52,575 bases of DNA from Acidobacteriaceae bacterium (GTDB lineage Bacteria > Acidobacteriota > Terriglobia > Terriglobales > Acidobacteriaceae), in assembly GCA_025360645.1 (NCBI GenBank), contig JANYBT010000140.1:1-52575 (forward strand). Reading direction: 5' to 3'. The number at the start of each line of letters is the position of its first letter. Within the stretch, counting starts at the first letter, position 1. Below, in pieces: positions 1 to 52,575 of this stretch. The notes beneath the pieces were generated by a model. It was not told the DNA's origin and did not search any database. It worked only from the letters and a program-made list of their open reading frames with translations. Made by a program: the position numbers and the translations under genes.

Positions 1-1105
1 GAGGCTTCGCCAGCAACGGTTTTCGGCCGCGGATTTTTCTTTGAGCCGGCTGAACACTCCCACGCCGTTGGGAAACTTTGCCACGCACTTCGGCGGGGCG
101 TGGACGCTGTTTGATTCGTTCGCCAGTTGGCACGGGGTGACTCGAGCGCAACTCGGCAAACAAGCGTCAGAGCGGCAACTGGAGCGCACGGGGCAAGAAA
201 TTGTGTTCCGCACGGTCGAGGCTTACTACGGAGTGCTGTTGGCGCAGAAACAATTGCAAGTCGCCGAGCAATCCTGCGAAACGGCGGCGTCCATTGTCCA
301 TCGGAGCCAGGCGAGATTCGATAGCGGGCTGGTGGTGGAATCGGATCTGCTGACTGCGCAGGTGAGGATGGCGGCGCGGCAGCAGGAGCTGATCCGAGCG
401 AAAAACAATTTGTCGTTTGGGCTTGCGCAATTGAACAGCGCGATGGGAACTCCGCTGGAGTCCGCCTATCAACCCCAGGATGCGCTCGCCGACCGCGCTC
501 TGACCATTCCCCCATTGTCCGATCTGGAAAGCCAGGCCCTCGCCAAGCGGTCCGACTTGAAGCGCATTGAGTCGGAAGAATCGGCGCAGAAACAAAGCGT
601 AGCGATGGCAAAGTCGTCGTTTGGGCCGCGGGTGAACGCGTTCGCAGGATGGGAGTTGGACAATCCGACCTTGCTGGCCGGAGGCGGAGGCAACAACTGG
701 CTGGGCGGAGTCGAAGTGCAGTTCGACGTGTTTGCGGGTGGGGCCAAGAGAGCGCAGCTGCAACGCGAACGGGCTTTGGAGGAGAAGGTGGGAGCACTGA
801 AGAAAGCGGCGGGCGACGGAGTCCGGCTGGAGGTACGGCGAGCGTATTACGACGCCGACGCCAGCCGACAGCAGGTGGAAGTAGCGCGGGCGGCGATCAC
901 CCAGGCGCAAGAGAGTCTTCGCATCAATCAAGACCGCTACGATGGCGGCCTGACCACGATTACAGACCTGTTGGGCGCGGAAGAATCGGCCCGCCGCAGC
1001 CAGACCGACTACTGGGAGGCGGTGTACCACTTTCACACCAGCTATGCCAGCCTGGAATTAGCCAGCGGGACTTTGACCCCGGAGTCTGCGGTGGTGCTGC
1101 CATGA
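1..1105 (+). CDS. TolC-like outer membrane efflux protein (5' end cut by window)
   Basis: Outer membrane factor of the OEP/TolC family, expected to form the exit duct of the tripartite pump encoded just downstream. The frame is open from base 2, so the true start and signal peptide lie before the window; 367 codons are visible. Two tandem OEP helical hairpins can be seen, the first opening with VEAYYGVLLAQ and the second with RRAYYDADASR, which is the internal duplication typical of the family. The glycine-rich stretch in the middle (AGGGGNNWLGG) fits a beta-barrel turn. The stop TGA at 1103-1105 overlaps the ATG of the adaptor gene (ATGA), indicating translational coupling. Family assignment is firm; the substrate is unknown. 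Confidence 0.9.
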   Translation, partial: RLRQQRFSAADFSLSRLNTPTPLGNFATHFGGAWTLFDSFASWHGVTRAQLGKQASERQLERTGQEIVFRTVEAYYGVLLAQKQLQVAEQSCETAASIVHRSQARFDSGLVVESDLLTAQVRMAARQQELIRAKNNLSFGLAQLNSAMGTPLESAYQPQDALADRALTIPPLSDLESQALAKRSDLKRIESEESAQKQSVAMAKSSFGPRVNAFAGWELDNPTLLAGGGGNNWLGGVEVQFDVFAGGAKRAQLQRERALEEKVGALKKAAGDGVRLEVRRAYYDADASRQQVEVARAAITQAQESLRINQDRYDGGLTTITDLLGAEESARRSQTDYWEAVYHFHTSYASLELASGTLTPESAVVLP

Positions 1106-2232
1106 GCAGGATTCAGCGCGTAATGCTTTTTGGAGGGCTGCTGGTCGCCGTGGCGCTAACTGCGGGACTCGAGGGATGTTCCAGCGAGCGCACAACGACC
1201 GTCACGCCGCCGGAGACGATCCACAACGTCAGTGTGCTGGCGGCACAGAAGGCAAGCGTTCCGGATGTTCTGGAGGCGGTGGGAACGGTACGAGCCGCAC
1301 AGACCACGGTGCTGGCGAGCCAGATGATGGGCAACATTGTGGAAATCCGCGCTCATGAAGGCGACAGGGTGAAGCGCGGTCAAGTGCTGGCTGTGATTGA
1401 CGACTCGCAGGCGCGAGCATCGGTGGAGCGAGCCACGGCGGCCCAAGGCGCGGCGCAGCAGCAAGTGATCGCAGCGGAATCAGAGTTGTCTCTGGCCGAA
1501 TCCACCTTGAAGCGCTACCAGACGCTGTACGAGAGGAAATCGGTGAGCCCGCAGGAATTCGATGAGATCAACACGCGCCGTCAGGGCGCACTGGCCCAGA
1601 GAGATATGGCTCGAGCTGGACAGGTGCAGGCCACGGCCGCGTTGTCCCAGTCCCGCACCTCGCAAGAGTACAGCCGCATTCGGGCTCCGTTTGACGGCGT
1701 GGTGACGGAGAAGAAAGCGGATACGGGAACGCTGGCCAGCGCGGGCATGGCGATTTTTACGGTGGAGGACGTGCGCCGCTACCGCCTCGAAGCGACCGTG
1801 AATGAGAACGACTTGCGTTTCGTAGGTCTGGGAGAAGTGGTGCCGGTAGTGGTGGACGCGCTGGGCAATACAGAAGTCAGTGGCAAAGTGGTGGAGATAG
1901 TACCGGCGGCGGATGCCGGCAGCCGCAGCTTCCAGGTGAAGATTGAACTGCCGACCGACCCGCAGCTGAGGTCAGGATTTTTCGCACGGGCGCAGTTTTC
2001 GCACGGCAAGCGGATGTCGTTGCTCATTCCGCAAACTGCCGTGGTGCAGCGCGGGCAGCTTCGTGGGGTTTATGTGCTGGATCAGAACAAGATCGCCAAC
2101 CTGCGGTACGTCACGCTCGGCGCGCTGGTGGGAGCACAGGTGGAAGTGCTGGCGGGCATTCAGGATGGGGATCGGCTAGTGGCAGCGCCGGGTGTGGTGG
2201 AGTTCGGGGGCAAACGGGTCGAGGCCCAGTGA
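1102..2232 (+). CDS. RND efflux periplasmic adaptor (HlyD/MFP family)
   Basis: Membrane fusion protein of 376 residues linking the inner membrane pump to the TolC-like channel. The ATG at 1102 was chosen because it overlaps the upstream stop and begins an N-terminal export signal ([19 protein letters not shown]) ending near a Cys at about residue 26, so it may be a lipoprotein, although the LEGC box is not ideal. The lipoyl half-motifs are visible ([20 protein letters not shown] and, later, [20 protein letters not shown]), separated by an Ala/Gln/Arg-rich alpha-helical hairpin. The C-terminal beta-barrel and membrane-proximal domains follow. The TGA at 2230-2232 shares its last base with the start of the pump gene. 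Middle gene of the pump operon. Confidence 0.92.
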
Positions 2233-5200
2233 TGAACGAAACTGCCAAACCGCGCGTTCTAGGGCTGGCCGGCCGCATCGCCCACGGCTTCATCGAGTCG
2301 AAACTCACACCGCTGATTATTATGGCCGCGCTGCTGGTGGGTGGGTTCGCCATCCTGCAGACACCTCGCGAAGAAGAACCACAAATCGTGGTTCCAATGC
2401 TGGACGTGTTTGTCCAGATGCCAGGGGCCTCAGCCGACGAAGTAGCCCAGCGGGTCACTTTGCCGATGGAGAAGTTGTTGCGCGAGGTGCCCGGCGTCGA
2501 GTATGTGTATTCGATCAGCCATCCCGGCATGAGCATGTTGATCGTGCGCTTCTATGTGGGCACCAAAGAAGAAGACGCGATCGTAAAGACGTACAACAAG
2601 CTGTACTCCAACTTCGACCGGATTCCACCGGGGGTATCGCAGCCACTGATCAAAGTGCGGTCCATCGACGATGTGCCCATCCTCGCGCTCACCCTGTGGG
2701 GCAAAGACTATGACACCTATCGCTTGCGACAGGTGGCGGGAGAACTGGAAAACTCACTCAAGCAGCTCGATGACGTTTCCGAGACCGCCATCATCGGAGG
2801 TCAACCGCGAAAATTGCGGGTGGTGCTCGACACGCAGCGGCTCGCCGCTTATGGACTAACCCCCGGCGCAGTTGTCCTGCAGTTGGGAGCCGCCAATACT
2901 CGTGGGGAGGCGGGCAGCTTTGAGCGCGATAATCGCGAGTTCGTGGTGGAAGCGGGAGGCAGTTTTAATCGGGTCGAAGAACTTCAGCAGGTGGTGGTTG
3001 GGGTGCATGGCGGCCACCCGGTGTACCTGCGGGATGTGGCAGAAAAGATTGAAGATGGGCCCGCCGAAGCGGAAAACTATGTGACCTTCGCTGCGGGCAA
3101 GGGATCGCCCTCCCCGCACTCTGAATATGCTGCCGTGACGCTGACGCTGGCCAAGCGCAAGGGGACCAACGCCACGATTATCGCCGAGCGCGCCTTGAAG
3201 AAGATTGATTCCCTGCGCGGGAACATGCTCGCGTCCGATCTAAACGTTACGGTGACCCGCAACTACGGGGAAACGGCGAAAGACAAATCTGACGAACTGC
3301 TCAAGCATCTGCTCCTCGCGACGCTGTCAGTCACGTTGCTGATCGCTTTTGCGTTGGGCTGGCGCGAATCCGGCGTGGTCTTGCTGGCAGTGCCGGTGAC
3401 TCTGGCGCTGACGCTCGCGACTTTCTACTTTCTAGGCTACACGCTGAATCGGGTCACGCTGTTCGCTCTGATTTTCTCTATCGGAATTCTGGTGGACGAT
3501 GCCATTGTGGTGGTGGAGAACATGGTACGGCATTTCCGTTTGCGGGAGAACCTCGGCCGCCCGCTTGCGGAGGTAGCGGTGGAAGCAGTGGATGAAGTGG
3601 GGAATCCCACCATTCTCGCGACTTTCGCCGTGATTGCCGCAATTCTGCCGATGGCGCTGGTACGCGGGTTGATGGGGCCGTATATGCGTCCCATTCCGGT
3701 TGGCGCGTCCGCGGCCATGATGTTCTCATTGATCGTAGCCTTCGTGGTCTCGCCCTGGGCGGCGCTGCGACTGCTGCGGCACTATGCGGGGCGAGGCGAA
3801 GGCAGCCACGAAGTCGAAGGCTGGACCACGAAATTCTACCGGCGGCTGATGAACCCGCTGATCCGCGATTCGCGACGGCGCGGAATGTTCCTGATCGGCG
3901 TGGTAGTGCTGCTGCTGATGGCAGTTGCGTTCGTTCCGTTGAAGTGGGTGCGGGTGAAGATGCTCCCCTTCGACAACAAGAGTGAATTCCAGGTGATTGT
4001 GGACATGCCGGACGGCACGCCCCTGGAACAAACCTCGCAAGTGTCGCAGGAGTTGGGGCGTACCCTGGGCCAGCAACCGGAGGTCACGAACTATCAGGTT
4101 TATGCGGGTACCTCCGGCCCCTATAATTTTAACGGTCTGGTGCGCCACTATTTCCTGCGGCGGCAACCCAATCAGGCGGACATTCAAGTGAACTTGCTCT
4201 CGCGCCACGACCGGAAAGCGCAGAGCCACGAAATCGCGCGGCGGCTGCGGCCTGCTCTGGTCGAGATCGGCAATCACTACGGGGCGCGCATCAAGGTGGC
4301 GGAGGTGCCGCCTGGCCCGCCGGTGCTGGAGACTCTGGTAGCCGAGGTCTATGGGCCCGACCCAAAGGGGCGAATCGAACTGGCCGGGCAGATCAAGCAG
4401 ATCTTTCAGCAGACGCCTGGAGTGGTGGATGTGGATTGGTATGTGGAGGATGCGCAGAGCAAGTACGACATCAGGGTGGATTGGGACAAAGCGGCTCTGC
4501 ACGGTGTATCTGCCGCCGAGGTGGCCCGCACCCTGCAGGTAGGATTGGGAGGAGCCACCGCGGGTTTGCTGCATGATTCCAAGTCGCGCGAGGACGTTCC
4601 CATCGAGGTGCGGTTGTCGCGGCAGGACCGCTCGGGCGTCGAGAACCTTCTAGGACTGAAAGTGCCCACGGCGTCCGGTTCACAGGTCGCGCTGGGCGAA
4701 GTGACCACGGTGCAACACTCGACCATCGACACCAGCGTGTACCGCAAGAATCTGCGGCCGGTGGTGTATGTGACCGGAGACCTGGCGGGACAGGAGGAGA
4801 GTCCGGTCTATGCCATTCTGAAGATGAAAGAGGAGATTGCAAAGATTAAACTGCCCGAGGGATATCAGGTGGAGCAGTCCATGGGAACCGAACCGCCGGA
4901 ACGAACCGATCGCTTCTCCATGAAATGGGATGGCGAGTGGCACATCACGGTGGAGGTGTTCCGCGATCTTGGGCTCGCATTCGCCGCCGTTCTGGTGATA
5001 ATTTACGTGCTGGTGGTGGGGTGGTTCCGGTCGTTTCTGACGCCGCTGGTGATCATGGCGCCCATCCCGCTGACGCTGGTCGGCATTCTTCCGGCGCACG
5101 CATTGATGGGAGCTTTTTTCACGGCGACCTCAATGATCGGCTTTATCGCTGGGGCGGGGATCATCGTGCGCAATTCCATTATTCTGGTAGATTTCATCGA

Positions 5201-5471
5201 ACTGCGCCGTTCCCAGGGAGTGCCTCTGGAGGATGCTGTCGTGGATGCCGGGGCGGTGCGGTTTCGTCCCATGTTGCTGACAGCGGCGGCGGTGGTGGTG
5301 GGCGCGAGCGTGATATTGTTTGACCCTATTTTCCAGGGACTGGCGATCTCGCTGATGGCGGGAGAGGTGGCTTCCACTGTGCTGTCTCGCATGGCAGTAC
5401 CAGTGCTCTATTTTCTGAGCCAGCGAAGTCGGGACAGAATTAGGGACAAGGGCCAGCCCGTGGCAGCATAG
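2232..5471 (+). CDS. RND family efflux transporter, inner membrane pump
   Basis: Proton-driven AcrB/CzcA-superfamily pump of 1079 residues, the usual length. Start ATG 2232 overlaps the adaptor stop by one base; a GTG one codon earlier is possible. A first membrane segment near residues 20-40 is followed by the porter domain ([20 protein letters not shown]), then a block of membrane segments containing [14 protein letters not shown] (418 onward) with the paired proton-relay Asp residues D422 and D423. A second porter domain and membrane block follow. In the TM10 motif [12 protein letters not shown] an Arg (R980) sits where AcrB has its relay Lys. Neighbours show a complete pump operon. The substrate cannot be read from the sequence. 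Confidence 0.93.
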
Positions 5472-5513
5472 ACTGACGAGAAATTGGCGCTTTGGGGGGC
5501 CGGAGGTGAGACA

Positions 5514-5702
5514 CTGAATGTAGAACGCTATGTTCGATTAGTGGCCGGAGTCTTTGTTCTGGCGTCACTGGCACTCGGATACTGGGTCAGTCCGTACTGG
5601 TATCTGTTTACGGCATTCGTAGGGTTGAACTTGTTCCAGTCGGCACTGACAAACTGGTGCCCCATGATTACTATCCTGCGCAAGCTGGGTGCGCGAGGGT
5701 AG
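5514..5702 (+). CDS. DUF2892 (YgaP-like transmembrane) protein, probable CTG start
   Basis: Small inner membrane protein of about 62 residues resembling the C-terminal membrane domain of YgaP-type rhodaneses (DUF2892). It begins NVERYVRLVAGVFVLASLAL, has a second hydrophobic segment, and ends in the typical NWCPMITILRKLG with a single Cys. No ATG or GTG is suitably placed in frame. A strong Shine-Dalgarno GGAGG at 5502-5506 lies 7 bases before a CTG at 5514, exactly where family members usually begin, so CTG is proposed as the start; an in-frame TTG at 5484 is the alternative. It lies 42 bases after the pump gene and is probably cotranscribed. Its role in efflux or sulfur handling is inference only. 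Confidence 0.8.
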   Translation: MNVERYVRLVAGVFVLASLALGYWVSPYWYLFTAFVGLNLFQSALTNWCPMITILRKLGARG

Positions 5703-5722
5703 AGAACAACGGAGAGATCATC

Positions 5723-5812
5723 GTGACGAGTTGGATGGAGATTATCGCGGTGGTGGTGGGCTATCTGGTGCTGACCCGGTGGATTCTGCCGAAGTTCGGC
5801 ATACCGACATGA
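5723..5812 (+). CDS. 29-residue single-span membrane peptide
   Basis: Short gene, GTG start at 5723 and TGA at 5810-5812. A Shine-Dalgarno GGAGAG at 5711-5716 lies 6 bases upstream. The peptide has one hydrophobic segment (IIAVVVGYLVLTRWIL) followed by a basic and turn-rich tail PKFGIPT, which looks like an N-out or N-in single-span small protein. I recall similar short peptides ending in a Leu/Phe-Gly-Val/Ile-Pro-Thr tail beside DUF2892 genes in other bacteria, but this is memory rather than a search. It follows the DUF2892 gene by 20 bases and is the last gene of the pump operon. It may be an accessory subunit of the pump or of the DUF2892 protein. Confidence 0.6.
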   Translation: MTSWMEIIAVVVGYLVLTRWILPKFGIPT

Positions 5813-5899
5813 CAAAGCGCCGCCTGCGTCAGTTCTGGACGCGACGACAACAAAGCGGAAGCCGCAACGCCTGCGAAACAACAGAGGCCCTAGCCGCCG

Positions 5900-6778
5900 C
5901 TAATTTCTGGCAGCCCTTAGTAACTTGTAGCTGGCCAGCAGCTGCTCGCGGAGTTCTGCCGCCGCGATTTGGTCTGGGGATTCGACGGTAGAATGCCGGA
6001 TCTGTTGAATGGCGCCTTCCAAACTGGAAAGGAAAGCCTGGCACGGCTCACATCCCTCCATGTGTTTTTCCAACTCACCGCACAGCTTATCGTCCAATTG
6101 CTGGTCCAGATAATTCGAAAGCTCGGCGAACATCGCCTTGCAGCGTGCCGGGCTGGGCGGCGGGGTAGCAGCGGCGTGCAGTGTAATTATGCGCGGCTTG
6201 GTGGGCTGGTGCAGCTTGGCCAATTCCTTGCGAACAAATAGCCGGGCGCGATGAAGCCGGACCCGCACGGTTCCGGGCTTGAGGCCTGTGATTTCGGCCA
6301 CCTCGACGTCGGTCAGCTCCTCCATGTCGCGCAACACCAGCACGGTGCGGTAGGTTGGAGGTAAATTCTGGATGGCGGCGCGCAGCAACTGCGCTTCCTC
6401 GCTGCGAATGGCGAGAGCCTCGGGATTGATGGACGCGTTCTCGGTCAGGCTTTCGAGTTCGCGGCGGTCGGGGATCAACTGGTCCAGCGAGAGTGATTCC
6501 TTTGGGGCAAACTTGCTCTTGCGGCGGTTCATCAGGCAGCGGTTCTTGGCGACTTTGTACAGCCAAACCACCAGCGCCTTGGGACTGTCGAATTTGGGCA
6601 GGTAGGGAAGCGACTTCACCAGCACTTCCTGCATGGTGTCTTCGGCGTCTTCGCGTTGGCCGCAGATCCGCATGCTGAAAGAGAATACGGTGTTCTGCAG
6701 CAGAGCCAGCGCTTGTTCGAGAGATGCTTCGTCGTGGCGTTGCAACAGCGACACTGCCTGTTCGATTTCCGCTCTCAT
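5900..6778 (-). CDS. ECF sigma factor fused to a zinc-finger anti-sigma-like domain
   Basis: Alternative sigma factor of about 292 residues. The N-terminal two thirds hold sigma region 2 (QREDAEDTMQEVLVKSLPYL, then VVWLYKVAKNRCLMNRRKS) and region 4 with the helix-turn-helix (LTDVEVAEITGLKPGTVRVR). After a Pro/Ala-rich linker, the last 90 residues form a zf-HC2-like domain with ELEKHMEGCEPCQAF, the HxxxCxxC signature normally found in separate anti-sigma factors. So sensor and sigma factor appear joined in one chain. The start at 6778 (MRAEIEQAV) was chosen by homology with sigma region 2; an upstream ATG at 6808 would add 10 residues, and neither has a strong Shine-Dalgarno. It is convergent with the pump operon and has no partner gene next to it. 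Confidence 0.88.
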   Translation of the reverse strand: MRAEIEQAVSLLQRHDEASLEQALALLQNTVFSFSMRICGQREDAEDTMQEVLVKSLPYLPKFDSPKALVVWLYKVAKNRCLMNRRKSKFAPKESLSLDQLIPDRRELESLTENASINPEALAIRSEEAQLLRAAIQNLPPTYRTVLVLRDMEELTDVEVAEITGLKPGTVRVRLHRARLFVRKELAKLHQPTKPRIITLHAAATPPPSPARCKAMFAELSNYLDQQLDDKLCGELEKHMEGCEPCQAFLSSLEGAIQQIRHSTVESPDQIAAAELREQLLASYKLLRAARN

Positions 6779-6873
6779 GCTTTTTAGAACATAGCACGAA
6801 GGGTGCATAGTGGCGGTGACTGAGCCGCGGGGGCGTGGGGGGGGACAATAGATTTCCCGGGAATCTCTTCACC

Positions 6874-6909
6874 AACAAAAACGCTGCTCCCGGTTACGGG
6901 AACAGCGTT
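6874..6909 (-). terminator. Rho-independent terminator of the small secreted protein gene
   Basis: An inverted repeat AACGCTG-c-TCCCG / CGGGA-a-CAGCGTT with a 4-base loop spans 6880-6909. On the minus strand it is followed by TTTTTG. It lies 24 bases after the stop of the gene ending at 6933. Confidence 0.8.
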
Positions 6910-6932
6910 TTGAAAAACGGCTTTTCCGGGGA

Positions 6933-7271
6933 CTACATGGCTTTGACAGATTTGACCATGATGGTATCGCCCTTGGCTTCGCCTTCGACCGACACCTTGC
7001 TGCCAGCGGCCTTATCCAGCGCGCTCAGAGCATCCTTGTCCGCGGTGTCCAAAGTGTAGACTTTGTCATCGACGACCAAAGCGTATTTGGAACCCTTGGC
7101 AACACAAGCGCGGGTGCAGCCGGCGGCATCCCCGGGCATGGCATGCTTGGCACCGCACATGGCGTCGCTGACGGTACCGCTGTAGGTCTTGCTCTTAGCA
7201 AAAGAGGGAACCACAAGGACCGCGGTCAACAGAAGCGCAGTGACTCCGAAATTCTTCAAACGAGTATTCAT
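6933..7271 (-). CDS. Small secreted protein of unknown function
   Basis: 112-residue exported protein. It starts MNTRLKNFGVTALLLTAVLV with a clear signal peptide and probable cleavage after SFA. The mature part is about 88 residues with three Cys (SDAMCGAKH, GCTRACVAKG) and alternating beta-prone stretches (YALVVDDKVYTLDT, KVSVEGEAKGDTIMVKSV), suggesting a small beta-barrel resembling an OB fold. I remember similar proteins from acidobacterial genomes but know no function. It stands alone with its own terminator; about 130 bases separate it from the POTRA gene upstream. Confidence 0.8.
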   Translation of the reverse strand: MNTRLKNFGVTALLLTAVLVVPSFAKSKTYSGTVSDAMCGAKHAMPGDAAGCTRACVAKGSKYALVVDDKVYTLDTADKDALSALDKAAGSKVSVEGEAKGDTIMVKSVKAM

Positions 7272-7400
7272 GGCAATTTCACTCCCACAGTGGATTTGAC
7301 CTGGTTCCCCGTGCTTCGAGAGAAGAGAGCAGGTTGGTCTAATTATAACGATTCCCGGGATCGGGTGTGGTTACAGACGAATTAAGTTGGCTTCCGCTCG

Positions 7401-8714
7401 TTACTGGGGGCTGAAGGTCAAGGTCACGTCCACGGTCTTTTCCGCGCTGTTTAACGATTCCTTGAGCGAGACATGCAGGGAGCGTGCGGCGTCAAGAGTC
7501 TCCAGGATCTGCTTCATGAAGGTCTGGAAGTAGCTGCCATCATAGGGTTCGCCTTCGCGCAGACCCCAAGACTCGCGGGCGAGCCGGGTGGTTTTGGCGT
7601 CGAGTCCGGTGACTTCAACTTCACCCATGTGGTATTGGTCGCCCTCGCTCACCAGCAGGGTGTAGGCGACTGAGGTGTGGGCATCGTCAAACGCCGGATC
7701 TACCTTCACGGATGCCGCCATGTATCCACGCGCGCCGTAGAGCTTCTGAACTTCGCGCAAATTGTCCTGGAGGCGGACCGCATTGGCAGGGTGGCCGGGC
7801 TGCAGTTCGATTTTCTGCTGCAGCGAACTGGTGGGGAAGACAGAGTTCCCAGCCCAGTGAATCGCCGACAGCTGGTATACATTTCCGGGAGCGATGCGGA
7901 CGGCAACATCGACGGGGATTTCCTGGTCGCTCTGACTGACGACGGTGGGCACAGCCTCCACCAGTAGGGCGCGCAGATAGCCGCGCTCCTGATAAACCGG
8001 AAGCACGGTGAGCCTGACATTGGCCGCGATCCTGGAATACGAATAGTCGGTGCCGTGAAGGTTCTGGGTGGCCGCGGTAAGGGCAGTAGCATCAGCGGGC
8101 GATGCGCCAGGGAAATTCAGATCGTGAATGGGAAAGTTGACACCGGTCACGGTAAAGTCGACGGCATCGACCGCCCCCTGCAAGGCGGCGCTATCGATGT
8201 AGGAAACGTGGCCCGGGAGCTTGTTTTCGATGAGCAGGGTCTGCAATGCATCGGACACATCCGCGGAGATGGAACCGGAAGCCGGCAACAGGCCCTGGAA
8301 GAGGGGGACGCGCTGCTTCAACTTGTCGAGCAAGTCGGCATCCCGAAACCAGACAAAATTCTGGAAGCGAACCGGGATCAGCTTGTCGCTTTCGCTGACC
8401 TGGAGATCTACCTTGGTGCCGGTGCGTTCAAAGGAATAGGTGTACTGCACGTCGGTGAAGACGCCGACATCGCCAAGGCGCTGGATGGCGGTGTCCAAGG
8501 TGGGTTTCTCTACTGTGTCGCCCAGCTTCAGGCCCCAGGCGGTAAGGATTTGTTCGGTGGTATAGCGGCTGTTGCCATGGACCACGACTTCCAGCAGCTT
8601 GGTGGGAGTGGCGGGAGGGAGCTTAGTCTTAGGCTTTACCGGCGGGGCGGCGAGCGCAAGAGTGCAGATGAACAGCAGATACGAGAGCGATACGAGGCGA
8701 GTGAGTTTGGGCAT
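7401..8714 (-). CDS. POTRA-domain periplasmic protein without a beta-barrel
   Basis: 437-residue exported protein built from POTRA modules of the BamA/TamA/FtsQ type. A signal peptide (VSLSYLLFICTLALAA) is followed by VVVHGNSRYTTEQILTAWGL, a classic POTRA opening, and by later repeats (LSAIHWAGNSVFPTSSLQQK; MGEVEVTGLDAKTTRLARES). The outer membrane barrel that normally follows is absent; the chain ends VDVTLTFSPQ. Start ATG 8714 was chosen because it overlaps the TGA of the LysR gene upstream (TGATG). It could act as a periplasmic chaperone or scaffold for barrel assembly, but this is inferred only from the domain type. Overlap with a regulator gene suggests joint transcription. Confidence 0.8.
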   Translation of the reverse strand: MPKLTRLVSLSYLLFICTLALAAPPVKPKTKLPPATPTKLLEVVVHGNSRYTTEQILTAWGLKLGDTVEKPTLDTAIQRLGDVGVFTDVQYTYSFERTGTKVDLQVSESDKLIPVRFQNFVWFRDADLLDKLKQRVPLFQGLLPASGSISADVSDALQTLLIENKLPGHVSYIDSAALQGAVDAVDFTVTGVNFPIHDLNFPGASPADATALTAATQNLHGTDYSYSRIAANVRLTVLPVYQERGYLRALLVEAVPTVVSQSDQEIPVDVAVRIAPGNVYQLSAIHWAGNSVFPTSSLQQKIELQPGHPANAVRLQDNLREVQKLYGARGYMAASVKVDPAFDDAHTSVAYTLLVSEGDQYHMGEVEVTGLDAKTTRLARESWGLREGEPYDGSYFQTFMKQILETLDAARSLHVSLKESLNSAEKTVDVTLTFSPQ

Positions 8715-9622
8715 CAACGTTTTCCTCCCGCCAGAAGATCGACGGCCTTGAGTCTGGTAGTGATTTCGATGAAGGCACGAGCGGCGCGGCTGAGGGCCTT
8801 GTCCTTGCGGAAGATGAGCGCCAGGTCGCGGCGAATCGTAAGGTCGGAGATCGAGATAGTGGCCAGGAAATTGGCGCGAACGTCCTCCTCGACGTTGGAG
8901 CGAGCGATGAACCCAACGCCGACGCCAGCGGCCACAAAACGTTTGAGCAGTTCGCTGGAGTCGAGCTCCATCGAGAACCGTGGCTTCAGCCTACGTTCCC
9001 GGAACAAAGCCTGCAACGCATCTCGCGTATGGCCGGCCTTGGGGACGACCAGAGGGAACTTGGCGACTTCCGCGACGGTTGCCGACTTGGCCCGGGCCAG
9101 CGGATGAGTGGTGGGAGCGATGATGACCAGTTCATCGCGATGAATCAGCACCACGGTGAGCCGGGAGTGGGTGACGGGAAGCGATACCACGCCGAAGTCC
9201 ACGGTATTGTCGAGGACGGATTGCAGGATCTTGGCGTAGTCGGAACGCTGGATATTGACGGCGACCGCAGGATACTTTTTGCGAAACTCAGCGAAGACCT
9301 CGGGCAGGATGTGAAGACAGGTGCCTTCATTGGCGCCAACGACGATTTCGCCGCGAGGTTCGCGCTCATTTTCGGCCATGGCGGCGATGACTGCCTTGCG
9401 CGAAGCCAGTGCGGCTTCAGCGTACTGCAGGAAAAGCTTGCCCGAAGCAGTGAGCGAGACTCTCCCTCCGGAGCGATCCAGCAACTTGGCGCCGACCTCC
9501 TCCTCCAGAGTGCGAATCTGGGAGGAGATGGCGGGCTGAGTGCGGAAGCGCCTCTCGGCCGCGCGCGAGAAAGACGAACCGCGTGCGACTTCCAGGAAAC
9601 TGGCTATTTGATCGAAGTCCAT
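8714..9622 (-). CDS. LysR-family transcriptional regulator
   Basis: 302-residue DNA-binding regulator of standard LysR length. The winged helix-turn-helix occupies residues 1-60 (FLEVARGSSFSRAAERRF, then QPAISSQIRTLEEEVGAKLL). The type 2 periplasmic-binding-like effector domain follows from about residue 90 (GEIVVGANEGTCLHILPEVF), resembling CysB/CbbR-type members. Its last base overlaps the ATG of the POTRA gene, so the two form a transcription unit. LysR proteins usually control a divergent neighbour, but here the neighbour upstream runs the same way, so the target is unclear. The ATG is confirmed by the canonical MDFDQIASFLEVA opening. Confidence 0.93.
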   Translation of the reverse strand: MDFDQIASFLEVARGSSFSRAAERRFRTQPAISSQIRTLEEEVGAKLLDRSGGRVSLTASGKLFLQYAEAALASRKAVIAAMAENEREPRGEIVVGANEGTCLHILPEVFAEFRKKYPAVAVNIQRSDYAKILQSVLDNTVDFGVVSLPVTHSRLTVVLIHRDELVIIAPTTHPLARAKSATVAEVAKFPLVVPKAGHTRDALQALFRERRLKPRFSMELDSSELLKRFVAAGVGVGFIARSNVEEDVRANFLATISISDLTIRRDLALIFRKDKALSRAARAFIEITTRLKAVDLLAGGKR

Positions 9623-9736
9623 GGGAAAGCGGTCAGCCCTCAGCTAACAGCCACCAGTGACCAACAAAGTCGACGACGGGTAGATTCTAGCAGGTGGGGG
9701 AGGCGAGGGCGGCGGCGCTGAACGGTGCTGACCGGA

Positions 9737-10939
9737 CTAGCGGCCGGTGAGCCTGCGGGTGGCGTCGTCCAAGTGCTGCTGGGCCTCAATCGACCAGCCG
9801 CTGTTGGGATCCAGTTGAATGTATTGCTGCCAATCGGCGATGACCTGCGGATAAGACTGGGTGCGCTCCAGGACGAGAGCGCGATTAAACCGGGCCACGG
9901 GGTTGCGCGGATCTCGCGACAAAATTTCGTTTAATAGTTGGAGCGCCGTGGCATCGCCGGTGGGATCACCGGTCGATGCTGCGCGCTCCGAGTAAGCGGT
10001 GGCCAGGTCGAGCGCGATGGCCGCGTCAGTGGGCCGGGCGCTGCGGGCCTTGGTCAGGGCCTCAATCGCGGCTTGATCGTTGCCTTCAAGGAGTTGGATC
10101 TTCGCATTGGTATGGAGCCACTCGGGGCTATCTGGGTTGCGGTTCAGATGGCGTTGCACCTGGGCTTCGGCTTCGAGCAGGGAGGAAGGGAGATCAAGGC
10201 GGGAAGATGTTGACCCCCGTTGTTGGCGAAGCGCCGCGTAGTTGGTGCCGGGCAGCCGCATCTGCAGCGAGCGATGCTCCGAGTAGGCCTGGGCGATGAG
10301 CATGTTGGTGGAGGCAAGGGCTCGGGAATTTGCGGTCCAGAACCAGAACGAAATTGCAATGAGCAAGACAGCAGCCACTGGGGCTGCGCCGCGCATCCAG
10401 CCGGGAAACCAGGATACGCTGGCCCGGGAAGGAGTTGGAACTTTCGGCTTGGGAGGCTCAGGCTTCGAGGCCTGTGGAGCAGATTGTTCAGCCATGCGCA
10501 ATGCCAGGTTCCGCTGCCATCCGGAGCGGGAACTCTTGAGCTGGCTAACGAAAGCATCTTCTTCGGAGGTTGTGTCGGTGGCGAAGTCCAGGGAAGCTTG
10601 ATGGAGAAGCGGGCCGCAGTCGTTGCAGGTGGAAGCATGTTGGGCTAGCGGTTCGGCCTCGGCGGGAGAAAGTAAACCAGCGGCTAAGCGCGTCCAGACA
10701 TCGGGTTCCGGGCACGTTGAGGTGGGAGGCGCGTTGGTTATTTCCCGCATGGCCTCGATCTCCTTTTGCGCCTGCTGGTGAGCCAGGAGAAGGGACTGGC
10801 AGGCCAGGCAACTTTCGGCGTGCGCTGCCGGGTCGAACCCTGGTGGCGATGGGGCTGCCGTGTCGGATCGCTCCACCAGCCATGCAAGTTCGTCCGCACT
10901 CAAGTGTCGTGCATCGGGATTGATTAAATTGTCGCTCAC
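9737..10939 (-). CDS. Zinc-finger, single-span, TPR protein (probable anti-sigma factor)
   Basis: 400-residue protein with three parts. The cytoplasmic N-terminus carries two HxxxCxxC elements (HAESCLAC and HASTCNDC), the zinc-binding signature of zf-HC2 anti-sigma factors. One membrane segment (AAPVAAVLLIAISFWFWTA) lies near residue 195. The periplasmic C-terminal half has TPR-like helical repeats (SPEWLHTNAKIQLLEGNDQA; NPVARFNRALVLERTQSY). The GTG start is 4 bases after the TAA of the ECF sigma gene, which strongly suggests that it controls that sigma factor. In acidobacteria such pairs are, as I recall, often followed by a CHAT protease gene; none is seen here. The start codon is likely but has no clear Shine-Dalgarno. 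Confidence 0.82.
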   Translation of the reverse strand: MSDNLINPDARHLSADELAWLVERSDTAAPSPPGFDPAAHAESCLACQSLLLAHQQAQKEIEAMREITNAPPTSTCPEPDVWTRLAAGLLSPAEAEPLAQHASTCNDCGPLLHQASLDFATDTTSEEDAFVSQLKSSRSGWQRNLALRMAEQSAPQASKPEPPKPKVPTPSRASVSWFPGWMRGAAPVAAVLLIAISFWFWTANSRALASTNMLIAQAYSEHRSLQMRLPGTNYAALRQQRGSTSSRLDLPSSLLEAEAQVQRHLNRNPDSPEWLHTNAKIQLLEGNDQAAIEALTKARSARPTDAAIALDLATAYSERAASTGDPTGDATALQLLNEILSRDPRNPVARFNRALVLERTQSYPQVIADWQQYIQLDPNSGWSIEAQQHLDDATRRLTGR

Positions 10940-10943
10940 AGTC

Positions 10944-11615
10944 TTATAACGGATTCTCCATCTGAAACCCTTTCGTAATATTTTGTGAAAGACGCGGCCC
11001 CGCCAGGCGTTCCCGCACTTGGCGACAGAGGCGAGTGAGCAAGGTCTCCACTCCCTTTACTGATAATCCGTGGCAACCAAGCTCGGCGATGGCCTTCGCG
11101 GTCAATCCCTGACGGTGCCGCAGCCAAAAAATGTAGCGGTCGCGATCGGCAGACGAGCTGTCGCGGAGAATCCAATTCAGGGCCGTCTCGATTTCCTGGA
11201 GGAGCAGTCGCTGGTCGATCAGGTGGGGAGCGCTGGGATCCGCAGGCTCGGGAAAATTGTTATCGTCCAACGAGGCAATGTTTTTGCCGGCGTTGCGCTT
11301 GTCGGACCGACTGGCGCGGAAGTGGTCATGCACAGCGTTGGCCGCAATCACCTTCAAGTAGCCATAAATCGACTCGGGCCGCCGGGATTCGAACTGCCCC
11401 AGAATGTGCTCCAGGTGCGACAAGATCTTGAGATAGATATCCTGCACCAGGTCGTCCACCAGTTCCACCGTGGGGACGCAATGATGCCCGGCCGTACGAT
11501 AGACGGTGACGGCGATGATCTTATGAAATCGACGGACGAACTCTTCCCAGGCTTCGGCGTCGCCCGCAGCGCAGGCGTGGAGAAGTTCGTCGAGTGGCAG
11601 GTCTCCCCAATACAT
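10944..11615 (-). CDS. ECF-type RNA polymerase sigma factor
   Basis: 223-residue alternative sigma factor. Region 2 is visible at about residues 45-105 (ELVDDLVQDIYLKILSHLEH, then IYGYLKVIAANAVHDHFRAS). Region 4 with a helix-turn-helix lies near the C-terminus (GLTAKAIAELGCHGLSVKGV). The product should direct core polymerase to a small regulon once released from the membrane anti-sigma protein encoded 4 bases downstream. The linker between the regions contains a nonconserved acidic and proline stretch. Start ATG 11615 gives MYWGDLPLDELLHACAAGDA, a normal opening for the family. Confident as a sigma factor; its signal and targets are unknown. Confidence 0.88.
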   Translation of the reverse strand: MYWGDLPLDELLHACAAGDAEAWEEFVRRFHKIIAVTVYRTAGHHCVPTVELVDDLVQDIYLKILSHLEHILGQFESRRPESIYGYLKVIAANAVHDHFRASRSDKRNAGKNIASLDDNNFPEPADPSAPHLIDQRLLLQEIETALNWILRDSSSADRDRYIFWLRHRQGLTAKAIAELGCHGLSVKGVETLLTRLCRQVRERLAGPRLSQNITKGFQMENPL

Positions 11616-11699
11616 AGAGCGGCGGCGCAGGAAATGGATATGGGGGATTGTACCTTAATGACCTGCGCGGATGCGGGCCAGCGTGGAACGGCACCTTCC

Positions 11700-11736
11700 G
11701 CAGAAAACAAAAAGCCCGCGCGAACCGCCGCGGGCT
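11700..11736 (-). terminator. Rho-independent terminator of mdh
   Basis: An 8-bp perfect stem AGCCCGCG / CGCGGGCT with an 8-base loop (11713-11736) is followed on the minus strand by TTTTTGTTTTC. It lies 24 bases after the mdh stop. Confidence 0.85.
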
Positions 11737-11759
11737 CCGGGATGTGAAAAGCGGTACGT

Positions 11760-12686
11760 CTAGAAGCCGATCACGCCTACCAGTTCCTTCACCGATTCCG
11801 CACTCTTGTCCAGCGCGGATTTTTCTTCGGCGGTGAGCTTGATTTCGATGATCTGTTCGATACCCTTGGCTCCGAGCTTCACTGGCACGCCCACGAACAG
11901 GCCCTTGATGCCATACTCGCCGTCGAGGTAGGCGGCGCAGGGCAGGATCTTGTGCTTGTCTTTAAGAATGGCTTCCACCATCTCAGTGGCGGCCGCGGAC
12001 GGCGCATAGTAGGCCGAACCCGTCTTGAGATATTTTACGATCTCCGCACCGCCGTCTCGAGTTCGCTGTACCAGCCGGTCGAGCGTCGTTTGGTCCATCA
12101 GTTCGGTGATCGGAATTCCAGCTACGGTAGAGTAGCGGGGAAGGGGAACCATAGTGTCGCCATGTCCACCCAGAACGAAAGCGGTGACGTTCTCGACACT
12201 AACCTTCAGTTCCTGAGCGATGAAAGTGCGGAACCGCGCTGAATCGAGCACGCCGGCCATGCCAATCACGCGATGGCGAGGAAATCCGCTGAGCTTGAAA
12301 GCCGCCTGGGCCATGGCATCCAGCGGATTGGAGACCACAATCAGAATGCAGTTGGGTGAGTACTTGACCACTTCGCCGACGACTGCCTTCATGATGTTGG
12401 CATTGGTATTGAGCAGATCGTCGCGGCTCATGCCCGGCTTGCGCGGGATTCCGGCCGTGATGACAACGATGTCAGAGTCGGCAGTATCGGCGTAGCTCTG
12501 CGTGCCTACGATGTAGGAGTCGCACTTTTCGATAGGCATGGCCTCGAGCAAGTCGAGCCCTTTGCCCTGGGGAACGCCTTCAATGATGTCGATGAGGACG
12601 ACGTCCGCAAGCTCTTTGGACGCAATCCAGTGGGCGGCGGTGGCCCCCACATTGCCCGAGCCTACGATGGTTACTTTCTTGCGCAT
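11760..12686 (-). CDS. mdh: Malate dehydrogenase (LDH-like type)
   Basis: NAD-dependent malate dehydrogenase of 308 residues, interconverting malate and oxaloacetate in the citric acid cycle. The nucleotide-binding glycine motif [10 protein letters not shown] is at residues 8-17. Substrate residues are R82 and R88 in the PRKPGMSR loop, N120 in SNPLD, and R151. The catalytic His is H175 in LGGHGDTM. Arg at the loop position that discriminates lactate from malate (R82) supports malate as the substrate. Start ATG 12686 has AGGAAC upstream. It lies 129 bases after icd on the same strand and may be cotranscribed with it; a good terminator follows the gene. Confidence 0.96.
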
Positions 12687-12815
12687 AAAAGTTCCTTTCT
12701 ATGAATCCGACTGCGAAGCTAGAGATCGCGGAGCGGGAGAGCCACGAACGCCAGCCAAGGTGGTATCGGCCAGACGCGCGACGACCGCTCCCGTCGCGGG
12801 GATTGCAGGTCTCGC

Positions 12816-14240
12816 CTAAACTGCTGTGAGCACGGCCGCGCCCATGTTCTCGATCATGTGGGTGGCGAACTCGCTGGTCTTGACTTTGGTCGCGCCTTCC
12901 ATCAAGCGTTCGAAGTCATAGGTGACCTTCTTCTGCTCGATGGTCTGCTCCAAACTGCTGTCAATAAGGTCGGCCGCTTCGTTCCAGCCCAGGAAGCGGA
13001 ACATCATGACGCCCGATAAGATTAACGAGCCAGGGTTGATGACGTCCTTGTCGGCATACTTGGGAGCGGTGCCGTGGGTGGCTTCGAAGCAGGCGTACCC
13101 GTCGCCCACATTGGCCCCGGGAGCGATGCCCAGTCCGCCGACCTGGGCTGCGCAAGCGTCGGAGATGTAGTCGCCGTTCAGGTTCGGGGTGGCCAAGACC
13201 TGGTATTCATTGGCGCGGGTCACCACTTGCTGGAAAATGGAATCGGCGATGCGGTCGTTGACCATCAGGTTTTTCTTCCAGGCGCCGTTGCCATGAGTGG
13301 AGTAGATGGCATCCAGACAAGTCTTCACCTCGCGGTACACGTCCTGGCGGAAGTCCTCGGTGGCGAACTCCAGACCGGGCTCGACCAGATGGGCATTTTG
13401 CTCGATGGTCAGGGCGGGGTTGCGGTCTTTGTTGTCGAGGATCCAGCTCTCGCGCTCGGTGACCACCTTGTCGCGAAACTCCTCGGTCGCCAATTCGTAT
13501 CCCCACTTGCGGAATGCGCCCTCGGTAAATTTCTGAATGTTGCCCTTGTGGACCAGGGTGACGGTCTTCTTGCCATTGGCCAGAGCAAATTGAATGGCCA
13601 TGCGGACCAGACGCTTGGTGCCAGTAATGGAAATCGGCTTGATGCCAATACCGGAGTCGAGGCGGATCTGCTTCGGGCCGCCTTTCAGCATGTCTTTGTT
13701 CAGGAACTCAATCAGGCGGGCGACTTCAGGCGTGCCTTCTTCCCACTCAATGCCAGCGTAGACATCTTCGGTGTTCTCGCGATAGATGACAATATTCATG
13801 CGCTCGGGATGCTTCACCGGCGAGGGCGTGCCGTGGTAGTACTTCACCGGCCGAATGCAGGCGTAGAGATCGAGGATCTGGCGCAGCGCGACATTGAGCG
13901 ACCGGATGCCACCGCCGACCGGCGTAGTGAGGGGACCCTTGATGGACACGCGGAACTCGCGCAAAGCGCTGATGGTGTCGTCGGGCAGCCAGTTGTTAAA
14001 CTTGGCCATGGCCTTTTCGCCGGCGAACACTTCGTACCAGGCAACGCGGCGTTTGCCGCCATAGGCTTTCTCGACGGCCGCGTCGAATACCCGCACCGAG
14101 GCCTTCCAGATATCACGGCCGGTGCCATCGCCTTCGATGAAGGGGATGATGGGGTTAGTGGGAACGTCGTAGGTTCCGTTGCTGTAGCCGATCTTAGCGC
14201 CATTGGCGGGGACCGGGAGGCCGTTGTAGGAAGCCGGCAT
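12816..14240 (-). CDS. icd: NADP-type isocitrate dehydrogenase
   Basis: 474-residue isocitrate dehydrogenase, oxidative decarboxylation of isocitrate to 2-oxoglutarate. Visible signatures are [20 protein letters not shown] at the N-terminus, the substrate loop [13 protein letters not shown] with its phosphorylatable-type Ser, [20 protein letters not shown], and the C-terminal [20 protein letters not shown]. The start at 14240 ([10 protein letters not shown]) was preferred over an upstream ATG at 14300 because GGAGG sits 8 bases in front of it. It is somewhat longer than the E. coli enzyme (about 416 residues). Followed on the same strand by mdh. Coenzyme preference is inferred from overall type, not from single residues. 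Confidence 0.93.
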
Positions 14241-14299
14241 AGGAACATCCTCCGCGATGAATTGTTGTAGCTTTTGATTATAAGAGCATGGGGTAAACA

Positions 14300-14341
14300 T
14301 TAAGAAATGACGTGCGTCACAAAGGAGTGTGACGCACGTCA
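14300..14341 (-). terminator. Perfect 14-bp hairpin, terminator of the cyclophilin genes
   Basis: TGACGTGCGTCACA (14308-14321) and its exact reverse complement TGTGACGCACGTCA (14328-14341) flank a 6-base loop. On the minus strand the hairpin is followed by TTTCTTAATGTTT. It lies 38 bases after the cyclophilin stop and 67 bases before the icd start, so it should separate the two units. Confidence 0.75.
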
Positions 14342-14378
14342 GGCGAAGGGAACTCCCGATCTGCCGCCCCGCCTCGCG

Positions 14379-14906
14379 CTACACCCGCTCGATAGTGACA
14401 GACTGCAGCACGATGTCCTTCAGCGGACGATCTTGCCGGTTGCGCGGTTGGCTGATGATCTTCTCGACCACATCGTAACCCTCCACCACTTCGCCAAAGA
14501 TGGTGTGCTTGCCGGTGAGCCACTCGGTGGGTGCTACGGTGATGAAAAATTGCGAGCCATTGGTGTTGGGACCGGCATTGGCCATGGCCAGCTTGCCGGC
14601 TTTGTCGAAGCGGTGCTTCGAGCCCTTGGTCTCATCCTCAAATTGGTAGCCGGGACCGCCCATGCCGCTGCCCATCGGGTCGCCGCCCTGGACCATGAAG
14701 TCGGTGATGACGCGGTGAAAAATCGTGCCGTCGTAAAGGCGGTCTGTGACTTTCTTGCGGCTGGTGGGATGGGTCCACTCGCGCTTGCCTTCCGCAAGAT
14801 CGGTAAAGTTGGCGACAGTTTTGGGTGCGTCCTTCTCGAACAGACGGCACACAACAGTGCCTTCGGAAGTGTGAAGAATTGCGTAGGTGCCAGGTTCGCG
14901 TGACAT
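14379..14906 (-). CDS. Cyclophilin-type peptidyl-prolyl cis-trans isomerase (cytoplasmic)
   Basis: 175-residue cyclophilin catalysing prolyl bond isomerisation in protein folding. Active-site signatures are FHRVITDFMVQGGDP, AMANAGPNTNGSQFFIT and TEWLTGKHTIFGEV; the Trp in the last matches the cyclosporin-contact Trp of human CypA. There is no signal peptide, so the protein is cytoplasmic. Start ATG 14906 follows AAGGAT. A second, exported cyclophilin gene lies 91 bases upstream on the same strand, so the pair covers both compartments and may form one unit ending at the hairpin at 14308-14341. Confidence 0.95.
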   Translation of the reverse strand: MSREPGTYAILHTSEGTVVCRLFEKDAPKTVANFTDLAEGKREWTHPTSRKKVTDRLYDGTIFHRVITDFMVQGGDPMGSGMGGPGYQFEDETKGSKHRFDKAGKLAMANAGPNTNGSQFFITVAPTEWLTGKHTIFGEVVEGYDVVEKIISQPRNRQDRPLKDIVLQSVTIERV

Positions 14907-14997
14907 AGAAAAATCCTTTCGAGATGGGATGAATGATGTTGGGTGGCGGCTTCATTCCTCCGGTTCGAGGCGAATGAAGCCGCTGGAAGCTAAGAAG

Positions 14998-15741
14998 CTA
15001 CTGCGGCTTAGGGGTGCTGGCTGCGGGCTTGTGGGCCATAGGCCTGGCAGCGCCCGCGGGCTTCGCCGCAGCCGGCATGGCATCGCCGCGCACGATGGTG
15101 ATCTTGGTGATCTTGATGGCATGGAACGGCTTGTCGTCACGAGGGTCGCGCGACATGCGAGCGATGGTCTTCACTAGTTCCTGGCTGGGCTCGTCGCATT
15201 GGCCGAAAATGGTGTGCTTGCCATTCAGGTGCGGGACCGCAACTTCTGTGATGAAGAATTGCGAGCCATTCGTATTGGGGCCGGAATTGGCCATCGCCAG
15301 GCGGCCGGGACGGTCGAAAGCGAGTGTGGCAACAAATTCGTCCTTGAACTTGTATCCCGGGTCGCCGGTACCATCTCCGCGCGGGTCTCCGCCCTGGATC
15401 ATGAAGTTGGGAATGACGCGATGAAAGATGGTGCCGTTGTAAAGGGGCACGCCCTTCTTGGTGGCGCCGCTGACCGGGTTCTTCCACTCTTTGGTGCCGG
15501 TGGCCAGGCCGATGAAGTTGGCTACGGTCACCGGCGTTGCCTTTTCGAACAGCTTGCAGGTGAGCTTGCCCGCGGTGGTATCGAAGATAGCAGTGGGTTC
15601 TACAGAAGAGGCGGGCTCGGCCGCAGTCGCGGGGTGCGTCGCTGCAGTCTTTGGGGCGGCGGGCTTGGCTACGGGCGCGGTCTGCGACCAAGCCATGAAA
15701 GACAAGCACACTAAGGTGCCCACACCGAGAAGTTTGCGCAT
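14998..15741 (-). CDS. Exported cyclophilin-type peptidyl-prolyl isomerase
   Basis: 247-residue periplasmic cyclophilin. It begins with a signal peptide (MRKLLGVGTLVCLSFMAWSQ), then an Ala/Pro/Thr-rich spacer (about residues 20-50) and the cyclophilin fold with FHRVIPNFMIQGGDPRGDGT and AMANSGPNTNGSQFFIT. The Trp of its cytoplasmic paralogue is replaced by Leu (VPHLNGKHTIFG). The C-terminal 35 residues are an Ala/Pro/Lys tail of low complexity. Start ATG 15741 was chosen over the ATG at 15756 because AAGGAGA lies 5 bases in front. It sits directly upstream of the cytoplasmic cyclophilin. Confidence 0.92.
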   Translation of the reverse strand: MRKLLGVGTLVCLSFMAWSQTAPVAKPAAPKTAATHPATAAEPASSVEPTAIFDTTAGKLTCKLFEKATPVTVANFIGLATGTKEWKNPVSGATKKGVPLYNGTIFHRVIPNFMIQGGDPRGDGTGDPGYKFKDEFVATLAFDRPGRLAMANSGPNTNGSQFFITEVAVPHLNGKHTIFGQCDEPSQELVKTIARMSRDPRDDKPFHAIKITKITIVRGDAMPAAAKPAGAARPMAHKPAASTPKPQ

Positions 15742-15834
15742 GGATTCTCCTTGCATAAAAGCGAATGATGGATGCCGCTGAGTCTTTATTGTACGACAGG
15801 AGGCGCCTGGTTATGGCCTGTCCGCTCCCGGCTC

Positions 15835-17082
15835 CTACCGGTGCGTTTCCGCTTGCATCTGGTGGCTGACCCGCTCGACCTCAGCAAACACCCGCAGCAC
15901 ATTCCCGCCCAGAATCTTGTGGATGTCGGCTGCGCTGTAGCCGCGATCCAGCAAGGCCTGCGTGATGCGAGGCAGGTCGGCCGCGGAATCCATGCCCAGC
16001 GGACTGGCGCCGCTGATGCCGTCGAAATCCGATCCCAATCCAACGTGATCCACTCCGGCGACCTTCGCGATGTGGTCAATGTGGTCGATCAAGGATTTAA
16101 ATGGCGGCCGAGGAACCTTGGCGGCCCACTCGCGCTGGATCTTGTCGTAGTCCGCGTAGCTGACGGGCTTGCCCTGGGCCTTGCGCTCTTCCACAAACTT
16201 CTCGACCGCCGCATCTGCATCTTTGCGCATCGCAGTGCTGGCCTTGCGGTAGTCTTCGTCAATGAAACCGTTGTAAAAATTGACCTGGACCACGCCTCCA
16301 TTCTTGGTGACGGCGCGCAGCATATCGTCGGTCATGTTGCGAGGTGCGTTGGTGAGGGCGCGTGCGGAAGAGTGCGAAGCAATCACCGGCGCCTGGGTCA
16401 CCGCGATGGCGTCGTAGAACGTCTTGTCTGCAACGTGGGAGATGTCCACCATCATGCCTAGCCGGTTCATCTCCACCACCACCTGCTTGCCGAAATCGGT
16501 GAGTCCGTTATGATGGTCTACCTTCGGGTCGTCAATGTCGCCCGAGGAGTCGCCCCATTCGTTGGTGTTGGACCAGGTGAGCGTCATGTAACGAACGCCG
16601 AGACGGTAGAAGTCGCGCAGCAGGCGCAGATCGTTCTCGATGGCGTGCCCACCTTCAATGCCCATGAGCGCGGCGAGCCTGTGCTGCTGGCGGGCGCGCT
16701 CAATGTCCTCCACCGAGAAGGCCATCATCATGCGGTCGGAGTGGCGCGACTGCTGCTCATAGACCGAGTCAATCAGGTCGAACGCGCGTTTCGCATACTG
16801 CCCTTTGAACGACGGCTCCACCCAGATGGAAAAGAACTCCGCGTTCAGATTGCCGTCGCGCACCTTGTCCAGACTGATGTGGCCAATGTCTTTGGGGTCG
16901 GTGCTGCCGATGTCAAAGCCTTCGTCGAGAAAGCGCTGTGGCGTGTCGGCGTGCGTATCCACGACGATGGCGGAGTCGTGAATCTGGCGAGCGCGGGCAG
17001 AGACTTCCGGAGTGGAGTTCTGGGAAAACAGCAGGCCCGGCGCCAGCCAGATCATCAAGCAGAAGGGAAAGAAACGTGTCAT
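15835..17082 (-). CDS. Membrane dipeptidase (peptidase family M19)
   Basis: Exported zinc dipeptidase of about 415 residues, related to renal dipeptidase. After a signal peptide (MTRFFPFCLMIWLAPGLLFS) come the metal and active-site motifs in order: DTHADTP (HxD), LMGIEGGHAI (bridging Glu), MVDISHV, VIASHSSARAL and LGSDFDGI. It should hydrolyse dipeptides in the periplasm. The start at 17082 is chosen because it begins the signal peptide; the longer frame from 17130 would add 16 non-signal-like residues. It precedes the cyclophilin pair on the same strand by about 90 bases. Substrate (L-D or L-L dipeptides) is not deducible. Confidence 0.94.
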   Translation of the reverse strand: MTRFFPFCLMIWLAPGLLFSQNSTPEVSARARQIHDSAIVVDTHADTPQRFLDEGFDIGSTDPKDIGHISLDKVRDGNLNAEFFSIWVEPSFKGQYAKRAFDLIDSVYEQQSRHSDRMMMAFSVEDIERARQQHRLAALMGIEGGHAIENDLRLLRDFYRLGVRYMTLTWSNTNEWGDSSGDIDDPKVDHHNGLTDFGKQVVVEMNRLGMMVDISHVADKTFYDAIAVTQAPVIASHSSARALTNAPRNMTDDMLRAVTKNGGVVQVNFYNGFIDEDYRKASTAMRKDADAAVEKFVEERKAQGKPVSYADYDKIQREWAAKVPRPPFKSLIDHIDHIAKVAGVDHVGLGSDFDGISGASPLGMDSAADLPRITQALLDRGYSAADIHKILGGNVLRVFAEVERVSHQMQAETHR

Positions 17083-17135
17083 AAGAGTTTTCGCATCCAG
17101 CGTTGCAAGGCCAGATTGTATATCGGCCAAGCCAA

Positions 17136-17663
17136 CTAAAGCGCGGAGTCGGCCCCGATTGCAGCCAAGGCTTGGGCCACGCAGACTTCAAGCGGCTGGT
17201 CGCTGTCGATGAGGGTCTTGGGCTGCATGATCGGTTCGAAGCGCGCCTTCACTGCCTGATACAGAGCGTAGTCGCGATTTCCTGCCGGGTGCATGCCTGG
17301 CTCCGCCGCCTCCAGCCGTCGTTTCGCAGTCTCGTCAGAGCAGGTGCACTCCAGTATTCGCCACGGCTGTTGTATCTCCGCTGCGAACGCGAGCACTTGG
17401 TCAATCTGATACCTGCGCGAGAAGGTCCGGCCGTCGAGGAAAATCCACCGATGGGAATTCTGGCGGAGCAAGAATGCAGCCGTTTGCAGCATCAGCGACT
17501 GGCAGAAGTCGTCCTGCTGGGTGGAATATTCAATGGCGGCGGGGGAGAAGAGAGCATGGCGGAGGGCGTCTTTGCTGACGACAGCGCCGACCAGCTTGCG
17601 AGCAAGCTCTCCGCAGAGAGTGGTTTTGCCCGTCCCGGGCAGGCCAGCCATAAGAACCATCAT
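17136..17663 (-). CDS. Small P-loop kinase-like ATP-binding protein
   Basis: About 175 residues with a Walker A motif right at the N-terminus, LMAGLPGTGKTTLCGELARK, and a family look of the AAA_33/zeta-toxin/gluconokinase-like kinases. After it come SKDALRHALF (the usual Asp-bearing switch of such kinases) and FLDGRTFSRR, with a C-terminal ECTCSDETAKRRLEAAEPG that resembles the lid arginine region. It probably phosphorylates a small molecule; the substrate is unknown. The start at 17663 was chosen because the long frame upstream overlaps the DUF5715 gene and reads as shadow sequence. It begins 22 bases after the DUF5715 stop, suggesting joint expression. Confidence 0.75.
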   Translation of the reverse strand: MMVLMAGLPGTGKTTLCGELARKLVGAVVSKDALRHALFSPAAIEYSTQQDDFCQSLMLQTAAFLLRQNSHRWIFLDGRTFSRRYQIDQVLAFAAEIQQPWRILECTCSDETAKRRLEAAEPGMHPAGNRDYALYQAVKARFEPIMQPKTLIDSDQPLEVCVAQALAAIGADSAL

Positions 17664-17685
17664 GAGAGCTTGGCGGGTCGGGCGA

Positions 17686-18423
17686 TTACGGGCCCAGCCG
17701 CGCGGGCTGAACGTCCGTTGCCTGTTGGCTGTCTTCGAATGGGGCGAGATCCATGGCGGTCTGCGACTTGCGCCAATCCGCGTAGTTCTTTGACACCATG
17801 ATGTGGAACACCCATTGGCGCCGCTCTTCTTCCGGCTCGACCAGACCAAGCGCCTTCAGATAGAACAGGTAGCGCTCGACGAAGTGCATCTGGTCCCGCG
17901 TCATGCCGCGGCGTTGCAAGTCGAGTGTGGTGCCGGCGAGGTGAGACGACGCATACTCGCCGCGCTCGGGGGCCGCATTGCGATTGTGGCGGCGAAGCTT
18001 GTGCTGCACCAGAACCGTACGCACGGCGGAATTGATTTGGAGTTGGTCATGAAATCGAGTGTAGTAAGCGAGGCTGAGGTCTTCCACGAAATCGCGGGTC
18101 CAGGGACGGCAATAGCGGCGGTCCAGGTCAAGAGCGGGCTGAATGCGGAGACCGGGGCCGACTCGAAGTGGCACCAGCTCCTCGCTTGCCTTGAGCGCTT
18201 CCAGTTCATCGTTGTCGGCGATACGCGGCAGGTCGAACAGGTTGATCAGCTCATTCTGTTTCAGCAGGGAGGCCGCGCTGGGAATAAACATGCGCGCCAT
18301 CAGGAGTCCGTAATGGCGCAGACGCCCCAACTTACGATGCCGCACCCGCGTGGGCTGGAGCCCAAACGACGGCGCGGAAATCACCATCAGCAACGCCAAA
18401 ACCACCCAAGCTCTGTTCTTCAT
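17686..18423 (-). CDS. DUF5715-like secreted protein
   Basis: 245-residue exported protein of unknown biochemical function. A signal peptide (MKNRAWVVLALLMVISAPSF) is followed by a basic stretch and a globular domain. The motif SSHLAGTTLDLQRRGM resembles the SxHxxGxAxD metal site of D,D-peptidases of the M15/VanY and DUF5715 type, and HIMVSKNYADWR near the C-terminus may supply a second His. This suggests a peptidoglycan-related role, by analogy only. Start ATG 18423 was preferred over the 18510 frame start because it opens the signal peptide and has GAGGTG upstream. Followed closely by the P-loop kinase gene. Confidence 0.68.
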   Translation of the reverse strand: MKNRAWVVLALLMVISAPSFGLQPTRVRHRKLGRLRHYGLLMARMFIPSAASLLKQNELINLFDLPRIADNDELEALKASEELVPLRVGPGLRIQPALDLDRRYCRPWTRDFVEDLSLAYYTRFHDQLQINSAVRTVLVQHKLRRHNRNAAPERGEYASSHLAGTTLDLQRRGMTRDQMHFVERYLFYLKALGLVEPEEERRQWVFHIMVSKNYADWRKSQTAMDLAPFEDSQQATDVQPARLGP

Positions 18424-18510
18424 AACGGGGGAAGCACCTCGGGGTTTAAGGGAACCCCTGAGGAGAAAGTAAATGGATTGTAAACGAAACTTGATGCTGC
18501 GCAACAGCAA

Positions 18511-18550
18511 AAACAGAAAAATCTTTCCGGGGCAGGGAAGCGGCCGCCCC
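18511..18550 (-). terminator. Candidate weak terminator after sdhB
   Basis: A short stem GGGGC / GCCCC (18529-18533 and 18546-18550) on the minus strand is followed by a T-rich tail (GATTTTTCTGTTTTTG). It lies just after the sdhB stop at 18558. The stem is only 5 bp, so this is tentative. Confidence 0.4.
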
Positions 18551-18557
18551 GAATCCT

Positions 18558-19310
18558 CTATTTTCGGAATAAGTCTCCGATGGCTTGGACCATCACGTCG
18601 CGGCCCACTTCAGAGATGGAGCGGGTCAACGGGATGTCCTTGGGACAAATCTCCACGCAGTTCTGAGCGTAGCCGCACTCTTGAATGCCGCCATCGCCCA
18701 TCAACGCGGTCAGGCGCTCGCGCTTGAGGGCTGCTCCTGTGGGATGCGCGTTGAACAGCCGCGCCTGCGAGATGGCGGCGGCGCCAACAAAGCCGGTGTC
18801 TTCGTTGAACTGCGGGCAGGCCTCCATGCAGCAGCAACAGGAAATGCAGCGCGACAACGGATAGGCGGCCTCCTGGTCTTCCGGCGTAATGCGAGGACCC
18901 GGCCCGAGATCGTAGGAGCCATCAATCGGCACCCACGCCTTAAGCTTTTTCAAGTTCTCAAAGAGCACGCTGCGATCGACGGAGAGGTCGCGCACTACGG
19001 GAAATTTCGAGAATGGCTCAAGCCGAATGGGCTGATCGAGCTTGTCAACCAGCGCCGAGCAGGCCATGCGCGCCTTGCCGTTGATCAACATGGCACACGA
19101 TCCGCACACTTCTTCCAGACAGTTCGAGTTGTAGGTGATGGGCGTGGTCGGCTTGCCGTCACGAGTGACGGGGTTGGCGGCGATCTCCATCAGAGCCGAA
19201 ATAACGTTCAGGTTGCGCTTGTAGGGGATCTCGAACTCTTCCCAAACCGGCTTGCTGTCGGGGGTGAGCTGGCGCTTGATCTTGATGATGATGGATTTGT
19301 TATTTGCCAT
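18558..19310 (-). CDS. sdhB: Succinate dehydrogenase iron-sulfur subunit
   Basis: 250-residue iron-sulfur protein of succinate dehydrogenase/fumarate reductase, passing electrons from SdhA to the membrane anchor. The [2Fe-2S] ligands lie in NCLEEVCGSCAMLING. The C-terminal ferredoxin-like part has CISCCCCMEACP and CGYAQNCVEICPKDIP for the [4Fe-4S] and [3Fe-4S] centres. The run of four adjacent Cys in CISCCCC is odd: most relatives have Gly at one of these positions. It is the last gene of sdhCAB, 29 bases after sdhA. Membrane-associated, cytoplasmic face. Confidence 0.95.
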   Translation of the reverse strand: MANNKSIIIKIKRQLTPDSKPVWEEFEIPYKRNLNVISALMEIAANPVTRDGKPTTPITYNSNCLEEVCGSCAMLINGKARMACSALVDKLDQPIRLEPFSKFPVVRDLSVDRSVLFENLKKLKAWVPIDGSYDLGPGPRITPEDQEAAYPLSRCISCCCCMEACPQFNEDTGFVGAAAISQARLFNAHPTGAALKRERLTALMGDGGIQECGYAQNCVEICPKDIPLTRSISEVGRDVMVQAIGDLFRK

Positions 19311-19339
19311 TGGTCAGTCCCATTGTTCTTTGCCTCAAC

Positions 19340-21109
19340 TCAATACTTCCTCGGTCTGGGCGGAATCAACGATGCATCCACCGGCTCGAACTCAAATTTC
19401 GGACCATCGGCTGCCGAAGCGAACAACGCTTTCGTGGTCTTCATCCAGTTGGCGTCGTCGCGCTCAGGGAAGTCGGGCTTGTAGTGGGAGCCGCGGGATT
19501 CGTCGCGCATGGCCGCTCCCTGCGCGATCACGCGTGACAACTCCAGCATGTTGTAGAGCTGCCGGGCAAATGCGACCGTCGTATTCGCCCACTGGGTTCG
19601 ATCACTCAAGTTGATGTTGCGGAAGCGCTCCAACAGCTCGACCACCTTGGCGTCCGCCGCCAGGCACTTCTGGTTGTAGCGAATGACAGTGCAGTTGGCG
19701 GTCATCACTTCGCCCAGTTCGCGCCACAGCAGGAACGGGTTTTCCTTGCCATCGGCGCGCATCAGGCTGGCGTTGATTTCCTGCTGGCGCCTGCACTCGG
19801 CCTCGAAATGGCCATTGCCGGGCGCGGCTTGCAGGTTCTTGGCATAGAGCATCGCCGCCGGCCCTGAGATAAATCCGCCGTAGATGCACGAGACCAGCGA
19901 ATTCGCGCCCAAGCGGTTGGCCCCGTGGTACTGATACTCGGCTTCGCCCGCTGCGTAAATCCCCGCAATATTGGTGGACTGCTTGTAATCCACCCACATG
20001 CCGCCCATGGTGTAGTGCATGCCGGGAAAAATCTTCATGGGAACATCGCGCGGATCGTCGCCCACGAACTTTTCGTAAATTTCCAGAATCCCTTCGAGCT
20101 TGCGGTCGAGCACTTTGCGGTCAATGTGGGTCAGGTCGAGATAGACCATTGGCTTGCCGTCAATGCCAAGGTTGTACTCGTACACCACTTTGAAGATGGC
20201 ACGGGTTGCAACATCGCGCGGCACCAGGTTGCCATACTTCGGGTACCACTCTTCCAGAAAATACCAGCGCTCGCTGTCGGGGATGCTCTTGGGATCGCGA
20301 GTGTCGTTGGCAGTCTTGGGGACCCAGACGCGACCGCCTTCGCCGCGTGCCGACTCCGACATCAGGCGCAGCTTGTCTTCGCCGGGAATCGACGTGGGAT
20401 GCACCTGAATAAACTCGCCGTTGGCGTAGTAGCAGCCCTGCTGGTACAGCGCCGATTGGGCCGAGCCGGTACAGACCACGGAGTTGGTGGATTTTCCGAA
20501 AATCGCCCCGATTCCGCCGGTCGCGAGAATGATGGCATCGGCAGGGAAGGTGCGGATTTCCATCGTCCACAAATCCATGGCGCAAATTCCGCGGCAAACC
20601 TGATTGCCATCGAGCACTGCGGAAAGAAATTCCCAGTGCTCATATTTCTTGACCTTGCCCTCGGATTCATAGCGGCGCACTTGCTCATCGAGCGCGTAGA
20701 GAAGCTGCTGCCCGGTGGTGGCGCCCGCGAACGCGGTGCGGTTGTACAGCGTGCCGCCAAAGCGGCGGAAGTCGAGCAGTCCTTCGGGAGTGCGATTGAA
20801 GGTCACGCCCATGCGATCCAGTAGATCGATAATTGCCGGCGCCGCTTCGCACATCGCCTTCACCGGCGGCTGATTGGCCAGGAAGTCTCCGCCATAGACG
20901 GTGTCGTCAAAATGCTGCCAGGTGGAATCGCCTTCGCCCTTCAGATTTTTGGCCGCGTTGATTCCGCCCTGGGCGCACACCGAATGCGATCGCTTGACCG
21001 GGACAATGGAAAACAAATCCACCTCTCCGCCCATTTCCGCGATCTTGATGACGGCGGCCAGCCCCGCCAGCCCGCCGCCGATTACGATGATCCTTGGATT
21101 TGATGCCAT
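19340..21109 (-). CDS. sdhA: Succinate dehydrogenase flavoprotein subunit
   Basis: 589-residue catalytic subunit oxidising succinate to fumarate. The FAD dinucleotide motif IVIGGGLAGLAAV is at the N-terminus. The His that carries covalent FAD lies in SHSVCAQGGINA. The substrate-site segment HPTSIPGEDKLRLMSESARG and the later HYTMGGMWVDY and HGANRLGANSL are as expected. The arrangement and length match the Bacillus/epsilonproteobacterial type rather than the E. coli type. It lies between sdhC and sdhB in one operon. The ATG start is unambiguous (MASNPRIIVIGGG). Confidence 0.97.
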   Translation of the reverse strand: MASNPRIIVIGGGLAGLAAVIKIAEMGGEVDLFSIVPVKRSHSVCAQGGINAAKNLKGEGDSTWQHFDDTVYGGDFLANQPPVKAMCEAAPAIIDLLDRMGVTFNRTPEGLLDFRRFGGTLYNRTAFAGATTGQQLLYALDEQVRRYESEGKVKKYEHWEFLSAVLDGNQVCRGICAMDLWTMEIRTFPADAIILATGGIGAIFGKSTNSVVCTGSAQSALYQQGCYYANGEFIQVHPTSIPGEDKLRLMSESARGEGGRVWVPKTANDTRDPKSIPDSERWYFLEEWYPKYGNLVPRDVATRAIFKVVYEYNLGIDGKPMVYLDLTHIDRKVLDRKLEGILEIYEKFVGDDPRDVPMKIFPGMHYTMGGMWVDYKQSTNIAGIYAAGEAEYQYHGANRLGANSLVSCIYGGFISGPAAMLYAKNLQAAPGNGHFEAECRRQQEINASLMRADGKENPFLLWRELGEVMTANCTVIRYNQKCLAADAKVVELLERFRNINLSDRTQWANTTVAFARQLYNMLELSRVIAQGAAMRDESRGSHYKPDFPERDDANWMKTTKALFASAADGPKFEFEPVDASLIPPRPRKY

Positions 21110-21162
21110 GCGTTTAGAAATCCGATCTGCCGGGCCACAGACCCGGTCGCTACTTCATGTCG

Positions 21163-21885
21163 CTACTTCATTACGATACTTTCCGAGACCCCGGTGTCCA
21201 GCGGTAGTCGCGGAGCCTTCAGGAACCCGTACATGCTGACTGCGCCGATGGAAACCAGTCCCAGCGCCAGCGCCAGACAAACGTATCCAAAGCGGCGGCG
21301 CGCAGTTTCTCCGGTGGTGATGCCCCATTTGGCCGCGAACAGCCACAGCCCATAGCTGAAGTGCCAGGAGGCCGCGATGATTCCGGCCGCGTAGAACGCG
21401 ATCATCCAGGGGTGCTGAAATTCTCCCTGCACTTTGGCGAAGGCCTGCATCGGATGGTCTGGCAGATGGACCCCGGTGAAGCGCAAGTAATACGTGTGCT
21501 GCGCCATGTAGGCGAAGGCGATGATGCCAGTCCAGCGCTGCGAGGTGTACAGCCAGTTGCCGCTCCAGGGGTACTCGGCGATATTGCTGTCACCCCGGTA
21601 CCAGATGTAGATCCCATAGAGGCCGTGGTAAAGAATCGGAATCCAGATGCCGAACAGTTCGAGTCCGACCACAAACGGCAGACTATTGAGAAACGCCACC
21701 TGCTTCCCGTAGGCCTCGGCCCCCTTGAATGCCTCGGCATTGGAAATGAAGTGTTCGAGAAGGAAGAGACCGATGGGGACGATGCCGCTCAGCGAGTGCA
21801 AACGGCGCAAGAGGAACGACGTGCCTTCTCCGGCGCGAAGCGGAGCTACCCCAGGTTTAATTGCCGGAGCTGCGGATGACGCCAC
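21163..21885 (-). CDS. sdhC: Succinate dehydrogenase cytochrome b558 anchor subunit
   Basis: 240-residue membrane anchor binding heme b and quinone, of the single-polypeptide b558 type, so no sdhD is expected. Five hydrophobic segments are visible, starting SFLLRRLHSLSGIVPIGLFL and ending ALALGLVSIGAVSMYGFL. Candidate heme His residues lie in RLHSLSG, LLEHFIS, LYHGLYG, MAQHTYY and SWHFSYG. The start is set at GTG 21885 because AAGGAG lies 7 bases upstream and the residues after it (ASSAAPAIKPG) suit a cytoplasmic N-terminus; the ATG at 21981 would add 32 residues. First gene of sdhCAB. Confidence 0.9.
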   Translation of the reverse strand: MASSAAPAIKPGVAPLRAGEGTSFLLRRLHSLSGIVPIGLFLLEHFISNAEAFKGAEAYGKQVAFLNSLPFVVGLELFGIWIPILYHGLYGIYIWYRGDSNIAEYPWSGNWLYTSQRWTGIIAFAYMAQHTYYLRFTGVHLPDHPMQAFAKVQGEFQHPWMIAFYAAGIIAASWHFSYGLWLFAAKWGITTGETARRRFGYVCLALALGLVSIGAVSMYGFLKAPRLPLDTGVSESIVMK

Positions 21886-22052
21886 GAGACCGCTCCTTCT
21901 GACTTTCAGAGTGACAACGCAACCAATGATTATGTCGGCGCGAGCCAATGAAGTCAAGAAACGCGGACCAATCTTCGTCACCGCTTGGAGCGAAAGGAAA
22001 CAAACCAGGGTAGGAGGGTTGACGATCGGAAAATCGCGGTTGTCAAGGCGAA

Positions 22053-22679
22053 TTACATGCCGGGAGCGGAGTTAAACAACCACTCCAGAGCGTCACGAAA
22101 CGCCGCGCCCCGATGGCTGTAGCGCGCTTTCTCCTCCGCACTGAGTTCCGCAAATGTTTTATGAATGGCAGGAAAGTAAAACAGGGGATCGTATCCGAAC
22201 CCGTGGCTTCCGCGTGGCGCGTTGAGAATCATGCCTTCCGCACTGCCGCGAAAAGTGGCCAGGGGTATGCCATCGCGGGCGGCGGCCATCACGCAGACAA
22301 ATCGCCCCGTGCGTTGCTCGATCGGGACTGCGGCCAACTCGCTCAGCAAACGCGCGTTGTTGTCTTCGTCGTCGGTATTGGCGACTGCCAGGTGCGGTTG
22401 AGCGGCGGCATACCGCGCGGAATGCACTCCGGGTGCGCCGCCGAGCGCATCCACTTCCAGACCAGAGTCATCCGCCAGAACCACCTCGCCCGGCGCAAAG
22501 CGGCTGTAGTATTGCGCTTTCTTCTCGGCATTGGCCTCGAAGCTCTGGCCGTCTTCGACAGCCAAAGGAATATCTGCGAAACCGGGGATGCCCGCGATCT
22601 CAATCCCATGGGTCTTGGCTGCTCCGGCGAAGTCGCGCAGCTTGCCGGAATTGGAGGTAGCGATCAGGACTCTAAGCAT
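22053..22679 (-). CDS. rdgB: dITP/XTP pyrophosphatase (RdgB/HAM1)
   Basis: 208-residue house-cleaning nucleotide pyrophosphatase that hydrolyses noncanonical purine triphosphates (dITP, XTP) to monophosphates. Family motifs are all present: the N-terminal IATSNSGKLRDF, the metal-binding VLADDSGLEVDALGGAPG, and the base-recognition HGFGYDPLFYF, with SHRGAAFRDAL at the C-terminus. Length is typical. It follows the thioesterase gene by 30 bases on the same strand, probably as one transcript. The ATG start agrees with the family. Confidence 0.96.
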   Translation of the reverse strand: MLRVLIATSNSGKLRDFAGAAKTHGIEIAGIPGFADIPLAVEDGQSFEANAEKKAQYYSRFAPGEVVLADDSGLEVDALGGAPGVHSARYAAAQPHLAVANTDDEDNNARLLSELAAVPIEQRTGRFVCVMAAARDGIPLATFRGSAEGMILNAPRGSHGFGYDPLFYFPAIHKTFAELSAEEKARYSHRGAAFRDALEWLFNSAPGM

Positions 22680-22709
22680 GAGGGTAGGCCGGGCGCCAGA
22701 CGTCTTCCA

Positions 22710-23180
22710 TTAGCGGTCCACAAACTTGGCGAACATCCGGTGGGGATCAATGGCGATGAACAAGCCCTGGCTGCGCGCCAGGGGTTCGCCCTTCTGGTTT
22801 AGAATCTCGGCCATGTTGATGTGCTTGCGGCCGCGGACCCGCACCTCGCGCGACTCCACCCGCAGCGCCTGGTTGAGCGGTACCGGCTTCAGGTAGTCCA
22901 CTGTGATCTGCGAGGTCAGCGCCACCACGTGCCGCAGCTTGTTCACTTTGCCCATGGCCTCGTCCAGAATGGTCGCGATGATGCCGCCATGACAGTGCCC
23001 GGGAGGGCCTGTATAGCGCTTGCCCAGCCGAAAGCGGCACACAAAGCAATCGCGTTCTTTATCGTAGGTAAAGCGCAGTCGCATTCCCTCGGAATTGTTT
23101 TTGCCGCAAGCAAAACAGTAGTTCTTTTGCAGGCGAACGTAGCGGGTGTCGTGACCGGAGGCTGATTTGGCTTTTGGCAT
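22710..23180 (-). CDS. Hot-dog fold thioesterase (PaaI-like)
   Basis: 156-residue acyl-CoA thioesterase-like protein. The hot-dog signature HGGIIATILDEAMGKVNKLR lies in the middle, followed by the strands TSQITVDYLKPVPLNQALRV and REVRVRGRKHINMAEIL. The N-terminus adds a CFACGKNNSEGMRLRF segment, the short Cys pair seen in a subgroup of these proteins. The substrate is unknown. It precedes rdgB. Start ATG 23180 gives MPKAKSASGHD; no strong Shine-Dalgarno is visible, so the exact start is less sure than the family. The gap in front of it contains a minus-strand terminator hairpin. Confidence 0.85.
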   Translation of the reverse strand: MPKAKSASGHDTRYVRLQKNYCFACGKNNSEGMRLRFTYDKERDCFVCRFRLGKRYTGPPGHCHGGIIATILDEAMGKVNKLRHVVALTSQITVDYLKPVPLNQALRVESREVRVRGRKHINMAEILNQKGEPLARSQGLFIAIDPHRMFAKFVDR

Positions 23181-23240
23181 GGGACGAACCCGATTCTATC
23201 GTGGGAATGGGAGTGGGGCGAGCCGGGAACTTCGGGCAAC

Positions 23241-23276
23241 GAAAAAAATGCCCGCGATCCTTGCGGATCGCGGGGC
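23241..23276 (-). terminator. Minus-strand terminator with no gene in front of it
   Basis: A 10-bp perfect stem CCCGCGATCC / GGATCGCGGG with a TTGC loop (23251-23274) is followed on the minus strand by a T7 run (complement of 23242-23248). No minus-strand gene ends here; the thioesterase gene starts 61 bases further on. It may end an unannotated RNA or act as an attenuator for the thioesterase-rdgB transcript. Confidence 0.7.
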
Positions 23277-23655
23277 AAATCTGAACAGCCCTCCCCAGAA
23301 CTGCTCCGGGAAAGAATACGACCGGAACCCGCGTGGGTAAATACCCTCTCAGTGGGGGACAAATGGCACTTTTTAGCCACCGGAGAGCCGAAAATAACAC
23401 TTGTCCATAGTCCAAATTGTTGTTATAGTTCGGACACTCACATTTCGGATGTTCGAGACGATTCGTGATTGTGAGACGGTAATGAAGAGAGGGTGGCCGC
23501 CCTCAATTTCTTCAGGATACCAACTGCCGGACAGGCCAACTGGCGCAACTCTCTACCTTTAGAGTGCATAGTTTTGCACCATAGGGGTCAGTCGCACGGC
23601 ACGCGTATCTTTGTAAGCTATTGATTACAAATGATATATGTGTCAACCCTGGGTG

Positions 23656-23671
23656 TGGCTGAAGGATTGCT
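23656..23671 (+). promoter_or_regulatory. Sigma-54 (-24/-12) promoter of the PEP-CTERM gene
   Basis: TGGCTGAAGGATTGCT matches the sigma-54 consensus TGGCAC-N5-TTGCW with the invariant GG at 23657-23658 and GC at 23669-23670, exactly 12 bases apart. Transcription would start near 23682, leaving a 5' leader of about 93 bases before the PEP-CTERM start. PEP-CTERM genes are known in other bacteria to be controlled by sigma-54 with the PrsK/PrsR two-component system. Confidence 0.72.
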
Positions 23672-23774
23672 TTAGCATTGGTGGGCGTGTGTATCTGCAC
23701 TGCGGTTCCCGGTATGGGGATCGAAAACTGAAACTTCGGATGTTCAGCGCGAGAATTTGGTTCAGGAGGGTAGT

Positions 23775-24371
23775 ATGAGGCGAGTAGTATTGCTTGTGCT
23801 GTTGGCACTAGCGGTTCCTATGCTAGCAAGCGCCAGCAGCTTTGACATCACTAACCTGGGAGGTAGCCTTACCGGGAGCTCGAGCGGGCTCACCGTGGGA
23901 AGCTCCACCATGATCCAGTACGGCGGGATTATCGGAAGCAACTTGGGAAGCGTCGGCTTCACCACAGGGGCTCTGACGTCCGGCAGTCTGGCAATGGGCG
24001 GATCTTTCGCGGCAGGCGGCTCCTTCACCATCAGCGGCTGCGGTTGCAGCGGAGTGCCTTCGGGAACGATCTTCACCGGAAGCTTTGACGGTCCAGTGAC
24101 TTGGCAGTTGGTTACCTTGGCGGATGGAACCCATAACTACATTCTTACGGGCACCATCAGCGGCACTTGGTACACCGGTGCTACAGTTGCGGGAGCGGTC
24201 ACCCAGCTCACCATCAACACTGGAAAGGGCTTTTTCAACGGCTCGACCGGCATTTCCAGCGGCGACATCGCCATCAACGGAGTCGTGCCTGAACCGGGCA
24301 CCCTCGGTTTGCTGGGAACTGGACTGGCAGGTATTGCCGGACTGGTTCGTCGGAAGCTGAAAGTTAGCTAG
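23775..24371 (+). CDS. PEP-CTERM sorting domain protein
   Basis: 198-residue exported protein. A signal peptide (MRRVVLLVLLALAVPMLASA) is followed by a Gly/Ser/Thr-rich, beta-prone body with one Cys pair (SGCGCSG). The C-terminus is a textbook PEP-CTERM sorting signal: VPEPGTLGLLGTG, a short hydrophobic span and the basic RRKLK. Such proteins are processed by exosortase (EpsH/XrtA) and sorted to the surface or exopolysaccharide. Start ATG 23775 has GGAGG 5 bases upstream. The promoter is of the sigma-54 type. The body has no recognised domain. The gene stands alone between two gaps, with its own terminator. Confidence 0.92.
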   Translation: MRRVVLLVLLALAVPMLASASSFDITNLGGSLTGSSSGLTVGSSTMIQYGGIIGSNLGSVGFTTGALTSGSLAMGGSFAAGGSFTISGCGCSGVPSGTIFTGSFDGPVTWQLVTLADGTHNYILTGTISGTWYTGATVAGAVTQLTINTGKGFFNGSTGISSGDIAINGVVPEPGTLGLLGTGLAGIAGLVRRKLKVS

Positions 24372-24391
24372 CTTTTTTCGAAAAAGGCAGA

Positions 24392-24420
24392 AGCCCCGCC
24401 GCTCGGCGGGGCTTTTCCTT
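24392..24420 (+). terminator. Rho-independent terminator of the PEP-CTERM gene
   Basis: AAGCCCCGCC / GGCGGGGCTT stem with a GCTC loop (24392-24415), followed by TTCCTTT. It lies 20 bases after the stop. A small AT-rich dyad CTTTTTTCGAAAAAG just before it may add termination from the other side. Confidence 0.88.
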
Positions 24421-24460
24421 TGTCCCCGACTTCTTTCTTCCTTCCTTCCTTCCAGGGCCT

Positions 24461-24516
24461 AAAAAAACCGGGAGCCCTGGACTCGCCCCGTCTCTGGCAA
24501 GTCCGGTCTCCCGGTT
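24461..24516 (-). terminator. Long minus-strand terminator-like hairpin without an upstream gene
   Basis: AACCGGGAG (24466-24474) pairs with CTCCCGGTT (24508-24516); a second block TGGACT / AGTCC inside extends the stem. On the minus strand it is followed by a T7 run (complement of 24461-24467). No minus-strand coding gene lies between here and pdxS. Confidence 0.65.
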
Positions 24517-24745
24517 GGTCTGTTCCAGCTCGATGGGCTTCCTCTAGCTCACCCCGGTCGCGATCAGTTTTCACTTGCGTTAATTTTTATCCGCACGGAC
24601 TGACGATTCCTCAACTCTCCCGATTTACCGACCTGGCAGAACCTGCGCAATCCCGCGCGCCGATGTAAACTAATCTTTCAGGGCGAAGGTTGCAATAGCC
24701 GTAACCATCGGCCTACTTTTTCACGAAACAGAAAAGAGCCTTGTT

Positions 24746-25666
24746 ATGTCACAGAATAATGGGAGTTCCAGCAGCCTTCGTCTAAAAACCGGGTTGGCGG
24801 AAATGCTGAAGGGCGGGGTCATCATGGATGTCACCAACGCCGAGCAAGCTGAGATTGCCGAAAAGGCGGGCGCCGTGGCTGTGATGGCGCTGGAGCGGGT
24901 TCCGGCCCAGATTCGCGCCGAGGGCGGGGTGGCCCGTATGGCGTCGCCCAAGAAGATTCGCGAGATCATGGCAACCGTCTCCATTCCAGTTATGGCGAAG
25001 TGCCGCATCGGACATTTTGCCGAAGCCCAGATATTGCAGGAACTCGGCGTGGACTACATTGACGAGTCGGAAGTCCTGACCCCCGCCGATGAAGCCCACC
25101 ATGTGGATAAGCATGCCTTCAAGACTCCATTTGTGTGCGGCGCCCGCAATCTGGGCGAGGCCCTGCGCCGCATCGCCGAAGGCGCCTGCTTGATCCGCAC
25201 CAAGGGCGAGGCTGGTACGGGCGACGTTGTGCATGCGGTAAAGCACATGCGCCAGATTGTGAGTGAGATGCGCGGACTCACCATCCTCAGCGAGCAGGAG
25301 TTGTACGCTCGCGCCAAAGACCTGCAGGCGCCTTATGAGTTGGTCAGCATGGTCGCGAGGGCAGGGAAGTTGCCGGTGCCCAATTTCTCGGCTGGAGGAA
25401 TTGCTACGCCAGCCGACGCAGCGCTGGTGATGCAACTCGGGGCCGAGGCCGTTTTCGTGGGCTCAGGCATCTTCATGACAGACTCAAGCACATTTGCGGA
25501 ACCCGCGGAAGCCGCCAAACGCGCTAAGGCCATAGTTCTCGCCGCCACTCACTTCCGCGATCCCAAAGTCCTGCTCGAAGTCAGTGCAGACCTTGCGGGG
25601 GCAATGAAGGGACTGGCCGTCGCCGGTCTGGACGAAGCGCACTTGCTGCAAACACGGGGATGGTAG
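24746..25666 (+). CDS. pdxS: Pyridoxal 5'-phosphate synthase subunit PdxS
   Basis: 306-residue synthase subunit of the DXP-independent vitamin B6 pathway, forming PLP from ribose 5-phosphate, glyceraldehyde 3-phosphate and ammonia. The TIM-barrel signatures include [20 protein letters not shown] with D28, [20 protein letters not shown], and the Schiff-base Lys K85 in [10 protein letters not shown]; the second Lys lies in [11 protein letters not shown]. Length and motifs are fully conserved. Its ammonia-supplying partner PdxT is normally adjacent, but here a broken DUF2971 gene and spacer of 970 bases separate them. The ATG start is well supported. Confidence 0.97.
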
Positions 25667-25742
25667 CAGGAGACTATGAAGCGCATACTCGCGTCATTGA
25701 CCGTCGGCTTGACCGCGCGAGTCCTCAACCCAGCCACAGACC

Positions 25743-26552
25743 ATGACTTCCACAGAGGCCTCATTCGGTGAGTCCGCGGCGACGCCAACACCGGTCGAGG
25801 CTAGCCAGAGTCGCTTCTACAAGTACCGGGAATTCACAGGCAAAAGACAACAGTGGCTCAGGCAGATCATTCTCGAACATTGATTATATCTCCCGAAGCT
25901 GGACGAATTGAATGATCCAACTGACGGAAGACCGAAGCTCGCGCGCCAGTCGGAGGAATAGTTGTTTGCGTTTCTGTACAAGAGTTTTCTGCGTCGCAAT
26001 CCGCACCTGACAGTCGATGAGCAGGAACGCGAAGCTGCAATTCTTCTGTCCAACATCGGACTCCATGGTGCGGAGGCCCTGATGAGGCGCCTCGTGAAGT
26101 CGCTAAATATCGAGCTTGCTGACTGGCGCATATATTCACTTTCCAAGCGATACGACAGGCTCAATTTGTGGGCGAAGTATGCCGGCAATCACAGCGGCTA
26201 TTGCTTGGAGTTCGCTAATGCTGGTTCGTTTTTCAGCTGTGCGAAAGAAGTGAGCTACGGAAACTCTGTGGAGATGGATATTGCTAACCGCGAACATCTA
26301 AATGGCTATTGGTTCTTCTGCAAGGGCGAAGAGTGGAGCAACGAGGAGGAGGTAAGGATCCTCATTGCGCGTCGCTCGGATCCTTTTCTGCCGATCGATC
26401 CGTCTTGGCTAACTCGCGTTATCCTAGGTTCGAAGATGCCGCAGTCTCATCGAGATCAGATCCGGGAGTTGGCTCGACAACGTTCGCCAGAATTGAGAGT
26501 CGCCGAAGCATCCTACGACGATCTGGATCAGATTCTCCGGATTGAAGACTGA
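25743..26552 (+). pseudogene. DUF2971 gene interrupted by two in-frame stops
   Basis: One continuous frame of about 270 codons encodes a DUF2971-type protein but is broken by TGA at 25881-25883 and TAG at 25959-25961, with no frameshift. Before the first stop comes SRFYKYREFTGKRQQWL, between the stops LYLPKLDELNDPTDG (the family NDPxD box), and after the second stop the rest of the domain, including LWAKYAGNHSGYCLEFA and WSNEEEVRILIARR. The piece after 25962 could still start at TTG but would lack the N-terminal box. Function of the family is unknown; members are common in accessory regions. Codon use looks less GC-biased than in neighbours. Sequencing error is possible but would have to hit twice. 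Confidence 0.82.
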
Positions 26553-26636
26553 CGGCTGGAATGGAGCAGATCGATCGCATCACTGCCCCCCGGGGTGCCC
26601 CTCTTCGCCCGCCGCATCCGGTAAAATCAACCTAGC

Positions 26637-27197
26637 ATGATCATTGGTGTTCTAGCCTTGCAAGGTGATTTCGACGCCCACCGCCGCCGCCTCGAAGAAC
26701 TTGGCGCGGAAGTCGTTCTAGTCAAGAAGCCCGAACAACTAGACCAAATTGATGGCCTGGTCATTCCGGGGGGAGAGTCCGGCGCGTTCCTGAAGATTCT
26801 GGGCGAAGAGGGTTTCCAGAAGTTGCAGGAATTTGTGTGCCAGAAACCCGCCTTCGGGACTTGTGCCGGCGCCATCCTGTTGGCCACCGAGGTCACCAAT
26901 CCGCCGCAGGAGGGGTTAGGAGCGCTCGATATCCGTATCCGCCGCAATGCTTACGGCCGCCAGATCGATAGCTCGATTCGCATCGGCATGATGCAGGGCA
27001 CGCCCATGGAAATGGTTTTTATCCGCGCCCCCCGCATTGAGCATATCGGCCCGAACGTCGAAGTCCTCGCTACCGAAGGCAACGATCCCGTCGTGGTTCG
27101 GCAGGGAAGAGCGATGGCCGCGACTTTTCATCCCGAGCTATCGGACGACACCAGGGTTCATCGCGCCTTCCTCGACCTTGTGGAGAGCAGCAAATAG
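26637..27197 (+). CDS. pdxT: Pyridoxal 5'-phosphate synthase glutaminase subunit PdxT
   Basis: 186-residue class I glutamine amidotransferase that releases ammonia from glutamine for PdxS. The nucleophile is C76 in FGTCAGAILLA, and the remaining triad is H165 and E167 in FHPELSD. The oxyanion-loop segment VIPGGESGAF is present. The opening MIIGVLALQGDFDAH is canonical, so the ATG at 26637 is firm. Same strand as pdxS but separated from it by the DUF2971 pseudogene. Convergent with the following gene, 18 bases apart. Confidence 0.96.
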   Translation: MIIGVLALQGDFDAHRRRLEELGAEVVLVKKPEQLDQIDGLVIPGGESGAFLKILGEEGFQKLQEFVCQKPAFGTCAGAILLATEVTNPPQEGLGALDIRIRRNAYGRQIDSSIRIGMMQGTPMEMVFIRAPRIEHIGPNVEVLATEGNDPVVVRQGRAMAATFHPELSDDTRVHRAFLDLVESSK

Positions 27198-27215
27198 CCG
27201 CGCCGCACTTCGCTT

Positions 27216-27611
27216 TTACAGCAGGCCCGCGATAAAAGGCGCTACCACCTTGATGGCGATGCCGGCCGCCGAAGCAATCTTTCCCAGCGTGCTCACGATG
27301 CCCACCACATGCCCACTGGCAGAATCCAGCACCTTCAGGTGATCGTCCATACGTTCCAGTCCGGCGCTCAGCCCGGGCTTGGGGTCCGGCGCCGCCGCAG
27401 CCTCTTTCATTTGCGGCACTACTTTCTCCGCGAGTACCTGCTTTGCTCCCGCAGAAAGATCGGCCTGCTGGATTTGCTTTTGCAAATGCTCCAGCAATGC
27501 CGTGATTTCGTCGCGGCTGGCTTGCGTGATGGTCACCGTTGCCTGGTTATGGTCGCCAAACTGCACCACCGTTCCAGAAACATTGCCGGTGTGAATGCTC
27601 TTGTCTGCCAT
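27216..27611 (-). CDS. Unknown protein with N-terminal GNVxGxxVQFGDHN motif
   Basis: 131-residue protein, no signal peptide. Residues 5-25 carry TGNVSGTVVQFGDHNQATV, a beta-prone repeat-like motif. A helical middle (DEITALLEHLQKQIQQADLS) and a hydrophobic C-terminal segment rich in Gly, Ala and Ile (IASAAGIAIKVVAPFIAGLL) follow, which could insert into a membrane. Start ATG 27611 has GAGGT upstream and lies 11 bases after the stop of the neighbour that carries the same motif at its C-terminus. Similar short GN/GD-N motifs occur, as I recall, near effector-associated domains of bacterial conflict systems, but I cannot name the family. Function unknown. Confidence 0.7.
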   Translation of the reverse strand: MADKSIHTGNVSGTVVQFGDHNQATVTITQASRDEITALLEHLQKQIQQADLSAGAKQVLAEKVVPQMKEAAAAPDPKPGLSAGLERMDDHLKVLDSASGHVVGIVSTLGKIASAAGIAIKVVAPFIAGLL

Positions 27612-27718
27612 ATGAAACCTCGCTATTGAATGGGTTGGGTGGGTGGAGGAGCGATGCTGTCGGAAACTTTGGAAATGTTATGGTCGCCGAACTGGACTGC
27701 CGAACCGTTTACATTGCC
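27546..27718. repeat. Imperfect 42-bp direct repeat encoding the shared motif
   Basis: 27546-27587 and 27677-27718 align without gaps at a 131-base offset with 32 of 42 identical bases, both containing GTTATGGTCGCC and ending CATTGCC. Each copy encodes the GNVxGxxVQFGDHN segment of one of the two neighbouring genes. Confidence 0.8.
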
Positions 27719-28369
27719 TGCAACATAGGTGCCGCCCGCTTCCACGTGCACCTGGTACACCACCTGGCCGCGGACCTGGGTGGGCAGCGCCATAATCGAG
27801 GCCACGCTTCGATCCGAGTTGACCAACTGCATCTCGACCTGGTCGGGACGGTTCTGGTCCACGATGGAGCGCACTTCACTGGTGCTTTGAAAAGTTCCGT
27901 TCAGCCGCACCGTGGCCACAAACTGCAGGCTGATCCCGGCAAACTGAACCCACTGAAACAGGTTGGTCCCGATCATCACTTGTACGGCCGACATCGGCCC
28001 CTGCATTAGCATCCCAGTCATACGCATGGGTTGCCCATTGGCCGACATGGCGTCAAACTCTCGAATGTGCGTGATCGTGCCATTGATGTTGGTCTGGCGC
28101 ATGGGCGCGACTTCCAAGACGTTGACCAGGCCCAGGCTGTACGCATTCTGCAACGCCACCATCGGGTTGTCAAAGTTGTAGTAATTCTGCATCAAGACGG
28201 GAAAGAACTGCGGATTGATGGGTTCAATCCAGATCAGCGACGGACTGAAAGGTGGCGGGTGCGAGCCGGGAGGCACTACCCAATATCCACCGATGGCATC
28301 GATCGGAGTGGCGGTAAAGCCAGGAGGAAGTTGCGCGCTGTAGCCCATCCCGTTCAAGGCATTCAACAT
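27623..28369 (-). CDS. Unknown protein with C-terminal GNVxGxxVQFGDHN motif
   Basis: 248-residue protein, no recognisable enzyme motif. The N-terminal half is Pro/Tyr/Asn-rich (GYWVVPPGSHPPPFSPSL; PVLMQNYYNFDNP), followed by an alpha/beta part with ordinary strands (VMIGTNLFQWVQFAGISLQF). The last 40 residues carry YVAGNVNGSAVQFGDHN, nearly the same motif as the next gene's N-terminus. Start ATG 28369 was chosen because GGAGGG lies 7 bases upstream and the frame before it reads like non-coding; a longer start at 28447 would overlap the divergent miaB region. Operon with the 131-residue gene. It has no clear signal peptide. Function unknown. Confidence 0.68.
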   Translation of the reverse strand: MLNALNGMGYSAQLPPGFTATPIDAIGGYWVVPPGSHPPPFSPSLIWIEPINPQFFPVLMQNYYNFDNPMVALQNAYSLGLVNVLEVAPMRQTNINGTITHIREFDAMSANGQPMRMTGMLMQGPMSAVQVMIGTNLFQWVQFAGISLQFVATVRLNGTFQSTSEVRSIVDQNRPDQVEMQLVNSDRSVASIMALPTQVRGQVVYQVHVEAGGTYVAGNVNGSAVQFGDHNISKVSDSIAPPPTQPIQ

Positions 28370-28530
28370 CCAGCAACCCTCCCCGAAGCATTTTACGATA
28401 CCATGAACGAGTTCGCGCCGGCAGGGCGGAAATGGTCTCTCGACCAACCCTCGAGAGCCACTGTTTACTCGATCGCGCTGTTGTTGCCAGCCCTACAGAC
28501 CACGCTTTCCAACAGGTATACTCTAAGTCT

Positions 28531-29871
28531 ATGGATGGGGTGCCTCAGGGGACAACGGACAAGACTTTCTACCTGGAAACCTTCGGCTGCCAGATGAACG
28601 TCCATGATTCAGAAAAAGTCATCGGCACCTTGTTGCAGGAAGGATATCGGCAGGTGGAGACCGTCGAAGATGCCGGGCTGATTTTGTACAACACCTGCTC
28701 TATCCGCGACAAAGCTGAGCAGAAGGTCTTCAACCGCCTGAACGATTACAAAAAGCTTAAGAAGCAGGGCAAGAAGTTTGGTGTCCTGGGTTGTGTCGCC
28801 CAGCAGGAAGGGGCCAAGATTTTCGAGCGTGCTCCCTATGTGGACATGGTGTGCGGCTCCGCCTCCTACCGCAACCTGCCTGCCATGCTGGTGCAGATTG
28901 AAGCTGGGATGCGCGCCACCGGACTCGATGATCGTGAAACCGACGAGTGCTTTGAAACCGCTTTCACTGCCCGCACCAATCAGCATCGCGGATACCTGAC
29001 CATCATCGAAGGGTGTGACAAGTTCTGCGCCTATTGCGTGGTTCCATTTACCCGAGGCAAAGAACGCAGCCGGTCGTCCTCTTCGGTGCTCGCGGAAGGG
29101 CGGCAGATGGCTGATTTGGGCTACACCGAAATTCAATTGCTGGGGCAGAACGTGAATTCGTTTCACGATCCGGAAGGCAAGAAAACTTTTGCCGAATTGC
29201 TGACCGCGGTGGGCGAGATTCCCGGCATCAAGCGGGTGCGCTTCACCACTTCGCATCCTCGCGACTTTGGCCGCGATATTGTGGAAGCCATCGATGCTTC
29301 TCCCGCACTCTGCAACCACGTCCATCTGCCGGTACAGAGCGGTTCGACCCGGGTGTTGGATGCAATGCAGCGGCTCTACACCCGCGAGCAATATCTGGAG
29401 CGCATTTCCTGGATACAATCGGCGCGGCGCGACATCAGCATCACCAGCGACATCATTGTCGGATTTCCCGGGGAGACCGAGGCAGAGTTCGAAGAAACAT
29501 TGTCGCTGTTGACCGAAGCGGAGTACGATAGCGTGTTCACGTTCAAGTATTCGCCGCGACCGAACACTCCGGCAATCCATCTGGACGATGCCATTCCGGA
29601 CGAAGAAAAGGCGCGGCGCTTGGCTGTGGTGAACGAACATCAGAGAGCGATCGGACTGGCGCGCAACCGGAAACGCGTCGGGCTGGTCTTGGACGTGATG
29701 GTGGAAGGGAAGAACGAAGCGCGCGGCCAGTGGATCGGACGCACGGCGCAGAACATGACCTTTAATTTTGTGGCGCCCAGTGGCGCCGAGTTGGCTGTGG
29801 GTGGGTACGTGGATGCTCTGGTCACGACCAGTTTCCCCAACAGCCTGGTGGGAGAGATGGTATGGAAGTAG
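28531..29871 (+). CDS. miaB: tRNA-2-methylthio-N6-dimethylallyladenosine synthase MiaB
   Basis: 446-residue radical-SAM methylthiotransferase that adds the 2-methylthio group to i6A37 of tRNA. Three Cys of the N-terminal UPF0004 domain lie in TFGCQMNVHDSE, YNTCSIRDKAE and VLGCVAQQEG. The radical-SAM cluster motif is EGCDKFCAYCVVPFTRG (CxxxCxxC). A C-terminal TRAM domain (about 70 residues) closes the protein. Start ATG 28531 gives MDGVPQGTTDKTFYLETFGC; the longer frame from 28432 adds sequence unlike the family. The last 10 bases overlap the next gene, implying coupling. Confidence 0.96.
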   Translation: MDGVPQGTTDKTFYLETFGCQMNVHDSEKVIGTLLQEGYRQVETVEDAGLILYNTCSIRDKAEQKVFNRLNDYKKLKKQGKKFGVLGCVAQQEGAKIFERAPYVDMVCGSASYRNLPAMLVQIEAGMRATGLDDRETDECFETAFTARTNQHRGYLTIIEGCDKFCAYCVVPFTRGKERSRSSSSVLAEGRQMADLGYTEIQLLGQNVNSFHDPEGKKTFAELLTAVGEIPGIKRVRFTTSHPRDFGRDIVEAIDASPALCNHVHLPVQSGSTRVLDAMQRLYTREQYLERISWIQSARRDISITSDIIVGFPGETEAEFEETLSLLTEAEYDSVFTFKYSPRPNTPAIHLDDAIPDEEKARRLAVVNEHQRAIGLARNRKRVGLVLDVMVEGKNEARGQWIGRTAQNMTFNFVAPSGAELAVGGYVDALVTTSFPNSLVGEMVWK

Positions 29872-30347
29872 AAATGAAAATTCGGGGTCTGATGACCGAT
29901 CCGGTCACCAAGATTCCTATCGTCGTGCTGAAGGATTCTACCGGAGACACCGTACTGCCCATCTGGGTTGGGCCCGCCGAAGCTAGCGCCATCGCGCTGG
30001 AGATCGAAAAGGTCGCCACCCCTCGGCCCATGACCCACGACCTCATCAAGAATGTTCTCACCGGCCTCGACGCACACGTTCACAAAGTTGTGGTGACCGA
30101 ACTGCGCGACGACACGTTTTATGCTGTGATCTGGCTGGAAAACCATGGTTCCGTCATCAGTATTGATTCGCGCCCCTCTGACGCGCTGGCTCTGGCGCTG
30201 CGAGTGGATTGCCCCATTTTTGTGGACGAGGAAGTGCTCAAGAACTCCAAGCGCGCCTCCAACGCCGCTGACAACATGAGCGGCGAGGACCTCCGCAAGT
30301 ATCTGGAAGGCCTGAACGACGACGACCTCGGCAAGTACAAGATGTGA
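29862..30347 (+). CDS. Bifunctional nuclease family protein (BFN/DUF151)
   Basis: 161-residue protein of the BFN domain family, reported for some members to cleave DNA and RNA. Conserved blocks seen are MKIRGLMTDPVTKIPIVVLK, TVLPIWVGPAEASAIALEIE, RPMTHDLIKNVL and SRPSDALALALRVDCPIFVD. A short acidic C-terminal tail follows. Start ATG 29862 overlaps the end of miaB by 10 bases and has GGGAGAG in front; an ATG at 29874 is also possible. Cotranscription with miaB suggests, but does not prove, a link to tRNA or stress physiology. Confidence 0.92.
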   Translation: MEVEMKIRGLMTDPVTKIPIVVLKDSTGDTVLPIWVGPAEASAIALEIEKVATPRPMTHDLIKNVLTGLDAHVHKVVVTELRDDTFYAVIWLENHGSVISIDSRPSDALALALRVDCPIFVDEEVLKNSKRASNAADNMSGEDLRKYLEGLNDDDLGKYKM

Positions 30348-30399
30348 AGACCGCGAGGAAGGGGACTCAGCCCTCCCGCCTGGCGCAAACGGACACCCT

Positions 30400-30705
30400 T
30401 TGGACCCCGCAGAACAGCTGCAACGCATTTACGTCGCCGGCTTCGAACTCCAGACCTTTGACCGCTATCCCAAATGCATTGGCGTGGTCCGCGACCATTG
30501 TGTGGCCTTGTTGGTCCCTGGTATCGGGGGGCTGCAAATGCTAGGAACCCCCGGCTGGCGCATGGGCGAGGTCATGGGTGTTCTCACACAAGTATCAGGG
30601 CAGCCCGTGTTTCAGGCCAAGACGGAGATCGTGGAAGCCACGACGGAGCGGCTTGTGGCACTGCAAAAATTCCGGGAGGACCTGGGCCTATTGCTGCGGG
30701 AGTGA
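30400..30705 (+). CDS. Hypothetical 101-residue protein
   Basis: Small protein with no recognised domain. It begins at TTG 30400 (LDPAEQLQRIYVAGFELQTF) and ends LQKFREDLGLLLRE. The middle is beta-prone (CIGVVRDHCVALLVPG; PGWRMGEVMGVLTQ; PVFQAKTEIVEAT), so a small alpha/beta domain is likely. It lies 52 bases after the BFN gene on the same strand and could be the end of that operon. There is no clear Shine-Dalgarno. Coding potential is inferred from GC-biased third positions and the lack of a better frame. Confidence 0.55.
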   Translation: MDPAEQLQRIYVAGFELQTFDRYPKCIGVVRDHCVALLVPGIGGLQMLGTPGWRMGEVMGVLTQVSGQPVFQAKTEIVEATTERLVALQKFREDLGLLLRE

Positions 30706-30868
30706 AAGAGCCGCAGTGGCCTATTGCGGGGGAAGTGGGACATTTAGCGGATCGCAGTGGCGTTTTTAGCGCATTGCTCCCGGTCAATCACGCTAGTTTA
30801 CATAATACATGTTATCGGACACTGCAACTCATCCCAATTCGCCCTCTCTCAAGGCCATTTAGGCTCCC

Positions 30869-31750
30869 CTACCCCGCACTAAACACTATCTTGGCGTGGA
30901 ACAGGCTCCCGGCGATCCGCGTCGCAATAGCGATCAAATTCCTCTGTCCGTAGAAGACCTTAACCAGCGGCGCCCGCGACAACTCCGCGAGATTGACCGA
31001 CTGCCCGTGCCGGATGCGTGAGGCCTGCTCGTCGTCGGCCGTCACGCTCGGCATGGATGGCAGAAGCTGCCGGGGATGGATCAGCAAGTCCAATGTGCGG
31101 CCGTCCGTCGCTGCATTGGCCAGCGCCTCCAGCGTGTGGGCGTCGCCGATCTTGAACTCCCCCGCAGCTGTCCGACGCAGCGACTCCAAATGGGCCCCGC
31201 AGCCCAGTGCTTTCCCCATCTCGTGCGCAATGGATCGAACGTACGTTCCTGCGGAAACCCTCGCCCGAAATGTGGCCTCGCAGCCCGCCACACCGGTGAT
31301 CTCCAGTTCCTTCACCTCGACCTCTACCGGCGCCAGCTCGACATTCTGCTTCTTCCGCGCAAGTTTGTAGGCTGGAACTCCCTTCACTTTCTTCGCTGAA
31401 AACGGTGGCGGAACCTGTTGAATATTGCCTTGGAACCTTTTGGCCAAGGCCTGCAATTCCTCGAGGCTCACCGCCACTTCCCGGGCCTCTCCTGTCGGGT
31501 CGCCCTCGCGGTCGTAGGTGTCGGTCGCGAACCCGAATCGGATCGTTCCCTCATAACTCTTCTCAGCGCCGGTGTAGAACTGCGCCAGCCGGGTCAGGCT
31601 GCCAGTTACCAGTGGTAAAACGCCTGTGGCCATGGGGTCCAAGGTCCCCAGATGCCCCACATCGCGCTGCAGGAGGATGCGCCTTACCCTGTTCACCACG
31701 TCGTGAGAAGTGAGCCCTGCGGGTTTGTCTACGACGAATACACCGTTCAT
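30869..31750 (-). CDS. truB: tRNA pseudouridine(55) synthase TruB
   Basis: 293-residue pseudouridine synthase modifying U55 in the T-loop of tRNAs. The N-terminus MNGVFVVDKPAGLTSHDVVN and the catalytic motif VGHLGTLDPMATGVLP with the nucleophilic Asp D38 are canonical. Further conserved blocks (SYEGTIRFGFATDTYDREGD; YVRSIAHEMGKALGCGAHLE) follow, and the C-terminal 60 residues look PUA-like. Start ATG 31750. It is divergent from the rhomboid gene, with about 97 bases between the starts. The stop TAG is at 30869-30871. Confidence 0.96.
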   Translation of the reverse strand: MNGVFVVDKPAGLTSHDVVNRVRRILLQRDVGHLGTLDPMATGVLPLVTGSLTRLAQFYTGAEKSYEGTIRFGFATDTYDREGDPTGEAREVAVSLEELQALAKRFQGNIQQVPPPFSAKKVKGVPAYKLARKKQNVELAPVEVEVKELEITGVAGCEATFRARVSAGTYVRSIAHEMGKALGCGAHLESLRRTAAGEFKIGDAHTLEALANAATDGRTLDLLIHPRQLLPSMPSVTADDEQASRIRHGQSVNLAELSRAPLVKVFYGQRNLIAIATRIAGSLFHAKIVFSAG

Positions 31751-31847
31751 GAGAGAATCCAGAGTCCGAGCGGTGGCTTCCCTTCCGCTGCGGGCTCAAT
31801 TCACTAAACTATCACCTGAACGGCCCGCGCTCTGTTGCGGTTCGAAT

Positions 31848-32549
31848 ATGATCCCATTACGTGACGACCAACCTTGCCGTAAAACTCCTATTATCAACTA
31901 CTTCCTCATCATCCTGAATGGGTTGGTTTTCATCTTTGAGTGGACTGCAGCACAACCCTCTGGCGCCCAGCAGCTCCTGCTTTACCAGTTCGGAATCGTG
32001 CCAGTGCGGACCCTCCATCTTCTAGCTGGCACTCCGGTGTTTGATCCGGTGGCGGCAGTGCTCCCCATCTTCACCTCGATGTTCTTGCACGCCTCGCCGC
32101 TTCACTTGCTCGGCAACCTGCTGTTCCTCTACATTTTCGGCGACAACGTTGAAGACGCCCTGGGGCCTTTTCGATACTTAATGTTTTACTTGAGCTGTGG
32201 CTTCGCCGCGGGAGTGACGCATATCCTGCTTAACCCCGGTTCCCAGCTCCCCAGCATCGGCGCCAGCGGAGCCATTGCCGGTGTGATGGGGGCCTATTTC
32301 TGGCTTTATCCGCGTGCCCGGGTCCTGATGTGGTTCCCTCCCATCTTCTTCTTTCACCTGCCCGCCTGGCTGGTACTCGGCTATTGGTTCCTGGTCCAAC
32401 TGCTGAGTGGTGCTGCAGCCCTCTCCCCCTACCTGGGACAAGCCGGAGGCATTGCCTTCTGGGCCCACGTCGGCGGCTTTGTGGCGGGCGCGGTGCTCAT
32501 CAAGCTCTTCCCTTCCAGCCCGCAACGCTACCGTTACACGCGCCACTAG
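31848..32549 (+). CDS. Rhomboid-family intramembrane serine protease
   Basis: 233-residue polytopic membrane protein. The catalytic Ser S140 lies in IGASGAIAGVMGAYF, the partner His H207 in FWAHVGGFVAGA, and the oxyanion-side motif HLLGNLLFLYIFGDNVED is upstream. Six hydrophobic segments fit the basic rhomboid fold. Start ATG 31848 (MIPLRDDQPCRKTP) was chosen over the longer frame from 31710, which overlaps truB. It presumably cleaves membrane protein substrates; none can be named. It is followed after 133 bases by the DUF3857 tandem. Confidence 0.94.
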   Translation: MIPLRDDQPCRKTPIINYFLIILNGLVFIFEWTAAQPSGAQQLLLYQFGIVPVRTLHLLAGTPVFDPVAAVLPIFTSMFLHASPLHLLGNLLFLYIFGDNVEDALGPFRYLMFYLSCGFAAGVTHILLNPGSQLPSIGASGAIAGVMGAYFWLYPRARVLMWFPPIFFFHLPAWLVLGYWFLVQLLSGAAALSPYLGQAGGIAFWAHVGGFVAGAVLIKLFPSSPQRYRYTRH

Positions 32550-32682
32550 TCCTCTTGCTGAGGTTGCTCGCAAGCGGCGACACTATCGGCGGAATCGGTC
32601 CCGTTGCCGTTCACCAGAACACCGTCGCGTTATACTTGAAATTGTCACCGTGCCCGCCACGTCGTCGCGATGGAGGCAGTAA

Positions 32683-34648
32683 GTGCGTCGATTGGCTCTC
32701 CTGCTCTTGCTCAACCTGACGGTCCTTTGCGTACCCGCCCTTGCGGACTGGCCCCCCATTACCGCCGAGGACAAGGGGTTTGTCAGCGTTCCCGGTCAAG
32801 CCGGCGCGCCCGCGGTCATTCTGGCTCGCGAGGAAGTGGACAATGACGTCCTGCACGTCCACTCCTTGTATGTGAGGATGAAAATCCTTACCGAGGCCGG
32901 CCGCAAATATGCCGACGTTGAGCTTCCCTTCTATTCCCGCCGTGCCGACATCACCGACATCAGCGGCAGAACGGTGCATTCCGACGGAACCATCGTACCC
33001 TTTGACGGCAAGCCCTTTGAACAAATCGTGGAGAAAGGCCGCAACAACAAGGACCACGCGACGACGTTTACCCCTTCCTGCTGTGGAGGTTGGCAGCATT
33101 CTGGATTACCGTTACAACTGGCGTTACGCCGACAAATTTGCCATCGCTCCTCGTTGGATCATTCAGCGGGATCTCTATCAACGACAAGCCAGCTTCAAAT
33201 TCATTCCTTTCAAACATGATCTGGTTTTGGAACATGGCGAGATTGGAAGAGGCGTAGCTTGGACCTCGTATCTACCCACTGGCCAGCCGACCGAACACGA
33301 GACCTCGGCCAGCGACACGATAGATTTGAACTTGACCGAAGTTCCGGCCTTCTTGGAGGAGCCTTTCTCTCCACCGGGAGACTCCCTGAAGTGGCGTGTT
33401 TATTTTTTCTATCGTGCAGCGAGATCCAAAGAGGAATTTTGGAAGCAGGAGGGAAAGTTCTGGAGCCGGGACGTGGAGAACTTCCTGGATCGAAAGCAGG
33501 GTGTCGCCGAGGCGCTGTCCGCAGTGGTCGCTGTCAGCGACACTTCAGAGCAGAAACTGAAGAAAATCTATGCTTTCGTGAGCAAGCTGGAGAATCGAGG
33601 TTATGGGCCCAGTCGCGGCGAAAAGGAAGAACACTCGCTCGGCATCGAACCCAACCGAGGCATTGAAGATGTGCTACGCCAAAAGAGCGGAAATCATGAC
33701 GACCTGAACCGATTACTGGCTGGGATGGCGCGGGAAGTCGGATTCCAGGCCTCGATGATCCGGCTCCCCCATCGAGATCGGAATATATTCGATGAGAGCT
33801 TCTTGGGCGCCGATTAGTTTGACGGCGAAGTGGCGATTGTGTCCGTCAACGGGAAAGATGTCTACCTCGATCCGGGAACTAAGTTTTGTCCCTACGGCTT
33901 GCGGGATTGGCGGCTCTCCAACTCGCGAGGTCTTCGTCAGTCGGCGGGGAAAGGCACCGAATTTGGAGACACTCCGCTGCCAGACTACAGCCATGCAATC
34001 ACCACACGCTTGGCGCGACTCAAGCTAAATCTGCAGGGCTCCGTCGACGGCACCATGGGCATCGCCTTCTATGATCTGGAAGCGATGCGGCTCCGCGTTG
34101 AAATGGGACGTACCGATGATGCCGGGCGCAAGAAGCTTCTTGAAGAACGAGTCAAAGCGTGGCTGCCAACCGGATCTGACGTCGAGCTGACCAAGCTCTC
34201 CCCTTGGGACGATATTGAAACTCCTCTTGTCGCTCAATTCACCGTGTCCAGTCCCCTCGCCACCGGCACTGGAAAGCGTTGGGTGTTGCCCGTCCACTTC
34301 TTCCATGTCAATGAAAAGCCCCTCTTCCCTGCCTCTGAACGCACCAATCCCGTCTATCTCTACTACCCAACTCGCCAGATTGACGAAGTACATATTGTTT
34401 TTCCCGACAACGTCGAGGTCGACAGTCTGCCGCCGGCGGCATCCGAGAAACTCGCCTATGCCGCGTACTCGACAAAGCGGTTGCAGGAGACTAAAAATAG
34501 CATTCTTGCGAAGCGAGACCTGGTCATGGCGGGCATGGCGTTTCCCGCAACCATGTACAAGGAAATTAAAGCATTTTACGACCACGTGAAGGCTGGAGAC
34601 GACCAACAGCTACTACTGAAAGTCTCCGGTCGTACTGCAGGCAACTAG
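32683..34648 (+). pseudogene. DUF3857/transglutaminase-like gene, copy 1 (frameshift and nonsense)
   Basis: Broken first copy of a three-gene tandem. GTG 32683 with GGAGG upstream opens a signal peptide (LALLLLLNLTVLCVPALA). Compared with copy 2, one extra C in the run CCCC at 33071-33074 shifts the frame: removing it restores TTFTLPAVEVGSILDYRY. Further on, a TAG at 33815-33817 interrupts the restored frame between RNIFDESFLGAD and FDGEVAIVSVNGKDVYLDPG. The rest of the chain to 34648 remains similar to copy 2 and ends LLLKVSGRTAGN. So two independent defects point to decay rather than one sequencing slip. The catalytic Cys site already reads His (SGNHDDLN) as in copy 2. Confidence 0.88.
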
Positions 34649-34736
34649 GTTCGCTCATTTCCCCCCGCTCAATGGCCTGAGTATACTCATGAGTTCCCTC
34701 AGAACTTACCACGGTTGCCCCGTGCTGGAGGAGATT

Positions 34737-36758
34737 GTGCCCGTTCGCCGCTTTGCCCACTTGCTCTCGCTCACTCTTCTGGCCAGTTGCCTGTCGGCCG
34801 TGGCTGCCGATTGGCCGTCGATTCCCTCCGAGGACAAGAAACTTGATAGTGTCCCAGGGCAGCCCGGAGCCCCCGCTATAACCTTGCTGCGAGAAGAAGT
34901 AGACAGCGATTTGCAGCACTACCACTCCGTGTACACACGGATCAAAATTCTGACTGAAGCCGGCAAGAAATATGCCGACGTCGAACTCCCGTTTTCGGGC
35001 GCCGGTCTCACCCTCGGCGAAGTCCGTGGCCGAACCGTTCAATTCGACGGATCCATAGTCGCCTTCGAGGGGAAGCCTTTTGACAAGGTCATAGTTGCGG
35101 CCCGGGGCAGGCGCTATCACGTCAAAGCGTTCACACTTCCCGCGGTCCAGGTGGGCAGCATCCTCGACTTTAAATACACCCTCCGCTATGCTGACAATCG
35201 CGTAGTGGCGCCGCGCTGGATTGTGCAGAGCGAGTTGTATCAGAAGAAGGCGAGCTTCAAGTTCTACCCCTGGCAGTTCGATATTCAGTTGGGGGATGGC
35301 ACCGGCAGGGTCGGGCATGGGGTCAACTGGACGTCTTTCGTCCCCAATGTTCAACCCAAGGAGCATGTCGGACCCGGAGGCTACGGAGGAAATCCAACTA
35401 CTCGCGGAGGCGCCGGCCCCGCCGCTGACTTTATTGAGCTGAACCTTACCCAAATTCCTCCGGTGCTGGACGAGCCCTTTTCGCCTCCCGGGGATTCCTT
35501 GAAATGGCGGGTATATTTCTACTACCGTTTCAGCCGTCCGGAGGACTACTGGAAAGATGAAGGAAATGTCTGGAACAAGGACGTGGAAAAGTTTCTCGGT
35601 CGGAAGAACGGCGTGGCTGAGGCCGTCGCCAAGTCAGTCCGCCCCGCCGATACCCCCGAGCAGAAACTGAAAGCGATATATGGGTTTGTGAGCGGCTTGG
35701 AGAACCGTGAGTATGTCCCCGCCAGAGAGGACCAGGAAGCCCATGCCCTGGGCCTGAAGCCGAACAAAGGCGCCGATGACGTGCTCGGTCAGAAGAGTGG
35801 TGGCCACGATGATCTAAACCGTCTGCTGGTGGCCATGGCTCGTGCGGCTGGCTTCCAGGCTTCGATGATGCGTCTGCCCCACCGCGACAAATTTGTCTAC
35901 GATCCCAGTTATTTGAGTATCGAACAGTTTGCCGGTGAAGTTGCGGTTGTCCAACTCAGTGGTAAAGACGTGTACCTGGATCCGGGCAGTAAGTATTGTC
36001 CGTATGGCCTATTGGACTGGCGCTATTCGGGCACCAAGGGTCTGCGCCAGTCGGCCGCCACGGGCACTGAAATTGGGGAAACTCCGGTCTCCACCTATGC
36101 CCAAGCCATGGTGACGAAAGGGGCGCGGCTTACCTTGAACGATCACGGTTCTGCCGAGGGGATTTTGTCGGTTTCCTTCCTCGGACTCGAGGGCATGCGA
36201 ATCCGTCAGGAACTCGGCCGGACCGACGAAGCGGAACGCAAGAAAGTTTTGGAAGAAGAAATGAAAAATTGGTTGCCTGGGGGAAGTGAAGTGACCCTGA
36301 GCAAGCTGCCCCCCTGGGAAGATGCAGAGGCCCCACTGACCGTGGATTGCAAAGTCTCCTTTCCGCTGGCAACCAGCGCCGGCAAGCGGTGGGTCCTCCC
36401 CGCTCAGGCTTTACGAGTCAACGAAAAGCCTCTCTTCTCGGCGTCCGGGCGAAGCAACCCGCTTTACTTCTATTATCCGCTTCGGGAAGTGGATGAGATT
36501 CATCTCATTCTGCCGCCTGACACTCAGATTGAAAGCCTCCCGTCGAACGCAACAGAAAGACTTCCTTACGCGGTTTACGACGCCAAGTTTGCCAGGGAAA
36601 GCACCAATGGCATCTTTGTTCGGCGCGATCTGGTGATGAACGGGATTGCGTTTCCTGCCACTTCCTACAAAGACATCAAAGGATTTTTCGACAAAGCCAA
36701 GACTGGGGACGACCAACAAATCTTGTTGAAAGTGTCCCCCCATGCTGAAGGCAACTAG
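34737..36758 (+). CDS. DUF3857 protein, copy 2, transglutaminase-like but Cys-less
   Basis: 673-residue exported protein. Start GTG 34737 is supported by GGAGGAG 3 bases upstream and opens a signal peptide (RRFAHLLSLTLLASCLSAVA). The N-terminal DUF3857 domain (KILTEAGKKYADVELPF; TLPAVQVGSILDFKY) leads to a transglutaminase-like core. At the position of the catalytic Cys it has His (KSGGHDDLNRLL, H357), and the usual His region reads FAGEVAVV, so only the Asp (VYLDPG) is left. A C-terminal domain of about 250 residues follows. It looks like an inactive paralogue that may bind peptide or polysaccharide instead of cutting. It overlaps copy 3 by 17 bases. Confidence 0.85.
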   Translation: MPVRRFAHLLSLTLLASCLSAVAADWPSIPSEDKKLDSVPGQPGAPAITLLREEVDSDLQHYHSVYTRIKILTEAGKKYADVELPFSGAGLTLGEVRGRTVQFDGSIVAFEGKPFDKVIVAARGRRYHVKAFTLPAVQVGSILDFKYTLRYADNRVVAPRWIVQSELYQKKASFKFYPWQFDIQLGDGTGRVGHGVNWTSFVPNVQPKEHVGPGGYGGNPTTRGGAGPAADFIELNLTQIPPVLDEPFSPPGDSLKWRVYFYYRFSRPEDYWKDEGNVWNKDVEKFLGRKNGVAEAVAKSVRPADTPEQKLKAIYGFVSGLENREYVPAREDQEAHALGLKPNKGADDVLGQKSGGHDDLNRLLVAMARAAGFQASMMRLPHRDKFVYDPSYLSIEQFAGEVAVVQLSGKDVYLDPGSKYCPYGLLDWRYSGTKGLRQSAATGTEIGETPVSTYAQAMVTKGARLTLNDHGSAEGILSVSFLGLEGMRIRQELGRTDEAERKKVLEEEMKNWLPGGSEVTLSKLPPWEDAEAPLTVDCKVSFPLATSAGKRWVLPAQALRVNEKPLFSASGRSNPLYFYYPLREVDEIHLILPPDTQIESLPSNATERLPYAVYDAKFARESTNGIFVRRDLVMNGIAFPATSYKDIKGFFDKAKTGDDQQILLKVSPHAEGN

Positions 36759-38697
36759 ATTTCTCGCGCTTCTCGTCACGGGACTCGAGCTTTGCGCTTT
36801 TGCCCACGCGGGCGTCAATGTGCCCGACTGGGTCCGCCAAGCCGCCGCTCAGAATGTCACGGTCTACGATCCGGAAACCAACGCCGTGGTTCTGCTGGAC
36901 GATACCGCCATCACGCTCAGCAAGCCCGGGGAATACGTCGAACACCAGCGCCGCGTGGTGAGAATCCTCCGCCCCGAGGGCCGTGCGAACGGCCAACTCC
37001 TGGTATACTTAATAGCGGACTCCCACCTGCTGTCGCTGCATGCCTGGAGTATTGCCAAAGATGGTCATGAGTATGAGCTCAAAGAAAAAGACTTCAATGA
37101 AGTGAGCCCCTACACAGACGAACTTTACAGCGACCTGCGATACCGATTGGTCAACGCTCCGGCCGCCGAACCCGGCGCTGTGGTGGCGTTGGAGTATGAG
37201 GTTCGCCGCAAGGCCTGGCTCAACCAATACGACTGGGGGGGGCAGGAGCGCATCCCGATCCACCTCACCCGCCTCACTCTGAATCTTCCCCCCGGTTGGG
37301 AATACAAAACCTCGACTGATGAGAACCAGCCTCTCGCCCTTACTCAACCCGGTCCGAATTCCTGGCAATGGGCGGCGACCGACGTCCCGGCGATTGAGAC
37401 TGAACCGCTTATGCCCTCGTTTCGCGCACTCTCCCGCCGCCTGGCGGTGACCTACTTTGGTCCCGGCCAAAATGCCAATAGCGCCACCTGGGAAGGATTG
37501 GGCCATTGGTACAACGGCCTCACCGCCGGAAGACGAGACTCCAGCCCCAATATTCTGGAGAAGGTCCAAGAACTCACCGCTGGCAAGACCGACTTCGATG
37601 GAAAGGCGCAGGCCCTGGCTCACTTCATGCAGTCCGACATCCGCTATGTTGCCATCGAGATCGGGGTGGGTGGGTTCCAACCGCACTTTGCGCGCGAAGT
37701 CTTTCATGCGCGGTACGGCGACTGCAAAGACAAAGTGACGCTTCTGAGCACCATGTTGAAGGAAGTGGGAATCCTGTCCGACTACGTTCTAATCGACAGC
37801 CAACATGATGTGGTCAAGGCTGCAATTCCATCCTCAATCTTCAACCATGCCATCCTCGCCATCGAGTTGCCCGATCCCCAGACCGCCGCTAAGTACCGCA
37901 GCGTCGTCGTCGGCAGCGGCGGACAGTCCTACCTCATCTTCGATCCCACCGACCCCTACACGCCGCTGGGCTCACTGCGCGCAGATTTGCAACACACCTA
38001 TGCTCTGCTGGTGACCCCTTCCGGCGGCGAACTGATCCAGACCTCGATGTTTTCCCCCGACACCAATGTCCTCGCCCGCAACGGTCAATTCAGCATCGCA
38101 TCGGATGGAAAGCTCGAGGGAGTGGTGACCGAAAAGCGATCCGGCGACCACGCTTCTTGGGAGCGCCATGCCTTGATGAGCGCTAGCCAGCAGCAGCGCT
38201 CCCAGCATTTTGAGAAGCGCCTGAATCGCTCCTTGCAGGGTTTCACGCTGCAGTCCGCCGATGTCCAGCACCTCGACCAGAATCAGCAGGATCTGTCACT
38301 GACCCTGCGCTTTACCGCGCCGCAATACGGCCAGGTTCGCGGCCCTCTCATGCTAGTGCGCCCGCGCGTGCTTGGCGAAGAGAGTTTCGCCATTGATCGC
38401 AAGCCTCGTAAGTACGCCGTCTTACTTGGCGGAGCCTCCCGCGTCACCGACACCTACGAGATGGAGATTCCTAGCGACTACGCTGTGGATGACACGCCCG
38501 AGCCCGCCCGTCTGGATGTCGGATTTGCCAGCTACCAAAGCAAAATTGACGTGACCGGCTCCAAGGTCCGCTATTGGCGCGAACTGATTGTTCGCGACTA
38601 CCAGGTTGCTCCCGAACACATCGCCGACCTCCGCAAGCTCGAAGCGCTGATCGGCGCGGATGAAAACGCCGCCATTGTCTTAAAGCGCACTCACTAG
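36742..38697 (+). CDS. DUF3857 and transglutaminase-like protein, copy 3 (intact triad)
   Basis: 651-residue exported protein with a signal peptide (FLALLVTGLELCAFAHAG). The DUF3857 domain occupies roughly residues 45-230 (RRVVRILRPEGRANGQLL; VVALEYEVRRKAWLNQYDWG). A papain-like transglutaminase core follows with a complete triad: C328 in RYGDCKDKVTLLSTML, H369 in FNHAILAIELPD and D401 in LIFDPTDPYTPLG. A C-terminal domain of beta-rich character ends the chain. It begins inside the end of copy 2, so copies 2 and 3 are translationally coupled. Likely a periplasmic protease or transpeptidase-like enzyme; the substrate is unknown. Confidence 0.88.
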   Translation: MLKATRFLALLVTGLELCAFAHAGVNVPDWVRQAAAQNVTVYDPETNAVVLLDDTAITLSKPGEYVEHQRRVVRILRPEGRANGQLLVYLIADSHLLSLHAWSIAKDGHEYELKEKDFNEVSPYTDELYSDLRYRLVNAPAAEPGAVVALEYEVRRKAWLNQYDWGGQERIPIHLTRLTLNLPPGWEYKTSTDENQPLALTQPGPNSWQWAATDVPAIETEPLMPSFRALSRRLAVTYFGPGQNANSATWEGLGHWYNGLTAGRRDSSPNILEKVQELTAGKTDFDGKAQALAHFMQSDIRYVAIEIGVGGFQPHFAREVFHARYGDCKDKVTLLSTMLKEVGILSDYVLIDSQHDVVKAAIPSSIFNHAILAIELPDPQTAAKYRSVVVGSGGQSYLIFDPTDPYTPLGSLRADLQHTYALLVTPSGGELIQTSMFSPDTNVLARNGQFSIASDGKLEGVVTEKRSGDHASWERHALMSASQQQRSQHFEKRLNRSLQGFTLQSADVQHLDQNQQDLSLTLRFTAPQYGQVRGPLMLVRPRVLGEESFAIDRKPRKYAVLLGGASRVTDTYEMEIPSDYAVDDTPEPARLDVGFASYQSKIDVTGSKVRYWRELIVRDYQVAPEHIADLRKLEALIGADENAAIVLKRTH

Positions 38698-38753
38698 CCG
38701 CTCCCGATCAGCAGCGCTAGCCTCCCGCCCTGCCCATCCTGCCGCCGCGCTCT

Positions 38754-41700
38754 CTACTGCACTCCGAACCTCGCCCGCACCTTCTTGCTGGCTCTATCCA
38801 TCAACACCACCTTGGAGCGCAACGCGGGCAGCACGAAATTGAAGCTGGCGCCGGTCTCCTCGTCCTTGAACGCCAGGCTTTCGTCGCGGCCGCTCTCCGA
38901 AACAAACGCATACAGCAACGCATCGCGGAAGTGGGTGGCACGCACCAACACGCCTGGGGATGGCAGCGTTCCCACAAACGGCGACTTGACCCCGCTTAGC
39001 GCCAGCGCCCACCGGTAGAGCGCAAACACGGCGTTGTATCCCGACGCGAGCTCGACTGGAAAGTTCGTTACCAGAACCCTCCCCCGCCCATGTTCCAATT
39101 CATGAAGCGAAAGCCGGTCGGACGTGTCCAGCGCCTCCAAATAAGTTTGCTTGTCAGCCTCGAAGCTCAATGGGATGGTCGCGCCAACAAGCTGCAACTC
39201 GCTCTGCCGGTACAACATCGGCACCGGTCTTGCCGTCAATCCCAAAGCGAGCAGCCGGGTCGTGACCTGCCAATGCGGATCGCGCTCCATCGAACCGGTC
39301 ACCAGCAGCGTGCCTCCTTGCTCCACATACTGCAGCAGTAGCGCCCATCCTGCATCGCTCAGGGCCTGCGGCGACGGCAGAATCGCCAGCTTCGGTGTGC
39401 CCAGCGATGCCAGTTGATTTTCCGTCACTACCCGGCTACCCACGCGGCAGTAATATTCCAACGTTCGCACGGCTTTGTTCTGGGCCTCAATCGCCAGCCC
39501 GTTCGAGGCGGAATACTGCAACGCCTGCGACGTCACAATCGCCACCTTCGCCGGCTCTGGTGTCGACAGCCACCCGCGTGAAGCCGCTGCGAATTGGCCG
39601 AAGTCTCGCAGAGTCGCGGCCTCGGGCTTTTCCGTTCCATCCACTCGCAACACGCCGATGACTGCCTCGTTGTCATTCTTCATGTAGGCGTTGGTGTGCC
39701 ACAGCCATTGGATGGCTCCGGCGCTGGCCGACGCAGCGATCGCCAGCTTTTTCTCCAGCAGCGCCGCCACGTCCTCCGGTGTCCGTCGCTCGCGCCCGTC
39801 AATCTGCGGCTGCCGCTGCTGCCCATACTCCTGCACCAGCACCGGCTTTTGCGGGGTCTTGGCCACCAACACGTCCCACAAAACCGAATCGTCCAGCCAC
39901 CAGGGATGGGTGGTGGTGAAGTCCAGCACATCGCCGAAGAATGCAGGCGAAGGGCGATCCACTCCCCCGCCTTCGTCCTGTCCCACCGTGATCAACTGCT
40001 GACTCCCGGTCGCCCGAATGGCATTCTTCAGACCTCCCGCCCACTGCCGGAACATCTCTTGGCTGAACAGGTAGTAGTCATAAAGCTTGAGCGCGTTGCT
40101 GCCCCGCATCGTCCGCATCGCTGCGCGATTGGAAAACTCGCCTTCCTGCGGCAACGGAATTTGTTGGTCTACACTCGCGGGAGTGGCTTGCCACGCCTCC
40201 GCCACCATCTCGCGCGTCTGGTATCTCTTCAGCAGCCATTCCGTCCACGCCTGCTGTTCCCACGCGTCTCCGTTGGGGCGGGTGGCCCACAAGCGGGACG
40301 GATTCGAGAAGCTGGGTTCGTTGATCAGGTCCCACATCAGGAACGGCACATCGCGAAACCGCTGCACCACGGCCAGCACCAGCTCTCTTTGACGGCGCAC
40401 TGCCTCCAGGTCAAGATACGGATTCGATCCCCCCAACACATCCGGGATGAACGCGAAGAAGGTAAACTGCACCGGCAAACCGTGCTTGCGAGCAGTCAAC
40501 AAGTAGGCTTCGAGCGCCCTCAGCATGTCCTCCCGGACCACACCGTTCTCCCGCGTTACCTGGTCCCACCCGCTCCACCAGCCCGTGCGCAGCATGTTCA
40601 TGCCTGCGGCCTGCATCTCCTCCATGTCCCGATCCCAGACGTAGGGGTTTGGCTCCATGAAGAACTGGCGCTGAACGTCACTCGCCATGTAGGTGGTGCC
40701 CGCTACGAATTGCGCCTTGCCGTCGAATTCAAAGAAGTCTCCATTCACCGAGCTTCTCGGGCCGAAGTTCAGCATGGCTTCATCGCGCAGCCAATAGCCG
40801 GTGCGATAGACATCGCGCAGTCGCTCGCCCTCAAACAATCGTGAGGTCACAACGTGCAGGCCTTTTCGATTGTCCGCAGTCAGAGTGAGTTGCTGTGAAA
40901 AAGGAAACTGGCGAACCTCGAGCGGAACTGTCTGCTTCGGCCCGGTCGCTCCCTCCACCGATACCTCTAACTCAAGCCGCGCGCTCGTCGGCGGCTCACC
41001 GTAGCTCTTCCAATGCACGTTCAACGTTGGCGCTTCGTTGGGCAAAAACAGCGGCCAGGACGGACGCACGGTAAAATCCTCTGCCCCGGCGGCGGCCTGT
41101 TGCACCGCCGCGGCGATCAATTGCTTCACTCCCCCGCCGCTCGCCGATCCACTCTCCAGAACACACGGAATCAGCACCCACCGCCCGCCCGCAAAGCTGT
41201 TCTTCAGATGATCAATCTGCACCACCGGCGCGGTCACGCGATGACCGTCGCGCACACCCCACGCCAAGGTTGTGAAACGCGCGTCCAGCGATCCGGCGGA
41301 GCCATCTCGCGCATACAGGTCTTCGTCGCTCAAGCGCAAAATCAAACTGAAACCACGGCTCCACGCGAACGGCGCAAGCTCCAGAGAAGCCACGTCGGGA
41401 TTCCGCTCGAACTTCAATCCATTCGACCCCGGCGTCGTCTGGTAGTCGTTGATGAGCAATCGCTGGGCGAAGGCCATCGTCTCTGGCCGAGAAGTCCACA
41501 AGTTCCCTTCCCGTCGCACCGGCCGAGTCAACGGCTTGCCCCCGATCACGACGAGATTCCCGCCCCGCTCCAGAAAAGTTTGGATCGCCATCCACCGGTC
41601 TTCTGGAAACGACGAGCCAAAAGGAAGCACCAAGACCGTGGTTTGCCAATTGGCCAAGGCTGCGGTCAGCTCTTCGGCGGTCGCAAAGGTAGCGGTGGGG

Positions 41701-41858
41701 ACCGCACCCGCCAACTCGGAGCGCTGCAACGCCATCGTGTCCGCGCTGGGAAATCCCTCTTCCCAAAACACCACCACGCTGGGGGAAGCAGCCGCGTGCG
41801 CGGACACGCAGAACCACACCAAACCGAAGCACAAGGAGGCAAGAAGCCGCATTCGCAT
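38754..41858 (-). CDS. Large secreted GH5-like glycoside hydrolase with GATase-like flanks
   Basis: 1034-residue exported protein. Signal peptide MRMRLLASLCFGLVWFCVSA. An N-terminal region (FLERGGNLVVIGGKPLTRP) and a C-terminal one (YVEQGGTLLVTGSMERDP) both resemble the class I amidotransferase-like domain found beside TIM barrels in beta-galactosidase families. The central TIM barrel has MWDLINEPSF with the acid/base Glu E514 and PVLVQEYGQQ with the nucleophile Glu E677, the order and spacing of clan GH-A. The sugar substrate cannot be read. Start ATG 41858 lies 13 bases after the UbiA gene, so the two are likely cotranscribed. Convergent with the DUF3857 tandem. Confidence 0.82.
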   Translation of the reverse strand: MRMRLLASLCFGLVWFCVSAHAAASPSVVVFWEEGFPSADTMALQRSELAGAVPTATFATAEELTAALANWQTTVLVLPFGSSFPEDRWMAIQTFLERGGNLVVIGGKPLTRPVRREGNLWTSRPETMAFAQRLLINDYQTTPGSNGLKFERNPDVASLELAPFAWSRGFSLILRLSDEDLYARDGSAGSLDARFTTLAWGVRDGHRVTAPVVQIDHLKNSFAGGRWVLIPCVLESGSASGGGVKQLIAAAVQQAAAGAEDFTVRPSWPLFLPNEAPTLNVHWKSYGEPPTSARLELEVSVEGATGPKQTVPLEVRQFPFSQQLTLTADNRKGLHVVTSRLFEGERLRDVYRTGYWLRDEAMLNFGPRSSVNGDFFEFDGKAQFVAGTTYMASDVQRQFFMEPNPYVWDRDMEEMQAAGMNMLRTGWWSGWDQVTRENGVVREDMLRALEAYLLTARKHGLPVQFTFFAFIPDVLGGSNPYLDLEAVRRQRELVLAVVQRFRDVPFLMWDLINEPSFSNPSRLWATRPNGDAWEQQAWTEWLLKRYQTREMVAEAWQATPASVDQQIPLPQEGEFSNRAAMRTMRGSNALKLYDYYLFSQEMFRQWAGGLKNAIRATGSQQLITVGQDEGGGVDRPSPAFFGDVLDFTTTHPWWLDDSVLWDVLVAKTPQKPVLVQEYGQQRQPQIDGRERRTPEDVAALLEKKLAIAASASAGAIQWLWHTNAYMKNDNEAVIGVLRVDGTEKPEAATLRDFGQFAAASRGWLSTPEPAKVAIVTSQALQYSASNGLAIEAQNKAVRTLEYYCRVGSRVVTENQLASLGTPKLAILPSPQALSDAGWALLLQYVEQGGTLLVTGSMERDPHWQVTTRLLALGLTARPVPMLYRQSELQLVGATIPLSFEADKQTYLEALDTSDRLSLHELEHGRGRVLVTNFPVELASGYNAVFALYRWALALSGVKSPFVGTLPSPGVLVRATHFRDALLYAFVSESGRDESLAFKDEETGASFNFVLPALRSKVVLMDRASKKVRARFGVQ

Positions 41859-41871
41859 CAATCACTCTCTC

Positions 41872-42735
41872 TCAGTAGCGCCAGAGCAAGTCACTCGCAG
41901 TGAACACAAAGTACACCACCGAAATCACTCCGTTCATGGTGAAGAAGGCGGCGTTGAGCTTGCTCAAGTCGTGGTGTGACACCAGTGAATGTTCATACGC
42001 AAGCAGCAACGCGACCATGGCCACGCCGGCCATCGCCAGCTTCCCCAGGCCGAACGCCACAATCAGAGCCACCAGCAGCGCCAGCATCAGCACATGCAAC
42101 AACCGGGCAATGTGCAGCGCATTGCGGATCCCAAAATACCTCGGCACCGAGTGCAGGTCCGCGCTCCGGTCGAACTCATAGTCCTGGCAGCTATACAAGA
42201 TATCGAAACCGCCCACCCAGAACGTGACCGCTGCCGTGAGCAGCAGAATGCGGGCATCGAGTGACCCACGGACCGCGATCCAAGCCGCTGCTGGAGCAAT
42301 TCCCAAAGCGAATCCCAACACCAGGTGCGACCAGCGAGTGAATCTCTTGGTGTACGAATACAGCAGCACCACTGCCAGTGCCACCGGCGACAACCAGAAC
42401 GCGAGCCGGTTCAATTGCCACGCCGCTAACACCAACATCGCACTCGTCACCACCACGAACAGGCTAACGAAACCGCCGGTCACAACGCCCGCTGGCAATG
42501 CCCGCGTCCGGGTCCGCGGGTTGGCCGCATCAATCGAGACGTCGGCCAGGCGATTGAAGGCCATTGCAGCGGAGCGCGCAGACACCATCGCCACCATGAT
42601 CCAAAGCACCTGATGCAGCGAGGGCAGCCCTCCCGCCGCAAGCATAGCTCCGCACAGCGCAAATGGCAGCGCAAACACCGAGTGCTCCCACTTGATCATC
42701 TCCAACGTGATGCGAAGATCCTTCAGAAATCCCAC
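41872..42735 (-). CDS. UbiA-family polyprenyltransferase
   Basis: 287-residue membrane prenyltransferase that attaches a polyprenyl chain to an aromatic acid. The first Asp-rich motif AFNRLADVSID (N61 onward) and a second, FDILYSCQDYEFDR, are present; the DxxYxxQDxxxD form matches the UbiA-like subgroup tied to the futalosine menaquinone route (MqnP), so quinone synthesis is likely. Eight or nine hydrophobic segments are visible. Start ATG 42735. It precedes the large glycoside hydrolase by 13 bases, and the SRP RNA gene lies just upstream. The symbol is withheld because UbiA and MqnP roles cannot be told apart with certainty here. Confidence 0.88.
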   Translation of the reverse strand: MGFLKDLRITLEMIKWEHSVFALPFALCGAMLAAGGLPSLHQVLWIMVAMVSARSAAMAFNRLADVSIDAANPRTRTRALPAGVVTGGFVSLFVVVTSAMLVLAAWQLNRLAFWLSPVALAVVLLYSYTKRFTRWSHLVLGFALGIAPAAAWIAVRGSLDARILLLTAAVTFWVGGFDILYSCQDYEFDRSADLHSVPRYFGIRNALHIARLLHVLMLALLVALIVAFGLGKLAMAGVAMVALLLAYEHSLVSHHDLSKLNAAFFTMNGVISVVYFVFTASDLLWRY

Positions 42736-42813
42736 GGTTAGATTCTATCGGAGAGCGCTCGAACCCTTGGACCGGAGAACGCCGGCAGCGCCAAAACTGG
42801 AAGCTGGAAATTG

Positions 42814-42925
42814 AAAAAAGTCAGGCACCGGAACCTTACTGCACACGCAAGAGCCCGTTACCGTTGCTTCCTTCCGGACCTGGCGGGGTTGGCGAGAGTG
42901 CGTCGCGTAAGACCGATACCTGACC
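42814..42925 (-). ncRNA. ffs: Small bacterial SRP RNA (4.5S type)
   Basis: The minus strand contains the invariant apical domain CCAGGTCCGGAAGGAAGCA, with the GGAA tetraloop and asymmetric internal loop that bind Ffh. The outer stem is closed by GTCAGG (42924-42919) pairing with CCTGAC (42825-42820), giving a small hairpin RNA of about 105 bases. It ends in a T6 run (complement of 42814-42819), a built-in terminator. It forms the signal recognition particle with Ffh to target membrane and secreted proteins. It sits in the gap between the SDR gene and the UbiA gene, all on the same strand. No Alu domain is visible. Confidence 0.96.
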
Positions 42926-42931
42926 TCCATG

Positions 42932-42940
42932 ATTTTAGCA
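42932..42940 (-). promoter_or_regulatory. Extended -10 promoter of the SRP RNA
   Basis: On the minus strand TGCTAAAAT is an extended -10 element (TGN-TAAAAT), placing the start about 7 bases downstream at 42925, exactly at the closing stem of the SRP RNA. No clear -35 is seen, as is usual with an extended -10. Confidence 0.6.
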
Positions 42941-42975
42941 GGCCCTTGCCTGTGGAAGCTCGGCCCGGCAACAGA

Positions 42976-43764
42976 TCACAACCCCTTGTACAGTCCACCA
43001 TCCACCAAAATCGTCTGGCCGGTAATGTAGGACGCTCGTTCCGAGGCCAGCCAAACAATCGCGTCCGCCACCTCACGGGCCTCGCCCACTCGCTTGAGCG
43101 GAGCATCGGCTGCCCAGCCATCGAACAACTCTTGCGCTGTCTTCCCCACTGCCTTCGCCCGCGCTTCCGCCAGACTCTTCAAGCGCTCCGTCGCCGTGTA
43201 GCCCGGACCCACATTGTTGACCAGGATTCCGTCTTTTCCGAACTCATTGGCCAGGCTCTTCACCAGCCCCGCCACGCCGGTGCGGACCGCATTCGACAAA
43301 ACCAGATCGGCAATCGGCTGCTTGGATGAAATGGAAGTGATGGTCACAATCCGTCCCCAGTGTCGCCTCTGCATGTGGGGGATGACTTCGCGGGCAAAGT
43401 ACACCGTGCTGAGTAGGTTCAGTTCAACAGCGCTCTGCCATTCTTCGTTGGTGGTTTCAAGAAAACTCTTGGAAGGCGGCCCGCCGGCATTGGTCACGCA
43501 GATGTCCACGCGCCCGAATCGGTTCGCCACCTTGGCGACAAACTGCTTCACGGCTGCCAAGTCGCGCACGTCAAAGGGCTCCGCCAGAATTTGGACGCCG
43601 CTACTCTCGCGAATTTCCTCGGCCGCTGCCAGTAGCGCCTCAGGGTTGCGGGCGCACATGGCCAGGTGACACCCCTCTGCCGCCAAGCCTTCGGCTGCCG
43701 CCCGCCCAATGCCCTGGCTCGATGCGGCAACAATTGCAACTCTGTCGCTAAGACCGGTTTCCAT
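42976..43764 (-). CDS. SDR-fold protein with a degenerate active site
   Basis: 262-residue short-chain dehydrogenase/reductase-like protein. The fold is clear: an N-terminal nucleotide-binding region (VAIVAASSQGIGRAAAEGLA), NAGGPP near residue 92 and the C-terminal YITGQTILVDGG. But the glycine motif is AASSQGIG rather than TGxxxGIG, and the catalytic YxxxK is replaced by S157 (SNAVR) and R161. It thus matches a remembered subgroup of SDR proteins without a normal tetrad. Annotating it as an active 3-oxoacyl reductase would be unsafe. Start ATG 43764. It lies upstream of the SRP RNA on the same strand. Confidence 0.85.
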   Translation of the reverse strand: METGLSDRVAIVAASSQGIGRAAAEGLAAEGCHLAMCARNPEALLAAAEEIRESSGVQILAEPFDVRDLAAVKQFVAKVANRFGRVDICVTNAGGPPSKSFLETTNEEWQSAVELNLLSTVYFAREVIPHMQRRHWGRIVTITSISSKQPIADLVLSNAVRTGVAGLVKSLANEFGKDGILVNNVGPGYTATERLKSLAEARAKAVGKTAQELFDGWAADAPLKRVGEAREVADAIVWLASERASYITGQTILVDGGLYKGL

Positions 43765-43874
43765 GGCGGCGATTATAAATGGCGGCCGGGTTTGCTGTTC
43801 TCGAACCCTTCAAAGTCGTCGTCCGACAGATGCGAAACCAGCTTGCTCTCACTTCACCTCTACCGATCGCAAAA

Positions 43875-46800
43875 CTAGAAAATAAACTTCGCGCCCAATT
43901 GCAGAATGCGGGCGTTATGCGCAGTGCCAATATAAAGAAAGTTATTAGCTCCGAAGCTATTAGTGCCTGAGCTAAGCCCCTGTGTCGAATTTGATGCCGC
44001 CGATCCCCCATCGCCGCCCAGGAACCCCCACTGCGTGTGGTTGAACACGTTGAACGCCTCCGCCCGGAATTCCACGCCCAACCTCTCCTTGATGGCAAAA
44101 TGCTTGAACAGCGCCATGTCGAAGTTGATCCGCTTGGGATTGTTCAGCACATTCCGCCCCGCATTGCCGAAGGTCAGCCCGCGCGGGTCGGTGAATGCAT
44201 TTGGGTTGTACAGCAACGGTCCAAACCCCGCCAGCGGTGTTTGCACGATCCCCGACTTCGGATTGCCAATCCGGTCGGGATACGCGGGGCTGCTGGCCAA
44301 CCCATTGCCCGTGCCCGCGTTGTCCCGCGTGTAAGTCACGCTGAACGGCGATCCGGTCGAGAAGTCCGCAATCCCCGAGTACTGCCATCCCCCGACCAGC
44401 GTGTGGCTCAGCCCCGGCTTCTTGAAGAACGGCAGGTCCCAAATATACCCGGCGGTCAAAATATGTCGCTGGTCAAAATTGGAACTCGCCCGATACCGGT
44501 TCAAGTGGTAGGTATCCAAAAAGCCGCGGTCTCCAACGCTCGACGAATCGTCGATCGAGTGGCTGTAGGTGTAGGAGAAATTCAATTGCACTCCGCCCAC
44601 GTTACGCCGCACCGCCAACTGCAGCGCATGGTAACTCGACGACGCCGCGTACTCGTAGTGGTCAATGCCCGAATACCCCTGATAGGGACGAAACGGATCA
44701 GCGTTGACTCCGCACGCCGCAATGCCCAAATACACCGCCGGGCTCAACACCCCCGCGCCGCCATACCCAATCGGCACGTTGCCCACCGGTGTTGCACCGC
44801 TCGTCGGCACCCCATACTGGTCAAACTGCTGGCCGCAATCAATAGGAAATCCCGTCGCCGGATTGGTCGCGCTGCTGATCGCCTCGCCCGGTGCATACGG
44901 AGTCACCGCCAGCGGCTGCAACTGGTTCTGTTCGGTACGCCGCGAAAGATGCGTGCCCTTGGTCCCCACGTATGACAGCGTCGCCACCGTGTTCCGTAAC
45001 ACTTCGCGTTGCAGGTCCAGATGCCATTGCTGCACATACGGCCACACTGCCCGGTTCGGGATAGCCACCACACTCAATGGAAGCTGCGCCGCCACTGTCC
45101 CTCCCACCGACCCGATGTTGGTATATCCCACCACGTTGTTTTGCACCAGCGCCGTGGCCAGTGGTGGCGAGTTCTCCAGCGATTCCGTGGTGCCCTCAAT
45201 CCCGTTGCCATGTTCGAAGAAGATCCCATACCCTCCGCGAACCGCCATTTTCCCATCGCCCCGCGGGTCCCACGCAAAACCTATCCGCGGCGCCGGATTG
45301 AACAGATGCCCTCGCATGCAACTCACCGGCACCCCCTTGGTCACGCCGCACTGCACAATCCCATTGGGCAGATTGTTGACACTTGGAGGCAGCCCGTTCG
45401 CGGTCAGTCCAGAAACCGTTCCGTCTGGATTCACCACCGTTTGCCCTGCTACATAATGTGACGGATCAAAATTAAATGCCTGATGAAACTTTTCCCGATA
45501 GGTTCCAAAGAAACTGATACGCAATCCCAGATTCAGCGTGAGGTGCGGCGTCACATGCCAGTCATCCTGAACGTACGGCTCGAATACCTTGTACCGGTTG
45601 TAGTACTTGATGAACTTGCTTTGCTGCCCGTAGCTGGCGATATATCCCAGCAGCAGATCGGCGAACGGATTTCCCGTCGTCGTCGAAGACTGTGTTGGAT
45701 CAAACGTCAGGAACCCCGGCACTGATCCTGCCGGCGCCGCCAGTTCTCCCCCGAACTCGTTTTTCTGCGCCGCCACAAAATAGGCGCCATAAGTCAAGTT
45801 GTGCTTGCCGATAATCTGGCTGATGTTGTCGCGGTAGGTATAGGTCGGATTCGAATTGTACGGGCCATTCGGAATATAACCGGGGTCCTCCCCAAAGCCC
45901 TGCCCGTAAGCGTTGCCCCCATTGAGCTGAATCCCTGGCAGGCTCCCGTTGAAGGTGCTTCCCGGGAACAGCGATCCAATCGTAACGTTCGGACCGCGCT
46001 TCCAGTTCCCCACGTTGGTCAGCACAATGTGGTCCGTAGTGTAGCTGAACACAAATTCATTCAGCAGCGTCGGCGAAAACGTCGACGTCAACCGCGTCAC
46101 CAGGCTCACTCCCGGCCCTTGAAACTTTGTCTGCACGGTGGGAAAACTACCCGAATTCGTCCACAGCGGGGTGGCGTTCAACGTGTCCCAGGAATCGTGG
46201 ATGTAACGGAACGTCGCGCGGTGTTTTGAACTCAGGTTGTGGTCCACCCGAATCAGCTCTTCTCGCCAGTTCGTGGGTTGCGTCGGCGCTGCTTGATAAA
46301 CTTCCGCCCCGGCTGTTCCGGACGTCGGCGTGGGAATCAGCGCCAGCAAGGCCTGTGCATTGGTGTGATTGCCGATGAAATCCGGCAGTGTAGTCAGGCT
46401 CGGGGTGTACACCCCGTTCACCTTCGGACAGTCGGAAAAGTCTGGGTTTCCTGCCGTGCTGGTTGCAGGGTTCGGGCACAGATCGCTGAAGTCTCCGCTC
46501 CGCTCCGCATTCGACGGCACCGGCTGAAAGAAAGTCTGTCCCGGCACTCGGTCGCGCCGCCATTCCTCGGACCAAAAGAAGAACGTCTTGTCCTTCCCCC
46601 GGTTATAAACCCCGGGAATGTACACCGGACCTCCGATGGTATAGCCAAAATCATTCTTCTTGTACGCCGGGACGCTGCTCTGGAAGTAGCTCTTGGCATT
46701 GAAAATGTCATTGCGCACAAACGAATACACATTCCCGTGGAACGCATTAGTTCCTGACTTGGTTTCCACCTCGACCGTTCCCGACCCATTCCGCCCGTAC

Positions 46801-47486
46801 TGCGCTCCATAGTTCGATGTCAGCACCTTGAACTCGGCAATCGCCTCCAGACTGGGATATACATTCAGCGTCGTGTTGCTGCCGTTGTCCATGTTGTCGC
46901 CGCCGTCCAGTTCCCAGTTGTTATATTCCGTACGTCCGCCGTTTATGCTGAACGCCACGTTGCCGCTAATGCCCACCGTGCCCTCATCCTGCCCCGTCTG
47001 GTTGCTCACTCCCGGCACCAGGGTCACCAGTTGTGTGAAGTTTCGTCCGTTCAGTTCCAGTTGCGTGATCTGCTTGCCGGTGACCGTGCCCGACAAGTCG
47101 GACGATTGCGTCTCCACCTGCGCAACACTGGTTCCTTCCACGTTGATTTCGGTGCTCACGTCCCCCACCTGCATCATCACGTCCACCCTGGACTTCTGCG
47201 CCACCCGCAGGATCACGCCCTTGGCGTCATACCTCTTGAATCCTGGGACCGTCACCCGCAAGTCGTACGATCCGGCAGTCAGCGCTGGCAGAGAGAACTC
47301 GCCCTCTTGGTTCGTGACGGTGGTGCGGCTCAGCCCGCGCTCCGGACTCACCACTTCAACCGCAGCATTCGCGATGGTCGCTCCGCTCTGATCCTTCACC
47401 GAGCCGGCCAGCGTCGCCGTGTCCTGAGCGTAGAGTGCCGCAGCGGACGCCAGCGCTACAACCAGACATACCAATCGCAATCTCAT
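43875..47486 (-). CDS. TonB-dependent outer membrane receptor (Oar/carboxypeptidase-regulatory-like)
   Basis: 1203-residue outer membrane receptor. A signal peptide (MRLRLVCLVVALASAAALYA) is followed by a carboxypeptidase regulatory-like domain at about residues 24-105 (TLAGSVKDQSGATIANAAVE; NQEGEFSLPALTAGSYDLRV), a plug domain (ITQLELNGRNFTQLVTLVPG) and a large 22-strand-type barrel ending LQLGAKFIF with the terminal Phe typical of outer membrane barrels. It is the acidobacterial type of such receptors and probably imports a bulky nutrient, perhaps a glycan, as the divergently placed LacI-type regulator suggests. Start ATG 47486. The promoter and operator candidate lie in the 144-base gap upstream. 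Confidence 0.92.
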   Translation of the reverse strand: MRLRLVCLVVALASAAALYAQDTATLAGSVKDQSGATIANAAVEVVSPERGLSRTTVTNQEGEFSLPALTAGSYDLRVTVPGFKRYDAKGVILRVAQKSRVDVMMQVGDVSTEINVEGTSVAQVETQSSDLSGTVTGKQITQLELNGRNFTQLVTLVPGVSNQTGQDEGTVGISGNVAFSINGGRTEYNNWELDGGDNMDNGSNTTLNVYPSLEAIAEFKVLTSNYGAQYGRNGSGTVEVETKSGTNAFHGNVYSFVRNDIFNAKSYFQSSVPAYKKNDFGYTIGGPVYIPGVYNRGKDKTFFFWSEEWRRDRVPGQTFFQPVPSNAERSGDFSDLCPNPATSTAGNPDFSDCPKVNGVYTPSLTTLPDFIGNHTNAQALLALIPTPTSGTAGAEVYQAAPTQPTNWREELIRVDHNLSSKHRATFRYIHDSWDTLNATPLWTNSGSFPTVQTKFQGPGVSLVTRLTSTFSPTLLNEFVFSYTTDHIVLTNVGNWKRGPNVTIGSLFPGSTFNGSLPGIQLNGGNAYGQGFGEDPGYIPNGPYNSNPTYTYRDNISQIIGKHNLTYGAYFVAAQKNEFGGELAAPAGSVPGFLTFDPTQSSTTTGNPFADLLLGYIASYGQQSKFIKYYNRYKVFEPYVQDDWHVTPHLTLNLGLRISFFGTYREKFHQAFNFDPSHYVAGQTVVNPDGTVSGLTANGLPPSVNNLPNGIVQCGVTKGVPVSCMRGHLFNPAPRIGFAWDPRGDGKMAVRGGYGIFFEHGNGIEGTTESLENSPPLATALVQNNVVGYTNIGSVGGTVAAQLPLSVVAIPNRAVWPYVQQWHLDLQREVLRNTVATLSYVGTKGTHLSRRTEQNQLQPLAVTPYAPGEAISSATNPATGFPIDCGQQFDQYGVPTSGATPVGNVPIGYGGAGVLSPAVYLGIAACGVNADPFRPYQGYSGIDHYEYAASSSYHALQLAVRRNVGGVQLNFSYTYSHSIDDSSSVGDRGFLDTYHLNRYRASSNFDQRHILTAGYIWDLPFFKKPGLSHTLVGGWQYSGIADFSTGSPFSVTYTRDNAGTGNGLASSPAYPDRIGNPKSGIVQTPLAGFGPLLYNPNAFTDPRGLTFGNAGRNVLNNPKRINFDMALFKHFAIKERLGVEFRAEAFNVFNHTQWGFLGGDGGSAASNSTQGLSSGTNSFGANNFLYIGTAHNARILQLGAKFIF

Positions 47487-47548
47487 TGCTTCCCCCTAAA
47501 CCGAAATCTCCCACTACCTTGCAGAACCCCAAAACCCCAGTATTAAAT

Positions 47549-47582
47549 CGTATCAATACGTGACTTCGCGTGTGGATGTCAA
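47549..47582 (-). promoter_or_regulatory. Candidate promoter and operator of the TonB receptor
   Basis: On the minus strand TTGACA (47582-47577) is a perfect -35 hexamer; 17 to 18 bases further lies the inverted repeat CGTAT-TG-ATACG (47560-47549) overlapping the expected -10 (TATTGA). A dyad of 12 bases with a 2-base centre suits a LacI-family repressor, whose gene lies next door. Confidence 0.5.
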
Positions 47583-47629
47583 GCACAAAATTACAATCTG
47601 GGGAACTCTCCAATATCCACAGACTCGGC

Positions 47630-48772
47630 CTACAGCACACTCCGAGTGGACTCGCGCACCACCAGTTCGGGCGCAACGATCCGATGCGTGGCACGGATCT
47701 TTCGCTTCTCTACCACTCCGTTGATCCCTTCGACCACCAGAGTCGCCGCCGCCGCTCCCATCGCCTCCATCGGCTGACGCACCGTGGTCAGCGCCGGGGT
47801 GTACCACGATGAGGGCGCCACGTCGTCAAATCCAATCACCGAACACTGCTCCGGCACCCGGATCCCCGCATGCGTCAGCGCCCGGATCGCCCCAAACGCC
47901 GTCATGTCGTCAAATGCCATCAGCGCGGTGAACGGCCGCCGCCTCTTCAGCAACTCTTCGGTCAGCTTGTACCCGTCCTCAAATCCTGATATCGGATCGC
48001 TCGACTCCGGCAAGTCCACCACCAGCCGCGGATCCAGTTGCAGCTTGTGCTCCGCCGCGAATACCTTCACTCCCTTCCAGCGCGGCAAACTGTCCGCCAG
48101 CTGCGCTGGCCCCCGCACAAAAGCAATCTTGCGATGCCCCAGGGAGTACAGGTGATCGAGGGCGGCATGCGCTCCCGCTTCGTTATTCACCAGCACCGAA
48201 CTGATGGAATCATTCTTCACTTCCCTGCCGATCATCGCCGTTGGAATGTTGCTCTTTTCCAAATCGGCCAGTAGGTCAATGTCCAGGAACAGCCAGTTCG
48301 CCAGCACGATCAGCCCTTCAATGCGGCGATCCAGCAACATCTCCAGGTAGCGCTCGAAGCGGCTGCGCTCGTTGTGAACATCGGTCAGGATGGGCAGAAA
48401 CGACGACTGGTACAGCGTGTTCTCAATTCCACGCAACACCATCGTGCAGTAAGGGTCGGTCATGTCAAACACCATCACCCCGACGGTTTGGCTCCGTTTG
48501 TTCCGCAGCGACCGCGCAAAAATATTTGGCCGGTATCCCAACTGCCGCGCTGCGATTTCAATCCTCTTCTTGGTGGTTGCCGGAATGTAGCGCGACAGCG
48601 GGGCGTTGTTCAGCACGATCGAAACCGTGGTCGGAGAGAACCCCGCCTTCTTCGCCACGTCCCGAATCGTGACCGCCGACTGCGATGTCCCGGCTTTGCG
48701 CGTCTTGCGCAATCCCGCAACCGCTCCCTTTTTTCCGGCTCTAGGACGCGTGCCGCCTTCGCTTGGAACCAC
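47630..48772 (-). CDS. LacI-family transcriptional regulator
   Basis: 380-residue regulator. The LacI helix-turn-helix and hinge are plain: VTIRDVAKKAGFSPTTVSIV and the following YIPATTKKRIEIAARQLGYR. The periplasmic-binding-like effector domain begins at QTVGVMVFDMTDPYC and ends with the usual DDVAPSSWYTPALTTVRQPM. A basic N-terminal extension of about 33 residues (KKGAVAGLRKTRKAG) precedes the DNA-binding domain. Start GTG 48772 is the only reasonable choice, without a strong Shine-Dalgarno. It lies upstream of the TonB receptor on the same strand and likely represses it. Divergent from the TPR gene, 84 bases apart. Confidence 0.92.
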   Translation of the reverse strand: MVPSEGGTRPRAGKKGAVAGLRKTRKAGTSQSAVTIRDVAKKAGFSPTTVSIVLNNAPLSRYIPATTKKRIEIAARQLGYRPNIFARSLRNKRSQTVGVMVFDMTDPYCTMVLRGIENTLYQSSFLPILTDVHNERSRFERYLEMLLDRRIEGLIVLANWLFLDIDLLADLEKSNIPTAMIGREVKNDSISSVLVNNEAGAHAALDHLYSLGHRKIAFVRGPAQLADSLPRWKGVKVFAAEHKLQLDPRLVVDLPESSDPISGFEDGYKLTEELLKRRRPFTALMAFDDMTAFGAIRALTHAGIRVPEQCSVIGFDDVAPSSWYTPALTTVRQPMEAMGAAAATLVVEGINGVVEKRKIRATHRIVAPELVVRESTRSVL

Positions 48773-48856
48773 GGCTCAGACTCCTCTTCGCGACTCCCCA
48801 CTTTGCGAGTTCGCGCTTTTAAATTTAGGCTGTTGCTGGCGGACACTACAGCACCC

Positions 48857-50074
48857 GTGAAACCTCTGTCAAGAATATCGCTCGGATTGGCGCTCGCCTC
48901 CCTCGTAGTAGCGGGAGCGCCAGACCATGCTCGCGCGCAGACCGGTGCCGCCCCCCGCACTTCGAAAGCCGCCGTGCCCGACCCACAAAAGTTGTTCGCA
49001 TCCGCAGAAGCTGCCCTGCAGAAAGGAGACCTCGCTCTCGCCGAAAAAGATTTCCGCCACTTGCTCGCAGTCAACCCAGGGATAGCCGGAGCCTACGCCA
49101 ACCTCGGAGTCATCTCCATGCGTCGCAAGCAGTGGGTCTCCGCCCTGCACCAGCTCCGCCAAGCCGAAAAACTTGCGCCCCAGGTTCCCGGCATCCGGCT
49201 CAACATCGGCCTCGTCTACTATCGCCAAAATGATTTCCGCTCTGCCCTCGCGCCGTTTGAGTCTGTTCTCCGCGACGATCCCAATTCCTACCAGGCCCGG
49301 TACCTCCTCGGGCTCTGTTACTTTTTTGTAGAGCGCTATGCCGACGCGGCTGACTCTTTGCAGCCCCTCTGGCCCCAGGCCTCTCTGCAAATGAATTACC
49401 TCTATGTTCTGGGAATCGCCGCCCACAAGGCCCAGCGGGATGCCCTCGAGCAACAGTCCCTGAACCGCTTGATCGAGGTCGGCCAAGGCTCTGCCGAATT
49501 TCATCTGCTCATGGGCAAGGCCCACCTCAATCGTCAGGAATATGACCAGGCCATCGTAGAGCTAGAGGCGGCTGCCAAGTCTGACTCTTCCCTGCCCTTC
49601 GTGCATTTCAACCTCGGTCTCGCCTACCTCCATCAGCAGCAGTACGAGCAAGCGAAGCAAGAGTTCGAGCGCGACATCGCTATCGAACCTGACGTTGCCT
49701 TCGACTATGACGAGCTTGCCTCCGTCTTTGCCTCCCTCCAGGATGACCGCGCCACCGAAAAGAATTATCGCCAGGCCCTGCGCCTCGATCCCAATCTAGT
49801 GAGCTCGCATTTCGGACTCGCCAAACTCCTGGCGCGCCAGCAAAAACTACCGGCCGCACTCGCCGAATTGGATCAGGCCCGCGCTCTCGATCCCCAAAAT
49901 TCAAGCATCCTTTACCTGCGCGGTCAAGTACTGCTTCGCCTGGGACGCAAAGCCGCGGGTCAGGCCGAATTGACAGCCGCTGCCACCATCTTGAATCAGC
50001 AGCGCGCCCAGCGTCGCGGCGAACTGGAAGGCCCGGACGTTCCTAGTCCCGAGTTAACCAAAGAGCCCCAATAA
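48857..50074 (+). CDS. Exported TPR-repeat protein
   Basis: 405-residue protein with a signal peptide (RISLGLALASLVVAGAPDHA) and at least eight TPR-like units, such as AGAYANLGVISMRRKQWVSA, ARYLLGLCYFFVERYADAAD, FVHFNLGLAYLHQQQYEQA and FHLLMGKAHLNRQEYDQAIV. TPR arrays mediate protein-protein contacts; this one should act in the periplasm. No catalytic domain is seen. Start GTG 48857 was chosen because it opens the signal peptide; the frame extends further upstream but overlaps the divergent LacI gene. It is followed after 133 bases by the AsmA-like gene. Confidence 0.85.
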   Translation: MKPLSRISLGLALASLVVAGAPDHARAQTGAAPRTSKAAVPDPQKLFASAEAALQKGDLALAEKDFRHLLAVNPGIAGAYANLGVISMRRKQWVSALHQLRQAEKLAPQVPGIRLNIGLVYYRQNDFRSALAPFESVLRDDPNSYQARYLLGLCYFFVERYADAADSLQPLWPQASLQMNYLYVLGIAAHKAQRDALEQQSLNRLIEVGQGSAEFHLLMGKAHLNRQEYDQAIVELEAAAKSDSSLPFVHFNLGLAYLHQQQYEQAKQEFERDIAIEPDVAFDYDELASVFASLQDDRATEKNYRQALRLDPNLVSSHFGLAKLLARQQKLPAALAELDQARALDPQNSSILYLRGQVLLRLGRKAAGQAELTAAATILNQQRAQRRGELEGPDVPSPELTKEPQ

Positions 50075-50207
50075 CGGCCCCCAATAAAGAGGTCGCAGTG
50101 GGGTGCTACACTGGCGGGGTAAATCCCTGTCTGTCTCGCGCTGTCGTGCGGGTTTGGCATCTGGTTCGAATCGAATCACCTGCTGTGAATTCGCTGCGGA
50201 GGAAAGC

Positions 50208-51845
50208 ATGCCCAAGAACCGAATGGTCCGTATCGTTGGTGGCGTCGTCGTCCTTCTCCTCCTCGTCCTGATCGCCATCCCGTTCTTTTTCGATGCCAAT
50301 AGTTTTCGGCCCCGTCTCGAAACAGAACTCGGCAGCGCCCTCGGGCGGCAAGTAAAAGTGGGCGACCTCCGTCTTGCAATTGTTTCAGGCAGCGTCACGG
50401 CTTCCGATGTCTCCGCCTCCGACGATCCGAAATTCAGCTCTGCCCCCTTCATCACCGCCAAGTCCTTAAAAGTTGGCGTCCAGCTCATGCCCCTTATTTT
50501 CTCAAAAGAGCTGCACATCACTGGCATCACCATCGAGGAACCGCACATTACCTTGCTTCGCGCCTCAGACGGCCGCTGGAACTATTCCTCCATCGGCTCC
50601 ACCCAGGCCAAGCCCGCGGAACCCGACTCGAAGTCGTCCTCCACCATCGATCGGGCCAGCGTCTCCGTGGCCAAGCTCGACGTCGTCGATGGCACCGTAA
50701 CCGTGGGCACCGTGCCCTCTACCACCCCACCCCACACCTACACTAAAGTCAACATCAAGATCCGCGATTTCTCCTTCGCCAATTCCTTTCCCTTTGAAAT
50801 GAGCGCCGTCGCCGCCGACGGCGGAGTCATCAGAGTGGACGGCACCACCGGCCCCATCAACGCCAGCGATGCCTCCGACACGCCTCTCAAGGCCAAACTC
50901 CATATCGCTGGTTGGAATCTGGCCAGGAGCGGCTTTCTCGATCCTAGCTCCGGCATTGACGGCCTGGTAGACGTGGACGGCCAATTGAATTCAAATGGCA
51001 AGATTGCACAGCTCAATGGCAGCCTCAAAGCCGCCAAGCTGAAGCTCTCGCCCAAAGGCGCTCCCGCCGCCCGCGACGTCACCGTGCAGTACGCCTTGAA
51101 CCATGACCTCAAACGCCGTGCCGGCACCCTCACCCAGGGCGACGTGGCCATGGGACGCGCGGTCGCCCACCTCACCGGTTCCTACCAAACCCAGGGCGCA
51201 ACTACTTCCGTCAACATGAAACTCACCGCGCCCGCCATGCCAGTGGACGAGCTCGTCGCCATGCTCCCTGCTCTGGGCGTCATCTTGCCTTCCGGTTCCC
51301 AGCTCAAGGGTGGTACCCTCTCCGCCGATCTCACCATCCTCGGCCCAGTGGAGAAACTGCTCACCTCGGGCGCTATCCGTTTAACAAATTCCGAACTTGC
51401 CGGATTCAACCTGGGCGCAAAAATGTCCGCCATCAGTGCGCTTACTGGAAACCAGGGCGGCGGCTCCAATACCACCATCCAAAACCTTAGCTCCAATGTT
51501 CGCAACAGTCCCGAGGGCAGCCGCCTCGACAATATCAATCTCACTGTTCCTTCTTTCGGGACCGTGACGGGAGCCGGCACCGTCACTCCTTCCGGGGCTC
51601 TCGACTTCAAGATGGCCGCCAGTTTGAACGGCGGTGCCGTGGGCGGCGTCACCCAGATCGCTGGACTCGGCAAGGGCGGTGTCGCCAACCTCCCTTTCAA
51701 AATTCAAGGCACCACCTCCAACCCCACCTTCGTGCCTGACGTGAATGGCATCCTCGGCGGCCAACTCCAGAATCTGATCAAGGGAAACAATCCAGTGAAG
51801 CTTCCCAAAGGTCTGGGCGGCCTGTTCGGCAAGAAGCCCTTCTAG
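50208..51845 (+). CDS. AsmA-family protein
   Basis: 545-residue inner membrane-anchored periplasmic protein. One N-terminal membrane segment (IVGGVVVLLLLVLIAIPFFF) leads into the AsmA N-terminal hallmark FDANSFRPRLETELGSALGR and LRLAIVSGSVTASDVSASDD. The C-terminal part repeats Gly/Ser-rich beta strands (TLSADLTILGPVEKLLTSGA; LTVPSFGTVTGAGTVTPSGA), the beta-groove type now linked to lipid transport between membranes. A role in outer membrane lipid supply is inferred from the family. Start ATG 50208 has GGAGG 5 bases upstream. Function in this organism is unproven. Confidence 0.92.
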   Translation: MPKNRMVRIVGGVVVLLLLVLIAIPFFFDANSFRPRLETELGSALGRQVKVGDLRLAIVSGSVTASDVSASDDPKFSSAPFITAKSLKVGVQLMPLIFSKELHITGITIEEPHITLLRASDGRWNYSSIGSTQAKPAEPDSKSSSTIDRASVSVAKLDVVDGTVTVGTVPSTTPPHTYTKVNIKIRDFSFANSFPFEMSAVAADGGVIRVDGTTGPINASDASDTPLKAKLHIAGWNLARSGFLDPSSGIDGLVDVDGQLNSNGKIAQLNGSLKAAKLKLSPKGAPAARDVTVQYALNHDLKRRAGTLTQGDVAMGRAVAHLTGSYQTQGATTSVNMKLTAPAMPVDELVAMLPALGVILPSGSQLKGGTLSADLTILGPVEKLLTSGAIRLTNSELAGFNLGAKMSAISALTGNQGGGSNTTIQNLSSNVRNSPEGSRLDNINLTVPSFGTVTGAGTVTPSGALDFKMAASLNGGAVGGVTQIAGLGKGGVANLPFKIQGTTSNPTFVPDVNGILGGQLQNLIKGNNPVKLPKGLGGLFGKKPF

Positions 51846-51950
51846 CAACCAACCCTCACGGCAGAAATGAAGCGCATGGTCTGTCTCTAGGCTGCGCTGG
51901 GAAGAACTGCACTACGACTTCCCCCTCCCCCATTTACTGACATTTGGGGA

Positions 51951-52030
51951 TATTGTGCATTTGCGGCTATTGCATTTGCCTCACAGGATATGTATTATTA
52001 AGAACATAATATTCACTGTGAGGATAACGT
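51951..52030 (+). promoter_or_regulatory. Leader of the XRE-cupin gene with nested inverted repeats
   Basis: Two GCATTTGC direct repeats (51957-51964 and 51972-51979, 15 bases apart) precede an 8-bp inverted repeat CCTCACAG / CTGTGAGG (51979-51986 and 52016-52023) that encloses a second dyad TATTAT / ATAATA (51992-51997 and 52005-52010). The right arm overlaps the Shine-Dalgarno region of the gene. It suits an autoregulatory operator. The whole is AT-rich against a GC-rich background. Confidence 0.5.
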
Positions 52031-52575
52031 ATGGTCACTAAAGTCATTGAAGATGGTCTCCGCCCCTACTCCATCGGCGAAAAACTTCGCTCCTTTCGCC
52101 TCCGCAAGGGCATGGGCTTGGTCGAACTCGGCAAACACACCGGTCTCTCCGCCGCTCTTCTCTCCAAACTTGAGCGCAGCAAGCTTTTTCCCACACTCCC
52201 CACCTTGCTCCGCATCGCCATGGTGTTTAACGTGGGCCTGGAATACTTCTTCAACGACGAGCGCAAGCGCCGCGTGGTTTCCATCGTCCGCCGCAACGAA
52301 CGCATGCGCTTCCCCGACCGCCCCGGCACCACCGATATCTCCTACTTCTTTGAGTGCCTCGATTACCCTGCCACCGAAAAGAAGATCAACGCATTTCTCG
52401 CCGACTTCCAGGACTTGGCCGCCGATAAGATCAAACCTCATCAGCACGCTGGCGTGGAATTCCTTTATCTGCTAGCCGGTGAGTTGAACCTCAAGATCGC
52501 CAGCGAAGAATTTCAGTTGGAGACCGGCGACGCCATCTACTTCGACTCCGCTGTCCAGCACAGCTACCGTCGCCT
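52031..52575 (+). CDS. XRE-family regulator with cupin domain (3' end cut by window)
   Basis: Partial DNA-binding regulator, 181 codons visible and open to the window edge. Residues 14-70 form a Cro/CI helix-turn-helix (IGEKLRSFRLRKGMGLVELG, then GLSAALLSKLERSKLFPTLP). The downstream part (HQHAGVEFLYLLAGELNLKI, then GDAIYFDSAVQHSYR) is a cupin with the usual His and Glu metal residues, so it likely senses a small ligand. Start ATG 52031 follows GTGAGGAT. It probably controls a downstream gene outside the window as well as itself. Confidence 0.9.
   Translation, partial: MVTKVIEDGLRPYSIGEKLRSFRLRKGMGLVELGKHTGLSAALLSKLERSKLFPTLPTLLRIAMVFNVGLEYFFNDERKRRVVSIVRRNERMRFPDRPGTTDISYFFECLDYPATEKKINAFLADFQDLAADKIKPHQHAGVEFLYLLAGELNLKIASEEFQLETGDAIYFDSAVQHSYRR

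What the first reader, a model, noticed from the sequence alone, without database searches (positions are those of the whole stretch)
23656..23775. Sigma-54 promoter in front of the PEP-CTERM gene
TGGCTGAAGGATTGCT has correct GG and GC at 12-base spacing, about 104 bases before the start codon. Sigma-54 control of PEP-CTERM genes through PrsK/PrsR is known in proteobacteria; finding the same logic here would link this lone surface protein to an exosortase and exopolysaccharide regulon elsewhere in the genome.
Basis: partly seen in the sequence, partly recalled or inferred. Interest (0 to 1): 0.55.

Follow-up and report, generated by a model that had tools for sequence, protein, structure and literature searches.

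The report
Acidobacterial sigma-54 surface-protein regulon promoter
The sequence in front of this surface-protein gene looks like a real, conserved sigma-54 promoter with its own activator site, and it points to a biofilm-type gene network in soil Acidobacteria that resembles, but is not, the one known from proteobacteria.

Summary
Alone it is weak: 34 matches of that score, itself included, lie in the window. All three recur before PEP-CTERM genes of related Acidobacteriota. In 77 such promoters, 31 have a sigma-54 site (shuffle mean 1.8), 57 the palindrome (13.4), and 11 the pair at 84-93 bp (0.02). The genome has rpoN and one exosortase beside an exopolysaccharide operon; no PrsR or PrsK passes its model cut-off. 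The best candidate activators are enhancer-binding proteins with the recognition helix ISY(K/R)ALLYK: a response regulator with its kinase, and a receiver-less partner beside a PilZ gene. The palindrome lies upstream of such genes in 37 of 72 loci (2 of 63 in a downstream control interval). A third paralogue, lacking the sigma-54-contacting GAFTGA loop in 8 of 8 copies, precedes the export gene at the exosortase locus. The sigma-54/exosortase link is supported; PrsK/PrsR is not. This genome's other two PEP-CTERM genes lack the promoter. Nothing was tested experimentally.

The parts
23560..23583 (+). Upstream activator site (UAS): TAGA-GTGCATAGTTTTGCAC-CATA; palindrome core 23564-23579; family consensus TGTGCAAAnnTTTGCACA
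   Evidence: Only 0-1-mismatch copy in the window; 22.8 bits, best PWM hit in the window; 21.6 bits with its own genome left out of training
23614..23626 (+). IHF-like site TAAGCTATTGATT between UAS and -24 (reverse complement of WATCAANNNNTTR, consensus recalled)
   Evidence: 9/9 match by eye; this orientation is enriched in UAS-sigma54 spacers: 12 of 42 with at least 8/9 against a shuffle mean of 1.7
23656..23671 (+). Sigma-54 -24/-12 promoter element
   Evidence: pair with a palindrome at 83-92 bp in 14 of 19 places
23682..23682 (+). Predicted transcription start (inferred from -12 spacing; not mapped)
   Evidence: inference
23764..23769 (+). Shine-Dalgarno AGGAGG
23775..24371 (+). PEP-CTERM protein gene, 198 aa, with signal-peptide-like start MRRVVLLVLLALAVPMLASA
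   Evidence: homologues
24285..24353 (+). PEP-CTERM sorting signal
   Evidence: PF07589 match

Best explanation
The gene is transcribed by sigma-54 RNA polymerase from 23656-23671. A hexameric enhancer-binding protein (EBP) binds the palindrome at 23564-23579, about 118 to 103 bp upstream of the predicted start; an IHF/HU-type protein bends the DNA at 23614-23626 so that the EBP reaches the polymerase and opens it by ATP hydrolysis. The EBP is most likely one or both of two proteins encoded together on contig C109 (a response-regulator EBP with its histidine kinase, and a receiver-less EBP beside a PilZ gene), both with the Fis-type helix ISY(K/R)ALLYK. The product would be exported, processed by the single exosortase (C122) and deposited with exopolysaccharide. 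Shown by comparison: promoter, palindrome, spacing, gene associations. Inferred: which EBP binds, DNA bending, transcription start, role of the kinase and of PilZ/c-di-GMP, fate of the protein.
For: Footprint in homologues found by protein search. Set not chosen by promoter motif, 77 PEP-CTERM promoters: 31 with sigma-54 site (shuffle mean 1.8, max 6 in 200 shuffles), UAS 57 (13.4), pair at 84-93 bp 11 (0.02), pair at 60-70 bp 5 (0.025); in the 63 outside the homologue set 22, 43, 3 and 5. Leave-one-genome-out PWM at 16 bits: 33 of 77 against 0 of 117 other gene upstreams. EBP link: the PWM, trained only on PEP-CTERM promoters, finds a site of 15 bits in the interval upstream of the ALLYK EBP gene in 37 of 72 loci with full flank; control intervals downstream 2 of 63 and 0 of 56, further upstream 2 of 55; 70 sites in 80 loci against 7 in one block shuffle. 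EBP (E<=1e-20) in 28 of 35 genomes with PEP-CTERM hits and 7 of 26 without, Fisher p 5.9e-5. Linkage: in G025 kinase, both EBPs, PilZ and two PEP-CTERM genes with UAS plus sigma-54 (10/11 and 7/11) at 89-90 bp lie within 7 kb; in G005 a homologue of the window gene directly follows the EBP; in G181 the EBP is divergent from a UAS/sigma-54-driven export gene. The three EBP types split from 14 other own EBPs and a PrsR at 100/99. rpoN. HU/IHF-family proteins: three, best 111 bits to IHF-beta, cut-off 115.
Against: No expression or binding data. In this genome the C128 gene has no sigma-54 site of score 8 and only a weak palindrome (11.3 bits), and C111 has no UAS of 10 bits and only a 7/11 sigma-54-like site just before its open frame. 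The own C109 locus has a 16.9-bit UAS but only a 6/11 sigma-54-like site towards PilZ, 146 bp away. The own exosortase operon has no UAS of 15 bits. 46 of 77 PEP-CTERM promoters have no sigma-54 site by the criterion used and 20 no palindrome. 35 of 72 EBP loci have no site in the interval, and the strict palindrome was not in excess over those loci. Seven of 26 genomes without a Pfam PEP-CTERM hit have the EBP; 7 of 35 with one lack it at that threshold.
Confidence: 0.8

Rival explanations
1. The -24/-12 match is a coincidence and the gene is read from a housekeeping promoter.
For: 34 sites of that score in the window, itself included; one sigma-70-like site at 23401-23429 (+), 9 of 12.
Against: The sigma-70-like site is within the shuffle expectation (1 found, mean 0.7) and about 350 bp upstream. 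Conservation of element, palindrome and spacing is not explained.
Confidence: 0.05
2. The known PrsK/PrsR system controls the gene.
For: Same logic: sigma-54, upstream activator motif, response-regulator EBP, exosortase/EPS association (PMC1569441, section 7 read).
Against: No protein of the genome passes TIGR02915 or TIGR02916. A Desulfovibrio-plasmid PrsR (585 bits) has the helix GVSRPTFYDLLRKHG, not ISYKALLYK, and falls on the other side of a 100/99 split. The published motif 1 ends in TTTACA and was reported only in Proteobacteria; here TGTGCAAAnnTTTGCACA.
Confidence: 0.04
3. The palindrome is real but is bound by some other regulator (another EBP or a non-EBP factor); the ALLYK EBPs are targets, not the activator.
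For: Sites next to the EBP genes would also be expected if those genes were merely regulon members; 14 further EBP frames exist.
Against: The EBP genes are repeatedly linked to the promoters, co-occur with PEP-CTERM genes, and three paralogues share one recognition helix while the exosortase-side intergenic site is a variant of the same palindrome.
Confidence: 0.11

Closest known systems
PrsK/PrsR/PrsT regulatory system of proteobacterial PEP-CTERM genes (Haft 2006, PMC1569441; section 7 and passages read)
   Same: Sigma-54 motif before mostly single-gene PEP-CTERM units, a 17-nt activator motif upstream (spacer 32-92 nt, average 62.8; here about 70-76 nt in most pairs), a Fis-type EBP response regulator with a kinase, exopolysaccharide/exosortase context
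   Different: Different activator motif and recognition helix, EBP below the PrsR cut-off, kinase below the PrsK cut-off, extra receiver-less EBP and PilZ gene; that paper reports its motif only in Proteobacteria and expects further motifs and regulators
DVUA0057, predicted PEP-CTERM regulator of Desulfovibrio vulgaris (PMC3333781 and PMC4641369, passages read)
   Same: Response-regulator EBP enriched at its five predicted PEP-CTERM targets in DAP-chip; targets with sigma-54 promoters
   Different: The exosortase-linked EBP of strain RCH1, which I take to be its counterpart (not checked), passes the PrsR model at 585 bits and has another helix
RpoN-dependent pepA of Aquincola tertiaricarbonis (PMC9850573, passages read)
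   Same: PEP-CTERM gene with a mapped start behind TGGCAC/CTGCTT, transcription dependent on rpoN1
   Different: Proteobacterial, with a PrsK/PrsR gene cluster
EBPs lacking GAFTGA, such as Caulobacter NtrC (recalled; PMC10274813 seen only in the search listing, which counts the words 'lacks GAFTGA' in it)
   Same: Fis-type AAA+ regulator without the sigma-54-contact loop, like the exosortase-linked paralogue here
   Different: Different family and gene context; no function known here

Membership tests
Sigma-54 (enhancer-dependent) promoter | -24 GG and -12 GC at fixed spacing | tested here: met
   8 of 11 consensus positions
Sigma-54 (enhancer-dependent) promoter | rpoN and GAFTGA-bearing activators in the genome | tested here: met
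   PF04552 at 196 bits; a GAFTGA-type motif in 13 of 17 EBP frames
Sigma-54 (enhancer-dependent) promoter | Upstream activator site at a conserved distance | tested here: met
Sigma-54 (enhancer-dependent) promoter | RpoN-dependent transcript with a start 12 nt past the GC | not testable with these tools
   no RNA data
PrsK/PrsR PEP-CTERM regulatory system | Response regulator above the TIGR02915 cut-off (502.6 bits) | tested here: not met
   best 419 bits (NtrX-like); candidate 352.5 bits
PrsK/PrsR PEP-CTERM regulatory system | Kinase above the TIGR02916 cut-off (300 bits) | tested here: not met
   best 100.2 bits
PrsK/PrsR PEP-CTERM regulatory system | Motif 1 ending in TTTACA upstream | tested here: not met
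   motif wording; no TTTACA in the 594 bp upstream of the gene (by eye), element here TGTGCAAAnnTTTGCACA. The motif 1 logo itself was not seen
PEP-CTERM/exosortase sorting system | PEP-CTERM signal on the protein | tested here: met
   PF07589 29.1 bits, cut-off 20.7
PEP-CTERM/exosortase sorting system | Exosortase in the genome | tested here: met
   PF09721 246.9 bits; TIGR02602 196.5 bits, cut-off 105.55; XrtA 200.1, just under its 208 cut-off
PEP-CTERM/exosortase sorting system | Processing of this protein by that exosortase | not testable with these tools
   needs protein work
IHF-assisted sigma-54 promoter | IHF site between activator site and -24 | tested here: met
   9/9 match in the window; one orientation enriched set-wide
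IHF-assisted sigma-54 promoter | IHF encoded in the genome | tested here: inconclusive
   three HU/IHF-family proteins; best 111 bits to IHF-beta with cut-off 115

The most novel reading that the evidence does not exclude
Acidobacteriota run a PEP-CTERM/exopolysaccharide regulon through a circuit that arose separately from PrsK/PrsR: a kinase-driven response-regulator EBP and a receiver-less EBP, encoded around a PilZ gene that itself has the UAS/sigma-54 promoter in three relatives, act on the palindrome TGTGCAAAnnTTTGCACA; a third paralogue that has lost the sigma-54-contact loop sits at the exosortase/export operon and acts on a variant palindrome (GGGAAAAnnTTTTCCC) as a sigma-54-blind competitor or repressor.
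Probability: 0.4. Interest if true: 0.68.

Novelty: new variant of a known kind. Interest (0 to 1): 0.58.

Why it matters
In 2006 the PEP-CTERM promoter motif and PrsK/PrsR were reported only in Proteobacteria, with the remark that further motifs and regulators remained to be found. This gives one candidate: an operator, a spacing rule and likely activators for a common group of soil bacteria. I found no paper on such control there: PEP-CTERM with Acidobacteri* is in 4 papers of the held library, judged by title and abstract start, plus passages of one. It makes the control of exosortase cargo directly testable by one binding assay and one reporter.

Tried and rejected
Chance match: rejected on comparative counts. 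PrsR at C7: NtrX-like, with an NtrY-like kinase beside it (by eye). TTTGTAA-N8-TTACAAA (23610-23631) as activator site: it overlaps the IHF-like site, and a search for either half upstream of 18 homologue loci found it only in the window gene. RNA leader: no Rfam family at 22700-24800 and no unusual fold of 23682-23777 (z 0.48). Strict GTGCA-N6-TGCAC near EBP genes: not enriched overall (30 observed, 37 block-shuffled); the PWM showed the enrichment, so the EBP-side sites are a degenerate form. My first count there, 40 of 72, was wrong (three of the 40 loci lack full flank); one search gives 37 of 72. One search used a wrong -24/-12 spacing (8 hits in the own genome, window site missed); one search repeated it with the right spacing and a looser palindrome (30 hits, control 14). 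One search gave hits in 140 of 150 genomes; its reversed-pattern control does not match codon structure and many hits are coding, so I did not use that tally. Its listing was cut. I fetched 27 listed hits by the rule TTTGCA (two G050 hits fitting it were already held; one, G019:C505, I overlooked) and 6 more by eye (a 34th region was no pattern hit): 15 of 33 lie in open frames of 150 codons or more; of the other 18, 8 precede PEP-CTERM genes, 3 PilZ, 2 kelch-like by eye, 5 other or none. Of the 30 hits given as loci, 3 precede PEP-CTERM genes, 1 a homologue without the tail in that frame, 2 EPS genes; the other 24 were not classed. Dropped rows: 7 of 84 PEP-CTERM entries had no start by the script, three of them (L050, L070, L144) because I entered hit positions by estimate; L050 has the palindrome without a good sigma-54 site and L070 has neither; L144 had come from the pattern search. 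Five homologue positions (L045, L046, L048, L049, L069) were also estimates and gave sensible starts; some script-chosen starts are doubtful (L159, L286, L301, L320). Set composition: rows of family f1's cut list plus homologues.

Full report
1. Observation. The element TGGCTGAAGGATTGCTT lies at 23656-23672 with GG and GC correctly placed, 104 bases from the ATG at 23775. The gene codes for a 198-aa PEP-CTERM protein behind a 594-bp gap to the divergent upstream gene. Alone, the element is unremarkable: 34 sites of that score, itself included, lie on both strands of the window.

2. What makes it convincing. A protein search in 100 relatives (own genome included) matched 25. I examined 19 places. 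In 14 of them, the window included, a palindrome like GTGCATAGTTTTGCAC (23564-23579) lies 83-92 bp before a TGG...GC element. The quality varies: five of the 14 palindromes have two mismatches (L045, L046, L049, L051, L071) and five sigma-54 elements score only 7 of 11 (L048, L053-L056). The five others: L070 and L072 have no such pair, L050 has the palindrome without a good sigma-54 site, L052 and L057 have a sigma-54 site (9 and 10 of 11) with the palindrome at 121 and 164 bp.

3. Test not chosen by promoter motif. I collected PEP-CTERM genes found by the protein family (family f1 rows of a cut list) plus homologues; 77 of 84 entries gave a start codon. A sigma-54 site of score 8 or more at -40 to -150 occurs in 31 (200 dinucleotide shuffles: mean 1.8, max 6), the palindrome with two mismatches or fewer in 57 (mean 13.4, max 25), the pair at 84-93 bp in 11 (0.02) and at 60-70 bp, about two helical turns shorter, in 5 (0.025). 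In the 63 outside the homologue set the numbers are 22, 43, 3 and 5. The refined motif is TGTGCAAAnnTTTGCACA. With each genome left out of training in turn, 33 of 77 promoters score 16 bits or more, against 0 of 117 other gene upstreams; at 14 bits it is 42 against 5.

4. Spacer. Between palindrome and -24 the window has TAAGCTATTGATT (23614-23626), a full match to the IHF consensus (recalled) in one orientation. In 42 rows with both elements (part chosen through one search's pattern; L053/L295 are one gene and L056 counts twice) 12 have at least 8 of 9 positions (shuffle mean 1.7); the other orientation is not enriched (3 against 1.6). A variant TAAGTnnYTGAWW, noticed in the same data, is stronger (9 of 42 at 10/11, mean 0.3). 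Three HU/IHF-family proteins are in the genome.

5. Regulator. The genome has rpoN and 17 EBP frames. Two on contig C109 and one on C122 share the recognition helix ISY(K/R)ALLYK. C109 encodes a response-regulator EBP (receiver domain; GAFTGA), a histidine kinase, a PilZ protein and a receiver-less EBP (GAFTGA). The same four genes stand together in G013, G005, G025, and in G147 and G174 (kinase by eye; PilZ). In G147, G174 and G007 the PilZ gene follows palindrome plus sigma-54-type element (the G174 element matches only 6 of 11 positions). G007's response regulator has a diverged helix. In G181 the receiver-less EBP is divergent from an export-gene operon with the same promoter; in G025 two PEP-CTERM genes with the promoter (sigma-54 scores 10 and 7) follow it, and in G005 a homologue of the window gene follows it.

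6. Separate test of the EBP link. The PWM, trained only on PEP-CTERM promoters, finds a site of 15 bits or more 850-2200 bp before the helix, that is upstream of the EBP gene, in 37 of 72 loci with full flank (40 of all 80). Control intervals of equal length: downstream 2 of 63 and 0 of 56, further upstream 2 of 55. There are 70 sites in all against 7 in one block shuffle, in peaks near -1050 and -1640 and one just after the gene (12 loci). The strict consensus did not show an overall excess. Strong EBP hits occur in 28 of 35 genomes with PEP-CTERM hits and 7 of 26 without (p 5.9e-5); related genomes are not independent.

7. Exosortase side. The single exosortase is divergent from a third ALLYK protein followed by export (Wza-like), Wzc-like and XrtA-type ATPase genes (export and ATPase score just under their NCBIfam cut-offs). 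In eight genomes examined (own and G005, G006, G013, G023, G026, G027, G078) this protein lacks GAFTGA (8 of 8; G078 has the helix ISYKSLLYK) and stands before the export gene; the exosortase is on its other side in 6, and in G023 and G078 the stretch ends at a contig end. Own Walker B reads YLSEV where the GAFTGA-bearing paralogues read FLDEI or LLDEI. Five of six intergenic regions examined hold a variant palindrome, GGGAAAAnnTTTTCCC-like (9.6-12.5 bits; none in G005). A sigma-54-blind competitor is my inference.

8. Known or not. PrsK/PrsR membership fails: cut-offs not met; a Desulfovibrio PrsR has another helix; in a tree of EBP domains the response-regulator, receiver-less and exosortase-linked types separate from 14 other own EBPs plus that PrsR with 100/99 support, each type forming one group (receiver-less 89/89; unrooted, one PrsR only). 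It works like PrsK/PrsR but is not shown to be it. The published motif 1, its spacing and its restriction to Proteobacteria are from section 7 of PMC1569441. Literature searches; no listed title or abstract start concerns an acidobacterial PEP-CTERM regulator.

9. Against. Two other PEP-CTERM genes of this genome (C111, C128) lack the promoter; own C109 lacks a good sigma-54 match; 46 of 77 promoters have no sigma-54 site by my criterion; no wet data; the promoters come from related genomes and are not fully independent; the sigma-54 and IHF consensus strings are recalled.

Noticed in passing
L392 (own C128:28000-37000) 5317-5601, - strand: A 94-aa frame that looks like a Fis-type helix domain alone (ISYRGLLYK), by a second set of export/Wzc-like/ATPase genes and near the C128 PEP-CTERM gene; a possible DNA-binding-only regulator.
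   Followed up: no
L190 (own C23:22000-30000) around 2881: Perfect palindrome GTGCAATGTTTTGCAC (21.1 bits) in a gap between large open frames, without a sigma-54 site at the usual distance.
   Followed up: partly
Exosortase/EBP intergenic regions: L074 13600-13900 and loci L383, L385, L387, L388: Variant palindrome around GGGAAAAnnTTTTCCC; hybrids of both half-site types lie upstream of some EBP genes.
   Followed up: partly
own C32:14041-14490, - strand (L080): Relative of the window protein (72% over 75 residues), cut by the contig end, ending without a PEP-CTERM tail.
   Followed up: partly
window 23430-23454 and 23721-23745: A 25-nt direct repeat, 80% identical, in the intergenic region and in the predicted leader.
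   Followed up: no
window 23251-23274: Perfect 10-bp hairpin with a T run on the - strand, upstream of the start of the divergent thioesterase-like gene (named by eye).
   Followed up: no
L173 and L179 (G013): Two large secreted-looking proteins (kelch-like by eye) behind the same palindrome plus sigma-54 element in one genome; the stretch shown bore no PEP-CTERM tail.
   Followed up: no
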